Shown here piece by piece: positions 1-64,000 of a DNA stretch of 64,000 bases. Each line of letters starts with the position of its first letter. Position 1 is the stretch's first letter. The position numbers and the translations under genes were made by a program. The notes beneath the pieces were generated by a model. That model was not told the origin of the DNA and ran no database searches. It saw only the letters and a program-made list of their open reading frames with translations. The DNA is taken from positions 1-64,000 of the forward strand of contig JAFANP010000044.1 in NCBI GenBank assembly GCA_019232625.1, in the 5' to 3' direction. The DNA comes from Alphaproteobacteria bacterium (GTDB lineage Bacteria > Pseudomonadota > Alphaproteobacteria > Sphingomonadales > Sphingomonadaceae).

Positions 1-1275
1 GGCGACGCCGCTGGTGAAGAAATATTTGAGTTCGTAGAGCCCGCGCTCGCAAGCCAGATATTTGTTCGAAGTGACGCGGCTGACGGTCGATTCGTGCATT
101 TCGATCGCCTCGGCCACTTTGGCCAGCGTCAGCGGTTTAAGATGCGACACGCCGTGGACGAAGAACGCTTCCTGCTGCTTCACGATCTCGGTCGCGACCT
201 TGACGATGGTGCGCTGGCGCTGGTCGAGCGCCTTGACCAGCCAGTTGGCGCTGGCGAGGCATTCGGACAGCCAGGCCTTCGACCTCTTGTCCTGGGGCCC
301 GTCCGACAGCTCGGCATAATAACGGCGGTTGACCAGAAGGCGGGGCAGGGTGGCGCCGTTGAGCTCGATCGCCCAGCCGGCCGCGCGCCGGGCGACGAAG
401 ACGTCGGGCACGACGGCGTCGACCCTGTCGCCGTGGGCGAAGCGGCAGCCGGGCTTCGGATCGTAGGCCCGAAGCTCGCGGATCATGTCGGCGAGATCCT
501 CCTCGTCGACGCCGCAAATGCGCCGCAGCGCCGCGAAATTGCCCTTGGCAAGATAATCGAGATTGGAGATCAGCCGCGCCATGGCGGGGTCGTAGCGGTC
601 CGCCTCCCTGGCCTGGAGGGCGAGGCATTCGGACAGCGAGCGCGCCCCGACGCCGGGGGGATCGAAGCCCTGGACCACCCCAAGCACCCGCTCCACCTCG
701 GCCAGAGGGACGCCGAGGCGCCCCGCCGTCTCCAGGCAGGAGCCGCCGAAATAGCCCGTCTCCTCGACCTGCTCGATGAGGGCGACGGCGATCAGCAGGT
801 CGCCGCCCGAGAGCCGCTCGCCGGCCTGGGCGAGGAGATGCTCGTGGAGCGACATCTCGCCGGCCGCGAAGGCGTCGAAATCGGGGCCGTCCCCTTCCGA
901 GCCGCCGCCGCCCAGCCCCTCCATGCCGAGCGCGCCGTCGAGGCCGCGGTCGCAGGCGCTGTCCTGATGGAGATTCTCGTCGTCGAGGCTCATGTCGAGC
1001 GGCGCGTCGCCCGCGCCCTCGCCCTTCATCACCAGCTCGTCGACGGTGGCCGGCTCTTCCCGCTCCGCGGCCTGAGGCTCGCTCTCCGCCGCTGCCGGCT
1101 CCTCGCCCGGCTCGCCGCCGGCGCTCTCGAGCAGGGGGTTCTTCTCGATCTCGCCGGCGATGAAGCTCTCTATCTCGAGGTTCGACAGGGCCAGCAGGCG
1201 GATCGCCTGCTGCAGCTGCGGAGTCATCACCAGCGACTGGCTCTGCCGGAGATCGAGGCGAGGGCCGAGGTTCAT
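1..1275 (-). CDS. rpoN: RNA polymerase sigma-54 factor, 3' end beyond the window
   Basis: Alternative sigma factor that directs RNA polymerase to -24/-12 promoters opened by AAA+ enhancer-binding proteins. The N-terminus MNLGPRLDLRQSQSLVMTPQ followed by a Q/L-rich helix (about residues 13-50) is the classic region I. An acidic linker (about 55-110) follows, then the core-binding domain. Near the left edge lies the helix-turn-helix segment with MHESTVSRV. The visible 425 codons lack roughly the last 60-70 residues, including the RpoN box. The start is the ATG 4 bases after the lptB stop, so the two are almost certainly co-transcribed, the usual lptB-rpoN arrangement in alphaproteobacteria. Identity is secure; only the missing C-terminus is unseen. 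Confidence 0.95.
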   Translation of the reverse strand, partial: MNLGPRLDLRQSQSLVMTPQLQQAIRLLALSNLEIESFIAGEIEKNPLLESAGGEPGEEPAAAESEPQAAEREEPATVDELVMKGEGAGDAPLDMSLDDENLHQDSACDRGLDGALGMEGLGGGGSEGDGPDFDAFAAGEMSLHEHLLAQAGERLSGGDLLIAVALIEQVEETGYFGGSCLETAGRLGVPLAEVERVLGVVQGFDPPGVGARSLSECLALQAREADRYDPAMARLISNLDYLAKGNFAALRRICGVDEEDLADMIRELRAYDPKPGCRFAHGDRVDAVVPDVFVARRAAGWAIELNGATLPRLLVNRRYYAELSDGPQDKRSKAWLSECLASANWLVKALDQRQRTIVKVATEIVKQQEAFFVHGVSHLKPLTLAKVAEAIEMHESTVSRVTSNKYLACERGLYELKYFFTSGVA

Positions 1276-1279
1276 GGCG

Positions 1280-2050
<771 letters not shown>

Positions 2051-2156
2051 CCGTCGCTCCCTGGTCCCCGGCGATACTTAGGCGCAGGAAGGCGCGGCCT
2101 CAACTGGCAAGCTTCATGCATGATCCGAAAAACCGGCGCGGCGCGGCGGGTGCGCG

Positions 2157-2678
2157 TCAGCTCTTGCGCTGCGGTACCGTGAAGGTGCCGGTGACTCGGC
2201 CGCCGGCGCCGGAATTGCCCGGCGAATCCATCACCGCTCGGCCGCTGTCGAGGTCGAGGACCAGTCGCCCGCCGCTGACGCTGTTGCCTTCGCGGACGAG
2301 GGTGACCCCGCCGATCAGGGTGATGATCTTGCGCTCGACGTCGTAGATCCCGAAATCGCCCTTCGCGCGCTCGCCCGGGCCGGTGACGGTGACTCCGCCG
2401 CTGGCGTCGATGCGGCGGATCTGGACGTTGCCGCCGTTCGAGTAGGCGACGGTGAGCCGAGCGGCTGTGAGCGTCAGCTCCGCCTGCTTGACCACGACGT
2501 TGCCGGAGAAGACGGCGCGGTCGGCGCGGTCCTGCACCTCGACCCGGTCGGCGCCGATGTCCACCGGCGCGTTGGAATTGTGCCCCTTGAGGGCCGAGGT
2601 CTGGCTCCCCGCCGGAGCGACCGCCAGGCCGAGCGACGCGACGGCGGCGAGGAGGAGGGAGGCGGCGAGGCGGGTCAT
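2157..2678 (-). CDS. lptA: LPS transport periplasmic protein LptA (OstA-like)
   Basis: Periplasmic beta-jellyroll protein that forms the bridge carrying LPS from LptC to LptD in the outer membrane. The 173-residue product starts with a signal peptide (MTRLAASLLLAAVASLG, predicted cleavage near the AGSQ segment). An OstA/LptA fold follows, with characteristic repeating strands such as ADRVEVQDRADRAVFSGNV and a GGVTLVREGNSV segment. The ATG overlaps the stop of lptC by 4 bases (ATGA), indicating translational coupling. The family is diverse, but the signal peptide, size and lptC-lptA-lptB order make the call firm. Confidence 0.92.
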   Translation of the reverse strand: MTRLAASLLLAAVASLGLAVAPAGSQTSALKGHNSNAPVDIGADRVEVQDRADRAVFSGNVVVKQAELTLTAARLTVAYSNGGNVQIRRIDASGGVTVTGPGERAKGDFGIYDVERKIITLIGGVTLVREGNSVSGGRLVLDLDSGRAVMDSPGNSGAGGRVTGTFTVPQRKS

Positions 2679-3325
2679 TTCCGCTTCCCTCTGAGGCCGC
2701 CCTGCACGATATGCAAGTGCGCGCGCTGGCCCAGGTTGACCTGGCGGTTGCGCAGGTCGACCGCCATCGTGCCGGCGGTGAAGCTGCCGAGCGGCATCTT
2801 CCCCTCGACGCCGCCCGCGCCGGACAGGCGGTGGCTGTTGAGGTCGACGTTCACGTTGCGGGTCTCGAGGCGGTAGCCGTTGGCGCCGGTGACGAGGATC
2901 GGCCCGACCACGTCGGCGGTCTGCTTGTCCATGTGGTAGCGGGCGCGCTCCGCCTCCACCGTGGCGGGCCCGTCCTTCAGCTGGATTCGCGCGGCCATGC
3001 CGTCGATGTCGACGATCGGCACGGTCGAGGTCGCCTGCACCGCCCGCGCGGCGTCGACGGTGAAGGGCCGGCCCTGGTTGTCGAGGCCGCGATATTGCGC
3101 CGCCTCCATCTTCATCCGCTCGTGGGCGGTGTCGACCTTCTTCTTGTCGAGGAGGAAGCTCGCTTCCTTGTCCTTGCCGAGCGGCGAGAGGAGGAGATAG
3201 GCGAGCAGCCCGCCGACCGCGATCGGCAGCCCGACCTTGAGCAGGCGGACGAGGATGTCGTGGAAGCCGCCCGGCGCGGCCCAGGAGCGCTTGACGACCC
3301 GATCCCGCTCGGCGGCGTCCGCCAT
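2675..3325 (-). CDS. lptC: LPS export system protein LptC
   Basis: Single-pass inner-membrane protein that receives LPS from LptB2FG and hands it to LptA. The 216-residue product has a short cytoplasmic N-terminus, one membrane helix (about residues 27-46, LKVGLPIAVGGLLAYLLL) and a periplasmic LptC/jellyroll domain ending in a basic tail. The start MADAAERD lies 5 bases after the stop of the RNase D-like gene, and the stop overlaps the lptA start. The position between rnd and lptA is the standard alphaproteobacterial arrangement and supports an rnd-lptC-lptA-lptB-rpoN transcript. Confidence 0.92.
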   Translation of the reverse strand: MADAAERDRVVKRSWAAPGGFHDILVRLLKVGLPIAVGGLLAYLLLSPLGKDKEASFLLDKKKVDTAHERMKMEAAQYRGLDNQGRPFTVDAARAVQATSTVPIVDIDGMAARIQLKDGPATVEAERARYHMDKQTADVVGPILVTGANGYRLETRNVNVDLNSHRLSGAGGVEGKMPLGSFTAGTMAVDLRNRQVNLGQRAHLHIVQGGLRGKRK

Positions 3326-3330
3326 GGCGT

Positions 3331-3948
3331 TCAGACGTGCGCGAAGATGTCGACCTCGGCCCAGCCGGCGAGATCGAGCAGCGCCCGATGGGGCAGGAAG
3401 TCGAAGCAGGCGCGGGCGAGATCGGTGCGCCCCTCCCGCGCCAGCCGCTCGTCGAGCCTCTCCCTGAGCTGGTGGAGATAGCGCACGTCGGATGCGGCAT
3501 AATCCTTCTGCGCGTCCGACAGCTCGGGCGCGCCCCAGTCCGACGACTGCTGCTGCTTCGAGATGTCGATCTGGAGCAGCTCCTTGACCAGCTCCTTGAG
3601 GCCGTGGCGATCGGTATAGGTGCGGATCAGGCGCGAGGCGGTCTTGGTGCAATAGACCGGCCCCGCCATGACGCCGAGATAGGCGCGCATGATGGCGAGG
3701 TCGAAGCGCGCGAAATGATAGAGCTTGAGCCGTTCGGGATCGGCGAGCACCGCCTTGAGGTTGGGCGCCTCGTAGCGGCTGCCGGGGCCGAAGCGGACGA
3801 GGTGCTCGTCGCCGCCGCCGTCGGAGATCTGGACCAGGCACAGCCGGTCGCGGCCCGGCATCAGGCCCATCGCCTCGGTATCGACGGCGACGGGCCCCGC
3901 GGCGAGGACGCCGGCCGGCAGATCCTCCTCATGGAAATGAACGGTCAT
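3331..3948 (-). CDS. RNase D-like 3'-5' exonuclease
   Basis: Small DEDDy-type exonuclease of 205 residues, about half the size of E. coli RNase D because the HRDC domains are absent. The exonuclease motifs are visible: ExoI in VAVDTEAMGL (Asp and Glu metal ligands), ExoII in LYHFARFDLAIM, and ExoIII YAASDVRYL with the Tyr and Asp. Likely substrates are structured RNA 3' ends; the true substrate is unknown for these short versions. It is the first gene of the group running into lptC, with a 5-base gap. Sphingomonad annotations usually call it ribonuclease D. Confidence 0.85.
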   Translation of the reverse strand: MTVHFHEEDLPAGVLAAGPVAVDTEAMGLMPGRDRLCLVQISDGGGDEHLVRFGPGSRYEAPNLKAVLADPERLKLYHFARFDLAIMRAYLGVMAGPVYCTKTASRLIRTYTDRHGLKELVKELLQIDISKQQQSSDWGAPELSDAQKDYAASDVRYLHQLRERLDERLAREGRTDLARACFDFLPHRALLDLAGWAEVDIFAHV

Positions 3949-3969
3949 GGAGCGCAGATAGTGGCTCGG

Positions 3970-4000
3970 CCGGGGACAGTCACTAGCTGACTGCCCCCGG
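3970..4000. repeat. REP-like hairpin between the terC and rnd genes
   Basis: Near-perfect inverted repeat: arms CCGGGGACAGTCA and TGACTGCCCCCGG, 13 bp with one mismatch, and a 5-base loop. It fills much of the 67-base gap between two minus-strand genes. The GGGGACAGT core is shared with the tandem repeat after rpmB and a fragment near 57.2 kb, so it looks like one member of a dispersed palindromic family rather than a plain terminator; no T-run follows. Confidence 0.6.
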
Positions 4001-4015
4001 CGCGCCGCGGGACGC

Positions 4016-4795
4016 TCAGCGGGTGCCGGCGGCCTTCCTGCGCCGGGCGAGCATGTTCAGCCCCTCGACCCCGGCGGAAAAGGCCATCGCGGCGTAGATA
4101 TAGCCTTTCGGGACGTGCACGCCGAAGCCGTCGGCGATCAGAACCGCGCCGATCATCAGGAGGAAGCCCAGAGCGAGCATCACCACGGTGGGATTGCGGT
4201 TGATGAAGCTCGCGACCGGATCGGCGGCGAACAGCATGACGGCGACGGCGACGATCACCGCGACGACCATGATCGGCAGGCTCTCCGTCATCCCGACCGC
4301 GGTGAGGATCGAATCGATCGAGAAGACGATGTCGAGCAGCAGGATCTGGACGATCGCCGCGCCGAAGCCGAGCGTCGCCCTCGCGGTGTCGAAGACGGCA
4401 TCCTCCGAGCCGGGCTGGACGTTGTGGTGGATCTCCTTGGTCGCCTTCCAGACCAGGAAAAGCCCGCCGGCGATCAGAATGAGGTCGCGCCAGGAGAATT
4501 GGGTCTCGAAGCCCGGCTCGCCGTGCGGGCCGGGCGCGCCCTGGAGGCCGAGGTCGAAGACCGGCGCCTTGAGCCCGACGATCCAGGCGATGGTCGAGAG
4601 GAGGACGAGCCGCATGACGAGGGCGAGGCCGATGCCGAGGCGCCGCGCCTTTTGCCGCTGCGCCTCGGGCAGCTTGTTCGACAGGATCGAGACGAAGATG
4701 AGGTTGTCGATGCCGAGCACCACCTCCATCACGATCAGCGTCGCCAGCGCGGCCCAGGCCGCAGGCTGCGCGAAGACGCTCAGAATCTCGCCCAT
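4016..4795 (-). CDS. TerC family integral membrane protein
   Basis: A 259-residue polytopic protein with about seven hydrophobic segments. The TerC/Alx hallmark is the acidic motif in the first membrane helix, [17 protein letters not shown], repeated in a later helix as [16 protein letters not shown]. TerC and Alx relatives are linked to tellurite resistance and to Mn(II) efflux, with the membrane-embedded acids as the probable metal sites. It is preceded by a 236-base intergenic region shared with the divergent cold-shock gene. No ter operon partners are present, so a metal-export role is inferred from family only. Confidence 0.85.
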
Positions 4796-5031
4796 TTACC
4801 ATTCCCGTCGCTGCTGGTGCCGAGCCGGCGCATTTGCACGAGAGCGTGTGTTTCGACCAGCCCTGTCGCACCCCTCTTGACGGCCGAGGCGAAAGCGCTC
4901 GCCCGAAACCGGTTTTTGCGCTATGTGATTCGGCAGTGCGCCACGCTTGACGGCGCATGAGGCCGTTTGCGCGATCAGCCCGGCGCGGTGGTTCTAAGGG
5001 AGACAGGGGCGCTGGAAAGTATTTGAGGACC

Positions 5032-5850
5032 ATGAGTTTCGACAGAGGGCGCCGCGGTGATCGCGGTGGACGCGGCAGAGACAAGCGCGACGGTTTTGGT
5101 GGCGACGACTTCTACGGTGGCGGCGGCGGCGGGTTCGAGGACCGCGGCGGGTTCGGCGCGGGACGCGGCGGCGGCGGCTTCGGTGATCGCGGCGGCTTCG
5201 GCGACCGGCCGGGCGGCGGCGGCGGGTATCGCGGCGGTGGCGGCGGCTTCGGCGGCGGCGGCGGGTTCGGCGGCGGCGGCGGCGGCGGTTTCCGCGGCGG
5301 CGGCGGCGGCGGCATGCCTCCGCAGGTGGTCGGCGAAGGCAAGGGCGTCGTAAAGTTCTTCAACGGCCAGAAGGGCTTCGGCTTCATCGTCCGCGACGAT
5401 GGCGGCGAGGACGTGTTCGTCCACATCTCGGCGGTCGAGCAGGCGGGCCTTACCGGCCTGGCGGAAGGGCAGCCGCTGTCCTTCACCCTCGTCGACCGGG
5501 GCGGCCGAATCTCCGCGACCGATCTCAAGATCGAGGGCGATCCGCTTCCCGTGACCGATCGCGGACCTCCGCGCGAGCCTCGCGCGGGCGGCCCGGGCGG
5601 CGGCTTCGGCGGCGGCCCGCAGCGTCAGCTGACGGGTGAAAAGGCGCAGGGGACGGTGAAGTTCTTCAACGCGATGAAGGGCTTCGGCTTCATCAGCCGC
5701 GACGACGGGCAACCCGACGCGTTCGTCCACATCTCCGCCGTCGAGCGGGCCGGCATGGCCGGCCTCAACGAAGGCGACCGGGTGGAGTTCGAGCTCGAGA
5801 TAGACCGACGGGGCAAGACCGCGGCCGTCAATCTGGTGCCGATCCAGTAG
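5032..5850 (+). CDS. Two-domain cold-shock protein with Gly/Arg-rich N-terminus
   Basis: RNA/ssDNA-binding protein of 272 residues. Residues 1-95 are low-complexity, with RGG and GGGF repeats and many Arg and Tyr/Phe. Two cold-shock domains follow: CSD1 about 101-168 and CSD2 about 203-271, each carrying RNP1-like KGFGFI and RNP2-like FVHIS. A Gly-rich linker separates them. Double-CSD proteins are common in alphaproteobacteria, but a long RGG-like tail at the N-terminus is unusual. The start MSFDRGRR is chosen because GAGGA precedes it and the in-frame upstream extension is basic and not domain-like. A strong terminator follows, so it is monocistronic. Confidence 0.88.
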   Translation: MSFDRGRRGDRGGRGRDKRDGFGGDDFYGGGGGGFEDRGGFGAGRGGGGFGDRGGFGDRPGGGGGYRGGGGGFGGGGGFGGGGGGGFRGGGGGGMPPQVVGEGKGVVKFFNGQKGFGFIVRDDGGEDVFVHISAVEQAGLTGLAEGQPLSFTLVDRGGRISATDLKIEGDPLPVTDRGPPREPRAGGPGGGFGGGPQRQLTGEKAQGTVKFFNAMKGFGFISRDDGQPDAFVHISAVERAGMAGLNEGDRVEFELEIDRRGKTAAVNLVPIQ

Positions 5851-5879
5851 GACGACGCCCCTAGATATAGGTCGAGAAA

Positions 5880-5914
5880 GCCCCGGCCGCTCAGCGCGGC
5901 CGGGGCCTTCTTCT
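5880..5914 (+). terminator. Rho-independent terminator of the cold-shock gene
   Basis: A perfect 11-bp stem (GCCCCGGCCGC / GCGGCCGGGGC) with a 5-base loop, followed by CTTCTTCTT. It begins 29 bases after the cold-shock stop codon. Confidence 0.9.
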
Positions 5915-6039
5915 TGGCGATCCCGACGGGGCCCCGGGGCGGTGGATCGGCGGCTCTCGAGCCGGACGACGTCGCCGAGGGTCTTCGCATGGAGCGCCTC
6001 GACGCCCGGCCTTCCTCCCCGGCCGCCGAGGCAACGTCG

Positions 6040-6699
6040 CTAGATCTGGTTCCAAAGGTTGGGCTTCAGCCGGCGCTCTCCCCAGCGCAGCCCGTCGCCG
6101 CCTCCCGAGGATTCGGGAGCGAAGATTCGGATCGCGGCAAGGCTGCCATAGCCGCCCGCCTGGCGGGGAGGGATCCAGCTGCCGGCGCTGGCGTCCCAGA
6201 TCTTCACCTCGTCGTCGCCGACGAGCAGCGCCGTCGCCTCATGATAGATGTGGGCGCCGTCGAGCCAGTGGCACGACACGTCGTCCCGGGCCCATTTGCC
6301 GCGCCACTGCTCGGTGGCGTCCTCGCTGTAGACCTGGACGAGCTGGGTGGGATAGGCGGTGAGGCCGCGGGCGCCGAACGCGGCATGGGCGAGCGCCGCA
6401 TGCGCCCCGCAATCGATCGTCTTGCGCGTGACCGCCTCGCACCAGTGCATCGGCCAGGGCGAGGGCCCCCATTCGTATTTCTGCCGAAGCCAGCGCGGGC
6501 CGCTGAGCCGGTCGGCGCCGTTGAGCTGGGCGAAGTCCATCGCCAGCACCCATTCGCGCGCGACCTCGCAGCAGGCGCGGCCGTGATGGGAGAGAATGCT
6601 GTACGGGAAATCCTGCCAGCGGTCGCTCGGCCGGGGTTTCGCGGCCGCCTTGTCCTGCGCAACCGCCCCGATCTCCTTGTCAGCCTCGGCCAAATACAT
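6040..6699 (-). CDS. Transglutaminase/cysteine-protease-like protein partnered with the ATP-grasp/decarboxylase gene
   Basis: A 219-residue soluble protein that I cannot name. It has the ordered nucleophile-His-Asp layout of transglutaminase-like and NlpC-like folds: Cys97 at the start of a helix (TIDCGAHAALAHAAF), His153 in HIYHEATALL and Asp169 in VKIWDASAG. Spacing and local motifs fit a Cys-His-Asp triad. There is no signal peptide or membrane segment, so it should be cytoplasmic. The start MYLAEADKE overlaps the 3' end of the upstream 755-residue enzyme by 20 bases, so the two are translationally linked. By context it could be an amidase, acyltransferase or peptidase acting on the product of that enzyme. 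Activity is inferred from motifs only. Confidence 0.7.
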   Translation of the reverse strand: MYLAEADKEIGAVAQDKAAAKPRPSDRWQDFPYSILSHHGRACCEVAREWVLAMDFAQLNGADRLSGPRWLRQKYEWGPSPWPMHWCEAVTRKTIDCGAHAALAHAAFGARGLTAYPTQLVQVYSEDATEQWRGKWARDDVSCHWLDGAHIYHEATALLVGDDEVKIWDASAGSWIPPRQAGGYGSLAAIRIFAPESSGGGDGLRWGERRLKPNLWNQI

Positions 6700-8947
6700 A
6701 GGACATGCTCCTGTCGTAACCGCCGGCATCGCAGAAGATGAGGACGTCGCCCGCCCGCGTGCCTTCCGGCAGGGCGACGTTCGAGGCGACGATGTCATGC
6801 TCCATGCAGAGCCGGCCCATGAGGTGGGTCTTGCCGCGCCCGAGCGGCTGGAGTGCCCCCGTCTCGCCGCACTGGCGAAGGATGCGGTGGGGCTGGAAGG
6901 CGTACATCGGCAGCTCGGCGATCGAGCCGTCGACGACCGCCTCGACATGATCCTCCTCATGCTCCTGGATCTCCAGGATCCGCATGGCCAGCGCCATGGA
7001 CGGCTGGGCCATCGCCTTGCCCGGCTCGGAGACGATCTGCCGGACCGCGGGGAGGAGCGCCTTCACCGTCTCGACCGCGCGCGAGAAGCGGGATTCGTCC
7101 TCCGCATGCCAATCGTCGGGGAACCAGCCGCCGCCCATGTCGAGAATCTCGATCGTGCGGCCGGTCAGCCGCTCGATCGAGCGGCACCATTTCAGCATCG
7201 ATTCGAACAGGTGCCACCATTGCGCGACTCCGATGTTGGAGCTCGCCATGTGGAAATGGACGCCGAACGCCGCCTCGTCCGGAAGCCGGCCGACGGCCTC
7301 GACGAGCTTCGAGAAGGTCTGCGGGCTGTCGAGCGGAATGCCGAAGCGCGAGACGACGTTGGGCGTGCGGAGGCGGATGCCGACGTGACGCGAGGCCAAG
7401 TCCCCCGCCGCCATGGCGACGCAGCGGTCGAGGTCGGCCACGCTGTCGCAGAAGACGGCGTGGAGCCGCTCCTTCGGCATCAGGCCTTCCGGCCACCATT
7501 TGGCGGGGCCGTTGAGGATCACCTGGTCGGGGCGAAAGCCGATCTGGAGCGCCTTCTGCGCTTCCAGCAGGCTGATACACTCGGCGTAGAAGCCGTTTTC
7601 CAGCGCCAGGCGGATCAGGCGCTCGTCCGGATTGGTCTTGATCGAATAGCCGCTCACCACCTGCACCTCGTCGGTGCCGAGCCGGCGCGACCGCTCGGCG
7701 GCCCGCTTGAAGAGCCCGCTCGCGGTGCTCTCGAGGTAAAGGAACCGGGGCGTCTGCACCGTCTCCAGATCGTAGGCCGCGATGTCGGCGATGAAGGTGT
7801 CGGGCACGGCGGGCTTGCCGCCGGCCGCGGGCCCGGCCGGCTCCCCGACGATCTCGAGCAGCTCCGGATTCGACTTGTGGAGGCGCTGCGCGAGCGAGGT
7901 GAGGCCGGAGGGGTGCTTCATCGAATGGCCGACAGCGCCGGCGAAGGGCTCGGGGAGCGGCGGCAGCGGATAATCGTCCCGGACCGGGACCTCGAGGACG
8001 ACCCGGGTGAATTCGGCGGCGCGGGCTTCCGCCTTGACCGCCCTGGCGCCGCTCGCGCCCTGAACGAGGAGCGCGGGAAGGTTGTAGCCGCCGATCGTGG
8101 CGCCGTGCACCCATGCGGGGAAGCGCGGGTTCACCTCCAGCAGCCAGAGCTGGCCGCCCGGATCGCGGACCATCTCCAGCTCGCCGCCGCCGGTCCAGTT
8201 CAGCTCCCTGACGATTCGGCGCAGCGGCGCCTCGAACGCGGGGTCGACCGGCGAGACGTCGCCGGCCCAGGTCTTGCCTTCGGGCGTGATGTCGCGCTTG
8301 CGCATCGACACGCAGCCGAGCAGTTCCCCCCGATAGGCGCAGAGCATCACCGATTCCTCGTAGCCGCTGACATGGGCCTGGAGGAAAAGGCGTTCGGTCG
8401 ACCACACCTTGGTGAGCGCGTTGCGGGCGGCGACGAAGCTGTCCCAGGTGGGGGTCCTGGCGGCATCGTAATAAGGCCCCTTCAACCACACGCGCCAGTC
8501 GTTCGCGCGGCAGAAGGCGTGCAGGTCCCAGTCCGGCAGGTCCGTCGCCACGTAGGTCGGTATCCTGACGGGCAGCCCGGCATGGGCCGGGACGGCCGGC
8601 TTCGCGATCCTCTTCAGCGCGTCGGGCGGCGGCGCGAGGAGACCCGCATGGCCTCCTGGGAACAGGCTGGCGAGCCACATCGCCTCCAGGTCGCTTCCCG
8701 AGATCCACAGGCCGCCCTCGTCGAGGACGCGGCGCACCTTCCCGGCATAGCTTTCGAGATCCAGCTCGTTCCACGGCCGCTGGATCCAGAGGTCGTCCAG
8801 GCCCTGCCAATGGATGCCGGAGACTCGGTTGCTATATTCGACGCCGATCAGCGTCGCTTCCGGATATCCCTCCCGAAGGGACCGGGCGATGCCGACCCCG
8901 GGCTGCGGGTTGCCTCCGCAATAGAGGCCACTGATATATATTTTCAT
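6680..8947 (-). CDS. Fusion of ATP-grasp ligase and fold-III PLP-dependent decarboxylase
   Basis: A 755-residue two-enzyme protein. The N-terminal half (about 100-300) is ATP-grasp-like: a lysine in VWLKGPYYD, a flexible loop near KRDITPEGKTW, and the metal-binding GGELEMV and LLEVNPRF (Glu257, Glu271, Asn273). The C-terminal half (about 395-755) is a DAP/ornithine-decarboxylase-type barrel: PLP lysine in YSIKTNP (Lys437), HFHMASS (564-570), phosphate loop DMGGGWFP (604-610), EPGK (canonical EPGR), LCMEHD (Cys714, Asp718) and DAGGYDRSM. All catalytic motifs look intact. Ligation plus decarboxylation recalls the separate BtrJ/BtrK pair of butirosin biosynthesis, which activates and decarboxylates a carrier-bound amino acid. 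The substrate here is unknown. GGAG precedes the ATG. Confidence 0.8.
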   Translation of the reverse strand: MKIYISGLYCGGNPQPGVGIARSLREGYPEATLIGVEYSNRVSGIHWQGLDDLWIQRPWNELDLESYAGKVRRVLDEGGLWISGSDLEAMWLASLFPGGHAGLLAPPPDALKRIAKPAVPAHAGLPVRIPTYVATDLPDWDLHAFCRANDWRVWLKGPYYDAARTPTWDSFVAARNALTKVWSTERLFLQAHVSGYEESVMLCAYRGELLGCVSMRKRDITPEGKTWAGDVSPVDPAFEAPLRRIVRELNWTGGGELEMVRDPGGQLWLLEVNPRFPAWVHGATIGGYNLPALLVQGASGARAVKAEARAAEFTRVVLEVPVRDDYPLPPLPEPFAGAVGHSMKHPSGLTSLAQRLHKSNPELLEIVGEPAGPAAGGKPAVPDTFIADIAAYDLETVQTPRFLYLESTASGLFKRAAERSRRLGTDEVQVVSGYSIKTNPDERLIRLALENGFYAECISLLEAQKALQIGFRPDQVILNGPAKWWPEGLMPKERLHAVFCDSVADLDRCVAMAAGDLASRHVGIRLRTPNVVSRFGIPLDSPQTFSKLVEAVGRLPDEAAFGVHFHMASSNIGVAQWWHLFESMLKWCRSIERLTGRTIEILDMGGGWFPDDWHAEDESRFSRAVETVKALLPAVRQIVSEPGKAMAQPSMALAMRILEIQEHEEDHVEAVVDGSIAELPMYAFQPHRILRQCGETGALQPLGRGKTHLMGRLCMEHDIVASNVALPEGTRAGDVLIFCDAGGYDRSMSYVFGRG

Positions 8948-9058
8948 ATTTCTCCGAAGGATGCGGACGGCGGACCGGCGGCAGGCGCTGCCGGGAACCG
9001 CTTTTCCGGAATGTGCTGTCAGGGCCTGGAACCGGCCGGAGGGAAGCTGTCTAAGTTA

Positions 9059-9072
9059 TTGATCTGGATTAA
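9059..9072. promoter_or_regulatory. FNR/FixK-like box (one mismatch)
   Basis: TTGATCTGGATTAA differs by one base from the FNR/FixK consensus TTGAT-N4-ATCAA. It lies about 112-125 bases upstream of the ATP-grasp/decarboxylase start and partly overlaps the adjoining dyad. A single near-match in an A/T-rich patch may be chance. Confidence 0.25.
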
Positions 9073-9086
9073 GAAGCCGACTTAAT
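9068..9086. promoter_or_regulatory. ATTAAG-N7-CTTAAT dyad, possible operator
   Basis: A perfect 6-bp inverted repeat with a 7-base spacer, centred about 130 bases upstream of the ATP-grasp/decarboxylase start and just downstream (minus strand) of the terminator hairpin. Size and symmetry fit a dimeric regulator site; the regulator is unknown. Confidence 0.35.
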
Positions 9087-9129
9087 ATAAAAGAACCCGG
9101 CACGGGGACGAGGGTTCCGTGGAGCCGGG
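9086..9129 (-). terminator. Minus-strand terminator or attenuator upstream of the ATP-grasp/decarboxylase gene
   Basis: Read on the minus strand, CCCGG...CCGGG and CACGG...CCGTG arms fold with a small bulge and are followed by TTCTTTTATATT. There is no T-run on the plus strand, so the orientation is minus. No established minus-strand gene ends just upstream, which implies a short transcript such as a leader or small peptide gene, or an attenuator in the leader of the 755-residue enzyme. Confidence 0.6.
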
Positions 9130-9158
9130 GCCGTTCCGCCCGTTCGACGCGCGATCCG

Positions 9159-9242
9159 CTATCCGCAGCTGAATTCGCGGAGGGGCGGCGCCGGACGGGG
9201 ACCGGCGGGAGCCGCCGCGAAAAATCCCTGCAACCAAAGCAT
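9159..9242 (-). CDS. Possible 27-residue peptide (leader or precursor) before a terminator
   Basis: Short open frame reading MLWLQGFFAAAPAGPRPAPP and ending in REFSCG. It lies between the minus-strand terminator at 9086-9129 and the plus-strand gene at 9304. A longer 48-codon version begins at 9305 but would overlap that gene's ribosome-binding site. I see no convincing Shine-Dalgarno sequence. Its only support is position: a minus-strand terminator with no other gene to serve, followed by a ligase/decarboxylase operon. It could be a modified-peptide precursor, an attenuation leader or nothing. Confidence 0.25.
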   Translation of the reverse strand: MLWLQGFFAAAPAGPRPAPPLREFSCG

Positions 9243-9303
9243 TTGCCGGCGGTTCAGCGCTTCGACACCGAATGGATGCGGGAGGGGCCGAAAGGAGCCC
9301 AGC

Positions 9304-9852
9304 ATGTTCCGGCGTTTATTGGCTGCGTTTCTGATCGCCGCCCCTTCCGGTGCCGCGGTCGCCCAGGGCGAGAGCACGGGCGATTGGGCGCTGGCGACGA
9401 TGCCCAACGGGTGCATGGTCCAGGCCACGTCGCCCAAGGGGACGATGATCTCGGTCTGGGGCTTCGCAGGCCAGGACAAGATCGCCTTCCTGCTCCAGAA
9501 TCGCGGCTGGAGCGTGCGCGACGGCCAGCCTTACAGGCTCAGCCTCGACTTCGTCGGCGTCGAGACGCTTCCCGTCAGCGCCACCGCGCGCGAGCATATC
9601 GACAGCGACGGGCCGGGCTTCCTCTTCTCGGTCAAGCCCGGGGCGCAGGGCGCGACCGGCTTCCTCAACGCCTTCACCAGCGCCAGCGGCATGCGCATCA
9701 CGCAGGGCACCGAGAGCTTCGACACGCTTCCTCTTGCCGGCAGCAAGACGGCGATGGCGGCACTGGCGCAGTGCCTCGCCGATCGCTGGAGCAAGACGCC
9801 GGCGGCGGCGCCCGCCGCGGACAAGGAGAAGGACGTCCTCGATACCGTCTGA
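9304..9852 (+). CDS. Secreted protein of unknown function
   Basis: A 182-residue product with a clear Sec signal peptide (MFRRLLAAFLIAAPSGAAVAQ, cleavage predicted after AVAQ). The mature part has two Cys residues (one in PNGCMVQAT, one in ALAQCLADRW near the C-terminus) that could form a disulfide, and an Ala/Pro-rich tail. I do not recognise a family. An AAAGGAG ribosome-binding site sits 7 bases before the ATG. It converges with the spermidine-synthase-like gene, the stops being only 6 bases apart. Confidence 0.75.
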   Translation: MFRRLLAAFLIAAPSGAAVAQGESTGDWALATMPNGCMVQATSPKGTMISVWGFAGQDKIAFLLQNRGWSVRDGQPYRLSLDFVGVETLPVSATAREHIDSDGPGFLFSVKPGAQGATGFLNAFTSASGMRITQGTESFDTLPLAGSKTAMAALAQCLADRWSKTPAAAPAADKEKDVLDTV

Positions 9853-9858
9853 GCGGCC

Positions 9859-10539
9859 TCAGCGCCGCCGCGGCGCCGATCCGATCCAGACGACGTGGCG
9901 GGCGCCGCGGCCGGCACGGCCGCCGCGCACCACATGCTCCTCGACCGCGAAACCGGCCTTTCGGAGGCGGCCGGCGAAGCGTTGGTCCGAATGCGCCGAC
10001 CATATCGCCACCACGCCGCCGGGCCGCAGCGCGACGCGGGCCCGGGCCAGCCCCGACGCCTGGTAGAGGGCATCGTTCGCCTCGATGGTGAGGCCCTCCG
10101 GCCCGTTGTCGACGTCGAGCAGGATCGCATCCCATGCCGCCGGCGCCGCGGCGATCGCCTCGGCGACGTCCCGCTCGACGAGGCGGACGCGGGGATCGTC
10201 GAGGCTGGCGCCGTGAAGATGGGCCAGCGGCCCCCGCGCCCAGGCGATCACGCCGGGCACCAGCTCGGCGACGACGATCTCCGCCCCCCTGGGCAGGAGA
10301 GGCAGCGCCGCGCGCAGGGTGAAGCCCATGCCGAGGCCGCCGATCAGCACCCGCGGCCGCGGCCGCCCGGCGAGCGGCGCGCAGGCGAGTGCGGCGAGCG
10401 CCTCCTCCGAGCCGGTGCGATGGCTGCTCATCAGCGAGTTGGCGCCGAGCAGGATCAGATATTCATGGTCCCGCCGAACGAGCCGAAGCTCCCCGCCGCC
10501 GGGGATGGGCGCGACATCCAGGGTTTCGGGGGGGATCAC
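9859..10539 (-). CDS. Spermidine-synthase-like methyltransferase-fold protein
   Basis: Cytoplasmic Rossmann-fold protein of 226 residues related to polyamine aminopropyltransferases. A nucleotide-binding glycine motif VLIGGLGMGFTLRAAL is followed by an acidic strand end VVAELVPG and AILLDVDNGPEG, which matches the spermidine synthase D-x-D region. The N-terminal beta-domain of true spermidine synthases is shortened, so the activity may differ. I chose the GTG at 10539, 7 bases after the gyrB stop. An ATG at 10578 would extend it 13 residues into gyrB. It is probably co-transcribed with gyrB. Confidence 0.8.
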   Translation of the reverse strand: MIPPETLDVAPIPGGGELRLVRRDHEYLILLGANSLMSSHRTGSEEALAALACAPLAGRPRPRVLIGGLGMGFTLRAALPLLPRGAEIVVAELVPGVIAWARGPLAHLHGASLDDPRVRLVERDVAEAIAAAPAAWDAILLDVDNGPEGLTIEANDALYQASGLARARVALRPGGVVAIWSAHSDQRFAGRLRKAGFAVEEHVVRGGRAGRGARHVVWIGSAPRRR

Positions 10540-10546
10540 CCGCCCG

Positions 10547-14004
<3,458 letters not shown>

Positions 14005-14030
<26 letters not shown>

Positions 14031-15081
14031 GCTCGGCGCGGCCATCGCCTACGTGGAAGCGCTGGGCGCCCGCCCCGGCGAACAGGGCCGGCTCGGTCCC
14101 GGTCATCCATACCTGCCCGCCTCCCGCCTCCAGCCGCGCGAAGAGGGCTTCGCGCCGGCGCGGATCGAGGTGCGCGGCCACCTCGTCGAGGAGGAGGATC
14201 GGCCGCCGCCCCGCCGCCTCCGCGACGAGATCGGCGTGGGCGAGGACGATCCCGAGCAGCAGGGCCTTCTGCTCCCCGGTCGAGCATGACGAGGCGGGCT
14301 GCGCCTTGCCGAGATGGGTGACGACGAGGTCGGCGCGGTGCGGGCCGGACAGCGTCCGACCGGCGGTCGCGTCCCGGCGCCGGCCCTGGCGCAGCGCGGC
14401 GGAGAGATCGGGCTCCTCGCCGCCCTCCAGCGCCAGGCCGGCGCGGGCGAACGGGCCCTCCGGCGCCGCCGCGAGCCGCGCGGCGAGCGCGTCCACCGCA
14501 GCCCCTCGGGCTTCGACGATCGCGGCGCCATGCTCCGCCATCCTCGCCTCGAGCGCCGCCAGCCATGCCTCGTCCGCCGGGCCTTCCTGGCCGAGGAGCT
14601 TGTTGCGGGCGCGCATCGCGGCCTCGTAACGGGCGGCGTGGATCCCGTGGCCGGGCGACAGCGCTAGCACCAGCCGGTCGAGGAATCGCCGCCGTCCGCC
14701 GGCCCCCTCCTGGAAGAGGCGGTCCATGGCGGGCGTCAGCCACAGCACCGAAAGCCATTCGGAGAGCGAGGTGGCCGACGCCGCTGCGCCGTTCACGCGC
14801 ACCTGGCGACGCTCGGGGGCGGACGGGATCGTCCCCGTGCCGACCTCGACCTCGCCGAGCCGCGCCGCGACCGCGAAGCCGCCCCCTCCGCCGCGCCGGA
14901 CCATCTCGGTCAGGGTCGCCCCGCGCAGCCCCCGCCCCGGCGAGAGCAGCGACACCGCCTCCAGGAGGTTCGTCTTCCCCGCCCCGTTCTCGCCGGTAAG
15001 CACGACGAGGCCGGGGCCCGGCGCGATCACGGCGTCGGGATAGGAGCGGAAGTCGGAAAGGCTGAGGCGGCTGATGACCAT
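14005..15081 (-). CDS. recF: DNA replication and repair protein RecF
   Basis: SMC-like ATPase that helps load RecA at single-strand gaps with RecO and RecR. In 358 residues it shows Walker [10 protein letters not shown] near the N-terminus (29-37), the signature [12 protein letters not shown] and Walker [14 protein letters not shown]. The N-terminal [12 protein letters not shown] is typical. It belongs to the ancestral dnaN-recF-gyrB grouping, but here a foreign-looking gene separates it from dnaN, and gyrB lies beyond the hydrolase. Confidence 0.95.
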
Positions 15082-15088
15082 GCCACAT

Positions 15089-15697
15089 CTAGCGGTGGGA
15101 GAACGGGTTCGGATCGAGAGGATCTTCGTAGGACCGCGAGAGAGCGTTCAACTCCTCTGGGGCTAGCTGTTTCGCGAAATCCAACAGTCGCGCGGTCTCC
15201 GTTTCCTTTAAAGTAGTTATCCTGGCGAGCCAGTAATCACATAAGCGTATGAGTGCAATCACCTCTTCCGGCGATAATCCAGAGAAAGAGACTGAGCTTG
15301 TAGAGACTGTGGTAACCTTCGCCGTCGGCAAACCCAATTGTTGGACTGCCAAAGTTATCCATTGCGCCTCGTAACGATTAACCGGGTGTGCGACGTGTTT
15401 ATCTCGTATAGCGCGAAGATGACCGTGAGCGACGCGCAAATCGGCTGGAAGATCGGATGCGTCTTCTAACTTAAGTCGTATTCGGCGCCCTGATCCGAAC
15501 GCTCTAAAGTACTTCGTGAGCGATCCAATGACCAGCGGCTCCACCTGAAGCCGCCGGTCATCCGGAGGGTCAATCAGGATCCGCTGCAACTGAACCGCCC
15601 AGATACGAGCGCTCCAGATATCAATCCACAAGCCCTGTAAGTGTGTCAAATCAGTGTCAACGGGAGGTCGCCAATTGACGTAAGTGACCTCGGTCAC
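15089..15697 (-). CDS. HEPN-like protein of unknown function, low-GC insert between dnaN and recF
   Basis: A 202-residue mostly helical soluble protein. [10 protein letters not shown] (about 95-104) matches the R-X4-6-H motif of HEPN ribonuclease domains and resembles AbiU2-type abortive-infection proteins. The codon use and base composition are strikingly unlike the neighbours: many A/T-ending codons such as AAA, TTA and ACT, and visibly lower GC, suggesting recent transfer. Even so it is fused into the operon: its GTG start overlaps the dnaN TGA (GTGA) and its stop is 7 bases before recF. No antitoxin gene is visible beside it. HEPN assignment is motif-based and not certain. Confidence 0.65.
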
Positions 15698-16806
15698 ACC
15701 CGCATCGGCATCAGCACGTAGAGCGCGGCGGCCTTGTCGTTCTCGCGCAGCAGGGTGGGCGCGGCCGCGTCGGCGAGGTGCATCTCCACCGTGTCGCCCT
15801 CGATCTGGCCGAGTATGTCGAGCAGGTAGCGGGCGTTGAAGCCGATCTCCAGGCCGTCGGCATTGTAGTCGCCGGGGACTTCCTCGGCCGCGGTGCCGTT
15901 CTCCGGGCTGGTCACCGACAGCGTGACCCGGTCGCGGTCAAGCGCCATCTTGACCGCCCGCGTCTTCTCGGACGCGATGGTGGAGACGCGGTCGACGCCC
16001 TCCTCGAAGCTTCTCGGGTCGATCCGCAGCAGCTTGTCGTTCGCGGTCGGGATGACCCGGCTGTAGTCCGGGAAGGTGCCGTCGATCAGCTTCGAGGTGA
16101 GGATGGCATTGCCGAGGCCGAAGCGGATCTTCGTCTCCGAGAGCGAGACCTGGACGTTGCCGTCGGCCTCGTCGAGCAGCTTCCTGAGCTCGGCCACGCA
16201 TTTGCGCGGGATGATGACGTCGGGCATGCCTTCGGTCCCGCCCGGCGCCGCCACCGTCACCCGGGCGAGCCGGTGGCCGTCGGTCGCCGCCGCCTTCAGC
16301 ACCGGCTGGGCCTCGTCCGACACGTGCAGGAAGATGCCGTTCAGATAATAGCGCGTCTCCTCGGTGGAGATGGCGAAGCGCGTCTTGTCGATGATCTGGC
16401 GCAGCATGGTCGCCGGCAGCTCGAAGCGGGTTGGAAGATCGCCTTCCGCGATCACCGGAAAGTCGTCCCGGGGGAGGGTGGCGAGGTTGAAGCGGGCGCG
16501 CCCGGCATTGACCTGCATCTTCCCCTCGGCCGCATTGAGCTCGACCTGGCTTCCTTCGGGAAGCTTGCGGGCGATGTCGAACAGGGTGTGGGCCGAGACG
16601 GTGGTGGCGCCCGGCTGGGTGACGTTGGCCTCGACGGTCTCGTTGATCTGGAGGTCGAGGTCGGTCGCCATCAGGCGCAGCCCGCCGCCCTCGCTGGCCT
16701 CGATCAGCACGTTCGAGAGGATGGGGATCGTATTCCTCCGCTCCACCACGGACTGGACGTGGCCGAGGCTCCTGAGGAGCGTAGCCCGTTCGATCGTCGC
16801 CTTCAT
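15694..16806 (-). CDS. dnaN: DNA polymerase III sliding clamp (beta subunit)
   Basis: Ring-shaped processivity factor of DNA polymerase III. The 370-residue product begins MKATIERATLLRSLGHVQSV and ends with VLMPMRV, the conserved clamp C-terminus that lines the protein-binding groove. The three repeated clamp domains cover the length, and FARFNL- and YYLNGIFLH-type strands are as in the family. The start is chosen from the family N-terminus; an upstream in-frame ATG adds 18 basic residues without similarity. It is followed by the HEPN-like gene and recF. No dnaA is in the window. Confidence 0.96.
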   Translation of the reverse strand: MKATIERATLLRSLGHVQSVVERRNTIPILSNVLIEASEGGGLRLMATDLDLQINETVEANVTQPGATTVSAHTLFDIARKLPEGSQVELNAAEGKMQVNAGRARFNLATLPRDDFPVIAEGDLPTRFELPATMLRQIIDKTRFAISTEETRYYLNGIFLHVSDEAQPVLKAAATDGHRLARVTVAAPGGTEGMPDVIIPRKCVAELRKLLDEADGNVQVSLSETKIRFGLGNAILTSKLIDGTFPDYSRVIPTANDKLLRIDPRSFEEGVDRVSTIASEKTRAVKMALDRDRVTLSVTSPENGTAAEEVPGDYNADGLEIGFNARYLLDILGQIEGDTVEMHLADAAAPTLLRENDKAAALYVLMPMRV

Positions 16807-16886
16807 CGAAAACCCCCGGAAGTGGCACTTTGACCGAGTATTAGAGCGGCTTCCGGCCATGGGCTAGGGGGTTGTCGCCGAGCGCG

Positions 16887-16925
16887 AAAAAAGGGCCGGA
16901 GCGTCGCCGCCCCGGCCCATTTTTC
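16887..16925. terminator. Bidirectional terminator between dnaN and the beta-barrel gene
   Basis: GGGCCGG/CCGGCCC stem with a 12-base loop, flanked by AAAAAA on the left and ATTTTT on the right, so it can stop transcription from either side. It lies upstream of dnaN, where it would end the minus-strand transcript of the outer-membrane protein gene. Confidence 0.7.
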
Positions 16926-17008
16926 GTCATACCGGCGAAAGCCGGTATCTCAGGTCGAAAGAAGGCCCTGCCCCTTTCCACCGGACCCCGGCCTCCGCCG
17001 GGGCGACG
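16926..17008. repeat. Paired sphingomonad-type palindromic repeat
   Basis: Two short palindromes about 30 bases apart: ACCGGCGAAAGCCGGT within GTCATACCGG...TATCTCAG, and CCCCGGCCTCCGCCGGGG. This two-palindrome layout (the commoner form is CCCGGCGAAAGCCGGG) is a well-known dispersed intergenic repeat in sphingomonad genomes. It is non-coding. Confidence 0.6.
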
Positions 17009-17017
17009 CCTTCGACG

Positions 17018-17605
17018 TCAGAAGCGGAAGCCGAAGCCGACCAGCGCCTGGTGCTTCTCCAGGTCGCTGTCGTAGTTGGTGTAGCGATACTCGGCCTTGA
17101 CGAAGGCGTTGGTGCCGATCTTCTGCTCGACTCCGGCGCCGACGCGGATGCCGTCGTAGTTGGACCGCGTGACGAAATCGCCGGTCGTCCCGGCGAGATT
17201 GGCGTCGTAGGCGATGCGCAGGCGCGCATTCGAATAGCCTGCCTTCGCGTAAAGCAGGGTGGAGGCCCCGACCCGGGTGCCGAGCCGGCCGCCGACGTAA
17301 AGGTCGCGACCGGCCTCCCCGCAGAGGCTGTCGCCGGTGCGGACGACGCCCGAGGTGCACTCATCGGCGGTGGAATCGGCGGCTTCGCCCTCGATTCCGA
17401 CCACCATGTTGCCGGCCTGGAAATCATAGCCGAGGCCGACGCCGTAGGCGACTCCGTCGCTGTGGGCGTTGGGGACCTGGTTGCGATCCCACCCCACGAG
17501 GCCCTCGACGCGGACGCCGGTGAACGGCGCGGCCGGCGCGTCCTGCGCCATGGCCGGCGCGGCGAGCGATCCGGCGAGGAGGGCGGCAACGATATACTTA
17601 CGCAT
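17018..17605 (-). CDS. Outer-membrane beta-barrel protein (Omp25/OmpA-like porin family)
   Basis: A 195-residue exported protein with a signal peptide MRKYIVAALLAGSLAAPAMA cleaved before QDAPAAP. The mature part is an eight-stranded-barrel type of sequence with alternating aromatic and Gly residues (GVGLGYDF, YVGGRLGTRVG, LLYAKAGYSNARL, AFVKAEYRYTNY) and a terminal Phe (GFGFRF), the outer-membrane assembly signal. Two Cys residues lie in one loop. The ATG is preceded by AGGAG at 7-base spacing. It probably has a structural or surface role; no substrate can be assigned. Confidence 0.85.
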   Translation of the reverse strand: MRKYIVAALLAGSLAAPAMAQDAPAAPFTGVRVEGLVGWDRNQVPNAHSDGVAYGVGLGYDFQAGNMVVGIEGEAADSTADECTSGVVRTGDSLCGEAGRDLYVGGRLGTRVGASTLLYAKAGYSNARLRIAYDANLAGTTGDFVTRSNYDGIRVGAGVEQKIGTNAFVKAEYRYTNYDSDLEKHQALVGFGFRF

Positions 17606-17745
17606 CAATAACTCCTTCGATTTCTCGGGCCTGTTAGGTTCGGTTCGGAAGGCCCGGCGTGCTGCAACTGCGAAAGGCTTTCTGAACCCAGCCTAAACGC
17701 GGTTTCCGATTGCCAAGAGGGCCGCCAAACGGCCAATATCTGCCC

Positions 17746-18222
17746 ATGTTCCGCTTTCTCGGAATTCTCTTTTTATCTCTTGGCGTTGCCGCTCCTGTTG
17801 CAGCGCAGCAGGACTCGCTCGGAATTTTTTCGCAATGGGGAGCGTTCCGGGACGCCCGCCGCTGCTATGCCGTCGCGCAGCCGGAAGGGCCTCGCCCGGA
17901 CGGCGCCTTCGCCGCCGTGTCGTGGTGGCCCGGCACCGGCGTGCGGGGGCAGGTCCACTTCCGCCTCGACCGCGGCAAGCGGCAAGGCTCGGCGCTGCTG
18001 CTGAGGATCGATGCGCGCACCTTCCAGCTGATCGGCGGCGGCGAAGACGCCTGGGCCCCCGATGCCCGGGCCGACGCCGAGATCGTCGCCGCGATGCGCA
18101 CCGGGATCGACATGAGCCTGGAGACGAGGGCCGAAGGGGGCGCGCTGATCCGCAACCTCTACCGGCTGCGCGGCGCCGCCTCCGCCATGGACGCGGCGGC
18201 GATAGGCTGCGCGCGGCGGTGA
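17746..18222 (+). CDS. Small secreted protein, possibly invasion-locus-B-like
   Basis: A 158-residue protein with a signal peptide (MFRFLGILFLSLGVAAPVAAQ). The mature N-terminus has FSQWGAFRDARRCYAVAQPE, a pattern seen in exported alphaproteobacterial proteins often labelled IalB-like, with a second Cys at the C-terminus (AIGCARR) that could pair with it. I hold that family label loosely. The stop codon overlaps the GTG of the following phosphatase gene (GTGA), so the two are translationally coupled. Confidence 0.7.
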   Translation: MFRFLGILFLSLGVAAPVAAQQDSLGIFSQWGAFRDARRCYAVAQPEGPRPDGAFAAVSWWPGTGVRGQVHFRLDRGKRQGSALLLRIDARTFQLIGGGEDAWAPDARADAEIVAAMRTGIDMSLETRAEGGALIRNLYRLRGAASAMDAAAIGCARR

Positions 18223-18830
18223 GCCGCTTCTTCATCGCCCGCCACGGCGAGACGGTCTTCAACGCGGCCGGGCGCATCCAGGGGGACGGGGAGCATACGC
18301 CGCTCACCCGCGCCGGCTTCGCCCAGGCCGAGGCGATGGGGAAGGCGCTGAGGCTCCGGCTCGGGCCGCGCCCGCCCCTCGCCCTCTGGTCGTCGCCGAG
18401 CGGCCGCGCGCTCCAGACGCTGGCGGTGATCGCCGAGCATCTCGATCTCGACTGGCACGCGGCGCGCACCGATCCTCGCCTGGGCGAGATCGGCATGGGG
18501 GCGTGGAGCGGCCGCTACTACCGGGACGTGATCGCCGAGGTCGGGCCGATCTACGACCCGGAGACGCTCCTGTTCGTGCGCCGGGCCCCGGGCGGCGAGG
18601 GATATGACGCCGTCGCCGACCGGCTGCGGGCCTGGCTCGCCGATACGGCCGCGGAGGAAGGGGAGCGCCTCGTGCTGATGCACGGCATGTCCTCCCGGGT
18701 CCTGCGAGCCCTGCTCACCGGGGCCGAGGTCCGCCGGGACTGCGGGGCGCCGGTCGCCGCCAGCCTGCCGCAAGGCGCCATCGTGGAAATCGCCGAGGGG
18801 GTGGAGACGGTCGTTCCGCTGGACTCGTGA
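18219..18830 (+). CDS. Histidine phosphatase (phosphoglycerate-mutase-like)
   Basis: A 203-residue enzyme of the branch-1 histidine phosphatase superfamily. The phosphohistidine motif IARHGET is at residues 6-12, an Arg follows in SPSGRALQT, and [10 protein letters not shown] provides the second catalytic His. A Glu proton donor is probable in [11 protein letters not shown]. The family includes cofactor-dependent mutases and broad phosphatases; substrate unknown. The start is GTG, giving [11 protein letters not shown], and overlaps the previous stop; no ATG precedes the motif in this frame without entering the upstream gene. Confidence 0.85.
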
Positions 18831-18873
18831 GCGGCTGGAAATCGGCCGCGAATACCCCTACATCGCGCCCATC

Positions 18874-20070
18874 ATGACAGCGCCGATGCCCATACCCGGT
18901 CTCATCGACCCGGTTCCAGTGCCGCGTGCCGCCGCGGCCGGGGCGGACGCGCGAGTCGATCTGGTCGGGCTGTCGAAGGATCGGATCCGCGAGGCGCTGC
19001 TCGCCGAGGGGCTGGAGCCGAAGCAGGCGAAGCTGAGGGCCAAGCAGATCTGGCACCAGATCTACAATCGCGGCGCGACCCGCTTCGAGGCGATGAGCGA
19101 CATCGCCAAGCCGCAGCGCGCCTGGCTGGCCGAGCGGTTCGTCGTGGGCCGGCCGGAGACGGTGGTCGAGCAGGCCTCGACCGACGGCACGCGCAAGTGG
19201 CTCCTGAGGACCCGGGACGGCCACGATTTCGAGATGGTATTCATCCCCGATGCCGATCGCGGCACCTTGTGCGTCTCGAGCCAGGTCGGATGCACCCTCA
19301 ACTGCCGCTTCTGCCATACCGGCACGATGCGCCTCGTGCGCAACCTCACCGCCGGCGAGATCGTCGGGCAGGTGATGCTCGCCCGCGACGCGCTCGGCGA
19401 GTGGCCGTCGCAGCCGGAGGGGCGGATGCTCTCCAACATCGTCATGATGGGCATGGGCGAGCCGCTCTACAATTTCGACAACGTCCGCGACGCGCTGAAG
19501 ATCGTCATGGACGGAGACGGGCTCGGCCTGTCGCGCCGGCGCATCACCCTCTCGACCTCCGGGGTCGTGCCGATGATGGCTCGCGCGGGGGAGGAGATCG
19601 GCGTCAACCTCGCCGTCTCGCTTCACGCCGTGACGAAGGCGGTGCGCGACGAGATCGTGCCGCTCAACCGCAAATACGGGATCGAGGAGCTGCTTGAGGC
19701 CTGCGCCGCCTATCCGGGCGCCAACAACGCCCGGCGGATCACGTTCGAATATGTGATGCTGAAGGACATGAACGACAGCGACGACGATGCCCGCGAGCTC
19801 GTCCGCCTGATCCGCAAGTACCGCCTGCCGGCCAAGGTGAACCTCATTCCGTTCAACCCGTGGCCGGGGGCCCTCTACGAATGCTCGGACGAGGCGCGAG
19901 TCCAGCGCTTCTCGGACATCATCTTCGAGGCCGGCATCTCCGCGCCGGTCCGCCGGCCGCGGGGCCGCGACATCATGGCCGCCTGCGGCCAGCTCAAGTC
20001 GGCCGCCGAGAAGAAGAGCCGGGCCGAGCTCGACCGCATCGCCGAGGAGAAGCAGGCGGCGCTCGCCTGA
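18874..20070 (+). CDS. rlmN: Dual-specificity 23S rRNA/tRNA adenine-C2 methyltransferase RlmN
   Basis: Radical-SAM enzyme that methylates C2 of A2503 in 23S rRNA and A37 in some tRNAs. The 398 residues include the [4Fe-4S] motif CTLNCRFC (Cys140, 144, 147) and the upstream Cys133 in [10 protein letters not shown], which aligns with E. coli Cys118. The SAM-binding segment MGMGEPLYN and the C-terminal [17 protein letters not shown] are also typical. It has about 25 extra Ala/Pro-rich residues at the N-terminus. It appears to be a stand-alone gene between the phosphatase and the histidine kinase. Confidence 0.95.
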
Positions 20071-20138
20071 CGAGGCGGCTTGCGATACCGCCCGCCTGCG
20101 CTAATCAGGCGCCTCAAGACGGCGGAGACCAGGCCCAG

Positions 20139-22103
20139 ATGGCCTCGACCATCCTCAAGCGCGACAGCTCGGAAAACAGCGGGATGGGCGCGCGGATCCG
20201 CGCGTTCGACTGGGCGTCCACGCCCTTGGGACCGATGGAGGACTGGCCGCCGACCCTCAAGCTCGCGCTCAACATCTGCGAGCATTCGCGCTTTCCAACG
20301 GCGATCTACTGGGGGCCGGAGCTTCGCCTCATCTACAACGACGCGTGGAGCTTCATCCCCGGCGAGCGCCACCCGGCCGCGCTCGGCCAGCCCGCCAGGC
20401 AGGTCTGGTCCGACATCTGGCCGGTGATCGGCCCGCAGTTCGAGCAGGTGATGGCGACCGGCGAGGGCGTTTCGACCTTCGACCAGATGCTGCCGATGGT
20501 CAGGAACGGGATCGAGCAGGAAACCTACTGGAACTACAGCCTCACGCCGCTGGTCGACGATACCGGCCGGGTGGTGGGGATCTTCAACCAGGGCAACGAG
20601 GTCACCCGGGCGGTGGTGACCGAACGGCGGCTGGCCTTCCAGGTGAAGCTCGCCGACCGCATCCGCGGCCTCGTCCGGCCCGACGAGGTCAAGGCGGCGG
20701 CGGCGGCGATGCTCGGCGAGTATCTCGGCGCGGCCCGCGCGGGTTTCGCGGAGATCGACGAGGCGAACGACACGGTCAGCGTCACCGGGGAATGGCGGCG
20801 CGACGATGAGGTGCAGCCCTTGCAGGGGCGGACCGGCCGCTTCTCCGAGCTGCCGCAGGCGGCGATCGACTATCTGCGCAGCGGCGAGGTGCTCGCCCTG
20901 GCCGACGTCGACAATTTCAGCCGCGGCAGCAGCCAGGCCGACGCCTCGCTGGGCGCGACGCTCGGCGCCCGGGCGGTGATCACCGTCCCCCTCGTCCGCG
21001 ACGGCGCCTTCGCCGCCTTGTTCTACGTCCACGAGACGGAGCCGCGCGAGTGGAGGCGCTCGGAGGCCGCCATGGCGCGCGACGCGGCGGAGCGCAGCTG
21101 GGCGGCGGTCCAGCGGGCCGAGAGCGAGCAGCGGCTCCGCGCAAGCGAGGATCATTACCGCCACGCCGTCGAGCTCAACCCCCAGGTGTCGTGGACGGCG
21201 ACGCCCGACGGGCAGCTCAACCGAGTCGCCCGCCGCTGGCACGACTGGACCGGCACGACCGGCCTCGGCGACAGCTGGACGCAGGGGCTGCACCCCGACG
21301 ACCGCGAGCGCACCGCCGCGGTGTGGAGGCGCAGCGTCCTGACGGGGGAGCCCTACGACATCGAGCATCGCGTCAAGCTGGTGGACGGAAGCTACCGCTG
21401 GGCCCGCTCCCGCGCCTTTCCCCGTTACGACGGGGCGGGGAACATCCGTCTCTGGTACGGCGCGACCGAGGACGTGCACGAGCGCAAGGCGGCGGAGGTG
21501 CATCAGCGCCTGCTCATCAACGAGCTCAACCACCGGGTGAAGAACACCCTGGCGACGGTGCAGGCGATCGCCTTCCAGACCTTGAAAGGCGACATTCCCC
21601 TCGCCGAGGCGCGCGCGCGCTTCGAGGCGCGGCTGATGGCGCTTTCGCGCGCCCACAACCTGCTGACCGAGCAGAATTGGGGCGGAGCGGCGCTCCGCCG
21701 GCTCGTCGTCGACGCGACCGAGCATCTGGTCGGCGAGCGGGCGCGGCTCGACGTCGAGGGCGAGGACGTATGGCTGTCTCCCCGGGCGGCGCTGGCCCTT
21801 GCGCTCGCCTTCCACGAGCTCGCGACCAACGCCGCCAAGCACGGCGCCCTGTCGCTTGAGGGCGGCGGCATCGCCGTGGCGTGGCGCACGGACGGGGATC
21901 GGCTGCGCCTCGAATGGAAGGAGAGCGGCGGCCCGGCGGTGGCGCCGCCGCAACGCCGCGGCTTCGGATCGCGCCTCATCGAGCGAGGACTCGCCGCGGA
22001 TCTGGGCGGCGGGGCGGCGCTGCACTTCGAGCCGGACGGGCTCCTTTGCCGCATCGAAGCCTCGCTCGCCGCCGTCCGCGGAGAGGATCCGGCCCATGCC
22101 TGA
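20139..22103 (+). CDS. HWE-family sensor histidine kinase with PAS and GAF domains
   Basis: Cytoplasmic sensor kinase of 654 residues without membrane segments. Order: an N-terminal PAS-like domain (about 40-150) with the alphaproteobacterial FDWASTPLGPMEDWPPTL opening, a GAF-like domain (about 165-325) and a second PAS (about 345-455, ending DVHERKAAEV). The HWE phospho-acceptor region follows, with ELNHRVKNTLATVQAIA, then an ATPase domain with HELATNAAKHGALS. No LOV-type cysteine motif is visible in the PAS domains, so the signal is unknown. Its stop overlaps the start of the receiver gene by 8 bases, which makes them a pair. Confidence 0.88.
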   Translation: MASTILKRDSSENSGMGARIRAFDWASTPLGPMEDWPPTLKLALNICEHSRFPTAIYWGPELRLIYNDAWSFIPGERHPAALGQPARQVWSDIWPVIGPQFEQVMATGEGVSTFDQMLPMVRNGIEQETYWNYSLTPLVDDTGRVVGIFNQGNEVTRAVVTERRLAFQVKLADRIRGLVRPDEVKAAAAAMLGEYLGAARAGFAEIDEANDTVSVTGEWRRDDEVQPLQGRTGRFSELPQAAIDYLRSGEVLALADVDNFSRGSSQADASLGATLGARAVITVPLVRDGAFAALFYVHETEPREWRRSEAAMARDAAERSWAAVQRAESEQRLRASEDHYRHAVELNPQVSWTATPDGQLNRVARRWHDWTGTTGLGDSWTQGLHPDDRERTAAVWRRSVLTGEPYDIEHRVKLVDGSYRWARSRAFPRYDGAGNIRLWYGATEDVHERKAAEVHQRLLINELNHRVKNTLATVQAIAFQTLKGDIPLAEARARFEARLMALSRAHNLLTEQNWGGAALRRLVVDATEHLVGERARLDVEGEDVWLSPRAALALALAFHELATNAAKHGALSLEGGGIAVAWRTDGDRLRLEWKESGGPAVAPPQRRGFGSRLIERGLAADLGGGAALHFEPDGLLCRIEASLAAVRGEDPAHA

Positions 22104-22470
22104 GGGGCGGCTGCGCGTCCTCGTCGTCGAGGACGAGATGCTCGTGGCGATGAACATCGAGGACATGCTGCTCGATCTCGGCCACGAGGTGGCGGGCATC
22201 GCCAGCCGCCTAGCGCCGGCCCTCGCCCTGGCCGAGGACGCCGCGATCGACGCCGCCATGCTCGACGTCAACCTCGCCGGCGAGAGCAGCTTCCCGGTCG
22301 CCGACGTGCTGCTCGGCCGCGGCATCCCCTTCTTCTTCGCCACGGGCTACGGCCTTCAGGGGATAGAGGAGCCCTACCGCCAGCATCCGGTTCTGCAAAA
22401 GCCGTTCCGCGCCGGGGACCTGCGCGACGCGCTGGCGGCGCTTCCGCCCGGCTCCGCCCCGGGGGCTTGA
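22096..22470 (+). CDS. Single-domain response regulator
   Basis: A 124-residue receiver without an output domain. Acidic pocket residues are in VVEDEM, the phospho-acceptor Asp in AMLDVNLAG, the switch Thr in FATGYG and the conserved Lys in LQKPF. It is encoded in an 8-base overlap with the HWE kinase gene and is presumably its phosphorylation partner. Receivers of this kind beside HWE kinases act as phosphate sinks or protein-protein switches; the target is not in the window and no PhyR or EcfG genes are adjacent. Confidence 0.88.
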   Translation: MPEGRLRVLVVEDEMLVAMNIEDMLLDLGHEVAGIASRLAPALALAEDAAIDAAMLDVNLAGESSFPVADVLLGRGIPFFFATGYGLQGIEEPYRQHPVLQKPFRAGDLRDALAALPPGSAPGA

Positions 22471-22523
22471 CCCCGCGCTCCCGCGGCCTTCATGGGCGCG
22501 CCTCGACAGGGAAAGGCGCGACG

Positions 22524-23747
22524 ATGTGGCTGCTCGACAAGATGCTCGCGGGTTACGTGAAGAAGGGCGAGCTCACCGTCGTCGACGCCGCCGGCAAGGC
22601 ACACCGCTACGGCCGCCCCGACGCCGAGTTCGCCCCCGTCACCGTCCGCCTCGCCGATCGCCGGGTGCCGCGCCAGATCGCCAGGGACCCGGGCCTCGGG
22701 GCCGCGGAAGCCTTCATGGACGGACGGCTGATCGTCGAGCAGGGCGACATATTGGACCTCGTCAACATCATCCGCGGCAGCCACAAATGGGAGGATTCGG
22801 ACGGCCCCAACCGTTTCCTCAGGAAGAGCGGGCGCCTCCGCCACCGCCTGGCGACTCTCAACTGGCGGGAGCGCTCGCGCCGCAACGTCGCCCACCATTA
22901 CGACGTCGGCAACGATTTCTACCGCCTCTTCCTCGACGAGGACCTCCAGTATAGCTGCGGCTATTTCGAGGATCTCGGCTACACGATCGAACAGGCGCAG
23001 CGGGCCAAGCAGCGGCACGTCGCGGCCAAGCTGCGCCTGAGGCCGGGGCTGAAGGTGCTCGACATCGGCTGCGGCTGGGGCGGGCTCGCCCTCTACCTCC
23101 ACCGGGCGGCGGACGTGGACGTGCTCGGAATCACCCTCAGCCAGGCGCAGCTCGACGTGGCCCGGCAGCGGGCGGCGGAGGCGGGCGTGTCCGACCGCGT
23201 CAAGTTCGAGCTGATGGACTATCGCGACGTCACCGGCAGCTTCGACCGGATCGCCTCCGTCGGAATGCTCGAGCATGTCGGCCAGGCCCATTTCCAGACC
23301 TATTTCCGAAAGGTCCGCGCCCTCCTCGCGCCCGACGGCGTCGCCTTGATCCACTCCATGGCGCGGCTCGGCGGCCCGGGGACGACCGACAAGTTCATGC
23401 TGAAATACGTCTTTCCGGGCGGCTATCTGCCGGCGCTCTCGGAGGTCGTCGCCGCGAGCGAGCAGGAAAAGCTGATCATGGCGGATTGCGAGACCTGGCG
23501 GCTCCACTACGTCCACACCATCGACCGCTGGTACAGGCGGCTGCAGGCCAACCGCGCCGAGATCGTGCGGCTCTACGACGAGCGGCTCTACCGCCTCTAC
23601 GAATTCTACCTCGCCGTCTCGCTCACCATGTTCCGCGACGCGCCGATGGGGGTATACCAGCTCCAGTATCTGCGGCGCCGCGACGCCGTGCCGATCACGC
23701 GCGACTACATGCTTCACGACGAGGCGCGGCTTCGCGCCGTTCCTTAA
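22524..23747 (+). CDS. Cyclopropane-fatty-acid synthase (copy 1)
   Basis: SAM-dependent enzyme that converts double bonds of membrane phospholipid acyl chains into cyclopropane rings. The 407-residue product starts MWLLDKMLAGYVKKGELTV and carries the CFA substrate motif HHYDVGNDFYRLFLDEDLQYSCGYF. The SAM loop is VLDIGCGWGG, and EHVGQAHF and YVFPGGYLP are also present. All key motifs look canonical. It is followed 71 bases later by a paralog with the same first eight residues, evidence of tandem duplication. An upstream in-frame extension is rejected in favour of the start shared with the paralog. Confidence 0.92.
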   Translation: MWLLDKMLAGYVKKGELTVVDAAGKAHRYGRPDAEFAPVTVRLADRRVPRQIARDPGLGAAEAFMDGRLIVEQGDILDLVNIIRGSHKWEDSDGPNRFLRKSGRLRHRLATLNWRERSRRNVAHHYDVGNDFYRLFLDEDLQYSCGYFEDLGYTIEQAQRAKQRHVAAKLRLRPGLKVLDIGCGWGGLALYLHRAADVDVLGITLSQAQLDVARQRAAEAGVSDRVKFELMDYRDVTGSFDRIASVGMLEHVGQAHFQTYFRKVRALLAPDGVALIHSMARLGGPGTTDKFMLKYVFPGGYLPALSEVVAASEQEKLIMADCETWRLHYVHTIDRWYRRLQANRAEIVRLYDERLYRLYEFYLAVSLTMFRDAPMGVYQLQYLRRRDAVPITRDYMLHDEARLRAVP

Positions 23748-23818
23748 GGGCTTGACCCGAACCGATTGCTTCACTTCAGTGCGGCCCGACAGGCCGAACC
23801 TCCCGGGAGAAACGAACG

Positions 23819-25081
23819 ATGTGGCTGCTCGACAAGATGCTCCGCAAGCTCATGAAGAAGGGCGAGCTGATCGTCGTCGACCATGATGGGAAGGAATATC
23901 GCTACGGCCGGGCCGAGCCGGGCCGCAAGCCGGTGCGCGCCCGCCTGACCGACCGCGGCGCCGCCTTCCACATCGCCAAGGATCCCCGCGTCGGCGCCGG
24001 CGAGGCCTATATGGACGGCAGGCTGGTGCTCGACGAAGGCGACATCCGCGACCTCGTCCTGCTCATCCGCGAGAATGCGCCGTGGGAAAAGGAGGGCCGC
24101 CTCAACCCCAAGGGGCCGGTGAGGAAGGGGCTCTCCCACATCGCCGGCCGTCTCGACCAGATCAACTGGAAGAGCCGCTCGCGGCGCAATGCCGAGCACA
24201 CCTACAACCTCACCCGCCGGCTGTACGAGCTGTTCCTCGACGAGGACCGGCAATATACCTGCGCCTATTATACCGACACGTCGAACAGCCTGGAAAAGGC
24301 CCAGCTCGACAAGAAGGCGCACATCGCCGCCAAGCTCAACCTCAAGCCCGGAATGAAGGTCCTAGACATAGGCTGCGGCTGGGGCGGCTGGGCGCTCTAC
24401 CTCCACCGCCATTACGACGTCGACGTCCTCGGCGTGGCGCTCGCGCCCGACCAGATCGAGTTCTCGAACGAGCGCGCGCGCGAAGCGGGGGTCTCCGACC
24501 GGGTCAAGTTCGAGCTCTGCGACTATCGCGACGTCGAGGGCCAGTTCGACCGGATCACCAGCGTCGGCCTGATCGAGCATCTCGGCACGCCCCATTATCC
24601 CGGCTTCTACGCCCACATGCACCGGCTGCTGAAGGACGATGGGGTGATGTTCTCCCATTGCTGCGGCCGGATGGGCGCGCCGGGAACGACCGACAAGTGG
24701 ACCCGCAAGTACATCTTTCCCGGCGGCTACATCCCCTCCCTCTCCGAGCTCGTCACCGAGGCGGAGAAGCACCGGCTGGTCGTCACCGACGTCGAGGCGC
24801 TGCGCTTCCACTACGCCCACACGCTGGAGGAATGGTACCGGCGCACCGTCGCGCACCGGGAGGAGATCGTCGCCCTCTACGACGAGCGCTTCTACCGCAT
24901 GTGGGAATTCTACCTCGTCGGCGCCGAAGCCGCCTTCCGCTACGGCGGAATGGTCAATTGGCAGCTGCAATATGTGAAGCGCCGCGACGCGCTGCCGATG
25001 ACCCGCGACTATATGTACGAGGAGGAGCGCCGGCTGCGCGAGGCGGAAGAGCCGCCGCAGTGGCACCTCGCCGCGGAGTGA
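23819..25081 (+). CDS. Cyclopropane-fatty-acid-synthase paralog (copy 2, diverged)
   Basis: A 420-residue paralog of the preceding gene, again opening with MWLLDKML. It keeps VLDIGCGWGG, VGLIEHLGTPHY and YIFPGGYIPSLSE. The HYD-x-GN-x-FY motif of canonical CFA synthases, present in copy 1, has become TYNLTRRLYELFLDEDRQYT. This suggests an altered lipid substrate or reaction, for example a different acyl position or a methylation-type chemistry. The C-terminus is about 13 residues longer and acidic. Probably co-transcribed with copy 1. Confidence 0.87.
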   Translation: MWLLDKMLRKLMKKGELIVVDHDGKEYRYGRAEPGRKPVRARLTDRGAAFHIAKDPRVGAGEAYMDGRLVLDEGDIRDLVLLIRENAPWEKEGRLNPKGPVRKGLSHIAGRLDQINWKSRSRRNAEHTYNLTRRLYELFLDEDRQYTCAYYTDTSNSLEKAQLDKKAHIAAKLNLKPGMKVLDIGCGWGGWALYLHRHYDVDVLGVALAPDQIEFSNERAREAGVSDRVKFELCDYRDVEGQFDRITSVGLIEHLGTPHYPGFYAHMHRLLKDDGVMFSHCCGRMGAPGTTDKWTRKYIFPGGYIPSLSELVTEAEKHRLVVTDVEALRFHYAHTLEEWYRRTVAHREEIVALYDERFYRMWEFYLVGAEAAFRYGGMVNWQLQYVKRRDALPMTRDYMYEEERRLREAEEPPQWHLAAE

Positions 25082-25086
25082 CGACT

Positions 25087-25112
25087 TCCCCTCCCCGCGC
25101 GCAGGGAGGGGA
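25087..25112. terminator. GC-rich hairpin between convergent genes
   Basis: Arms TCCCCTCCC and GGGAGGGGA with an 8-base loop, sitting in the 38-base gap between the convergent CFA paralog and EF-hand gene. No T-run follows on either strand, so it may be a repeat or a Rho-assisted stop. Confidence 0.4.
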
Positions 25113-25119
25113 GTGAAGG

Positions 25120-25677
25120 TCACCCGCGCCGGCGCAGCGCCTGGCGGGCGGCGCGGCGCTCGTCGGGGGTGACGGTGCCGTCGCGGTTCGCGTCGGCGCG
25201 CTCGAACAGGCGGAGCGCACGGCTCTGCGCCTCCCGCAGCGAGACGCGGCCGTCGCCGTCGCCGTCGAGCGCGGCGAATATCCTCGCCCGGAAGCCGCCG
25301 CCGCCGCGCATCATCGCCCCCGGAGCCCGCTCGCGCCGAGCGCCGCCGCGAAGGCTGCCGCGCGGTGCGTCGAACTCCTCGCGGCTGAGGACTCCGTCGC
25401 GATCGGCGTCGAGCCGCGCGAACAGGGCCTCCCGGCCCTGGCCGCGGCGCCCCTCGAAGCGATCGGCGCGAGCCGCGCCTCGTGCCTGAACCTCGTCGCG
25501 GGTCACGAAGCCGTCGTGATCGGCGTCGGCTTGGGCGAAACGGGCCTGGACCCGCGCCTCGATCTCGGCACGGGTGACGGCCCGGTCCGGGGCGCGACCC
25601 GGGAACGGCGGCTGGGACGAAGCGGGAAGCGGGGCCAAGGCGGCGAGCGCCGCGCCGGCCAAGACGATCTTGTTCAT
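25120..25677 (-). CDS. Exported EF-hand calcium-binding protein
   Basis: A 185-residue protein with a signal peptide (MNKIVLAGAALAALAPLPASS) and four EF-hand-type loops: DADHDGFVTRDE, DADRDGVLSREE, DGDGDGRVSLRE and DANRDGTVTPDE. All have the acidic positions 1, 3 and 5 and the terminal Glu, so calcium binding is expected. The linkers are Arg/Gly/Ala-rich. It is likely periplasmic; the partner is unknown. It converges with the CFA paralog and diverges from the GT-C-like gene. Confidence 0.85.
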   Translation of the reverse strand: MNKIVLAGAALAALAPLPASSQPPFPGRAPDRAVTRAEIEARVQARFAQADADHDGFVTRDEVQARGAARADRFEGRRGQGREALFARLDADRDGVLSREEFDAPRGSLRGGARRERAPGAMMRGGGGFRARIFAALDGDGDGRVSLREAQSRALRLFERADANRDGTVTPDERRAARQALRRRG

Positions 25678-25798
25678 CTCACGGCTCCTCGAAGTGGCGG
25701 TCGATGCGGCCTGTCCTTGGCCGCAGCCCACTGTATCTTTCTTGAACGCGTTCGTGCGGCTGTGGCAAGGCTGGGCGTCGGCTGAGCGGGGAGCGGGT

Positions 25799-27361
25799 GT
25801 GGACCGGACGAATGCGCCATGGTGGGAGCGCCGCTGGGGCGTGGCGGCGCTCGCCCTGCTGGCGGCATTGCCCCTGCTCTGGCCGAACGTCCCGCCGCTC
25901 GTCGACCTGCCCGGCCATATGGGCCGCTACCGTGTCGAGCTCGACATCGCCCATTCGCCCATCCTCCAGCAATTCTACGGCTTCCGCTGGGGGATCATGG
26001 GCAATCTGGGCGTCGACCTGCTGATCATCCCGCTCTCGAAACTCTTCGGCCTGGAGCTCGCGACCAAGCTGATCGTCCTCTCCATCCCCGTGATGACGGT
26101 GCTCGGCTTCCTCTGGGTGGCGCGGGAGGTGCACGGCCGGGTGCCGCCGACGGCGCTGTTCGCCATCCCCTTCGCCTACGGCCACCCCTTCATCTTCGGC
26201 TTCGTCAACTTCTCCCTCTCTATGGCGTTCGCGATGCTCGCCTTCGCCTTGTGGCTGAGGCTCGCCCGGCTCGGCCGCCTTCGGCTGCGCGCGGCCCTGT
26301 TCGTGCCCATCTCGATCGCCATCTGGTTCACCCACACGTTCGGCTGGGGCACGCTCGGCGTGATGGCCTTCTCGGCGGAGCTCGTGCGCCAGCACGACAA
26401 GGGCCGCGGCTTCATCGAATCCGCCTTCCGCTCCGGAATCCACTGCCTGTCGATCGCCCCGCCGATCCTGCTCATGCTGCTCTGGCGCAGCGGCCACCAT
26501 GTCGGCGGCTTCACCGGCGACTGGTTCAACTGGCGCGCCAAATATTACTGGCTGATCATGGCCCTGCGGGACCGGTGGTTCGAGCTCGATCTCGTCTCGG
26601 TGATCATCGCCCTGCTGCTGATCGTCGGCGGGGTGAGGAGCCCGCGCCTCGGCTTCTCCCGCAACCTCGCCGCTTCCGCCCTCTTCCTCCTTCTCGTCTA
26701 CATCCTCCTCCCCCGCATCGTCTTCGGCTCGGCCTATGCCGACATGCGCCTCGTCCCCTATCTGCTCGCCGTCGCGCTCATCGCCATCCGATTGAGGGAG
26801 AATGCCGACGCCCGCTTCGCCCGCAACCTCGCGATCGGCGCCTGCCTCTTCCTCGGCGTCAGGATCGCCTCGAACACCCTCAGCTTCTGGATGTACGACC
26901 GGACCTACGACAGGGAGCTTGCGGCGGTCGAGCATCTGCCGGTCGGCGCGCGGCTGGTCTCGTTCGTCGGCGTCCCCTGCCAGCCGAACTGGAAGATGTC
27001 GCGGCTCGAGCATCTTCCCGCCATGGCCCTGGTCCGCCGCCTCGCTTATGCCAACGACCAGTGGATCATGCCCGGGGGGCAGCTGCTCTCCAGCCGCCTC
27101 GCCGGCGCCCGCGACTATGCCTACGATCCCTCGCAGCAGACCGGCATGATCATCTGCCGCGGGGAGGAATGGCATTCGCTCGACCAGTCCTTGCGCGAAT
27201 TCCCCCGCGACGCCTTCGACTATGTCTGGCTGATCCAGCCGCCGCCCCACGACGAATCGCTGACCGCAGGGCTGGCGCCGGTCTGGCGCAGGGGCTCCAG
27301 TGTGCTCTATAGGGTGGTCGACCGAACCCCGCCCCAAAGCCTCCCGAAAGCCCCTTCATGA
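25799..27361 (+). CDS. Polytopic membrane protein, GT-C glycosyltransferase-like
   Basis: About ten membrane helices in 520 residues (for example WGVAALALLAALPLL, LVSVIIALLLIVGGV, ASALFLLLVYILLP). A soluble C-terminal domain follows, with CQPNWKM and FDYVWLIQPPP. The topology, and the first periplasmic loop after helix 1 with Asp/His, resemble GT-C lipid-sugar-dependent glycosyltransferases, though I cannot point to a decisive motif. The GTG start (VDRTNAPWW) is chosen because GGGGAG precedes it; the frame is open further upstream but without coding character. Its last bases overlap the GtrB-like gene (ATGA), linking the two functionally. Confidence 0.7.
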   Translation: MDRTNAPWWERRWGVAALALLAALPLLWPNVPPLVDLPGHMGRYRVELDIAHSPILQQFYGFRWGIMGNLGVDLLIIPLSKLFGLELATKLIVLSIPVMTVLGFLWVAREVHGRVPPTALFAIPFAYGHPFIFGFVNFSLSMAFAMLAFALWLRLARLGRLRLRAALFVPISIAIWFTHTFGWGTLGVMAFSAELVRQHDKGRGFIESAFRSGIHCLSIAPPILLMLLWRSGHHVGGFTGDWFNWRAKYYWLIMALRDRWFELDLVSVIIALLLIVGGVRSPRLGFSRNLAASALFLLLVYILLPRIVFGSAYADMRLVPYLLAVALIAIRLRENADARFARNLAIGACLFLGVRIASNTLSFWMYDRTYDRELAAVEHLPVGARLVSFVGVPCQPNWKMSRLEHLPAMALVRRLAYANDQWIMPGGQLLSSRLAGARDYAYDPSQQTGMIICRGEEWHSLDQSLREFPRDAFDYVWLIQPPPHDESLTAGLAPVWRRGSSVLYRVVDRTPPQSLPKAPS

Positions 27362-28392
27362 CCGCTCCGGCGCTGTCGATCGTCGTTCCCTGCTACAATG
27401 AGGAGCCGTGCCTGGCGGAGCTCCACGCCCGGCTCACCGCCGCCGCGCGCGGCGCGGTCGGAGAGGATTACGAGATCGTCCTCGTCAACGACGGGTCGCG
27501 CGACCGCAGCTGGGAGATGATGCGCCAGCTGTCCGCGACCGACCCGCGTCTGGTCGCGATCAACCTCTCGCGCAACCACGGCCACCAGCTCGCGCTCACC
27601 GCCGGCCTGGACCTGTGTGCCGGGGAGCGCATCCTGATCATCGACGCCGACCTCCAGGACCCGCCCGAGCTCCTCCCGGACATGCTGGCCGAGATGGACC
27701 GCCAGACCGCGGACGTCGTCTACGCCGTCCGCCGCGCACGCGCCGGGGAGACCGCCTTCAAGCTCGCCACCGCGAAGCTCTTCTACCGCGGCCTCTCCAA
27801 GCTCGCCGAGATAGAGATACCGCGCGACACCGGCGATTTCCGGCTGATGAGCCGCCGTGCGCTCGACGCCTTGCTCAGCCTACCCGAGCAGGCGCGCTTC
27901 ATCCGCGGAATGGTCGCCTGGGTCGGCTTCCGGCAGGTCCCGATCGTCTACGACCGCGCCGAGCGGCATGCCGGGCAGACCAAATATCCCTTCTCGAAGA
28001 TGCTCCGCTTCGCGCTCGACGCGGTCACGGGATTTTCGACCGCGCCGCTGCGCTTCGCCAGCCATTTCGGACTCTGGCTGGTCGCCGCCTCCTTCCTCAT
28101 CCTGATCTACATCGCGGTCGGCTTCTTCAGCGGAAGCGCCATACCGGGCTGGACCTCGCTGATGCTGCTCGTCGTCATGCTCGGCGCGGTGCAGATGTTC
28201 GTCCTCGGCCTGATCGGAGAATATATCGGCCGGCTCTACATCGAGGCGAAGCGGCGGCCGCTCTACATCGTCTCCGACATCGCCGGCCGCGCCGCGGGGG
28301 CGCACCCGTCGCTAGGCCATGTCGCTCACGCCGCCGAGGCGATGGCGACCAGCGACAGTCCGGGCGGGAACGGCAGCCGGCCGATCGCGTAG
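27358..28392 (+). CDS. GtrB-like family 2 glycosyltransferase (polyprenyl-phosphate sugar synthase)
   Basis: A 344-residue enzyme predicted to transfer a sugar from a nucleotide donor to undecaprenyl phosphate on the cytoplasmic face. The GT-A domain has VVPCYNEE, the VNDGSRD segment, the DXD-type DADLQDPPE and the acceptor-site GQTKYPFSKM. Two C-terminal membrane helices follow (about 232-255 and 267-290), then an amphipathic GEYIGRLYIEAKRRP, as in GtrB/ArnC/DPM1. ATGA overlap with the upstream GT-C-like gene suggests that it supplies the lipid-linked sugar to that protein. The 3' end overlaps the opposing methyltransferase gene by 67 bases. Confidence 0.9.
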   Translation: MTAPALSIVVPCYNEEPCLAELHARLTAAARGAVGEDYEIVLVNDGSRDRSWEMMRQLSATDPRLVAINLSRNHGHQLALTAGLDLCAGERILIIDADLQDPPELLPDMLAEMDRQTADVVYAVRRARAGETAFKLATAKLFYRGLSKLAEIEIPRDTGDFRLMSRRALDALLSLPEQARFIRGMVAWVGFRQVPIVYDRAERHAGQTKYPFSKMLRFALDAVTGFSTAPLRFASHFGLWLVAASFLILIYIAVGFFSGSAIPGWTSLMLLVVMLGAVQMFVLGLIGEYIGRLYIEAKRRPLYIVSDIAGRAAGAHPSLGHVAHAAEAMATSDSPGGNGSRPIA

Positions 28393-29057
28393 CGTTCCAG
28401 CCGGAACGCGGCTTCGAACAGGCGGTTGAGCGGGGCCGGAGGCGGCGTGTCGGCGCTGTCGTCCTGCTTGCGGAACAGGCGCTCCGCCAGGCGCGAGGTC
28501 ACCGCGAGCGGGAAGAGCAGCGAGTTGAAGTAGCTCAGCATATGGAGCCGCAGCCGCGCCGCACCGACGACCGCGCGGAGCGTCCGCTTCGTGTAGCGGC
28601 GCTGGTGGTGGTTGACCCTGTCGTGCGCGCTCCACATCCAGGGGTGGGCGGGCACCGCGATGAGGATGCGGCCCCCCGGCCTCAGCTTGCCGGCGATGCT
28701 GACCAGCGCCTGCCTGTCCTCCGCGACATGTTCGAGCACGTCGAGGAGACAGATGAGGTCGTAGGCGCCGTTCTCGATCCCCACCAGGTGGGGGAGCGGG
28801 GCGTCGAGCACCGGGCGGCCGAGGCGCGCGCTGGCCACCGCGCGCGCCCGCGCGTCGATCTCGACCGCGTCGAGCCGGCCGAAGCCGCGCAGCATGTCGA
28901 GATTGGGTCCGGTGCCGCAGCCGATCTCGAGGATGCGCGGGTTCTCCGGCAGCGGGATCCGGTCGGCGATCAACCGGGCGAGGATGTCGCGGCGCGCCCG
29001 GTACCACCAGTGGCGGTCCGCATATTCCGCCATCCGGTCATAGACCACCCGTTCCAT
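28326..29057 (-). CDS. SAM-dependent methyltransferase (class I)
   Basis: A 243-residue enzyme with the SAM motif ILEIGCGTGPNLDML, an acidic residue in AVEIDARA, and DLICLLDVLEHVAEDRQAL. A C-terminal extension (about 160-243) includes the pattern RVNHHQRRYTKRTL often seen in methyltransferases of glycan or lipid clusters. The start MERVVYDRM overlaps the gtrA stop (ATGA), so the two are coupled. The substrate is likely a lipid-linked sugar or glycan by context; this is inference. The C-terminus overlaps the GtrB-like gene in a convergent arrangement. Confidence 0.85.
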   Translation of the reverse strand: MERVVYDRMAEYADRHWWYRARRDILARLIADRIPLPENPRILEIGCGTGPNLDMLRGFGRLDAVEIDARARAVASARLGRPVLDAPLPHLVGIENGAYDLICLLDVLEHVAEDRQALVSIAGKLRPGGRILIAVPAHPWMWSAHDRVNHHQRRYTKRTLRAVVGAARLRLHMLSYFNSLLFPLAVTSRLAERLFRKQDDSADTPPPAPLNRLFEAAFRLERYAIGRLPFPPGLSLVAIASAA

Positions 29058-29443
29058 CAGCCGAACACCCACCACCGGTTGAGCGCGAAGGTGGCGAAGG
29101 GCGTGACGAGCACGGCGGGGACGAGCGGCCACCAGGTGGGGCCGTGGAAGAAAGGGCCGGTGAGGACCCAGGTGAACGCCATGTTGAGCACCATGCCGAC
29201 CGACTGGACGAGGATGAAGCGGCTCTGAGTGGCCGCCGACCCCTCGTCCTTGCCGTGCCCCTTGAAGCTCCAGCGGCTGTGCAGGACGTAGCCGACCCCG
29301 ACCGCCACCGCGAAGGCGAGGACGACGGCGACGACCGGGTGGACGACGTAGGTGGCGAGCGGCCAGTAGATGACCGCGTAGAGCGCCGTCGAAAAGAGGC
29401 CGACCAGCCCGAAGCGGACGAGCTGTCCGGCAAGCGTGGTCAT
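29057..29443 (-). CDS. GtrA family membrane protein (putative polyprenyl-sugar flippase)
   Basis: A 128-residue protein with four membrane helices and the family pattern: LVRFGLVGLFSTALYAVIYW at the start, a basic loop HSRWSFKGHG after helix 2 and a terminal FALNRWWVFG. GtrA proteins are thought to flip undecaprenyl-phosphate-linked sugars. The start MTTLAGQLVRF is chosen from the family N-terminus; longer in-frame starts add non-hydrophobic sequence. It is transcribed divergently from the STT3-like gene with 100 bases between, and is coupled to the methyltransferase. Confidence 0.88.
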   Translation of the reverse strand: MTTLAGQLVRFGLVGLFSTALYAVIYWPLATYVVHPVVAVVLAFAVAVGVGYVLHSRWSFKGHGKDEGSAATQSRFILVQSVGMVLNMAFTWVLTGPFFHGPTWWPLVPAVLVTPFATFALNRWWVFG

Positions 29444-29543
29444 CGCGCCTTCGTTCTTCACTTCAGCGCGTTCTCCCGTCCGCCCGCTTGCCCTTTGGGG
29501 GTGACCGACTAATGCGGGCGCGAGGGGTTGAAAAGGGGGAAGC

Positions 29544-31310
29544 ATGGAGGAGCTCGACAGGCTGGAGAAGCACTGGCGCTGGTGGCTGCTCCTGTTCTGG
29601 CTGTGCGCGGCCGCGGCGCTCATCTACGCGAAATGGAGCGCCATCCGCAGCTTCGGGCTCGGCGACACCGACGACAATATGCGGATCATGGAGGTTCGCG
29701 CCTGGCTGGCCGGCCAGCCCTGGTACGATTTGCGCCAATATCGTCTCAACCCGCCCTTCGGCGCCGACATCCACTGGTCGCGCCTCGTCGACCTTCCTAT
29801 CGCCGGCCTGAAGCTCGGCCTGACGCCCTTGCTAGGAGGGGCCGGTGCGGAAAAGGTCGCCGTGACCGTCGCGCCGCTGCTGCCGATGGCCGTGGCGATG
29901 GCCGCGGTGGCGGCGGTCGCGCGGCGGCTGCTGGCGCCCAGCGCCTTCGCCCTGGCGATCGCCGTCCTTCTCTGCGCGCAGTCGCCGCGCGCGATGTGGG
30001 CGCCGCTTCGCATCGACCATCACGGCTGGCAGCTCGCCTTCCTCGCCTGCGCCCTTGCCGGGCTGACGGATCCCAAGCGCGCGCGCGGCGGCCTCATCCT
30101 CGGGCTCTCCACGGCGCTGTCCGTCGTCATCGGCCTCGAGATGCTCCTCTACCTCGCCTTGGCGGGCGGGCTTGCGGTGCTGATGTGGGTACGCGACCGC
30201 GGCGAGGCCCGGCGCCTTCTCACCTACGGCGCCAGCCTCGCCGGAGGGACGGCGGCCGGCTACCTCCTGTTCGCGTCCTGGGCGAACCGGGCGCCGATGT
30301 GCGACGCGCTCTCGCCCGTCTGGCTGTCGGCGCTGAGCGGCGCCGGCGCGGTCGCCATCCTCCTCGCCTTGCTGCCCCTGCGATCCTGGCCGCTTCGCCT
30401 CGGTGCGGCGGCGGTCGGCGGAGTCGTCGTCGGCGCCGCCTTCGCGCTCGCCTGGCCGCACTGCCTCGGACGGCTCGAGAACGTCTCGCCCGAGGCCACC
30501 CGGCTGTGGCTGGTCAACGTCCGCGAGGCGCGCCCGATCTACCTTCACGGGCTCCAGACGGTCGTGATCGTCTGCGCCCTGCCGATCATGGGCCTGATCG
30601 GCTATGCGACGATGCTTTGGCGGAGCCGGCGGGATCCGGAGCGCCTGATGCTCTGGGGCCTCGTCGCCGCCCCCGCTCTTCTCGCCGCGCTCCTCCTGCT
30701 CTGGCAGGCGCGGGCGGGACCGGCGGCGCAGCTCCTCGCCGTGCCGGGCGCGACGGGACTGGCCTGGGTGCTCCTGCCCTGGACGTTCGGCAACCGCTTC
30801 ATGCTGGTCCGCGTGGTGGGGACGGTCGGCGCCTTCCTGCTCGTCTCCGGCCTCCTCGCCCAGCAGGTGGCGAGCTGGGTTCCGCAGCCGGCGAGGCCGG
30901 CGATGAAGACCGTCAAACGCGCCGACGGCCTGTGCTGGAGCCTGTGGGGCCTTCACCCGGTGGCGCTGGTGCCGAAAGGCTATGTGCTGACCCATGTGGA
31001 CCTCGGGCCGCGGCTCATCGCCGTCACCCATCACGACGCCGTCGCCGGCCCCTACCACCGCAACGGGCGCGACATCGTCGACGTGATGCTCGCCTTCCGC
31101 AGCACGCCCGAATACGCCCACCAGGTGATCGAGCGCCGCGGGATCGACTATGTCCTCGTCTGCCCGAGCATGTCGGAGACCACCATCTATTCGACCCAGG
31201 CGAAGAACGGCTTCTACATGCAGCTGATCAGGGGCCAGGTGCCGGACTGGCTTGAGCCGGTGCCGCTGCCCAAGGCGTCGCCCTTCCGGATGTGGCGCGT
31301 CAGACGCTGA
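29544..31310 (+). CDS. STT3-like polytopic membrane glycosyltransferase (GT-C)
   Basis: A 588-residue protein with one helix at residues 14-30, a first extracytoplasmic loop containing GLGDTDDNMRIMEVRAWLAG and PPFGADIHWSRLVDLP, about ten further helices and a soluble C-terminal domain. The acidic first loop and the overall plan are those of GT-C enzymes related to the oligosaccharyltransferase STT3/AglB/PglB. The WWDYG signature is not obvious. A likely role is transfer of lipid-linked sugar to an envelope polymer. It ends 11 bases inside the convergent marC gene. Confidence 0.75.
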   Translation: MEELDRLEKHWRWWLLLFWLCAAAALIYAKWSAIRSFGLGDTDDNMRIMEVRAWLAGQPWYDLRQYRLNPPFGADIHWSRLVDLPIAGLKLGLTPLLGGAGAEKVAVTVAPLLPMAVAMAAVAAVARRLLAPSAFALAIAVLLCAQSPRAMWAPLRIDHHGWQLAFLACALAGLTDPKRARGGLILGLSTALSVVIGLEMLLYLALAGGLAVLMWVRDRGEARRLLTYGASLAGGTAAGYLLFASWANRAPMCDALSPVWLSALSGAGAVAILLALLPLRSWPLRLGAAAVGGVVVGAAFALAWPHCLGRLENVSPEATRLWLVNVREARPIYLHGLQTVVIVCALPIMGLIGYATMLWRSRRDPERLMLWGLVAAPALLAALLLLWQARAGPAAQLLAVPGATGLAWVLLPWTFGNRFMLVRVVGTVGAFLLVSGLLAQQVASWVPQPARPAMKTVKRADGLCWSLWGLHPVALVPKGYVLTHVDLGPRLIAVTHHDAVAGPYHRNGRDIVDVMLAFRSTPEYAHQVIERRGIDYVLVCPSMSETTIYSTQAKNGFYMQLIRGQVPDWLEPVPLPKASPFRMWRVRR

Positions 31311-31923
31311 AGCTGACGGAGATCCCGTCGATGACGAACTGGGCGGCGAGCGCGGCGAGGATGACGCCGAGCAGCCGGGTCAGCATCGCCTCCGTCTTGT
31401 GGCCGAGGATCCGCATCAGCGGCGCCGCGGCGAGCAGCGCGAGCAGCGTCAGGATCAGCACTGCGACGAGGGCGCCGACGACGGTCAGCGACTCGCGGAG
31501 GCCGTTGCTGCGGGCCATGAGCAGCATCACCGACGCGATGGATCCGGGCCCGGCGATCATCGGGATCGCCATCGGAAAGACGGAGATGTCCTCGTGCTGG
31601 GGGTCCGCGTTCACTTCCTGCGCGCGGTGCTCCCGGCGCTGGGTCCGCTTCTCGAACACCATCTCGAGCGCGATCAGGAACAGCATGATGCCGCCCGCGA
31701 TGCGGAAGGCGGCGAGGCTGATGCCGAGATGCTTGAGCAGATCCTCCCCAAGCAGCCCGAAGAAGAGGAGGATGCCGGCGGCGACGAGCACGGCTCGGAT
31801 CGCCATCATCCGCCGCTCGCCGGGCGGCGCCTCGCGGGTCAGGCTGGCGTAGATGGGCGCGCAGCCCGGCGGGTCGATGACGACCAGCAGGGTGACGAAG
31901 GCGGAGGAGAAGAGCTCGATCAC
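31300..31923 (-). CDS. MarC family integral membrane protein
   Basis: A 207-residue protein with six predicted membrane helices and the MarC features: LLVVIDPPGCAPIYASLT in helix 1 and FPMAIPMIAGPGSIASVML in the second half, the two P-G-rich repeats of the family. A charged loop (about 107-125) separates the halves. MarC was once tied to multiple antibiotic resistance but its transport role is unproven. The stop overlaps the convergent STT3-like gene. It lies upstream of nothing obviously related. Confidence 0.88.
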   Translation of the reverse strand: MIELFSSAFVTLLVVIDPPGCAPIYASLTREAPPGERRMMAIRAVLVAAGILLFFGLLGEDLLKHLGISLAAFRIAGGIMLFLIALEMVFEKRTQRREHRAQEVNADPQHEDISVFPMAIPMIAGPGSIASVMLLMARSNGLRESLTVVGALVAVLILTLLALLAAAPLMRILGHKTEAMLTRLLGVILAALAAQFVIDGISVSFSV

Positions 31924-31963
31924 GACCCCTTCCGCGGCGCCCCGCCGGAGGACTTCCGGCCGC

Positions 31964-32266
31964 TCATCGGGAGGCGCTGATCAGGAGGTCCATCCGCAGG
32001 TCGCCGATCAGCCGCTGAAGCAGCCAGATGACGAGCAGCAGCACCATGGGGCTGAGGTCCAGGCCACCGAAATCGGGAAGTATCTTGCGGATCGGCCGGT
32101 AGAAGGGGTCGGTGAGCTTCTCGAGCCCGCCGATCAGGCCCCGCACGAAAGGGCTGTGGCTGTTGACGACGTTGAACGCCACCAGCCACCCGAGGATGAC
32201 CTGGATGATGATGACCCAGCTGAAGATCCATAGGACGATCCCCAGCAGATCGAGCAACGTCAGCAT
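31964..32266 (-). CDS. YggT family membrane protein
   Basis: A 100-residue protein with one N-terminal helix (about 4-28) and another near the C-terminus (about 72-90). Between them is the conserved YggT/Ycf19 segment PFVRGLIGGLEKLTDPFYRPIRKILP. The family is linked to osmotic stress and cell division or thylakoid organisation in other organisms; its role here is unknown. It is preceded by the 56-residue protein gene on the same strand (72-base gap). Confidence 0.9.
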   Translation of the reverse strand: MLTLLDLLGIVLWIFSWVIIIQVILGWLVAFNVVNSHSPFVRGLIGGLEKLTDPFYRPIRKILPDFGGLDLSPMVLLLVIWLLQRLIGDLRMDLLISASR

Positions 32267-32338
32267 GCGCCCTCCACTCCTCCGCGTCGAGCGGATGTAG
32301 GGAAGCGGCGCGCCTGCGGCAATGCCCGCGCCCAGGCC

Positions 32339-32509
32339 TCAGCCGTGGGCGGCTTCCCGTCCGGCGCCCTGCGACGCGACGATGAGATCGGCATATTCCT
32401 CGGCGAGGCGGCGGTGGCAGTCCGCGGCGAGCGGATGCCTCGCGCGCGCCGCCGCACGCTGCTCGGCCGCTATGCGCGAGCGATAATAATCGAGGTCGGT
32501 CTGTTCCAT
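32339..32509 (-). CDS. Small conserved-type hypothetical protein (56 residues)
   Basis: Open frame encoding MEQTDLDYYRSRIAAEQRAA and ending GREAAHG. It looks like the small sphingomonad proteins that open with a D-Y-Y-x-x-R-x-x-A-E-x-x-A-A pattern: charged, fully helical and without membrane segments. A GGGGAAGA ribosome-binding site sits directly before the ATG. Coding character is strong (third positions mostly G/C, acidic-basic heptad-like pattern). No function known. Confidence 0.65.
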   Translation of the reverse strand: MEQTDLDYYRSRIAAEQRAAARARHPLAADCHRRLAEEYADLIVASQGAGREAAHG

Positions 32510-32618
32510 TCTTCCCCCCCGGGAGCGAATGAAGGCAGACTATGCCCGTCCTGCCGCTGGGACAATGACATGGATCAGTGGGGAGGCTATGTTGATCGCC
32601 GCTCTCGAAAGGCCTGTC

Positions 32619-32879
32619 ATGCGTCTGCTTCCCCTCGCCCTTCTGCCGGCCCTGCTCGGCGGCTGTCTCGCCAAGACCGCCGTCGACGTCGTCACCCTTC
32701 CCGTGAAGGCCGCGTCGAAGACCGTCGACCTCCTCACCACCAGCCAGGCCGAGGCCGACCAGAAGCGGGGCCGCGCGCTTCGCGAGCGCGAGGAGTGCCT
32801 CGGCAAGGAGGAGCGGCGGGCGGCCCGGGAGCATCGCGAGCCGGACGCGGCCCGCTGCCCGGAACCGCCAAGGCGGTGA
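32619..32879 (+). CDS. Small lipoprotein, NF012211-like or unknown
   Basis: An 86-residue product. The N-terminus MRLLPLALLPALLGGC contains a lipobox LGGC, so it should be lipidated at Cys16. The mature part begins LAKTAVDVVTLPVKAASKTVDLLTTSQAEAD, followed by a highly charged Arg/Glu tail with a second Cys in REECLGK. Similar small lipoproteins with a TAVDVVTLPV-K-motif are common in sphingomonads, but no function is established. The start is chosen for AAAGG at 7-base spacing; two earlier in-frame ATGs (32529 and 32589) would bury the lipobox. It converges with the aldehyde dehydrogenase gene, with no gap. I cannot confirm any named family for it. Confidence 0.7.
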   Translation: MRLLPLALLPALLGGCLAKTAVDVVTLPVKAASKTVDLLTTSQAEADQKRGRALREREECLGKEERRAAREHREPDAARCPEPPRR

Positions 32880-34388
32880 TCAGAGCGCGATCGCGACCGT
32901 CTTGAGCTCGGTATAGGCCTCGATGCCGTAGCGCCCCTGCTCCCGGCCGAAGCCGGACTGCTTGTAGCCGCCGAACGGCAGCGCCACGTCGGCGGCGGAC
33001 GGGCAATTGCCCCAGACCATGCCGGCCTTCAGCTTCGCGGCGAGCTTGTGCATGGCCGACACGTCGCGGGTCCAGATGCTGGCTGCGAGGCCGTAGCTCG
33101 TGTCGTTGGCCGCCTTGGCGACCTCGTCGAGATCCTCGTAGCGCTGCGCCGCGAGAACGGGACCGAATATCTCCTCGCGCACCACCGCCATGTCTGGCCT
33201 CACGTCGACCAGCACGGTCGGGTTGACGAAATAGCCGTCTCCCCCCGGCGCGTCGCCTCCGCAAAGCACCGAGGCGCCCTCCTTGCGCCCTTTCTCGATA
33301 TAGCCGAGCACCCGCGCATGCTGCTCGCTGGAGACGAGCGGCCCCATCATCGTGTCCGGGGCAAGCGACGGCCCCACCTTCCACTGCGCGGCATTGGCGG
33401 CGACCGCCTCGAGGAGCGCGTCGAACACGTCCTTGTGCGCGAACAGGCGCGAGCCGGCGATGCAGACCTGGCCCGAATTGGCGAAGATCGAGCGCGCCGC
33501 CCCCGCCGCGGTCCGCTGCACGTCGACGTCGGGAAGGACGATGACCGGCGACTTGCCGCCGAGCTCCAGCGTCACCCGCTTGAGCGTCTCCGTAGCGTTG
33601 CGGTTGATCAGCTTGCCGACCTCGGTGGAGCCGGTGAACGCCACCTTGTCCACGTCCGGGTGGCGGACCAGCCGGTCGCCCGCAGTCTCGCCGAGCCCGG
33701 TGACGATGTTGACGACGCCGTCGGGGATGCCGGCCTCGGCCACCAGGTCGCCGAGGCGAAGCGCGGTCAGCGACGTCTGCTCGGCCGGCTTGAGCACGGC
33801 GGTGCAGCCGGCGGCCAAGGCGGGCGCGATCTTCTGGACCGCCATCATCAGCGGGAAGTTCCACGGCACGATCTGGGCGCAGACGCCGACCGGCTCGCGG
33901 CGGACATAAGCGTGGACGCTTCCAACCGGCATCCCCGCCGGCTCGACATGCTCGCCGGCGATCTTGGTCGCCCAGCCCGCCATGTAGCGCAGCGTCTGGA
34001 CCGACCTCGGGAGATCATAGCCCTGGCTCGCGACGCGGGGCTTGCCGTTGTCGATGGATTCGAGCTCGGCCAGCTCGGGCGTATGCTCTTCGAGGAGCGC
34101 CGCCAGCCGCTCCATCAGCCGCTCCCGCTGGTAAGGGGGGAGGCCGGACCAGCGTCCGTCGTCGAAGGCGCGCCGGGCCGCCGCCACGGCGCGGTCCACA
34201 TCGGCATCCGACGCGTCGACGACCGCGGCGATCTCCTTGCCCGTCGAGGGATCGTAGACCGGAAGGGTGCGGCCGTGGGTCGAGTCGATCCAGCGCCCGT
34301 CGATGAAGAGGGCGGGCGCGCGGGCGAGCGCCTTGCGGGCGGCCTCCGAATAATCGGGCTGGGCGGCGAGGCGGGTCATCTCGTTCAT
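32880..34388 (-). CDS. Aldehyde dehydrogenase (betaine/phenylacetaldehyde type)
   Basis: NAD(P)-dependent aldehyde dehydrogenase of 502 residues. Catalytic Cys309 is in NSGQVCIAGSR and general base Glu275 in LELGGKSP. The cofactor motif FTGSTEVGK (251-259) and the oxyanion-side Asn in VPWNFPL are also present. The sequence is closest in feel to the betaine-aldehyde or phenylacetaldehyde dehydrogenase branch; specificity cannot be read from sequence. It stands alone, transcribed divergently from the SGNH esterase gene (96-base gap). Confidence 0.92.
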   Translation of the reverse strand: MNEMTRLAAQPDYSEAARKALARAPALFIDGRWIDSTHGRTLPVYDPSTGKEIAAVVDASDADVDRAVAAARRAFDDGRWSGLPPYQRERLMERLAALLEEHTPELAELESIDNGKPRVASQGYDLPRSVQTLRYMAGWATKIAGEHVEPAGMPVGSVHAYVRREPVGVCAQIVPWNFPLMMAVQKIAPALAAGCTAVLKPAEQTSLTALRLGDLVAEAGIPDGVVNIVTGLGETAGDRLVRHPDVDKVAFTGSTEVGKLINRNATETLKRVTLELGGKSPVIVLPDVDVQRTAAGAARSIFANSGQVCIAGSRLFAHKDVFDALLEAVAANAAQWKVGPSLAPDTMMGPLVSSEQHARVLGYIEKGRKEGASVLCGGDAPGGDGYFVNPTVLVDVRPDMAVVREEIFGPVLAAQRYEDLDEVAKAANDTSYGLAASIWTRDVSAMHKLAAKLKAGMVWGNCPSAADVALPFGGYKQSGFGREQGRYGIEAYTELKTVAIAL

Positions 34389-34484
34389 CGGCGGCGTCTC
34401 CTCGTCGGCATCGGCTTCGCAGCCGGACTAGGAGTTGCCAGGCTCCCACGCAACTCTTCGCGCCGTCATGCTTTGAGGCGGACC

Positions 34485-35057
34485 ATGCCTGCTTCAGCCC
34501 CCGTCATCCTCGCCTTCGGCGACAGCCTCGTCGCCGGTTACGGTCTCCCCCGCGAAGACGGCTTCGCCCCGCAGATGGAAGCCGCCCTCAGGGCGCGCGG
34601 GCTGGACGCCACGGTGATCAACGCCGGCGTGTCCGGCAACACCTCGGGCGGCGCGAGCGTCAGGCTCAAATGGGTGCTGGACCGGCTGCCGTCCCCACCG
34701 GACCTCGCCATCGTGGCGCTCGGCGGCAACGACATCCTGCGCGCCATTCCGGCCCGCGAGACTCGCGAGGACATGGCGACCATCCTCACGCGCCTCGAGG
34801 AGCGGGGAGTCCCGGTGGTGCTCGCCGGCATGGTGGCGCCGCCCTTCCTCGGCGACGGCTACAGGAAGGCGTTCAACGCCCTCTTCCCCGATCTCGCCCG
34901 GGAGCATCGGGTGGCCGGCTTCTACCCCTTCTTCCTGACGGGCGTGGCGGGGAATCCGAAGCTCAACCTTCCGGACGGCCTCCATCCCAACCGCGCGGGC
35001 GTGGCGCGGATGGTGGCGGGCGTTCTCCCGATCGTCACACGCGCGCTGGGCGCCTAG
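34485..35057 (+). CDS. SGNH/GDSL esterase (TesA-like arylesterase)
   Basis: A 190-residue SGNH hydrolase with all four blocks: FGDSLVAGYG (nucleophile Ser), AGVSGNTSGG (oxyanion Gly), ALGGNDILR (Asn) and LPDGLHPNRAG (Asp and His). It resembles E. coli TesA, a thioesterase/lysophospholipase, but no signal peptide is visible with this start, so the protein may be cytoplasmic. Likely substrates are short esters or thioesters. The stop overlaps that of the convergent PilZ gene by 4 bases. Confidence 0.88.
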   Translation: MPASAPVILAFGDSLVAGYGLPREDGFAPQMEAALRARGLDATVINAGVSGNTSGGASVRLKWVLDRLPSPPDLAIVALGGNDILRAIPARETREDMATILTRLEERGVPVVLAGMVAPPFLGDGYRKAFNALFPDLAREHRVAGFYPFFLTGVAGNPKLNLPDGLHPNRAGVARMVAGVLPIVTRALGA

Positions 35058-35344
35058 CCGCCGAGCACGATCTCATGGCCGAAGTTCAGGCCGATGCGGC
35101 CGTCCCTCGACCAGCGCACGAAGGCGTGGATGCGGCTGCATTCCGGGAACTGGACCAGCACCGTCTCGCCGAGGCGCGGCGAAAGCGCGCTCTCCACCAT
35201 CGTGCCGCGCGAGGAGATGTTGAGGACGGGGACCTCGTGGGGCGCCCCCCGGAACCAGATCGTGGCGCTCTCGATCAGACCTTCGTAGCGCGGCTCGCGG
35301 CGCCGCTCGTCCCCGGCCGTCTCGATCTTCTGCTGAACGCCCAT
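35054..35344 (-). CDS. PilZ domain protein
   Basis: A 96-residue single-domain protein with the two c-di-GMP-binding motifs of PilZ: an R-rich start DERRREPRYEG (RxxxR) near residue 13 and NISSRGTMVES (D/N-x-S-x-x-G) near residue 43. Alphaproteobacterial PilZ proteins link c-di-GMP to motility or polysaccharide output. It is alone on this strand, with 164 bases of divergent promoter space to the GH1/RmlD fusion gene. Confidence 0.85.
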   Translation of the reverse strand: MGVQQKIETAGDERRREPRYEGLIESATIWFRGAPHEVPVLNISSRGTMVESALSPRLGETVLVQFPECSRIHAFVRWSRDGRIGLNFGHEIVLGG

Positions 35345-35508
35345 AGGCTCCTCCGCAATCGCATGGGAGCATGGACCCGAGAGCCTTTAGATTTCCCTAG
35401 CGTCCGGGAAATCTGCCTAACCTGCTTAAGCGGCGGGCCGTTTTGTCGGAACAACGGCTCCGGGACTCGTGTTTCGTTTCTTGTCCGCAACAGCGAACCG
35501 CAAGGTGA

Positions 35509-37695
35509 ATGACGAACGATCGACGCAACACGCCTCCGCTGGAACTCTGGGGAGGTGTCGAATGCACCATCGTCCGCCTCGGCGACGACTATCGCGACCA
35601 GACGGCGGAGACGGGCCACCTCCAGCGCCGCGACGACATCGCTCTGATCGCCGGGCTCGGCATCAGGACGGTGCGCTACCCGATCCTGTGGGAAGCGATC
35701 GCTCCCGATCGCCCCGACGATCTCGACTTCGCCTGGACCGACGAGCGGCTAGCCATGCTGAGGGAGCGCGGCATCCGGGTCATCGGCGGCCTGCTCCACC
35801 ACGGTTCGGGCCCCCGCTATACCGACCTGCTCGACCGCGACTTTCCAGCCAAGCTCGCCGACTTCGCGGCGCGGGTGGCCGACCGCTATCCGTGGATCGA
35901 GATGTGGACTCCCGTCAACGAGCCGCTGACCACCGCCCGCTTCTCCGGCCTCTACGGCCATTGGTACCCGCACGGGAGGGACTATCCCACCTTCCTGCGT
36001 GCCCTCGTCAACCAATGCCGAGGCACCTTGGAGGCGATGCGCGCCATCCGGCGGCACGTTCCGGGCGCCAAGCTGGTGCAGACGGAGGATCTCGGAAAGA
36101 CCTTCTCGACGGCGCCGCTGCGCTACCAAGCCGTGCACGAGAACGAGCGTCGGTGGCTGAGCCTCGACCTGCTCTGCGGGCGGGTCGATCCCCGGCACAA
36201 TTGGCACTCCTTCCTGTCCCAGGCCGGCGTCGGCGCGGAGGAGATTGACGCGTTCCAGGGAGGCGAGGGGACGCCGGACCTGCTCGGCATCAATCACTAT
36301 CTCACCAGCGAGCGGTTCCTCGACCACCGTCTCCACCTCTATCCCGGGCAGCAGGCGGGCGGGAACGGGCGCGACACCTATGTCGATGCCGAAGCCGTCC
36401 GGGTGAAGCGCCTCGAGCCCGACACCGGAATCGGGCCGCGGCTCCGCGAAGCCTGGGAGCGCTACCGCATCCCCCTGGCGGTGACCGAGGTCCACCACGG
36501 CTGCCATCGCGACGAGCAGCTGCGCTGGTTCGCCGAGGCCTGGAAGACCTGCGGCGCGCTGCGGGAGGAAGGGATAGACCTGCGCGCCGTCACGCTCTGG
36601 TCGATGTTCGGCAATGTCGACTGGCGGTTCCTGCTGACCCAGCGCAACGGCGTCTACGACCCGGGGGCGTTCGACGCCCGCGGCGAGACGCCGAGGCCGA
36701 CCGCGGTGGCGAGCGCCGCCAGGGCCTTTGCCAAAGGCGAGGATTTCGACCATCCGGCGCTCGACAGCCCCGGCTGGTGGCGCCGGCCGCCGCGCCTCTA
36801 TCCGTGGAACGGGCGCTGCAAGAGCTTCGAATGGGGCGGCCGCAAGCTGCTCGTCACCGGCGCCACGGGCACGCTCGGCCGCGCCTTCGCCCGCATCTGC
36901 GAGGAGCGCGCCCTCCCCTTCTGCCTCACCACCCGGGCCGAGCTCGACATATGCGACGACGCCTCGATCGCCGCCGCCCTCGAGGAGCATCGGCCGTGGG
37001 CGATCGTCAACACCGCCGGTTTCGTCCGGGTGCCGGATGCGGAACGCGAGCCCGACGCCTGCCTGCGCGCCAATGCTCTCGGCCCCGAGAAGCTCGCCCG
37101 CGCCTGCACCGCCGCCGGCATCCCGCTCGTCACCTTCTCCTCCGACCTCGTCTTCGACGGCACGCTCGGAAGGCCCTATCGGGAGGACGACCCGGTGAGC
37201 CCCACCGGGATGTACGGCCTCAGCAAGGCCAGGGCCGAAAGCCAGGTGCTCGGCGTGATGGAGGACGCCCTGATCGTCCGCACCAGCGCCTTCTTCGGTC
37301 CGTGGGACCGGTACAATTTCGCCTGGAACGTGCTCGCCTCCCTCGCCCGCGGCGAGCCGGTCAGGGCCTGCGACCGCACCGAGATATCGCCCACCTACGT
37401 GCCCGATCTCTGCCACGCGACTCTCGACCTGCTGATCGACGGCGAGAGGGGCGTGTGGCACCTGGCCAACCAGGGCCGGCTGAGCTGGTACGAATTCGCC
37501 TACAAGGTCGCGGAAGGCGCGGGCTACGACCCGGCCATGGTTGAGCCGCTCACGGCGGGCCGTGGGTCGCTCACCGCCCTCGACAGCGGTCGAGGGCCTC
37601 TGCTCCGGCCCTTCGAGCATGCGCTCGGGGACTATCTGGTCCAGGTGCGCGACCGCGAGGATCTGGCGCCGGAGACGGACGTCGCGGCCGAGTGA
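35509..37695 (+). CDS. GH1-like glycosidase domain fused to RmlD-like sugar-nucleotide reductase
   Basis: A 728-residue two-domain protein. Residues about 10-410 form a TIM-barrel glycosidase with acid/base Glu138 in TPVNEP and nucleophile Glu327 in VTEVHHG, the pattern of clan GH-A (GH1-like). Residues about 445-715 form a short-chain reductase with the nucleotide motif GATGTLG (451-457), a Ser in FSSDLVFDG and YGLSK, as in dTDP-4-dehydrorhamnose reductase RmlD. No signal peptide, so cytoplasmic. Fusion implies that a sugar freed by one half is handled by the other, or that the GH half has become a scaffold. No rmlA-C genes are near. Confidence 0.85.
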   Translation: MTNDRRNTPPLELWGGVECTIVRLGDDYRDQTAETGHLQRRDDIALIAGLGIRTVRYPILWEAIAPDRPDDLDFAWTDERLAMLRERGIRVIGGLLHHGSGPRYTDLLDRDFPAKLADFAARVADRYPWIEMWTPVNEPLTTARFSGLYGHWYPHGRDYPTFLRALVNQCRGTLEAMRAIRRHVPGAKLVQTEDLGKTFSTAPLRYQAVHENERRWLSLDLLCGRVDPRHNWHSFLSQAGVGAEEIDAFQGGEGTPDLLGINHYLTSERFLDHRLHLYPGQQAGGNGRDTYVDAEAVRVKRLEPDTGIGPRLREAWERYRIPLAVTEVHHGCHRDEQLRWFAEAWKTCGALREEGIDLRAVTLWSMFGNVDWRFLLTQRNGVYDPGAFDARGETPRPTAVASAARAFAKGEDFDHPALDSPGWWRRPPRLYPWNGRCKSFEWGGRKLLVTGATGTLGRAFARICEERALPFCLTTRAELDICDDASIAAALEEHRPWAIVNTAGFVRVPDAEREPDACLRANALGPEKLARACTAAGIPLVTFSSDLVFDGTLGRPYREDDPVSPTGMYGLSKARAESQVLGVMEDALIVRTSAFFGPWDRYNFAWNVLASLARGEPVRACDRTEISPTYVPDLCHATLDLLIDGERGVWHLANQGRLSWYEFAYKVAEGAGYDPAMVEPLTAGRGSLTALDSGRGPLLRPFEHALGDYLVQVRDREDLAPETDVAAE

Positions 37696-37698
37696 CCG

Positions 37699-39570
37699 TC
37701 AGATCTCGTAGCCCATCCGCTCGGCCCAGGGCGCGAGGAGGGGAAGGACCGCCTCGAGCTGGGGGCGGTAGCGCTCCCAGCGGCCTTTCGACCGCTTGTA
37801 GATGGGCTCGGTGACCTGGGCGTAGCTTGCCGTGCGGATATGGTCGCGCTTGGCGGCGCTGCGCTGGTTGTCGAGGACGTGCGCGTCCCACTCCAGGCCG
37901 AGGAAGGCGAGCAGCGGCCGCATCTCCGCCTCCAGGTCCTCGACCATGTTCTCATAGCGCACCCGGTGGACGCGGAGCGGGAGCAGCGACTCCGCCCGCG
38001 CCCAGGCGTCGAAGGCCGCGTCGTAGGTGCGCGCCGCCTCTTCCAGGTCGGTGAAGCTCCGCATCGCGAGGTTGAGCTGGAAGTTCGACATGAAGCAGGA
38101 CAGGAGGCTGTCGCAGGGATGGCGCTCGACGAAGATCACCCGCGCGTCGGGGAACAGGCGGTGGATGAGCGGCAACCGCGTCATGTGGAGCGGATTCTTG
38201 TCGACCACGTCGCGGCCGGCGGGGACGGCGGCGACCCTCTCGAGCTCCTCGAAATAGCGCCGGCGCAGCCGGTTCGCCTCGGCCGGTGAAAGGCCGGCGA
38301 GGCGAGCGTCGCCGCCAAGCTCTCCCTCGACCCCGTGCAGCACCGGCAGTTCCTCCAGCACATGGAGGCTCGGCACGTTCATGAGCAGGGTGTCGAGCAG
38401 GGTGGTGCCCGAGCGCGGGAAGCCGACGATGAAGATCGGCGCGCGCGGCGCGTCGTCCACCTCCACCCGCGTCCACGCCGCCACCTGGTCCGGCGTGATC
38501 AGCGCGGCGTTGGCGGCGACGATCTCCCGATAGCTCGGCCCCCGCGGCGGCGGCCGGGTCGCCAGCGCGGCGCGGTTCATCTCCTCGAAGGCGGCGAACG
38601 CCTGCGCCGGGCGGCCGAGGCGGTCGGCCAGCTCGGCGATGAGCTGCCACCGGCGCGCCGGGTGGATCGTCTCCGGCACGCTTTCGGCGATCGGCATCGC
38701 CTCCTCGAAGCGGCCTTGCCGCCGCAGCGCCCAGGCTTTCAGGAAGGCCATTTCCGGCGCCGCATGCCCCCTCGCCTCGGCCTCGTCCAGCAGGGCGGCG
38801 AGATCGTCGACGCGATTGAGGTTCTCCAGAAGCAGTCCGAGCTCCAGCCAGGCCTCGCTCGATCCGGGCGCGAGGCGAAGCGCGCTGCGATAGGCCTGCT
38901 CGGCGGCGGCGAACTCGCGGACCGACGCCTCGGCGAGCCCGAGCTCCGCAAGTATCTCGGCATCGCCGGGGAAGCGCCGCGCGGCATCGCGCATCAGCGC
39001 CTGCCGCTCCTCGAACCGCTCCGCCCGCGACAGCCGCTCCGAGAGGTTGCGGTACATTTGCGGATGCCCCGGGCTGAGCGCGATCGCGCGCGCCAGTGCG
39101 TCGATCGCCCCGTCATTGTCGCCCAGCTCGGCCCGAACGTTGCCGAGATTGTTCAAGCTCTCGAAATCGTCGGGGAAGGCCGAGACCACGGCTTCGTAGG
39201 CCGATGCCGCTTCGGCGGGCCGCCCCTGCTGCTGGTGCACGTAGGCGGCGAGGCGCAGCAGCTTGGGGTCGCGCGGGCCGCCTGCGCAGACCGCCCCCGC
39301 CCGCTCCAGGGCGCCTGTCGCGACGAGGGCTCCGGCGAGGTTGATCCGAGTCGCCAGGTCGGCGGGGTCGGCGGCCAGGGCCGCCTCGAAATGGGGAATG
39401 GCCGCGGCCGGGTCGCCCCCCTGCGCCGCCAGCAGCCCGGCGAAGGCGCGCAGCGGCGCGACCCGCGGGTGGCGGCGCGACGCGGCCTCGGCTTCGGCGC
39501 GCGCGCCGGCGAGATCGCCGCGCCGCAGGCGTTCGAGGGCGGGCGCCAGGCCGGGGGGCATTTGCGTCAT
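37699..39570 (-). CDS. TPR-containing sulfotransferase
   Basis: A 623-residue protein. About residues 5-340 are tetratricopeptide repeats (recognisable units near LNNLGNVRAELGDNDGAID and RSALRLAPGSSEAWLELG). The C-terminal sulfotransferase domain has the PAPS 5'-phosphosulfate loop VGFPRSGTT (382-390) and the 3'-phosphate region RVIFVERHPCDSLLS. Substrate unknown; TPRs suggest a peptide or protein acceptor. It is the last of four same-strand genes behind the TonB receptor. The start MTQMPPG lies 8 bases after the stop of the oxygenase gene. Confidence 0.88.
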   Translation of the reverse strand: MTQMPPGLAPALERLRRGDLAGARAEAEAASRRHPRVAPLRAFAGLLAAQGGDPAAAIPHFEAALAADPADLATRINLAGALVATGALERAGAVCAGGPRDPKLLRLAAYVHQQQGRPAEAASAYEAVVSAFPDDFESLNNLGNVRAELGDNDGAIDALARAIALSPGHPQMYRNLSERLSRAERFEERQALMRDAARRFPGDAEILAELGLAEASVREFAAAEQAYRSALRLAPGSSEAWLELGLLLENLNRVDDLAALLDEAEARGHAAPEMAFLKAWALRRQGRFEEAMPIAESVPETIHPARRWQLIAELADRLGRPAQAFAAFEEMNRAALATRPPPRGPSYREIVAANAALITPDQVAAWTRVEVDDAPRAPIFIVGFPRSGTTLLDTLLMNVPSLHVLEELPVLHGVEGELGGDARLAGLSPAEANRLRRRYFEELERVAAVPAGRDVVDKNPLHMTRLPLIHRLFPDARVIFVERHPCDSLLSCFMSNFQLNLAMRSFTDLEEAARTYDAAFDAWARAESLLPLRVHRVRYENMVEDLEAEMRPLLAFLGLEWDAHVLDNQRSAAKRDHIRTASYAQVTEPIYKRSKGRWERYRPQLEAVLPLLAPWAERMGYEI

Positions 39571-39578
39571 AAGCGGGC

Positions 39579-41093
39579 TCAGCTTCGAGGGGGCGCGACA
39601 TCGAAGGCGACGGTCAACCGCTCGCCTTCGCCGAAAGGCACCGTGCCATGCCACATCGTCGAGGGGAAGAGGACGAGCCGCCCGGGCCTGGGTTCGACGG
39701 TGCGCAAGGGCCCGAGGCCGGTGCGGAGGGATTCCTGGGGCTCGCCGAGCGTCAGCCACCCGGCCGGCGGAGCCCCGCGCGCGGCGGGCGCTGGGAGCGA
39801 GACGTAGAGCGCCGAGCTGATCCAGCCGAGCGGATGGAGGTGGTTGGAATGGCGGCCGCCGCCGGCGAGGCGGACGGACCAGGAGCCGGAGAAGCGGACC
39901 GGCGCGCCGCGGGGCGCGGACAGGAGGGGGTGGCCCTCGATCCGAGGCGGGAGCTGCGCGACATGTTCCGCCACCGCCTCGACGACGGCGCGCCGCAGCG
40001 CCCTGATCTCCGGCTCGACCCGGGCGAAGAGCGGGCCGTCGGTCTGAGTCCCTCCGCGGACGGACTGGTCGAGCGGCTGCTGGGCCGCGAAGTGGAGGCC
40101 TCTCAGCCGCTCCGCCAGCGCCTGCAGGGGCGGCAGCCGGTCGGCGATGTCGTACACGCCGACAAGGCGGGAATCCCCCTCCAGCCACGCCCAGCGCGGG
40201 TCGCCGGTGAGCCGCCAGGCGATGGAGAGGTAGGGCCAAAGCCCGCCCCCGACGTGCGGGGCGACCGGCTCGGCGAGGGACAGCGCCTCCTCCGGCCGGC
40301 CGGAGCGCAGGGCGTGCCGCACGCGATGGACCAGATGGTCGAGCGCGCGGGGCGGGCCGAGGGCGGCGAAGAGTCGGTCGGCCGCCGCCAGGTCGCCCGT
40401 TTCGGACGCGGCCGCCGCCTCGTGGAGATCGAAGAGCGGCGCCCGCCCCGCCGCGGCCCGGGCGCGCGCGGCGGTCGCCGGCACCGAAGCGTACATCTCC
40501 GCTCCGGCGAGAAGGTCGAGCAACCCCTTCCAGAGGTTCCCGTCGGTCGGACGGACGGCGAGCGCCGCCTCGAAGCTTCGGCCATGGTCATGCCGGTCGC
40601 CGGCCATCCAGCGCAGGCGCGACAGCGTGGCGTGGCCCTCGACCCAGCCGGGATGGCGGCGCAGCTCCGCCTCAAGCCCCGCCTCCGCCTCGTCGCCGCG
40701 CCCTGCAGCGACCTGCGCGGCCGCGCGCCCGAGCAGCACCGCGCCGTCGAGCGGCGCCAGCGCCCGCGCTTGCTCGAACGCCTCGACCGCCGGCAGGCCT
40801 GCCTCCAGCCTCGCGCGGGCATGGCCATGCGCGATCAGCGCGTCGGCGGGCGCCAGCGCGGCGGCGCGGCGGAACGCCTCGACCGCCGGCGCCAGGTCCT
40901 CCAGGGCCCGATGGGCGAGGCCGGCCATCTGCCACAGGCGCGGGTCGCCGCCGTGGACGCGCAGCGCCGCCTCGAGCACAGGCAGCGCCTCCGCCTCCAG
41001 GCCGGCGTCGAAGGCCGCGGACGCCGCTTCGAGCGCCGACTGGGCATCGCCGGGCCGGGCCTCGCGAAGCCGCTGCCGCGCCTCGGCGCTCAC
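39579..41093 (-). CDS. TPR protein with 2OG-Fe(II) oxygenase domain
   Basis: A 504-residue protein. The N-terminal two-thirds is Ala-rich TPR-like helical sequence. The last third (about 315-500) resembles 2OG-Fe(II) oxygenase family 5: SNHLHPLGWISSALYVSLP carrying a His pair, a GWLTLGEP strand, then RLVLFPSTMWHGTVPF with the distal His, and RLTVAFDV with the Arg that would bind 2-oxoglutarate. The start is GTG, overlapping the stop of the upstream hydroxylase gene (GTGA). Probably hydroxylates a peptide or small molecule linked to the receptor system. Confidence 0.8.
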   Translation of the reverse strand: MSAEARQRLREARPGDAQSALEAASAAFDAGLEAEALPVLEAALRVHGGDPRLWQMAGLAHRALEDLAPAVEAFRRAAALAPADALIAHGHARARLEAGLPAVEAFEQARALAPLDGAVLLGRAAAQVAAGRGDEAEAGLEAELRRHPGWVEGHATLSRLRWMAGDRHDHGRSFEAALAVRPTDGNLWKGLLDLLAGAEMYASVPATAARARAAAGRAPLFDLHEAAAASETGDLAAADRLFAALGPPRALDHLVHRVRHALRSGRPEEALSLAEPVAPHVGGGLWPYLSIAWRLTGDPRWAWLEGDSRLVGVYDIADRLPPLQALAERLRGLHFAAQQPLDQSVRGGTQTDGPLFARVEPEIRALRRAVVEAVAEHVAQLPPRIEGHPLLSAPRGAPVRFSGSWSVRLAGGGRHSNHLHPLGWISSALYVSLPAPAARGAPPAGWLTLGEPQESLRTGLGPLRTVEPRPGRLVLFPSTMWHGTVPFGEGERLTVAFDVAPPRS

Positions 41094-42265
41094 AGGCCCT
41101 CCAGCGGCCCGTCCGGATCCGTGGCGAGCATCACCGCGCCGACGGCCTCGCGCTCGGCCGGGGACAGGTCCGGGTGCCAGGTGTCGACGATCAGGATGAC
41201 GCGCAGCGCGTCGCTCGGATTGGCCGCCTCGTGCTCGATCGTGTCGTCGAACACCCAGGCCTCGCCGACGCGCCACTCCCGCCGCTCCGCTCCGACGCGG
41301 AACCAGCAGCCCGCCGGCACGATCAGCGGCAGGTGGCAGACCAAACGGGTGTTGGCGACCCCGGTGTGCGGCGGGATGTGCGCGCCGGGCGCGAGCAGCG
41401 AGAACATCGCGTTCGGCCCGCGGCCCGGCACGCGCGGCGGGTCGACCGACCCGAGCAGCGCCATGGTCGCCGGGCAGTGGCGCGCATTGGCCTCGACGGT
41501 GGTGCCGTTGCGGACGAGGTGGATCGCCGTCCAGTCGCGGTTGCGGTTGAGCGCCTGCCACTGCCGCAGCGGCACGTCGTCGGGATATTGGATGTAGGGC
41601 ACCAGCTCGGCCCGCTCCGCGGCCATCACCCGGCGGAAATCCTCGCTGACGGCCTCGGTCGCGGCTTCCAGGGCGGCGAGCCAGGGAAAGGCCTCGCGGT
41701 CGTGATATTCCCGCTCCCTCAGCCCCGGATAATGGAAGTGGGTCGGCTCGCAATGATAGACGCGGGTGCGGCGCAGGACGTTGCTCTGGAAGCGGGCGAG
41801 CCGGCGGCGCTCCGGCTCGGAGAGGCGCGCCTCCTCCGGCGCCGCGGCGGCGGCGAGGCGGGCTGCGAGGCGGGCCTCATGCTCGTCCCGCTTCGCCTCG
41901 GCATGGGCGATCATCGCGGCGAGATGGGCCGGCGGCGCGTCCGGGCGCTGGGCGAGGGCGTAGCCGTAGGTCTCGGCCGCCTCCTCGCCTCGCCCCGCCC
42001 GCTCCAGCAGATTGGCCTTGAGGAGCAGGGGCAAAAAGGCGAGCGGCTCGACGCGCAGCGCCCCGGAGACGGCGGCGAGGGCGCCGGAGAGGTCGCCGAG
42101 CGCCCGGCACATGGCGCTGAGCTTCAGCCACGGCTCGACCCGCCCGGGATCGAGGGCGGTCAGCCGCTCGAGGAGGCGGCGGGCGGCGGCCGCGTCGCCC
42201 CGGCCGGCGGCGGCGTCCGCCTCGCGCTCCAGCTGCTCGGGTCCAGGCGCCGCCGCGTCGTCCAT
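41090..42265 (-). CDS. TPR-linked aspartyl/asparaginyl beta-hydroxylase
   Basis: A 391-residue protein. TPR-like helices occupy about 8-135; the AspH-type 2OG domain is about 205-368. The two-His iron site fits His300 in HIPPHTGVANTR and His345 in TIEHEAANPSDALRV, with Arg355 placed to bind 2-oxoglutarate, the same layout as mammalian AspH, which lacks the acidic third ligand. It follows the TonB receptor after 124 bases containing a terminator, and precedes the 2OG oxygenase by GTGA overlap. The substrate is likely a peptide or protein; not established. Confidence 0.85.
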   Translation of the reverse strand: MDDAAAPGPEQLEREADAAAGRGDAAAARRLLERLTALDPGRVEPWLKLSAMCRALGDLSGALAAVSGALRVEPLAFLPLLLKANLLERAGRGEEAAETYGYALAQRPDAPPAHLAAMIAHAEAKRDEHEARLAARLAAAAAPEEARLSEPERRRLARFQSNVLRRTRVYHCEPTHFHYPGLREREYHDREAFPWLAALEAATEAVSEDFRRVMAAERAELVPYIQYPDDVPLRQWQALNRNRDWTAIHLVRNGTTVEANARHCPATMALLGSVDPPRVPGRGPNAMFSLLAPGAHIPPHTGVANTRLVCHLPLIVPAGCWFRVGAERREWRVGEAWVFDDTIEHEAANPSDALRVILIVDTWHPDLSPAEREAVGAVMLATDPDGPLEGL

Positions 42266-42333
42266 CGCGCCTTCCTAGGGTCAGCGCCGATAACCGGCAA
42301 TGACCCGCATCCGGGCCACGCGGCGGCGGGGCG

Positions 42334-42366
42334 CAAAAGAAAACGGCGGACCCGAAGGCCCGCCGT
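42334..42366 (-). terminator. UUCG-capped terminator after the TonB receptor
   Basis: On the minus strand ACGGCGGGCC-TTCG-GGTCCGCCGT forms a 10-bp stem (one G-U pair) with a very stable UUCG tetraloop, then TTTCTTTT. It lies between the receptor and the hydroxylase gene, so the receptor transcript should mostly end here and the modification genes be expressed at lower level. Confidence 0.88.
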
Positions 42367-42389
42367 CGTCTTTCGCGGTGACTCCCCGA

Positions 42390-45300
42390 TCAGAAGTTCA
42401 GGGTGACGCCGGCGAAGAGGTAGCGCCCGAGCGCGTCGTAGACGTTCGGGAAGGTGTTGCCCGAGCAGTAGACGCCCGGGCAGGCGTTGATCACCGCGCC
42501 GGTGCCGTTGGCGCCGATGATCGGCGGCGCCTTGTCGAACACGTTGTTGACGCCGAGGCGGAAGTTGAAGTGATCCGCCAGCCGCGCCGTCAGCGCCACG
42601 TCGATATAGTTCTGCGACGGGATCTCGGCGTTGAACGGCGCGAACGGCCCATTCAGCGCCGGGTTCGAGCTCTGACGCTCGACCAGGACCTTGTCGAAGT
42701 AACGCCACTGGATCGAAGCCCCGATCCCGTCCGGAGCGTTGTAGCTCAGGCGGACCTTGTGCCTCCACTTGGGGCTCGGCGTCTGGCACTGCAGGCCGAA
42801 GAAGCCGACGCAGTCGAACGCGTTGCCGACGCCCGTGTCGTAGGTCAGCTTGTCGAGATAGGTGCCGACCGCGTTCAGGCTGAGGCCGCCCAGCGCGCCG
42901 ATCTCCATCGAGTAGCTGAACCCGACGTCGACGCCGCGCGTGTGCACGCCGCCGATATTCTGCGTGATGTCGGTGACGTAGCCGTTCGACGTCCGCCACA
43001 GCGAGCCGAACTGGTCGCGATGGACGAGGCCGCAGAAGGTCGGGCTCGACGTCGCGGTGCAGGTCGCGAGGATCGTGTCCTGGCCGACCTGCTGGATCGC
43101 GCCCTTCACCTTGATGTCGAACCAGTCGACGGTGAGGGCCATCCGCGGCAGGAAGCGCGGCTGGACGACGAGGCCGACCGACTTGGTGGTCGCGACTTCC
43201 GGACGCAGGTTCGGGTTGCCGCCGATCAGGCCGTTATACTGGCCCGCCGGGTTGCCGGTGACCACCTGGCCGACCGAAAGGCCCTGGGCGAGACAGCCGG
43301 CGTCCGCCGCCGTGATCGGCGCCGGGTTGCCCGCGGCATCGACCTTGGCGCAGGGATCGGCGTTGCCGTTCAGGGCCACGCGCTGCGTCGCGAACAGCTC
43401 CTGGATGTTCGGGGCGCGGACGGCGCGGTTGTAGCTGGCGCGCAGGCGGAGGTCGCGAACCGGGGCGAAGTCCAGGCCCAGCTTGTAGGTGTCCGTCTTG
43501 AACCCGCGGCCGGCCGCGGCGCCCTTCAGGTCGTAGTCGGACCGGCGGTAGCCGGCCTCGACCGCGAGGCTCTGGAAGAAGTTGTTCTCGACGATCGGGA
43601 TGCGGATTTCGGCGAACAGCTCGCGCACGTCGAACGCGCCGCGGGCCGGCAGCGTCGGCGCGCCCTGGCCGGCGAGGTCGCCGGTCTGGAACTCGAGGTC
43701 GGTGTCGAGGTTCAGCTTGTCCTTGCGGTACTGGGCGCCGAAGGCGACGCCGATGCCGTCCTCGGCCCACGGGAAGGCGAGGCCGTACTGGCCCAGCTTG
43801 CCGGTGACGGAGACCTCGGCCACGGCCTGCTCGACCTGGCCGCGCTGGAAGCCCGGGGTCTGCAGGTAGGCGAGGGCCGCCGGGGTGATGGTCCCGCCGA
43901 ACACGTCGTAGGGAACGCAGTTCGGGTCCTCGCCGGTCGTGACCGAACGGCAGGTCGGCACGCCGCCGACGCTGACCACGTCGAGGGCGCGGTTGAGGCG
44001 GGCCACCGAGAAGTCGTTCAGATAGGTCTCGGCGAAGTTGACCCGGGCATATTGATAATAAGCGTCGTACGACCACACCTCGCTGAGGTCGCCGCGCATG
44101 CCGATCACGCCGCGATAGGTGGTGTGCTGGAGGTCGTCGACACGGCCGCCGCCCTCGACGTTGCGGCGAAGGATCTGGGCGAAGCCGCGGAAATAGGGCT
44201 GGCCGGTGATCGGATCGAAGAACGCCATCGGCGCGCGGATCGCCGGGAGCGGCTGGCCCGCCGGCGTGTTGAACCGGGCGTTGGTGTCCGAGGCGACGGT
44301 GCTGCCGTCCGGCGCCACGAGCAGGTTCGCCGGGGCGCAGATCAGCGAGCGCTGCTGCGCGCTGAGCAGCGGGTTGTTGCAGTTCACGGAGAGCGTGTTG
44401 CCGAAGTCGCCCGAGGGGGCGATCTGCGCGCGGGTGCGGTCGTCCATGAACATGATTTCGAGATAGGGCTTGAGGGCCGGGCTGATCTCGTAATTGGCGA
44501 AGGCGCCGGCCGTGTAGCGCTCGTCCGGGCGCTGGTAGTAATTGTACGGCGCGAAGTTGAACGGCGTCGAGCCCGGGACCAGGGTGCGGTTGGCGCCGAT
44601 CTGGAACAGCGTCGAGGTGAAGGGCTGGCCGCCGCTGTTCGGCACGTTGATGATGACGGTGCCGTTGGCGGAGGTCGCCGAGCCGCCGCAGTCGACCAGG
44701 CGGGTCGGCGCCGCGGTCACCTGCGCGGGGGTCCGCGCCTGGGTGGTGCAGGCGCTGTAGTCGCGCTTGGACTGAAGGATCGGGTTGATCTTGCGGTAGG
44801 TGCCGTAGGCGACGACATGGCCGCGGCCGTCGTCGAAGGCGGCGCCGATCTGGGCGCTGAGGTCCACCGCCGCGCCGTCGGTGACGGTGCCGTGCGGATA
44901 GGAGAAGCCGCGACGGCCGAGGGCGGCGCGCAGCGACTGGTTGTCGTTGACGTGGTTGTAGAAGCTATACTGACCGTCGAGCTTGATGCCCTCGAAGTCG
45001 GTATCCATGATGAAGTTGACGACGCCCGCGACGGCGTCGGAGCCGTAGACCGAGGAGGCGCCGCCGGTCAGCACGTCGACGCGGTCGATGATCGCGGCCG
45101 GGACGATGTTGATGTCGGGCGACGGGAAGGAGGGGTCGCCCGGGACGAGCCGGCGGCCGTTGATCAGCACCAGGGTGCGGTTCGAGCCGAGGCCGCGCAG
45201 GTTGACCGTGGCGGTGCCGGTGGCGCCGTTGGCGAGGTTGCCGCCCTGCTCGGCGAAGGCTTGCGGCAGCGAGTTGATGAGATCTTCCGTGCGGGTCGTG

Positions 45301-45605
45301 CCCTGCAGCCGGACTTCCTGGCTGTTGACGACCGTGACCGGGCTGACGGCCGTGAGGTTCGGCTGGGGAATGCGCGAACCGGTGACGACGATGGCGCCGG
45401 TGTCGGCGGCGTCGGGATTGGCGTCGGCCGACTGGTTGGGGTTCGCCGCTTCGACCGGACCGGCCTGCGGCTGGGTGTCTTCCGTGCCCTGCTGGCCGGA
45501 GCCGCCGGTCGTGCCGCCCTGCGCGAACGCGGGGGTGGCCATGCTCAGCGCGCCGCCGATAAAGGTCGTCGCGAGCAAGGTGTTCAGAATCCGGTTCTTG
45601 TTCAT
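42390..45605 (-). CDS. TonB-dependent outer-membrane receptor (substrate unknown)
   Basis: A 1071-residue receptor. Signal peptide MNKNRILNTLLATTFIGG... ends near FAQ. The mature N-terminus is a Gly/Gln/Asn/Asp-rich linker (about 30-65) and then a TonB-box-like DTGAIVVTGSRI. The plug domain has LINSLPQAF, TVNLRGLGSNRTLVLINGRR and VLTGGASSVYGSDAVAGVVNF. The barrel follows, ending FAGVTLNF with a terminal Phe. It resembles the large receptors that travel with TPR, sulfotransferase and 2OG genes in sphingomonads rather than classic siderophore receptors. An AAGGGG ribosome-binding site is present. It heads the modification-enzyme cluster. Confidence 0.93.
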   Translation of the reverse strand: MNKNRILNTLLATTFIGGALSMATPAFAQGGTTGGSGQQGTEDTQPQAGPVEAANPNQSADANPDAADTGAIVVTGSRIPQPNLTAVSPVTVVNSQEVRLQGTTRTEDLINSLPQAFAEQGGNLANGATGTATVNLRGLGSNRTLVLINGRRLVPGDPSFPSPDINIVPAAIIDRVDVLTGGASSVYGSDAVAGVVNFIMDTDFEGIKLDGQYSFYNHVNDNQSLRAALGRRGFSYPHGTVTDGAAVDLSAQIGAAFDDGRGHVVAYGTYRKINPILQSKRDYSACTTQARTPAQVTAAPTRLVDCGGSATSANGTVIINVPNSGGQPFTSTLFQIGANRTLVPGSTPFNFAPYNYYQRPDERYTAGAFANYEISPALKPYLEIMFMDDRTRAQIAPSGDFGNTLSVNCNNPLLSAQQRSLICAPANLLVAPDGSTVASDTNARFNTPAGQPLPAIRAPMAFFDPITGQPYFRGFAQILRRNVEGGGRVDDLQHTTYRGVIGMRGDLSEVWSYDAYYQYARVNFAETYLNDFSVARLNRALDVVSVGGVPTCRSVTTGEDPNCVPYDVFGGTITPAALAYLQTPGFQRGQVEQAVAEVSVTGKLGQYGLAFPWAEDGIGVAFGAQYRKDKLNLDTDLEFQTGDLAGQGAPTLPARGAFDVRELFAEIRIPIVENNFFQSLAVEAGYRRSDYDLKGAAAGRGFKTDTYKLGLDFAPVRDLRLRASYNRAVRAPNIQELFATQRVALNGNADPCAKVDAAGNPAPITAADAGCLAQGLSVGQVVTGNPAGQYNGLIGGNPNLRPEVATTKSVGLVVQPRFLPRMALTVDWFDIKVKGAIQQVGQDTILATCTATSSPTFCGLVHRDQFGSLWRTSNGYVTDITQNIGGVHTRGVDVGFSYSMEIGALGGLSLNAVGTYLDKLTYDTGVGNAFDCVGFFGLQCQTPSPKWRHKVRLSYNAPDGIGASIQWRYFDKVLVERQSSNPALNGPFAPFNAEIPSQNYIDVALTARLADHFNFRLGVNNVFDKAPPIIGANGTGAVINACPGVYCSGNTFPNVYDALGRYLFAGVTLNF

Positions 45606-45850
45606 GTCTGTCCCCTTAAAGCGGCTCGGGCCGCAGATCTTTTATCATCCCTCGAGCACCAGCGTTGAGACTGGCGAGCCGTGAACTGTTTACGAGATGT
45701 AATGAAAGCGAAGCAATTCCCCTCCCTCCGGGTCCCTGCGGATTTTGCGGTTCGTGACATAAATGCCACAGGCGCTCCCGTGCCCGGCGGCGGTTGCGCC
45801 GGGCGCCCCCATCGCGCAATAAACGGCCGACCGAGGAGGGGAGTGAGGAC

Positions 45851-46399
45851 ATGCGCAGGGGTTTTGCGGCGGCGCTGACGGCGGCGCTTCTGGTCGGGCC
45901 GCTCGGCGGGGCGGCGGCGAAGGAGAAGCCGCAGCCGTCCCAGCAACGGCCCGAGGCGTTCGAGGCGCTGGTCCGCTGCCGCGCCATCGCCGACGACAAG
46001 GCGCGCCTCCAATGCTTCGACAGCGCCGCGCAGAACCTCCAGCAGGCCGCGGAGCGCAAGGAGCTGGTGGTGATCGACCGCAAGCAGATACGCGAGACCA
46101 AGCGCAGCCTGTTCGGCCTCGATTTGCCGCGCCTCAGCATCTTCGGCGGCGGCGACGGCGACAATGACGAGGAAGCCGTCACTTCGATCGAAAGCACCGT
46201 CGCCGGCGCCGTTCAGGACGGCAACGGGCGCTGGATCGTCAAGCTCGCGGACGGCAGCACCTGGGCTCAGACCGACAACGAGCCGCTCGCGCTGCGGCCG
46301 CGTGCCGGCCAGAAGATCAAGGTGAGGCGGGCGGCGCTCGGCAGCTATACGATGAACGTCAACGGCCAGCCGGCGATCCGCGTCAAGCGCCAGCTCTGA
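45851..46399 (+). CDS. Exported protein of unknown function
   Basis: A 182-residue protein with a signal peptide (MRRGFAAALTAALLVGPLGGAAA). The mature N-terminal part has a Cys pair in LVRCRAIADDKARLQCFDSA, which resembles the Cys-x-I-x-D-x-x-x-R-L-x-C-[FY]-D pattern of many proteobacterial periplasmic proteins. A C-terminal beta-rich part follows (AGAVQDGNGRWIVKLADGSTWAQTD...PLALRPRAGQKIKVRRAALG), likely an SH3-like or OB-like fold. The function is unknown. The start is chosen for GTGAGGAC just before the ATG. It converges with the M23 peptidase gene, with a gap of 3 bases. Confidence 0.8.
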   Translation: MRRGFAAALTAALLVGPLGGAAAKEKPQPSQQRPEAFEALVRCRAIADDKARLQCFDSAAQNLQQAAERKELVVIDRKQIRETKRSLFGLDLPRLSIFGGGDGDNDEEAVTSIESTVAGAVQDGNGRWIVKLADGSTWAQTDNEPLALRPRAGQKIKVRRAALGSYTMNVNGQPAIRVKRQL

Positions 46400-46402
46400 G
46401 CC

Positions 46403-47242
46403 TCAGCGCGGCATCGGCCCCGCCAGCGGCGCGGGGTCGATCCTCGCCTCCCGCCAGCGCATCGCCCAATGGAGGTGCGGCCCCGTCGCGCGGCCGCTCA
46501 TCCCGACCGTGCCGATCGGCTGCCCCTGCCGCACCCGCTGCCCGACGACGACCGCGCTGGTCGCCAGGTGCAGGAAGGCGCTGTTGAGCCCCATGCCGTG
46601 ATCGAGGACGACGAGATTGCCTTCGAGCGAGAAGGCGGGCGGGCCGGCGAGGACGACGACCGCATCGGCGGGCGCGACCACCGTCGCCCCGGCGCCGGCG
46701 GCGATATCCACTCCGGCGTGGAAGGCGGCGGGCTGGCCGCGATAGACGCGCTGCGCGCCGAACCGGCCGCTGATCCGGCCCACCGCCGGCCACCGGAAGG
46801 TCTGCAGCCAGCCTTTCGCCCCAGTGTCGCGTGCGCGCGCCGCGGCGATCCGGGCGAGCTCCCCTTCCCTCAGCCGCAGGAACGCCTCGGTCGGCCCGCC
46901 GGCGGGCCGGGCCATGGCGATGTGCTCGATCCGCCACGGCCGAGGCCGGACGTCGAGGCGCCGCTCCAGCGTGCCGCCGCCGGCCAGGCGCGCGACGAGC
47001 AGGACGGTGCCGGTACGGTCGCGGTCGAGGCCGAACAGGAACCGCCGCTCGGGATCGAGCGGAAGGGGCTCGCCGTCGAGGGTTAGCGCCACCGCGCCCG
47101 GCGGGGCGGTGCCGCGCAGGAGGGCGCCCTGCTCCACCGCGCCGCTCACCTGAAGGGAGGGCGCTTCGGGCGGGGCGGCTCCGCCGGCCATCGGGAGAAG
47201 GAGGAGGAGGAGGAAGGCGAGCGCCGCCGCCCGGCCCCTCAT
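46403..47242 (-). CDS. M23 family metallopeptidase (LytM-like)
   Basis: A 279-residue exported peptidase. The signal peptide spans about residues 1-22. An uncharacterised N-terminal region follows, then the LytM domain with zinc ligands His175 and Asp179 (HAGVD) and His258 in GPHLHW; His225 (FLHL) and His256 are the other conserved catalytic positions. All are present, so it should be an active peptidoglycan endopeptidase rather than a degenerate activator. The start overlaps the DUF2093 gene stop by 4 bases. Confidence 0.9.
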   Translation of the reverse strand: MRGRAAALAFLLLLLLPMAGGAAPPEAPSLQVSGAVEQGALLRGTAPPGAVALTLDGEPLPLDPERRFLFGLDRDRTGTVLLVARLAGGGTLERRLDVRPRPWRIEHIAMARPAGGPTEAFLRLREGELARIAAARARDTGAKGWLQTFRWPAVGRISGRFGAQRVYRGQPAAFHAGVDIAAGAGATVVAPADAVVVLAGPPAFSLEGNLVVLDHGMGLNSAFLHLATSAVVVGQRVRQGQPIGTVGMSGRATGPHLHWAMRWREARIDPAPLAGPMPR

Positions 47243-47445
47243 CCGCGCCGTTCCGCCTCCACCGAGGCATCGGCCGTGGCATAGGCCTGCTGCCGGGCGA
47301 CGCTCCAGTAGCGCAGCTCGTCGAGCGGGATCGGCCGCCCGGTGACCGCGCAGGTCACGTAATCGCCCGGAGTCAGCACCCGGAAGGTGCCCGCCATGTA
47401 ATGGAGCCGCGCCTCGCGGCCGCCGTTCGACATCAGCATCGCCAT
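47239..47445 (-). CDS. DUF2093 domain protein
   Basis: A 68-residue protein with the family signature: EARLHYMAGTFRVLTPGDYVTCAVTGRPIPLDELRYWSV. DUF2093 proteins are short, soluble and found almost exclusively in alphaproteobacteria, often next to xseA. The exact start among the closely spaced ATGs (MAMLMSN) is uncertain. It is coupled to the downstream M23 peptidase by a 4-base overlap and follows xseA by 9 bases. No function is known. Confidence 0.88.
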   Translation of the reverse strand: MAMLMSNGGREARLHYMAGTFRVLTPGDYVTCAVTGRPIPLDELRYWSVARQQAYATADASVEAERRG

Positions 47446-47454
47446 CAGGACTCC

Positions 47455-48843
47455 CTACAAAAGCTTGGGCTGCTCGCCCGCCGCTCCCAGATAGGCGCCC
47501 CGGCGGGGACGCTCAACCGGCGCTTCGCGGCCGACCGCCGCCTCGACGTCGCCGTCGGCGAAGATCAGGCGGAGCCGGCTCGCCGCGCGCGCGGCGGCGG
47601 CCGACATCAAGGTCTTGCCGGCGCGGTCCTCGACCCGCGCGTAGCCACGTTGCAGCGGCCGGTTGGGATGGGCCAGCTCGGCGACCCGCCACAGCGCCTG
47701 GAGACGCTCCGAAGCGCGCCGGTGCGCGCCGGCGAGCAGCCCCGGGCGAAGCGCGCCGGCCGCGTTGCCGAGCGCCGCCCGGGCGTGGCTCAGCTCGGTC
47801 CTCAGCGCGCGCGGCAGGCGCTCGGCGAGCTCGTCGAGCCGCTGCCGCTGGGGCGCGAGCAGCGCCTCGCGCGCTGGCCAGCGCCTGAGGCTGACGGCGA
47901 GCTGCTCGCCGGCGCGCTCCTGCGCGCGCCGCGCACAGCGCTCGATGCGGAAACCAAGCTCGCGCAAAGCGCCGAGCAGGTCGCCGCGCACCGGCACCGC
48001 CATCTCCGCCGCCGCGGTCGGGGTGGGCGCGCGAACGTCCGCGGCGAAGTCGCACAGCGACGTATCGGTCTCGTGGCCGACCGCCGAGATGATCGGGATG
48101 GACGAAGCGGCGACGGCGCGGACCACCTCTTCCTCGTTGAAGGCCCAGAGATCCTCGATCGAGCCGCCGCCGCGGGCGACGATCACCAGGTCCGGCCGCG
48201 CGACGGGGCCGGTCGGCGGCAGGGCGTCGAAGCCGCGCACCGCAGCGGCGATCTGCGCCGCCGCGCCCTCCCCCTGCACCGGCACCGGCCAGACGACCAC
48301 GTGGCTTGGACAGCGGTCGGCGAGGCGATGGAGGATGTCGCGGATCACTGCGCCGGTGGGAGAGGTGACGACGCCGATCACCTTCGGGTGGAAGGGCAGC
48401 TTGCGCTTGGCCGAGGCGTCGAACAGGCCTTCGGCGGCGAGCGCCCGGCGGCGCTTGTCGAGCAGCGCCATCAGCGCGCCCTGCCCCGCCAGCTCCAGCC
48501 GGTCGATGACGATCTGGTAGCGCGAGCGGCCGGGATAGGTGGTGAGCTTCCCCGTCGCGACCACCTCGATCCCGTCTTCCGGACGGAAGGCGAGCGCGGC
48601 GGCGGTGGCTTTCCAAAGCACGCCGTCGAGCACCGCCTTGTCGTCCTTGAGGCAGAGGTAGCAATGGCCCGACGCGGCGCGCTTCCAGCCCGATATCTCG
48701 CCGCGCACGCGCACATGGCCGAAGGCGTCCTCCACCGTCCGCTTGAGCCGAATCGCAAGCTCCGAGACCGAGACGGCCGCCGCGTTGTCGCCGGGAGCCT
48801 CGGTTGCTAGGAGGCCGCTGTCGGTGGAAGGAAGATCGTCCAT
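47455..48843 (-). CDS. xseA: Exodeoxyribonuclease VII large subunit
   Basis: Large subunit of ExoVII, which degrades single-stranded DNA from both ends into oligonucleotides. The 462 residues begin with an OB-fold ([37 protein letters not shown]) and continue to the catalytic core with [29 protein letters not shown] and [11 protein letters not shown], then a coiled-coil C-terminal region. The start MDDLPSTDS is at a CATG that also provides the start of divergent purD. The small subunit xseB is not in the window. Confidence 0.95.
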
Positions 48844-50128
48844 GAATGTCCTGCTGCTGGGCTCCGGCGGCCGCGAGCATGCGCTCGCCTGGAAGCTCGC
48901 GCAATCGCCGCGCCTCGGCAAGCTGTTCGCCGCGCCCGGCAATCCCGGTATCGCCGAGCATGCCGAGATAGTGAAGCTGGACGCCGGGGACCACCGGGCG
49001 GTGGTCGATTTCTGCCGCCGGCATGCCGTCGACCTCGTCGTGATCGGCCCCGAGGGCCCGCTCGTCGACGGGCTCGCCGACAATCTGCGCGCGACCGGCT
49101 TTGCCGTGTTCGGACCGAGCCGCGCGGCCGCCCAGCTGGAAGGGTCGAAGGGCTACACGAAGGACCTTTGCGCCCGCTACGGCATCCCCACCGCGCGCTA
49201 TGCGCGCGCCTCCGACCGCCTGGCGGCGGAGGCCGCGCTGCAGGAATTCGGAGCCCCCGTCGTCATCAAGGCCGACGGCCTGGCCGCCGGCAAGGGCGTC
49301 GTCGTCGCCGCCACCGACGACGAGGCATTGGCGGCGCTGGACCTCATGTTCGACGGCGGGCTTGGCGCGGGCGGCGCGGTGGTCGTCGAGGAGTTTCTCG
49401 AAGGCGAGGAGGCGAGCTTCTTCGCGCTGGCGGACGGCGAGACGGTCGTGCCGTTCGGCACCGCCCAGGACCATAAGCGGGTCGGCGACGGCGATACCGG
49501 CCCAAATACCGGCGGCATGGGCGCCTACAGTCCCGCCTCGATCGTCACCGCCGCCATGTCCGAGCGGGTGATGAGCGAGATCATCGAGCCGACGATGCGG
49601 GCGATGGCTGAGCGGGGCGCTCCGTTTTCCGGAATATTATATGCCGGCCTGATGCTGACCGCCGAGGGGCCGAAGCTGATCGAATATAACGTCCGCTTCG
49701 GCGACCCCGAATGCCAGGTGCTGATGATGCGGCTGGAGAGCGACCTGCTGGCGCTGATGGACGCGGCGGCGCACGGCCGGCTCGCCGAGGAGGAGGCGCC
49801 GCGTTTCTCGCGGGACGCCGCGCTGACCGTCGTGATCGCCGCCAAGGGCTATCCCGGCACGCCCGAGAGAGGCGGAGCGATCCGGATCGGCGATGTCGGG
49901 GAGGCGAAGATCTTCCACGCCGGCACCGCGATCGCGGGCGACGGCCTCGTCGCCGTCGGCGGCCGGGTGCTCGGGGTCACCGCGCGCGGCGCGACCGTCG
50001 CCGAGGCGCGGGCCGCCGCCTATGCGGCCGTCGACTCGATCGATTTCCCCTCCGGCTTCTCGCGCCGGGACATAGGCTGGCGGGAGATGGCGCGCGGCGG
50101 CTGGCGCGGCGACGGCGGAGCGTGTTAG
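48842..50128 (+). CDS. purD: Phosphoribosylamine-glycine ligase
   Basis: ATP-grasp enzyme for the second step of purine synthesis, joining glycine to phosphoribosylamine. The 428 residues start [20 protein letters not shown], the canonical PurD N-terminus. [46 protein letters not shown] and [12 protein letters not shown] follow. The C-terminal domain ends with about 25 extra residues rich in Gly/Arg. Its ATG overlaps the divergent xseA ATG by two bases, so its promoter lies within xseA coding sequence. An AAGGAAG ribosome-binding site precedes the ATG. Confidence 0.96.
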
Positions 50129-50157
50129 CTCTCCGGCATCGAACGAAGGAGAATGCG

Positions 50158-51795
50158 ATGCGGCGTGCGGTTCCGGTCCTCGTCCTTGTGGCCCTTCTCT
50201 CAGGATGCGCGACTCCCGCCCCGCCCCCCGCCCCGCCGCCCCCGATGGAGGCGCCTCCACCTCCACCTTCACCGCCCCCGCCTCCGCCCCCTCCGCCGCC
50301 TCCACCCATGCCGATGGCGATGGCGATGGCACCCTCGAGCCGCATCGCGAGCGGCGTGGTCGGCGCTCAGGAGGACCGGGAGCGCTACCAGGCGCTCGAG
50401 CCCAACCCCGTGAAGAGGGTCGCCGAGGAGCCGGTCAGCACCTTCTCTGTCGACGTCGACACCGGCAGCTACGCCAACGTGCGGCGGTTCCTGACCCAGG
50501 GCAGGATGCCGCCCGCCGATGCGGTGCGGGTGGAGGAGATGCTCAACTATTTCCGCTACGATTATCCGCTGCCCACCGACCGCACCCGGCCCTTCTCGGT
50601 GACCGCGGACGTCTCGACGACGCCGTGGAACCCGGCCACCCGGCTGCTCCGAATCGGCCTGCGCGGCTACGACATCCCGCGCGCGGAGCGGCCGGCGGCC
50701 AACCTCGCCTTCCTCGTCGACACGTCCGGCTCGATGCAGGATCCCGACAAGCTGCCGCTGGTCACGGCGGCCCTGTCGCTGCTCGCCGACCGCATGGGCC
50801 CGAACGACCGGGTGTCGATCGTCGCTTATGCGGGATCGGCCGGCCTCGTCCTCCCGCCCACCGGCGACCCCGCGGCGGTCAAGGCGGCGCTGGCCCAGCT
50901 CACGGCGGGCGGCTCCACCGCCGGCGGCCAGGGGATCGAGCTCGCCTACGCCACCGCGCGCGCGGCGAGGATCGACGGCGGCATCAACCGCATCCTCCTC
51001 GCCACCGACGGGGACTTCAACGTCGGAATCGCCGACACCCGCGCCTTGAAGGACATGGTGAAGCGCAACCGCGACGACGGCATCACCCTCACCACGCTCG
51101 GCTTCGGCCAGGGCAATTACAACGAGGCGATGATGGAGCAGATCGCCGACGTCGGGAACGGCAATTACGCCTATGTCGACAGCGCGCTCGAGGCGCAGAA
51201 GGTGCTGGACGAGGAGCTCTCCTCGACGCTCTTCACCATCGCCGGCGACGTCAAGGTGCAGGTCGAGTTCAATCCCGCCTTCGTCTCCGAATACCGCCTG
51301 ATCGGCTACGAGAACCGCGTGCTGCGCGAGGAGGACTTCAACAACGACCGGGTCGACGCCGGCGACATCGGCGCCGGCCACCGGGTGACCGCGCTCTACG
51401 AGATCGTGCCCGCGGGCGCGCCGGGCTGGCTGCCCGAGCGCCGCTATCCCGCCAACCGGCCGCCCGCGCCGGCCGCGTCGAAGACCGAGGCCGCCTTCCT
51501 GCAGCTGCGCTACAAGCTGCCGGGAGAGAGCAGCTCGCGGCTGATCCGGCAGCCGATCCCCGCCCGGCTGATCGGCGCCGCCGGCCGGCCGCGGGGCGAC
51601 ATGGCCTTCGCCGCCGCCGTCGCCGCCTTCGGCCAGAAGCTCAAGGGCGACGAGCGGATCGGGCGTTTCGGCTGGGCCGACATACGGGCCTTGGCGGGCG
51701 CGCAGAGCGTCTACTGGCGGCAGGAATTCCTGAAGCTGGTCGATCTCGCCGCCAGCCACACGCCGGCGGCGGCGAACGCGCCCGGCGGTGAGTAG
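50158..51795 (+). CDS. VWA-domain lipoprotein (YfbK family)
   Basis: A 545-residue lipoprotein: signal with lipobox (VALLSGC, Cys17), then an unusual stretch of about 40 residues of nearly pure Pro, followed by MPMAMAMAP. The body is YfbK-type: an N-terminal domain with NPVKRVAEEPVSTFSVDVDTGSYANVRRFL, a VWA domain with the MIDAS motif DTSGSM and Thr/Asp in ATDGD, and a DUF3520-like C-terminal domain. It is probably anchored in the outer membrane facing the periplasm and binds a divalent ion. The start MRRAVPV has AAGGAGAAT before it. It lies 29 bases after purD. Confidence 0.88.
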   Translation: MRRAVPVLVLVALLSGCATPAPPPAPPPPMEAPPPPPSPPPPPPPPPPPPMPMAMAMAPSSRIASGVVGAQEDRERYQALEPNPVKRVAEEPVSTFSVDVDTGSYANVRRFLTQGRMPPADAVRVEEMLNYFRYDYPLPTDRTRPFSVTADVSTTPWNPATRLLRIGLRGYDIPRAERPAANLAFLVDTSGSMQDPDKLPLVTAALSLLADRMGPNDRVSIVAYAGSAGLVLPPTGDPAAVKAALAQLTAGGSTAGGQGIELAYATARAARIDGGINRILLATDGDFNVGIADTRALKDMVKRNRDDGITLTTLGFGQGNYNEAMMEQIADVGNGNYAYVDSALEAQKVLDEELSSTLFTIAGDVKVQVEFNPAFVSEYRLIGYENRVLREEDFNNDRVDAGDIGAGHRVTALYEIVPAGAPGWLPERRYPANRPPAPAASKTEAAFLQLRYKLPGESSSRLIRQPIPARLIGAAGRPRGDMAFAAAVAAFGQKLKGDERIGRFGWADIRALAGAQSVYWRQEFLKLVDLAASHTPAAANAPGGE

Positions 51796-51837
51796 GCGCC
51801 TTGGCAGACCGACCCGCCTGGCTCTAGGGAGGCGTCG

Positions 51838-52272
51838 ATGCCGAAGCTCGCCAAGCTCCTGATCGGGCTCGCCGCCGTCCTCGCCATGGGCTGGATCTGG
51901 CACGCTCCGCTGAGACGCGGCGAGGCCTATGTCGAGCGGATCGAGGCGGCGGCGCGCAGCGAGATCGCGCCGCTCCGCCTGCCGGGCATCTCGGTGCGGC
52001 TGGGCCACGCCCCCCTCTCGCGCGCGGCGGTGATGAGCGGTCCCGCCAACGACCTCCAGCGCGAGGGGCTGGGGAGCGAGTACGGCCTCAAGGATTATGT
52101 CCGCGAGGTGCCCGGCGTCTCCGGCGTCCGCTGGACGGACGAACCCGCCCGCGGCCTCGTTCTGCCGCTGCTGGTCGAGACCTGGGCCTGGCTCGTGCTC
52201 GGCTACGCCGTCGGCCTCTTGTCGGGCGCGCTGCTCTTCGGCCGGCGCCGCCGCCAGTCCTTCCTCGATTGA
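51838..52272 (+). CDS. Membrane protein of unknown function
   Basis: A 144-residue protein with an N-terminal hydrophobic helix (about 5-22) and a C-terminal helix (about 108-132). The region between reads APLRLPGISVRLGHAPLSRAAVMSGPAND and DYVREVPGVSGVRWTDE, resembling the BON-like segment found in sphingomonad envelope proteins. A Trp/Arg-rich cytoplasmic tail (FGRRRRQSF) follows. I do not know its function. It starts 42 bases after the VWA lipoprotein gene and precedes the HhH protein by 15 bases, so the three may form one operon. Confidence 0.7.
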   Translation: MPKLAKLLIGLAAVLAMGWIWHAPLRRGEAYVERIEAAARSEIAPLRLPGISVRLGHAPLSRAAVMSGPANDLQREGLGSEYGLKDYVREVPGVSGVRWTDEPARGLVLPLLVETWAWLVLGYAVGLLSGALLFGRRRRQSFLD

Positions 52273-52287
52273 ACCGATGGGAACAGC

Positions 52288-52782
52288 ATGACCGACCTTG
52301 CCCGATATGACCTCGTCCTGATCGTCGTCGCCGTCCTCGTCGGCCTCGTCGTCGCCTTCTGGGCCTTCCGCCGCGGCCGCGCGCCGCGGGTCGACGGCCC
52401 CGCCCCTCGGCGCCGCGTCGGGCGGGACGGGCCGGAGGGCAATGCCGTCACCGACGAGTTCGCCGCGGCGACCCAGGATGTCGCCGGCGAGATACTGGGA
52501 GTCGACGCCCACCCCGTCGTGCCGGGGCCGGACGGCCCGCCGGACGATCTCCAGCGCCTCAAGGGGGTCGGGCCGAAGCTCGCCGCGCAGCTCAACGCCA
52601 ACGGCATCACCCGCTACGACCAGCTCGCCCGCCTGACCCCCAACGAGACGGCGATCCTCGACCAGCGGATGGGCGCCTTCTCCGGCCGAATACAGCGCGA
52701 CCGGCTGGTCGAGCAGGCCTGCTATCTGGAACGGGGCGACACGGACGGCTTCGAGGCGACCTTCGGCAAGCTCGGCGGCTGA
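52288..52782 (+). CDS. Membrane-anchored helix-hairpin-helix protein
   Basis: A 164-residue protein. One N-terminal membrane helix (about 9-27), an Arg/Pro-rich linker, then a C-terminal HhH domain DDLQRLKGVGPKLAAQLNANGITRYDQLARLTPNE (about 85-145) with the GVGPK hairpin. This HhH module is also found fused to NADH-quinone oxidoreductase subunit E (NuoE) and to ribosomal protein L21 in alphaproteobacteria. DNA binding is possible but unproven for a membrane-anchored form. It is the last of the three plus-strand genes; the CNNM/CorC gene converges on it. Confidence 0.8.
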   Translation: MTDLARYDLVLIVVAVLVGLVVAFWAFRRGRAPRVDGPAPRRRVGRDGPEGNAVTDEFAAATQDVAGEILGVDAHPVVPGPDGPPDDLQRLKGVGPKLAAQLNANGITRYDQLARLTPNETAILDQRMGAFSGRIQRDRLVEQACYLERGDTDGFEATFGKLGG

Positions 52783-52796
52783 GGCGCCGCCGGCGC

Positions 52797-54119
52797 TCAG
52801 CCGCGGCGGCGGCGCACCACCTCGCTCGCGAGCAGCTTGTCGATCTTGAACCCGTCCATGTCGACGATCTCGAACTGCCAGCCGCCGTAGGTGAAGCGCT
52901 CCCCCACCTCGGGGATGTGCTTGAGGACGGCGAGCGCGAAGCCGGCGGTGGTGGCGTAGTCGCGGCTTTCGGGCAGCGGGATGCCGAGCCGGTCGGACAG
53001 CGCGTCCGCGGCGAGCGAGCCCGACACCCACCAGCTGCCGTCCTCGCGCTCGACCAGCGGCGGCTCCTCGCCCCCGGCGAAGTCCGAGGCGAAGACGCCC
53101 GCCAGCGCCGAGAGCAGGTCGGCGGGCGTGACGATCCCCTCGAAATGGCCGTATTCGTCGTGGACGAAGGCGACCGGCACCTCCGCGCCGCGCAGCACGT
53201 TGAGCGTGTCCATCGCGTCCATCTGGTCCGGCACCACCGGCACCTCGCGGATCAGTTCGCGCAGGTTGAGCGGCCGTCCCTCGATCGAGGCGATGACGAT
53301 GTCGCGGGCCTGGACGACGCCGACCAGCTTGTCGACCGAGCCCTCCGCCACCGGATAGCGGCTGTGCGCTGCGGCGCGCAGCGCCTCCCGTATCTCCGCC
53401 GGGCCGGCGTCCGCGTCGATCCACTCGACGTCGGTGCGCGGAGTCATCACCTCCCGGGTCGGACGGTCGGCGAGGCGGACCACGCCGGAGATGATCGCCC
53501 GCTCATATTCCTCCAGCACGCCGGCGCTGTGCGCCTCCGCGACGACGAGGTGAAGCTCCTCCGCCGTCACCTTGTTGGCATTGTCGCGGGTGAGGCGGAG
53601 CAGGCGGAAGATGAGGGCGGAGCTCTTGTCGAGCAGCCACCCGAGCGGCGCGGTGGCGCGCGCGATCCACAGCATCGGCAAGGCGACGAAGGCGGCGATC
53701 GGCTCCGGCGCCCGCAACGCGAATTGCTTCGGGACGAGCTCGCCCACGACCAGCGAGGCATAGGTGGTGGCGACGATGACGATCGCGAAGCCGACGGTCT
53801 GCGCCGTGTCCGCGGCCATGCCGAGGCGCACCAGCCGCTCGGCGGTCGGTCCGCCCAGGCTCGCGCCCGAGAAGGCGCCGGCGAGGACGGCAATGCCGGT
53901 GATGCCGATCTGCACCGTCGAGAGGAAGCGGCCGGGATCCGAGGCGAGGTCGAGCGCGGTCTGCGCGCCCTTGCGGCCGTTCTTGGCCATCGCCTTGAGG
54001 CGCGGCTTGCGCGACGAGACGATCGCCAGCTCCGCCATCGCGAACGCCCCGTTGAGGCAGATCAGGAGGAAGAGGACGAGGACGTCGAACCAGGGGAATG
54101 GCGGGAGGGCGTGCGTCAT
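52797..54119 (-). CDS. CNNM/HlyC-CorC family membrane protein with CBS pair
   Basis: A 440-residue protein of three parts: a DUF21/CNNM transmembrane domain (about 1-195, opening FDVLVLFLLICLNGAFAMAELAIVSSRK), a CBS domain pair (about 210-330, ending DLLSALAG) and a C-terminal CorC/HlyC domain (about 345-430, with GGWQFEIVDMDGFKIDKL). Such proteins are implicated in Mg2+/Co2+ export and CBS domains bind ATP. Older annotations call them hemolysin, which is misleading. The tadA gene is next on the same strand, 58 bases upstream. Confidence 0.9.
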   Translation of the reverse strand: MTHALPPFPWFDVLVLFLLICLNGAFAMAELAIVSSRKPRLKAMAKNGRKGAQTALDLASDPGRFLSTVQIGITGIAVLAGAFSGASLGGPTAERLVRLGMAADTAQTVGFAIVIVATTYASLVVGELVPKQFALRAPEPIAAFVALPMLWIARATAPLGWLLDKSSALIFRLLRLTRDNANKVTAEELHLVVAEAHSAGVLEEYERAIISGVVRLADRPTREVMTPRTDVEWIDADAGPAEIREALRAAAHSRYPVAEGSVDKLVGVVQARDIVIASIEGRPLNLRELIREVPVVPDQMDAMDTLNVLRGAEVPVAFVHDEYGHFEGIVTPADLLSALAGVFASDFAGGEEPPLVEREDGSWWVSGSLAADALSDRLGIPLPESRDYATTAGFALAVLKHIPEVGERFTYGGWQFEIVDMDGFKIDKLLASEVVRRRRG

Positions 54120-54177
54120 GGGCGCCGCTCCCCTTTAGCGCCTCCTCGGGCGCCGCGACAAGCGCGGCAGACCCGGC

Positions 54178-54630
54178 TCACCGCCGATCGGCGAAAAACG
54201 CCTTCAAGAGCGCCCCCGCTTCCTCCTCGCAAAGGCCCGAATAGACTTCGGGCGCGTGATGGCAGGTGGGCTGGGAGAAGAGCCGCGGCCCGTGGAGGAT
54301 GGCTCCGCCCTTGGGATCGGGCGCGGCGAAATAGACCCGCGCGATCCGCGCGAGCGCGATGGCGCCGGCGCACATCGCGCAGGGCTCGAGCGTCACCCAA
54401 AGGTCGCATTCGTCGAGCCGGGCGCTCCCCAGCGCCCGCGCCGCGGCGCGCAGCGCGACCATTTCGGCATGGGCGGTGGGATCGGCGTCGCCCCGCATGC
54501 GGTTGCGGCCCGAGGCGACCGGCTCGCCGCGCCGCGTCACCACGGCGCCGACCGGAACCTCGCCGGCGCGCGCGGCCTCGCGCGCCGCCTCGAGCGCGAG
54601 CCGCATCGGATCGGAGAAGGAGCGCGCCAT
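54178..54630 (-). CDS. tadA: tRNA-specific adenosine deaminase
   Basis: Zinc enzyme that converts A34 to inosine in tRNA-Arg(ACG). The 150 residues have the deaminase motif TAHAEMVAL (His ligand and catalytic Glu) and LEPCAMCAGAI (Cys pair). The family's HGPRLFSQPTCHHAPEVYSGL replaces the more usual N-H-R loop and is typical of alphaproteobacterial TadA. The length is a little below E. coli TadA. It lies just upstream of the CNNM gene and may be co-transcribed. Confidence 0.92.
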   Translation of the reverse strand: MARSFSDPMRLALEAAREAARAGEVPVGAVVTRRGEPVASGRNRMRGDADPTAHAEMVALRAAARALGSARLDECDLWVTLEPCAMCAGAIALARIARVYFAAPDPKGGAILHGPRLFSQPTCHHAPEVYSGLCEEEAGALLKAFFADRR

Positions 54631-54667
54631 GGCGCCGCGCTAGCCGCGCCGCGGCGGCGGCGAAAGC

Positions 54668-54910
54668 CTATTGCGCGCTGTTGCCGTCGGAAACGCGAAG
54701 GGTCGGCGTCTCCACCTGCTTCTGCTTCATCTCCACGGTCGGCACCGAGACGTTGGTCGTGGTCGTGCCGAGCTCCACCTGCTTGACCTTCACGTCATAG
54801 GCCGGCGCCTGCGCCTGCTGCGTCTGGCGGAGGCTGACGACGCCGGTCGCGACCAGCGCGATGCCGACGATCAGGGCGAGGGCGATCAATATGAGGAGCG
54901 CACGAAGCAT
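54668..54910 (-). CDS. Small single-pass membrane protein of unknown function
   Basis: An 80-residue protein with a hydrophobic N-terminal helix (MLRALLILIALALIVGIALVATGVV). A polar tail of Thr/Val/Gln-rich repeats follows (VKVKQVELGTTTTNVSVPTVEMKQKQVETPTLRVSDG), where Val-x-Val-type alternation suggests an extended beta segment exposed to the periplasm. The start is set by AAGGA 7-8 bases ahead of MLRALL; a further in-frame ATG 15 bases upstream lacks one. No family recognised. It is divergent from rpmB. Confidence 0.65.
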   Translation of the reverse strand: MLRALLILIALALIVGIALVATGVVSLRQTQQAQAPAYDVKVKQVELGTTTTNVSVPTVEMKQKQVETPTLRVSDGNSAQ

Positions 54911-55002
54911 AAAGCTGTCCTTCATCGGCAGGGGAAGCTGACCTATGTCTGCAAACGAAGGGCGGCTCAAGCGGTTGCACCCCCGCAACGAACCGCGCGA
55001 AC

Positions 55003-55030
55003 TTGACGCCCGTCCCGTCGCGGGTTATCC
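55003..55030 (+). promoter_or_regulatory. Putative sigma-70 promoter of rpmB
   Basis: TTGACG (55003-55008), a 16-base spacer and TTATCC (55025-55030), 56 bases upstream of the rpmB start. Consistent with alphaproteobacterial housekeeping promoters; not experimentally known. Confidence 0.5.
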
Positions 55031-55085
55031 GCGCCACCGATTCCGGGGGCCTCATGCCCCCCGCTTCATATCAGGACGATAAAAT

Positions 55086-55385
55086 ATGTCGCGCATTTGC
55101 GAGCTGACCGGCAAGGGCCGGCAGGTGGGCCACAACGTTTCCCACGCCAACAACAAGACCAAGCGCACCTTCCTGCCCAACTTGCAGAACGTGACGCTGA
55201 TCAGCGACGCGCTCGGCCGCGGGGTGAAGCTGCGCGTGTCGATGAACGGCCTGCGCTCGGTCGAGCATGTCGGCGGCCTCGACAATTGGCTGGCCAAGGC
55301 ATCCGACGAGCAGCTGAGCCTCAAGGCCCGCCGCCTCAAGCGCGAGATCGCCAAGAAGGGCGCGAGCGAGGACGCCGCCGCGTAA
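55086..55385 (+). CDS. rpmB: 50S ribosomal protein L28
   Basis: A 99-residue ribosomal protein. The N-terminus [24 protein letters not shown] with the L28 signature is followed by [29 protein letters not shown] and a helical basic C-terminus typical of alphaproteobacterial L28. The stop codon TAA lies in the first bases of a tandem REP-like repeat, so the repeat begins right at the gene end. It is otherwise a normal, single-gene unit with an upstream promoter. Confidence 0.95.
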
Positions 55386-55450
55386 AAGGGGGACAGTAAC
55401 TATTTTCCGCACGGCAGCGGCGCTCCGCCGAGCGTCGGGAAAATAGTTAC
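55382..55450. repeat. REP-like palindrome, copy 1
   Basis: 69-base unit GTAAAAGGGGGACAG... with a perfect 13-bp inverted repeat GTAACTATTTTCC/GGAAAATAGTTAC around a GCGGCGCTCCGCC core, also a hairpin. The last three bases of rpmB (its TAA stop) fall within it. It differs from copy 2 at only a few bases. Confidence 0.85.
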
Positions 55451-55526
55451 GTAAAAGGGGGACAGTAACTATTTTCCGCACGGCAGCGGCGCTCCGCCGA
55501 CCGTCAGGAAAATAGTTACTGTCCCC
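55451..55526. repeat. REP-like palindrome, copy 2
   Basis: Tandem second copy of the same 69-base unit, differing in AGCGTCG versus CCGTCAG. Here the 3' arm continues with TGTCCCC, so the arms form a full 20-bp perfect inverted repeat (GGGGACAGTAAC... at 55458-55477 and ...GTTACTGTCCCC at 55507-55526). A fragment, GTAACTGTCCCC, recurs at 57196-57207 and a related hairpin at 3970-4000. Such palindromes are typical of REP elements mobilised by RAYT transposases; no RAYT gene is in the window. Confidence 0.85.
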
Positions 55527-55534
55527 ATTCCCGC

Positions 55535-56485
55535 TCACCCTTCCCAGGCGAACTTCATCAGCAAGGTCCGTTGCAGCGGGTTGTAATTGTCGTCCGAGGC
55601 GATCCACACGATCGTCCGCCCGCCCTCCTGCGTGACGCTCAGCGCCTCGAGATTGTCGGTGGCGATCGGTGCCCGGAAGTCGGCTATCTCCTCCGCGTCG
55701 AGCCGTCCCGGCCCCGCCCGGCGCAGCAAGGCGAGCTTCGCCGTCACCCCCTCCAGCCAGGCGAAGCGGCGGTTGAGGACGAGGATCCGCCCGTCCGGGA
55801 GCCGGCCCGCATCCGTCGCCCGGTAGCCGCGCGGCGGGGTGTAGGTGAGCGCCCGCGCCGGCGTACCAGGCCGTGCCGGATCGCCGTCGAAGAGCAAGGC
55901 CGGCCCGCCTTCGCCCCGGCCCTCGGAGAAGAGAAGGAAGCGGCCGCCGCGTAGGCCGACCAGCGCCTCGCCGCCGCGATTGCTCGGCCAGCGCCGCATG
56001 GCCGGCGGCCGCGCCGACGAGACCGCGTGGAACCCCGGGCGCCGGAACCGCCACAGCGCGTTGCTCCGCTCGAAGCTGAGCCAGACGTCGTCGCCTTCCG
56101 CCCACATCCCCTCTATGTCGCGCTCCTCCTTGGAGTCCGCCGAGCCCGGGCCCTCGGCAAGCGGGGCGATGCGGGCCTTCACCGGCGACCGCCCTTCCGG
56201 CACCGGGAAGCGGATCATCCAGCCGGCATCGCTGAACGCGAGCACCGCGCCCCGCTCGACATGCATCGCCGAGAGGCCGCCGAAGCGGCCGTCGTTGCTG
56301 GAAAGGCGCCATCCGCCCAGATAGCGCAGCGGCCCGAGCCGCACCCGCGACGGCGCGCTGGCATCGAGCGGGAGCGGCTCCGCCCAGACCAGGCTCACGG
56401 CCGGCGGGGCGGCGCGCGGCACGTCGGCGACGGGCGCGAAAGTGGCGAGCAGCAGCAGGGCCGCCAGGGCGAACAACAGGCGCAT
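55535..56485 (-). CDS. Esterase-like activity of phytase family protein
   Basis: A 316-residue exported protein. A signal peptide (MRLLFALAALLLLATFAPVA) is followed by a beta-propeller-like body. Visible family features are FGGLSAMHVERG, SKEERDIEGMWAEGDDVWLSFER, NRGGEALVGLRGGRFLLFSE, GYRATDAGRLPDGRILVLNRRFAWLEGV and ATDNLEALSV, ending with YNPLQRTLLMKFAWE. The family has predicted phytase/esterase activity but is largely uncharacterised. The start is chosen at the signal peptide; a longer frame has a non-signal N-terminus. The stop is just past the REP tandem. Confidence 0.85.
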   Translation of the reverse strand: MRLLFALAALLLLATFAPVADVPRAAPPAVSLVWAEPLPLDASAPSRVRLGPLRYLGGWRLSSNDGRFGGLSAMHVERGAVLAFSDAGWMIRFPVPEGRSPVKARIAPLAEGPGSADSKEERDIEGMWAEGDDVWLSFERSNALWRFRRPGFHAVSSARPPAMRRWPSNRGGEALVGLRGGRFLLFSEGRGEGGPALLFDGDPARPGTPARALTYTPPRGYRATDAGRLPDGRILVLNRRFAWLEGVTAKLALLRRAGPGRLDAEEIADFRAPIATDNLEALSVTQEGGRTIVWIASDDNYNPLQRTLLMKFAWEG

Positions 56486-56639
56486 TGCGCGGGTCCCTAG
56501 CGCCCGGCCGCCCCGCCCGCGAGCCTGAACGGCGGCTGACACCTCCATTCAGGCCGGGCTCAAGCGAATCGGCCTAGACGGGCAGCATAAGGGATGCGGC
56601 CGGCGAGATGCCTCAAGGCCATCCAAGAGGAGATTCGGA

Positions 56640-57047
56640 ATGTTCAAGACGCTCACCCTCTCCGCCGTCGCCGCCGCGACCGCCCTCACCGTCGTTCCGG
56701 CGGCCGCCAGCGCCCAGGGCTACGGCTATTACAATGACGGCTATAGCCGCTCGTACGATCGCGGTTATGCCCGGGACGGCTATTATGGCGATCGCCGCGC
56801 TTATTACGGCAACCGCAGCTATTACGGGAACCGCAACTACCGTTACAACGGCCGCGGCTGCAGCGGCACGACCGGCGCGATCGTCGGCGGCGTGGCCGGC
56901 GCCCTGCTCGGCCGCGAGGTCGGGCGCAGTTCGGGCCGGGGCTATTATCGCCGCGGCGGCAGCGGCACGACCGGCGCCATCCTCGGCGGCGCCTTGGGTG
57001 CCCTCGCCGGCAACGCCGTCGGCAAGTCGAGCTGCCGCTACCGCTAA
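56640..57047 (+). CDS. Exported glycine-zipper protein (Tyr-rich)
   Basis: A 135-residue protein. Signal peptide MFKTLTLSAVAAATALTVVPAAASA, then a Tyr/Arg/Asn/Gly-rich spacer (about 26-72, with DGYYGDRRAYYGNRSYYGN). Two tandem glycine-zipper segments follow, CSGTTGAIVGGVAGALLGREVG and SGTTGAILGGALGALAGNAVG, and a single Cys near the end. Glycine-zipper 2TM proteins of the 17-kDa antigen type insert in or attach to the outer membrane. The spacer is unusually Tyr-rich. A terminator follows directly. Confidence 0.82.
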   Translation: MFKTLTLSAVAAATALTVVPAAASAQGYGYYNDGYSRSYDRGYARDGYYGDRRAYYGNRSYYGNRNYRYNGRGCSGTTGAIVGGVAGALLGREVGRSSGRGYYRRGGSGTTGAILGGALGALAGNAVGKSSCRYR

Positions 57048-57083
57048 ACGCTTTGCTTACCCTCCTGTCGCGTAATGAGGGCG

Positions 57084-57125
57084 GGGCCGGCACTCCTCAC
57101 CGAGGGGTGCCGGCCCTTTGTTTTT
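57084..57125 (+). terminator. Terminator after the glycine-zipper gene
   Basis: GGGCCGGCAC/GTGCCGGCCC 10-bp stem, extended by TCCTC/GAGGG with a G-U pair, then TTTGTTTTT. It lies about 37 bases after the stop codon. Confidence 0.88.
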
Positions 57126-57195
57126 CGCGAAGGGGTGAAGGCGACGGTCACCGGCCCGCGCAGGCTTGAACGACTTCGCACCGCCAGTGCGCCCG

Positions 57196-57207
57196 GTAAC
57201 TGTCCCC
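57196..57207. repeat. Fragment of the REP-like arm
   Basis: GTAACTGTCCCC, nearly matching the outer arm of the tandem palindrome after rpmB. It lies in the 173-base gap between the glycine-zipper gene and cobT, close to the cobT stop. Possibly a degraded copy. Confidence 0.5.
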
Positions 57208-57220
57208 ACCCCACCCCCGC

Positions 57221-59071
57221 TCAGGCGCGCCGGCGATAGCCTTCCGCCTTCGGGTCGAACAGCGCGGCGAGCTGCTCGATGATCGTGCCGCCGAGCTGCT
57301 CCGCGTCCATGATGGTGACGGCGCGGGCGTAGTAGCGGGTGACGTCGTGGCCGATGCCGATGGCGATCAGCTCCACCGGCGAGCGCGCCTCGATCCAGCC
57401 GATCACCTGGCGCAGGTGGCGCTCCAGATAGGTCCCGCTGTTCACCGACAGGGTCGAATCGTCGACCGGCGCGCCGTCCGAGATGACCATCAGGATGCGC
57501 CGCTCCTCGGACCTGGCGACGAGGCGATTATGCGCCCAGAGCAGGGCCTCGCCGTCGATATTCTCCTTGAGCAGCCCCTCGCGCATCATCAGGCCGAGGT
57601 TGCGCCGCGCCCGCCGCCAGGGCTCGTCGGCGGCCTTGTAGACGATGTGGCGCAGGTCGTTCAGCCGCCCGGGATGCGGCGGCCGCCCCTGGCTCAGCCA
57701 CAGCTCGCGTGCCTGGCCGCCCTTCCAGGCGCGGGTGGTGAAGCCGAGTATCTCGACCTTCACACCGCAACGCTCGAGCGTCCGCGCGAGGATGTCCGCC
57801 GAGATGGCCGCGATCGAGATCGGCCGGCCCCGCATCGATCCCGAATTGTCGATGAGCAGGCTCACCACCGTGTCGCGAAACTCCGTCTCGCGCTCGACCT
57901 TGTAGGAGAGCGAATGCGCCGGGTTGACGACGACCCGGGCAAGCCGCGCGGCGTCGAGCAGCCCTTCCTCCTGGTCGAAATCCCAGCTTCGCGACTGCTG
58001 GGCCATCAGCCGCCGCTGCAGGCGGTTGGCGAGCTTGGTGACCGCGCCCTGCAAGTGGGTCAGCTGCTGGTCGAGATAGGCCCTAAGCCGGCCGAGCTCC
58101 GCCTCGTCGCACAGCTCCGCGGCGCCGATCACCTCGTCGTAGCGGGTGGTGTGGATGCGATAGTCGAATTGCGGCGGCAGATCGGAGAGCGGACGGTTGG
58201 GCCGGACGGGCATCATCCCCTCCTCGCCCTCGTCGCCTAGGCCGTCGTCGGCCTCGCCCATCTCCTGGTCGTCATACTCGCCCTCGCTCTCGTCCTCGGA
58301 GCGCTCCCCCTGCTCGGCGCGGATCTCGGCCTCGCCCTCGCCCGAGGAATCCTCGCTCTCGTCCTCGCCCTCCTCGCCTTCGGCCTCGTCGCCGCCCTCG
58401 CCATCCTCTCCCTCGTCCGGATCCGGCTCCGGCTCGAGATCGCCCTCGACCAGCTCGAGGTCCTTGAGCACCTTCGCCGCCAGCGCCGCGAAGGCGGCCT
58501 GGTCGTCGATCGCGAGGCCGAGCGCGTCGAGATCGGCGCCGGCTTTCTCCTCGATCCAGGCGGCGACCATGTCGAGGCCGGCCTGCGCCGCCTTGGGAGG
58601 CGCCTCGCCGGTCAGCCGCTCGCGCACCAGCAGCCCGAGGGCCGTGTCGAGCGGCACCTCCGCCTTGCTGCGGGCGCGAGTGATCGGATCGGTGCGCATC
58701 CGCATCTCGGTCGCGCGGGCGAGGTTGGCGCGTACCCCGTCCATCGCCCGGGCGCCGAGCGCCTCGACCCGCGCCTGCTCGGCCGCGTCGAACACGGCGC
58801 GGGCGATCTCGTCCGCCGGGGCGGCGCGGGCGTGGAGCTGGGGGCTATGGTGCCGGAGCTTCAGCGCGGCGGCGTCGGCGAAGCCGCGCGCCTCGGCCAC
58901 CTCGCGCTCGGGCAGGGTCCGTCCCGGCATCGGCACCTTCAGCGACTTGCCGGCGGCGGCGGGCGCCTCGGCGGTGAAGGCGAGCTCCACCTCTGGCTCC
59001 CGCGCCAGAGCGCGCGCCGCGCCGGTCAGCACCTGGCGAAAGGCTTCGAGCGGATTGTCCTTGTCGGCCAT
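57221..59071 (-). CDS. cobT: Aerobic cobaltochelatase subunit CobT
   Basis: A 616-residue subunit of the CobNST cobaltochelatase that inserts cobalt into hydrogenobyrinate diamide for aerobic cobalamin synthesis. It has an N-terminal helical region, a long acidic Glu/Asp-rich segment (about 210-285, consistent with chelatase D/T-type linkers) and a C-terminal VWA domain with MIDAS residues in [11 protein letters not shown] and the loop DGAPVDD. The ring-AAA partner cobS is not in the window; alphaproteobacteria often place cobS next to it, so the neighbour may be elsewhere. Confidence 0.92.
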
Positions 59072-59117
59072 CAGGCGCGATGTAGGCGGCGGCCCGGGCG
59101 TTGGGAATAGCGGCCCG

Positions 59118-60572
59118 TTACCGGAACGGCGGCTCGTCGAAGCTCCTGAGCTTGCGCGAATGGAGCTGGCGGCCTTCGTTCCTGAGGATCCTCAGCGTCT
59201 CGATGCCGATCCTGAGGTGCTGGCTGATCGCCCGCTCGTAAAAGGCGTTGGCCTGGCCCGGCAGCTTGATCTCGCCGTGGAGCGGCTTGTCGGAGACGCA
59301 CAGCAGGGTCCCGTAGGGAACGCGGAAGCGATAGCCCTGGGCGGCGACGGTCGCCGATTCCATGTCGATCGCGACGGCCCGCGACTGGTTGAAGCGCAGC
59401 GCCGACGATTGGTAGCGCAGCTCCCAGTTGCGATCGTCGGTGGTGACGACGGTGCCGGTGCGAAGGCGCCGCTTCAGCTGCTGCGGCGCCTCGCCGGTGA
59501 CTTCCGCGGCGGCGTCGTAGAGCGCCTGCTGGATCTCGGCGATCGGCGGGATGGGCACCTCGACGGGCAGGCTCGAATCGAGCACATGATCGTCGCGCAG
59601 ATAGGCGTGGGCGAGGACGTAGTCGCCGATCGTCTGGCTCGGCCTCAGGCCCCCGCAATGGCCGATCATCAGCCACACTTCCGGCCGCAGCACGGCGAGA
59701 TGGTCGCAGATCGTCTTGGCGTTCGAGGGGCCCACCCCGATGTTGACGAGGGTAATGCCGCCGCCGTTCGGCGCGATCAGGTGGTAGGCCGGCATCTGCA
59801 CCTTGCGCCAGGCGCCGGCGGCGACGTCCGCCACCGGATCGGCGGTGTCGCGCGTGACGAACACGCCGCCCGGGGCGGAGAGCGCCTCGTAGGGGCTGTC
59901 CTCGCGGCGCAGCTCCTCGGCCGCCCAGCGGACGAACTCGTCGACGTAGCGGACATAGTTGGTGAACAGCAGGTAGCGCTGGGTGTGCTCCACCGGCGTG
60001 CCGGTATAGTGCCGCAGCCGCGCCAGGCTGAAATCCACCCGCGGCCCGTCGAACAGGGCGAGCGGGCGGTCGGCGTGGCGGGCGAAGTCCCATGTTCCGT
60101 CCGCCACCTCGTCGCCGATATGCGACAGCTCGGTGGCCGGGAACCAGCGGCTTAGGTCGGCGGCGTGGGCGCCGTCGAGGCGCAGGTCGTCGGTGCCGTC
60201 GAGGACGTAGGGATAGGGTATCTCGCTCGCCGAGCGGCCGACCGAGATCTCCACCTGATAGTCGCGCACCAGATATTCGAGCTGCTCGACCAGATATTTG
60301 CGGAAGTGGCGCGGCCGCGCGACGCTGATCGCATAGCGCCCGGGCTGGTTGACCCGGCCGAACGCGCGCGGCGGGAATTTCGGCGGCTGGTCGAAGCTGT
60401 AGTCGACGCGCAGCTCGGGATAGGCGAACAGCCCCGCGGCGCGGGCGGCGGCGTCGGGCCGCTCGCCGTTCCTCAGATAGCGGGCGAGGGCGTTGCGGAG
60501 GGCTGCGACGGAATCGTCGAACATGTCGCAGAGCGAATCGATGACCGCGGGAATCTCGTCGAGCCGGGTCAA
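59118..60572 (-). CDS. amn: AMP nucleosidase
   Basis: Hydrolyses AMP to adenine and ribose 5-phosphate. The 484 residues match the length of E. coli Amn. An N-terminal domain includes [24 protein letters not shown], and a PNP/UDP phosphorylase-type domain follows with [51 protein letters not shown] and [15 protein letters not shown] place the start at a TTG (encoding the Met of [10 protein letters not shown]) preceded by GGAG, because it matches the family length. A longer frame to 60851 would add a signal-less Arg-rich stretch. It is transcribed divergently from the Oar-like receptor. Confidence 0.88.
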
Positions 60573-60924
60573 AGCGGCCGCTCCGGGGCGGGGGAGGCGG
60601 GATGTCCGGGTGCTTTCATGGGAAGCGCATAAGCCAAGAGCCCGGCAGCCGGAAGGGCGAGAGTGGCCGAAACGCCACGCCCCGCGCGCTTTCGCATCGC
60701 CGCCTGTGGGTAAGTCTGTTTGCAAGCCAATTAGCGTCTTGGTGCAGCCCCTTGCGTCCGCTAACGGGAGCGAAGCGATTCTGGCGGGGGAATCCTTGAA
60801 ACCGGCGAAGGAGACGAGGAGCGGGGGCCCGCATCTCGCACTCCGACACACAGATGCAACACAGCCGGTGCAAGGGCGCGTCCGCAGGTCTTACTGACAC
60901 GCAGCCACCAAGGGGTTGAGGGAA
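60573..60924. other. 352-base intergenic region upstream of the Oar-like receptor
   Basis: Divergent promoter region between amn and the TonB-receptor gene. It includes a relatively A/T-rich stretch around 60710-60790 and a GAGGG ribosome-binding site for the receptor. Frames of up to about 130 codons are open here but have no coding support. I cannot identify a convincing promoter, operator or small RNA. Confidence 0.5.
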
Positions 60925-63900
60925 ATGAGAAAGTTCAGTTTGTTGTGCGCGGCCGCCGCGGTCGTCGCGCCGGTTTCCGCTTATGCTCAGGAGACGACGT
61001 CGACGATCGCCGGAAGCGTCACGGCGAACGGCCAGCCGGTGTCGAACGCCGAGGTGGTCATCACCCACGTCCCCTCGGGCACCGTCAACCGCACCACCAC
61101 CGACGGCACCGGCGGGTTCACCGCCAGTGGTCTTCGCGTCGGCGGCCCCTACACGGTGGTGGTCACCGCGCCGGGCTACGCCTCGACCCAGGTCACCGAC
61201 ATCAGCACGGTCATCGGCGAGGCGTTCCGCCTCCCGCTCGAGCTCCAGCCCGAAGGCCAGGAGATCGTCGTCACGGCCTCCCGCGTCCCCGGCGCCGGAA
61301 CGATCTCGCAGGGCCCGGCGACGGTGCTCGGCGCCGAGCAGATCCGCAACGTCGCCTCGGTCAACCGCGACATCCGCGATCTCGCCGCGCGCGACCCCTT
61401 CGCCCGCCTCGACGACAGCCCCTCGGGCGGCCGCGCCGTCTCCTTCGCGGGCCAGAATGCGCGCTACAACCGCTTCACCGTGGACGGCGTGCCGATCAGC
61501 GACAATTTCGGCCTCAACCCCGACGCGCTGCCGAGCCGCCGCAGCCCGATCCCGCTGGACGCCATCGGCCAGTTCCAGTCCCGCGTCGCCCCGTTCGACG
61601 TGCGCGAGGGCAATTTCCAGGGCGGCGTGATCAACGTCATCCTGCGCTCGGGCACCAACGATTTCCAGGGCACCGGCTTCTACAGCTACACCGACGACTC
61701 GCTTACGGGTAAGCGCACCAGGAACCTGCGCGTCACCCTGCCGAGCTTCAGCAGCAAGGATTACGGCGCCGAGATTTCCGGCCCGATCATCAAGGACAAA
61801 TTGTTCTTCATGGTCGCCGGCGAGCGAATCCGCGCCGGCACTCCGATCCCCGAGGGGCCGATCGACAACAATGCCGGCGCGGCCGTTCCCGGCCTCACCC
61901 AGGCGACGGTCGACCGCATCCGCTCGATCGTCCAGACCAAATATCATTACGAGACCGGCGGGGTCCTCAACAATTCCAAGGACATGGACGACCGCCTCGT
62001 CGCCAGGCTCGACGCCAACCTGAGCGACACCCAGCGGGCCTCGCTGACCTACGCCTACACCAAGGACTCGATCCAGTTTAACCAGAACAGCTTCATCACC
62101 CCGCCGCCGGGCCTCGGCCTCGAATCGAACGGCTACATCTCGTCGAACCGGCTCCACATCGGCGTGTTCAACCTGAACTCCGACTGGACCGACAATTTCT
62201 CGACCGAGGCGCGCGTCTTCTACAAGGACTATAAGCGCGGCCAGGACCCGATCCTGGGCCGCGGCTTCGCCCAGGTCCGCGTCTGCGCGGCCGAGACGTC
62301 CGACCGCGCCACCGGCGCGCCGACCAGCACGACCGAGTCGACCAGCTGCCCGAACGGCGTGCCGATCGTCAGCTTCGGCCCGGACATCTCTCGCCAGACC
62401 AACGCGCTGACCAGCAACACCTGGGGCGGCCTGTTCCAGGGCCGCTTCCAGAGCGGCTCGCACGACCTCCGGGCGTTCGGCGAGTTCCAGGCGACGCACA
62501 TCTTCAACTCGTTCCTGCAGCGCAGCGCCGGCGATTATTATTTCGACTCGATCGCCGACCTCCAGGCGGGCAACGCCCAGCGTCTCCAATATGCCAACGC
62601 CGTGCCCTCGCTGGTCCCCGAGGACGCCGCCGCGCGCTTCGGCTACAACCTCTACACGGTCGGCGTTCAGGACAATTGGCGGCTGCTCGACAACCTCAAC
62701 GTGATCATGGGCTTCCGCTACGATTCCTACGGCGGCTCGACCAAGGCGGCGGTCAACCCGAACTTCATCGCCCGCTACGGCTTCCCGAACAACGCCTACA
62801 TCAGCGGCCGCGACCTGTTCCAGCCGCGCTTCGGCTTCGATTTCAAGCCGACGCGCCGCATCAGCGTCCGCGGCGGCGTCGGCATCTTCGGCGGCGGCAC
62901 CCCCGACGTCTACGTGTCGAACAGCTTCTCCAACACCGGCATCCTCACCAACAGCATCGACGTTCGCCAGCAGAATAACGGCGCCTTCACCGGCACCGGG
63001 GTGAACGCCGTCAACGGCGCCGCCCTCCTGACCAATGTCAACCCGGCCGTCATCCCGACGGCGGCGAACACGCTGCTGTCGGCGGCGGCGGTGTCGACCA
63101 CGTCGACCACCAACGCGCTCGATCCGAACTTCAAGCTGCCGTCCCAGTGGCGGGCCACCTTGTCGGCGGACTACAGGGCGAATCTCGGTCCGCTCGGCGA
63201 CGGCTGGCGCTTCGGCTTCGACCTGTTCTTCTCCAAGGTGCGCAACCAGGTCTTCTTCACCGACATCCGCTCGCAGCTGACCGGCACCACCACGCCGGAC
63301 GGGCGCCCGCGCTACCAGCCGGTCACCCGCAACGCCAACGGCACGGTCAATTTCGGCGACACCGGCACCGACATCCTGCTGACCAACACCAACAAGGGCC
63401 GCAGCTACGTGGCCGTCGCGCGGTTCGACAAGAGCTTCGACTTCGGCCTCACCGCTTATGGCAGCTTCACCTACCAGGACGTGAAGGACCAGGCGCCGGC
63501 GACCTCGTCGACGGCGGGCTCCAACTATCTGAACGGCGCCTTCTTCGATCCGAACCGGGTGCAGTACGGAATCGCGAACGACCAGGTGAAGTACAGCATC
63601 AAGTACGGCCTGACCTACGACCACGCCTTCTTCGGCGACTACAAGACGCGGATCGCGCTGTTCGGCCAGACCCGCATCGGCCACCCGTACAGCTTCACCT
63701 TCACCGATCCGAGCGGCGGCCGCAGCAGCGTCTTCGGAACGACGGGCAGCGGCACCAACGGCACCAGCGGTGCGCGCTACCTGCTCTACGTCCCGACGAT
63801 CGGCGGCGACGCCAAGGTGTCGTACGACAGCGCGGCCACCCAGGCGGCGCTCGAGAACCTCATCAACAACAGCAAGCTCAAGGGCTATCAGGGCCAGGTC

Positions 63901-64000
63901 GCTCCGCGCAACGTCTTCCACTCCCGCTGGTACACCAAGATGGACCTCCATCTGGAGCAGGAGATCCCGGGCTTCTTCGGCCGCTCGCGCTTCTCGGTGT
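60925..64000 (+). CDS. Oar-like TonB-dependent receptor, 3' end beyond the window
   Basis: At least 1025 residues. Signal peptide MRKFSLLCAAAAVVAPVSAYAQ; then a carboxypeptidase-regulatory-like Ig domain (about 25-105, STIAGSVTANGQPVSNAEVVI and GGPYTVVVTAPGYAS). Next come a TonB box-like EIVVTASR, a plug domain and a large barrel with many Tyr/Asn-rich turns. This is the Oar/OmpA-related receptor type, thought to import large or peptide substrates. The reading frame is open to the right edge, so the last part is not seen. A GAGGG ribosome-binding site lies 3-4 bases before the ATG. Confidence 0.92.
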   Translation, partial: MRKFSLLCAAAAVVAPVSAYAQETTSTIAGSVTANGQPVSNAEVVITHVPSGTVNRTTTDGTGGFTASGLRVGGPYTVVVTAPGYASTQVTDISTVIGEAFRLPLELQPEGQEIVVTASRVPGAGTISQGPATVLGAEQIRNVASVNRDIRDLAARDPFARLDDSPSGGRAVSFAGQNARYNRFTVDGVPISDNFGLNPDALPSRRSPIPLDAIGQFQSRVAPFDVREGNFQGGVINVILRSGTNDFQGTGFYSYTDDSLTGKRTRNLRVTLPSFSSKDYGAEISGPIIKDKLFFMVAGERIRAGTPIPEGPIDNNAGAAVPGLTQATVDRIRSIVQTKYHYETGGVLNNSKDMDDRLVARLDANLSDTQRASLTYAYTKDSIQFNQNSFITPPPGLGLESNGYISSNRLHIGVFNLNSDWTDNFSTEARVFYKDYKRGQDPILGRGFAQVRVCAAETSDRATGAPTSTTESTSCPNGVPIVSFGPDISRQTNALTSNTWGGLFQGRFQSGSHDLRAFGEFQATHIFNSFLQRSAGDYYFDSIADLQAGNAQRLQYANAVPSLVPEDAAARFGYNLYTVGVQDNWRLLDNLNVIMGFRYDSYGGSTKAAVNPNFIARYGFPNNAYISGRDLFQPRFGFDFKPTRRISVRGGVGIFGGGTPDVYVSNSFSNTGILTNSIDVRQQNNGAFTGTGVNAVNGAALLTNVNPAVIPTAANTLLSAAAVSTTSTTNALDPNFKLPSQWRATLSADYRANLGPLGDGWRFGFDLFFSKVRNQVFFTDIRSQLTGTTTPDGRPRYQPVTRNANGTVNFGDTGTDILLTNTNKGRSYVAVARFDKSFDFGLTAYGSFTYQDVKDQAPATSSTAGSNYLNGAFFDPNRVQYGIANDQVKYSIKYGLTYDHAFFGDYKTRIALFGQTRIGHPYSFTFTDPSGGRSSVFGTTGSGTNGTSGARYLLYVPTIGGDAKVSYDSAATQAALENLINNSKLKGYQGQVAPRNVFHSRWYTKMDLHLEQEIPGFFGRSRFSV

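Follow-up and report, generated by a model that had tools for sequence, protein, structure and literature searches.

A 64,000-nucleotide stretch (the window) from an Alphaproteobacteria bacterium of the Sphingomonadaceae carries one gene in which an ATP-grasp ligase is fused to a PLP-dependent fold-III decarboxylase, with a gene for a cysteine enzyme overlapping its end. The best reading of this gene set, to which we give about an even chance, is a pathway that yields a decarboxylated amino-acid conjugate without the use of a carrier. The arrangement suggests a small biosynthetic pathway, since the fusion gene adjoins the cysteine-enzyme gene and, in many relatives, also a gene for a probable oxygenase; its product would most likely be a specialised metabolite. 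Both open reading frames named in a first-pass annotation of this DNA were found where it had placed them, with the lengths and the overlap that it had given (Table 1).

Table 1. Features of the fusion gene and its downstream partner (positions in the window)
Feature	Position	Strand	Description
Fusion gene	8947-6680	-	Whole gene, 755 aa; ATP-grasp + PLP fold-III decarboxylase
Fusion N-terminal part, residues 1-323	7979..8947	-	Pre-ATP-grasp and ATP-grasp ligase domain (PF15632, invariant residues, homology to the separate ATP-grasp genes of L154-L156)
Fusion C-terminal part, residues 385-755 and stop	6680..7795	-	PLP fold-III (alanine racemase fold) decarboxylase (PF02784/PF00278)
Decarboxylase landmarks			Lys437; loop Cys714-Met715-Glu716-His717-Asp718
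Gene overlap, fusion/Cys protein	6680-6699	-	20 bases
Cys protein	6699..6040	-	219 aa, probable transglutaminase-like fold
Cys97	6411-6409	-	Invariant column
His153	6243-6241	-	Invariant column
Asp169	6195-6193	-	Invariant column

Assignment of the two halves of the fusion relies on a combination of Pfam matches and conserved catalytic residues. The ATPgrasp_Ter match (residues 185-305) is barely over its cut-off (29.3 vs. 29.1 bits), while those of Orn_Arg_deC_N (residues 429-647; 60.8 vs. 23.4 bits) and Orn_DAP_Arg_deC (residues 622-742; 29.5 vs. 23 bits) are clearer, and all three domains are present in each of the 24 aligned fusion rows (the window and 23 of the 31 related loci). Every ATP-grasp and decarboxylase motif pointed out in the first-pass annotation falls within invariant columns of this alignment, which include Lys156, E256, E258 and N273-P274-R275 in the ligase part, as well as Lys437 (the Schiff-base lysine), H564-F565-H566 (HxH), G605-G607 (GGG), E641-K644 (EPG[RK]), Cys714 and Asp718 in the decarboxylase part. 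The ATP-grasp part is akin to carbamoyl-phosphate-synthase-like models, and its profile weakly matches a biotin-carboxylase-type chain (E 0.0036). Only decarboxylases appeared among the 50 Foldseek matches listed for the structure model of the fusion (pLDDT 77.6, pTM 0.57), so the ATP-grasp fold is without confirmation by structure search.

These residues also bear on another alternative, in which the PLP half would be a decarboxylase of free amino acids of the ordinary kind and the ATP-grasp half a relic without function. In its favour, the fusion has the PLP and catalytic residues expected of the family, and lysA (TIGR01048) is its best NCBIfam match, though far below cut-off (85.5 vs. 297.9 bits). 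Nevertheless, we consider this alternative extremely improbable given the invariance of K156, E256, E258 and N273, which we take to be catalytic, the substitution of the acidic residue that would hold a free side-chain amine, and a genome already equipped with its own lysA (363.4, over the cut-off of 297.9), an exosortase-associated decarboxylase and one decarboxylase with an ornithine-type loop. A plain lysine-pathway role (LysA) was likewise rejected, because of that low score and the resident lysA and because the CMEHD loop of the fusion resembles that of N-citrylornithine decarboxylase and not that of diaminopimelate (DAP) decarboxylase.

Indeed, the best PDB sequence match of the decarboxylase part is N-citrylornithine decarboxylase (7kh2, FigC); BtrK (2j66) matches at a lower level (1.6e-6 by single sequence, 9.6e-21 by profile), SbnH matches too, and the second NCBIfam match is FslC (NF041039; 65.7 bits, under its cut-off of 500). 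The preference for FigC comes from sequence only, since the structure search ranks a viral arginine decarboxylase (1st), BtrK (11th) and SbnH (34th) above 7kh2 (50th of the 50 matches listed). The fusion reads GRLCMEHD where 7kh2 reads GPSCMQHD, keeping the C354-M355-x-H357 pattern of FigC, in which the roles of M355 and H357 are described in PMC7857480. This loop is CMEHD in 21 of the 24 fusion rows and CMETD in the remaining three (all Gemmatimonadota), and CMNID in 3/3 rows of the split forms considered below, so that His717 gives way to Thr and Ile, respectively; DAP decarboxylases have CE[ST]GD (13/13 rows). One of the loop surveys comprised 30 loci chosen as top PF00278 scorers and is, therefore, tilted toward DAP decarboxylases. 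According to PMC7857480, the clade of FigC, SbnH, AcsE, MccE and BtrK acts on conjugated amino acids, and DAP and D-ornithine decarboxylases also sit within it.

A siderophore-like product of the NRPS-independent (NIS) type, made from citrate or another carboxylate and with the ATP-grasp domain doing the work of the NIS synthetase, would be in line with the leading sequence match to N-citrylornithine decarboxylase and with the match to SbnH. We judge it very unlikely: Arg387 of FigC, the residue proposed for citrate binding, aligns with Met748 of the window fusion and is not conserved, and by our reading of the neighbour ORF clusters none was conspicuous as a receptor or NIS-synthetase gene.

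For the carrier-free pathway, we would propose the following course. The ATP-grasp domain, as suggested by its family and conserved residues, would activate a carboxylate with ATP and join it to an amine, so that an amino acid, probably of the diamino type, ends up within an amide. Within the same chain, the PLP domain would then remove the alpha-carboxylate of the conjugated amino acid via Lys437 and Cys714. A conjugated substrate is inferred from the fusion itself and from the C-M-E-H-D loop: where DAP and ornithine decarboxylases hold the free side-chain amine with an acidic residue, this loop has Met, followed two places on by His, as in N-citrylornithine decarboxylase. The Cys protein, by its predicted transglutaminase-like fold, may pass an acyl or amine group on to an acceptor or remove it by hydrolysis, and in many relatives (but not in the host genome) a probable Fe(II)/2-oxoglutarate enzyme, suggested by its motif and gene association, could oxidise the substrate or the product. 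The proposed ligate-then-decarboxylate logic has a counterpart in the FigA/FigC (FslA/FslC) rhizoferrin pathway, which also provides the best PDB sequence match and the C-M-x-H-D loop; it differs in using a NIS synthetase as ligase and separate proteins, while the fusion is without the proposed citrate-binding Arg and far below the FslC cut-off. We know of no transglutaminase-like partner in that pathway. There, the ligase makes an amino-acid amide and the fold-III decarboxylase then decarboxylates the conjugate (PMC7857480).

The Cys97-His153-Asp169 arrangement noticed in the first-pass annotation is invariant in all 25 rows of the Cys-protein alignment (the window and 24 of the 27 loci with the gene), and its AlphaFold2 model (pLDDT 90.8) resembles Cys-His-Asp transglutaminase-like enzymes. 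Members of this superfamily recur among the 50 Foldseek matches listed, none at E<=0.001, with weak scores and 7-14% identity in the rows listed; several of the matches are peptidases. The Cys protein probably has a transglutaminase-like fold, as judged from this model. In predicted fold and in the order of Cys, His and Asp it is similar to LapG, PeiW/PeiP, arylamine NAT, PNGase and the GdmF amide synthase, but structural scores to these enzymes are weak and sequence searches of Pfam, NCBIfam and PDB gave nothing credible.

In butirosin biosynthesis, BtrJ is an ATP-grasp enzyme. By analogy, the gene set shares the logic of BtrJ/BtrK: an ATP-grasp ligase, a decarboxylase of the same clade and, in BtrH, a cysteine enzyme with a papain-like domain (PMC10318531). 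A corresponding scheme for the present genes, with the ATP-grasp domain loading an amino acid on an ACP encoded elsewhere (perhaps that of fatty-acid synthesis), the PLP domain decarboxylating the thioester and the Cys protein acting in transfer as BtrH does, is further favoured by the BtrK sequence match, by the rank of BtrK above N-citrylornithine decarboxylase in fold, and by the carbamoyl-phosphate-synthase-like character of the ATP-grasp part, a group to which BtrJ-like enzymes are assigned in PMC4431377. On balance we find it unlikely, as N-citrylornithine decarboxylase is the better sequence match, the BtrH_N model finds no match in the Cys family, and no neighbour ORF cluster of the 31 loci was conspicuous as a carrier or NRPS gene (part of the neighbours were Pfam-scanned). 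Butirosin biosynthesis employs separate proteins and a glutamate bound to an ACP. The first-pass annotation had remarked on the missing carrier and called it a puzzle; it may not be one, since a conjugate made without a carrier would suit the data equally well or better, the best sequence match, N-citrylornithine decarboxylase, acting on a small-molecule conjugate.

The fusion is found in 31 related loci across Alphaproteobacteria, Verrucomicrobiota, Acidobacteriota and Gemmatimonadota, and with 45-81% identity over four phyla it is not a chance joining. In 27 of these loci the Cys gene follows the fusion gene immediately, and contig ends cut the other four, so that it is the next gene in 27/27 loci where the contig continues; the 20-base overlap (by coordinates and ATG starts) recurs in 22 of these 27. 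Beyond the 31, L157, L160 and L161 also have the fusion together with the Cys gene. A wider search gave 12 matching genomes: five with full-length fusions (G686, G688, G1263, G1241, G1302), three with split pairs and four with weak matches (G1067, G1339, G1205, G1258). The earlier proposals that ligase and decarboxylase activities belong together and that the Cys protein is their partner are supported, and neither absence of the fusion or its partner from relatives nor a close homologue of proven simple function was encountered in the searched data. With regard to a Ter-operon metabolite pathway, at which the Pfam name ATPgrasp_Ter hints, a TerC gene at 4016-4795 of the window is not among the recurring neighbours.

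In three Gemmatimonadota genomes (L154, L155, L156), the homologous ligase and decarboxylase are encoded by separate neighbouring genes overlapping by 4 bases. Met stands beside the catalytic Cys in both forms, and the split loci differ from the fused ones also in giving no Cys-protein match within the 12-17 kb examined. In L156, the gene after the split pair encodes a urea-transporter/Peptidase_M23 fusion. The split decarboxylases start with a YE[KR]P... stretch that resembles RiPP leaders. This stretch would suit modification of a peptide or protein, in which an amino acid would be attached by the ligase and cut back to an amine by the decarboxylase, in an MccE-like logic, with the Cys protein as maturation peptidase, as would the peptidases among the Foldseek matches of that protein and the placement of MccE in the same decarboxylase clade (PMC7857480). 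We regard this scheme as quite unlikely, since the fused proteins are without a leader-like stretch and, among small ORFs (20-120 aa) in the flanks of the 31 loci, none is widely conserved. The largest cluster of such ORFs covers five loci (L005, L007, L013, L014, L021) and, by our reading, is antisense to a GNAT-like gene; all others cover <=2 loci. A precursor peptide or carrier in the flanks was rejected on this ground.

A neighbourhood comparison, which the first-pass annotation had suggested as a way to find a conserved third partner, did yield one: a third gene adjoins the fusion in 22 of the 31 loci, in three arrangements. Its H132, D134, H182 and R195 are invariant in 24/24 rows (from 19 loci), and the HxD...H...R pattern is kept in distant homologues in L153. 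This is the pattern of Fe(II)/2-oxoglutarate oxygenases, and the motif makes the third partner a probable member of this class. No credible Pfam, NCBIfam or PDB match was obtained for it, and naming its family by profile comparison failed, hhalign scores to Asp_Arg_Hydrox (PF05118) and 2OG-FeII_Oxy_3 (PF13640) rows not being significant. The window genome is without this oxygenase, and the approximately 350 bases upstream of the fusion start codon (to 9303) hold no homologue of it.

A similar mixture of ligase, PLP enzyme and oxygenase parts (there ATP-grasp ligases and double-stranded-beta-helix oxygenases) characterises predicted amino-acid/peptide metabolite operons described in Biol Direct 2010 (PMC2922099), which in its accessible part has tRNA-synthetase-like or cupin core enzymes and no ligase-decarboxylase fusion. 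Keyword searches of open-licence literature returned no description of this fusion. PADLOC, at E<=0.1, matched none of the fusion, the Cys protein and one oxygenase, and an anti-phage defence role was rejected.

In its fullest form, for which the chances seem to us somewhat below even, our reading would comprise a compact carrier-free system with amide formation and decarboxylation on a single polypeptide, coupled to a transglutaminase-like acyl- or aminotransferase and often to a 2-oxoglutarate oxygenase of a new family, leading to an oxidised amine conjugate new to knowledge, with two unnamed families involved and the gene set exchanged among Acidobacteriota, Verrucomicrobiota and Alphaproteobacteria. 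If true, this would set a one-chain ligase-decarboxylase beside the known separate-protein logic of BtrJ/BtrK and FigA/FigC, with both split and fused forms available, and would give the two unnamed families a testable role. The small gene set is also carried by Sphingomonas xinjiangensis DSM 26736 (L008), which is a deposited strain.

The principal outcome of this analysis is that the ATP-grasp ligase and fold-III PLP decarboxylase, joined in one chain (the fusion), are coupled with the Cys protein encoded directly downstream, a conclusion for which gene structure across four phyla gives good support. Both overlapping genes reported by the first-pass annotation were confirmed in the window, and the residues it had singled out proved invariant across alignments of 24 fusions and 25 Cys proteins (among the latter the catalytic candidates Cys97, His153 and Asp169); its observation is borne out more strongly than its reader could know. 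Pfam detected both halves of the decarboxylase in the window fusion and placed its PF15632 ATP-grasp domain just above threshold (29.3 bits vs. a cut-off of 29.1); all three domains were found in 24/24 alignment rows. These rows comprise the window and 23 of 31 related loci, omitting one with a broken frame (L005), a near-duplicate of L013 (L014) and six cut loci. Column identity averages 69% across the 24 fusions vs. 49% across the 25 Cys proteins.

Coordinates of the features discussed (L-numbers denote loci)
Feature	Location	Strand	Remark
Fusion gene	window 8947-6680	minus	755 residues
Cys protein gene	window 6699-6040	minus	219 residues; 20-base overlap with fusion gene
TerC-family membrane protein gene	window 4016-4795	minus	about 1.2 kb beyond Cys gene
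182-residue protein gene	window 9304-9852	plus	divergent to fusion gene
Interrupted fusion frame	L005 10001-12247		draft genome
Split gene set	L154 6613-9032		ATP-grasp + decarboxylase
Split gene set	L155 2045-4848		ATP-grasp + decarboxylase
Split gene set	L156 3866-8430		ATP-grasp + decarboxylase + urea-transporter/Peptidase_M23 fusion
Distant homologues of the probable oxygenase, with neighbouring genes	L153 4100-12300		genome G1436, Acidobacteriota
TauD-like gene	L054 1677-2627		assigned by inspection
TauD-like gene	L159 10987-11934		assigned by inspection
GNAT-like ORF	L005 12896-13369		side differs between loci
GNAT-like ORF	L013 8638-9048		side differs between loci

The 31 related fusions, 45-81% identical and recovered by a pattern scan of a species-genome collection, belong to Sphingomonadales, Caulobacteraceae, Chthoniobacterales, Acidobacteriota (several Pyrinomonadaceae) and Gemmatimonadota; by accession, L021/L034 and L028/L032 each come from one assembly. 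The Cys gene is present in 27/31 loci, and the four loci lacking it (L031, L032, L034, L035) all end within the fusion gene. By coordinates, 22 of these 27 share the 20-base overlap; it is 14 bases in L026, varies with the chosen start codon in L027 and is unreadable in L005, L015 and L029. The fusion frame of L005 is interrupted, yet the match spans residues 4-752, reflecting either a sequencing error or a pseudogene. A further search added three Gemmatimonadota fusions with the Cys gene (L157, L160, L161), L158 and L159 being repeats of L023 and L033. The system is rare in the genome samples searched: the Cys family occurred in 1/299 genomes of the phylum and 1/397 of the family (in both cases the window's own), and strongly in 1/297 Acidobacteriota genomes, namely the centre genome itself, where two further matches (E 0.004-0.01) look like chance. 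In a quick-method fusion tree (SH-aLRT support, midpoint root), Pseudomonadota and Verrucomicrobiota rows nest inside Acidobacteriota rows on starred branches, a placement suggestive, rather than proof, of horizontal transfer.

As regards the decarboxylase, the window's genome already has a true lysA (363.4 bits vs. a cut-off of 297.9), an exosortase-associated decarboxylase (491.6 vs. 478.45) and a further enzyme with an ornithine-type CDDLD loop, and therefore the fusion has another job; a role as the genome's lysine-pathway decarboxylase was rejected. Its best PDB sequence match, by single sequence and by profile, is N-citrylornithine decarboxylase, with a lower yet clear match to the butirosin decarboxylase BtrK, and the fold ranking places a viral arginine decarboxylase 1st, BtrK 11th, SbnH 34th and N-citrylornithine decarboxylase 50th. 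The catalytic-Cys loop is CMEHD in 21/24 fusion rows, the window's included (CMETD in 3/24), CMQHD in N-citrylornithine decarboxylase, CMNID in split forms (see below) and CE[ST]GD in 13/13 DAP decarboxylase rows; a separate reading of 34 loci yielded the motif in 32 and nothing in the other two. According to PMC7857480, lysine/ornithine, arginine and DAP enzymes bind the side-chain amine through an acidic residue beside the catalytic Cys; in the N-citrylornithine decarboxylase FigC this position is Met355, and modelling assigns His357 a new role relative to the citryl group. The same paper places FigC, SbnH, AcsE, MccE and BtrK, which act on conjugated amino acids, in one clade together with the DAP and D-ornithine decarboxylases. 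The FigC-type loop of the window fusion, with Met for the acidic residue and His two places on, makes a conjugated amino acid its probable substrate. This conjugate is probably not citryl, since FigC Arg387 is replaced by Met748. Gemmatimonadota fusions and the split forms lack His717, the counterpart of FigC His357, which cautions against too close a likeness to FigC.

In three Gemmatimonadota genomes (L154-L156), the fusion profile matches two separate adjoining genes overlapping by 4 bases and encoding an ATP-grasp protein (ORFs of 352-484 aa) and a decarboxylase (445-450 aa), an assignment supported by Pfam and NCBIfam (4/6 proteins scanned); the best NCBIfam models of the decarboxylases are FslC or lysA, both below cut-off. 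These sets look like a second ligase-decarboxylase system. Fused and split decarboxylases group together (98/95), separate from all others, in a tree that also holds 13 DAP decarboxylases and two further decarboxylases from the window's genome, was built without FigC, SbnH and BtrK, and carries a program warning of long branches meeting. The first 25 residues of the split decarboxylases contain a conserved YE[KR]PxIxR...G....KFG stretch, absent from fused forms, that is reminiscent of RiPP leader peptides. L156 additionally has a urea-transporter/Peptidase_M23 fusion gene.

The AlphaFold2 model of the Cys protein is confident (pLDDT 90.8, pTM 0.85), and transglutaminase-like cysteine enzymes are well represented among the best 50 of its 264 Foldseek matches, with pseudomurein endoisopeptidases, LapG, a putative cysteine protease (3isr), TglA, arylamine N-acetyltransferases, PNGase, vasohibins and the amide synthase GdmF. 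Axonemal complexes, which contain a transglutaminase-like domain, take first place and several further places among these 50. Scores are weak: the 264 matches satisfy E<=10 but none reaches E<=0.001, and TM is about 0.35. The protein may act by acyl transfer or by hydrolysis.

Clustering of neighbour ORFs of at least 80 residues revealed a conserved third partner, which the first-pass annotation had proposed seeking: a gene of about 220-290 residues adjoining the pair in 22/31 loci (tblastn; the L016 copy is a fragment at a contig end). Alphaproteobacterial loci have it upstream in divergent orientation, acidobacterial loci upstream on the pair's own strand, and those of Chthoniobacterales downstream. 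H132, D134, H182 and R195 are invariant in 24/24 rows, and their order and spacing are those of the iron ligands and 2-oxoglutarate arginine generally found in Fe(II)/2OG oxygenases; by this pattern the third partner is a probable, rather than demonstrated, member of that class. It has no credible match to any family model or solved structure: profile comparison gave probabilities of 0.2% for Asp_Arg_Hydrox and 1.2% for 2OG-FeII_Oxy_3 with the 24 rows, and 9.8% and 0.2%, respectively, after adding two distant homologues from L153 that retain the H/D/H/R pattern, the former comparison pairing His132 with a conserved His. Two diverged tandem copies in Acidobacteriota L015, L019, L020, L030 and L033 suggest two successive oxidations or two substrates. 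Among 13 genomes searched, the gene is present in seven and absent from the window's genome, three Gemmatimonadota genomes (G686-G688) and the drafts G689 and G691, where a contig end cuts the fusion itself; the L006 genome carries three copies on other contigs, of which one is whole and two are partial. The L153 homologues stand near genes for a Rieske ring-hydroxylase, an ATP-grasp protein resembling glutathionylspermidine synthase and a further protein whose 2OG oxygenase match stays below cut-off; this may be a related pathway that uses another ligase. TauD-like genes, 60% identical, adjoin the oxygenase genes of L054 and L159 in two acidobacterial genomes and were not found at the other loci examined.

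The ligation-decarboxylation pathway envisaged at first pass is partly supported. That its ligase and decarboxylase are coupled to the Cys protein is well backed, and a third enzyme joins them, but no carrier was found: none of the neighbour clusters, with some of the ORFs Pfam-scanned, was seen to hold a gene for a carrier, a precursor, an NRPS or siderophore synthesis. The logic of a separate ligase and decarboxylase is already known, and the one-chain fusion, of which we found no description in the open-licence literature searched, is a variant on it with two partner families that are without a name.

No other neighbour cluster (ORFs of at least 80 residues) that lies clear of the three genes spans more than 5 loci. 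The five alphaproteobacterial loci L005, L008, L013, L014 and L021 have a GNAT-like ORF (by inspection), possibly an accessory gene, and clusters of 3-4 loci are generic-looking or confined to one lineage. Small ORFs (20-120 residues, -3000/+4000 bases of the fusion) form one cluster across 5 loci, by inspection antisense to the GNAT-like gene, the remaining ones reaching at most 2 loci each. The Pfam family of the fusion's ligase carries the name of Ter operons and a TerC gene occurs in the window; since TerC is not seen as a recurring neighbour, this proximity is probably coincidence. The divergent 182-residue protein has no Pfam match, and its start looks signal-peptide-like by inspection.
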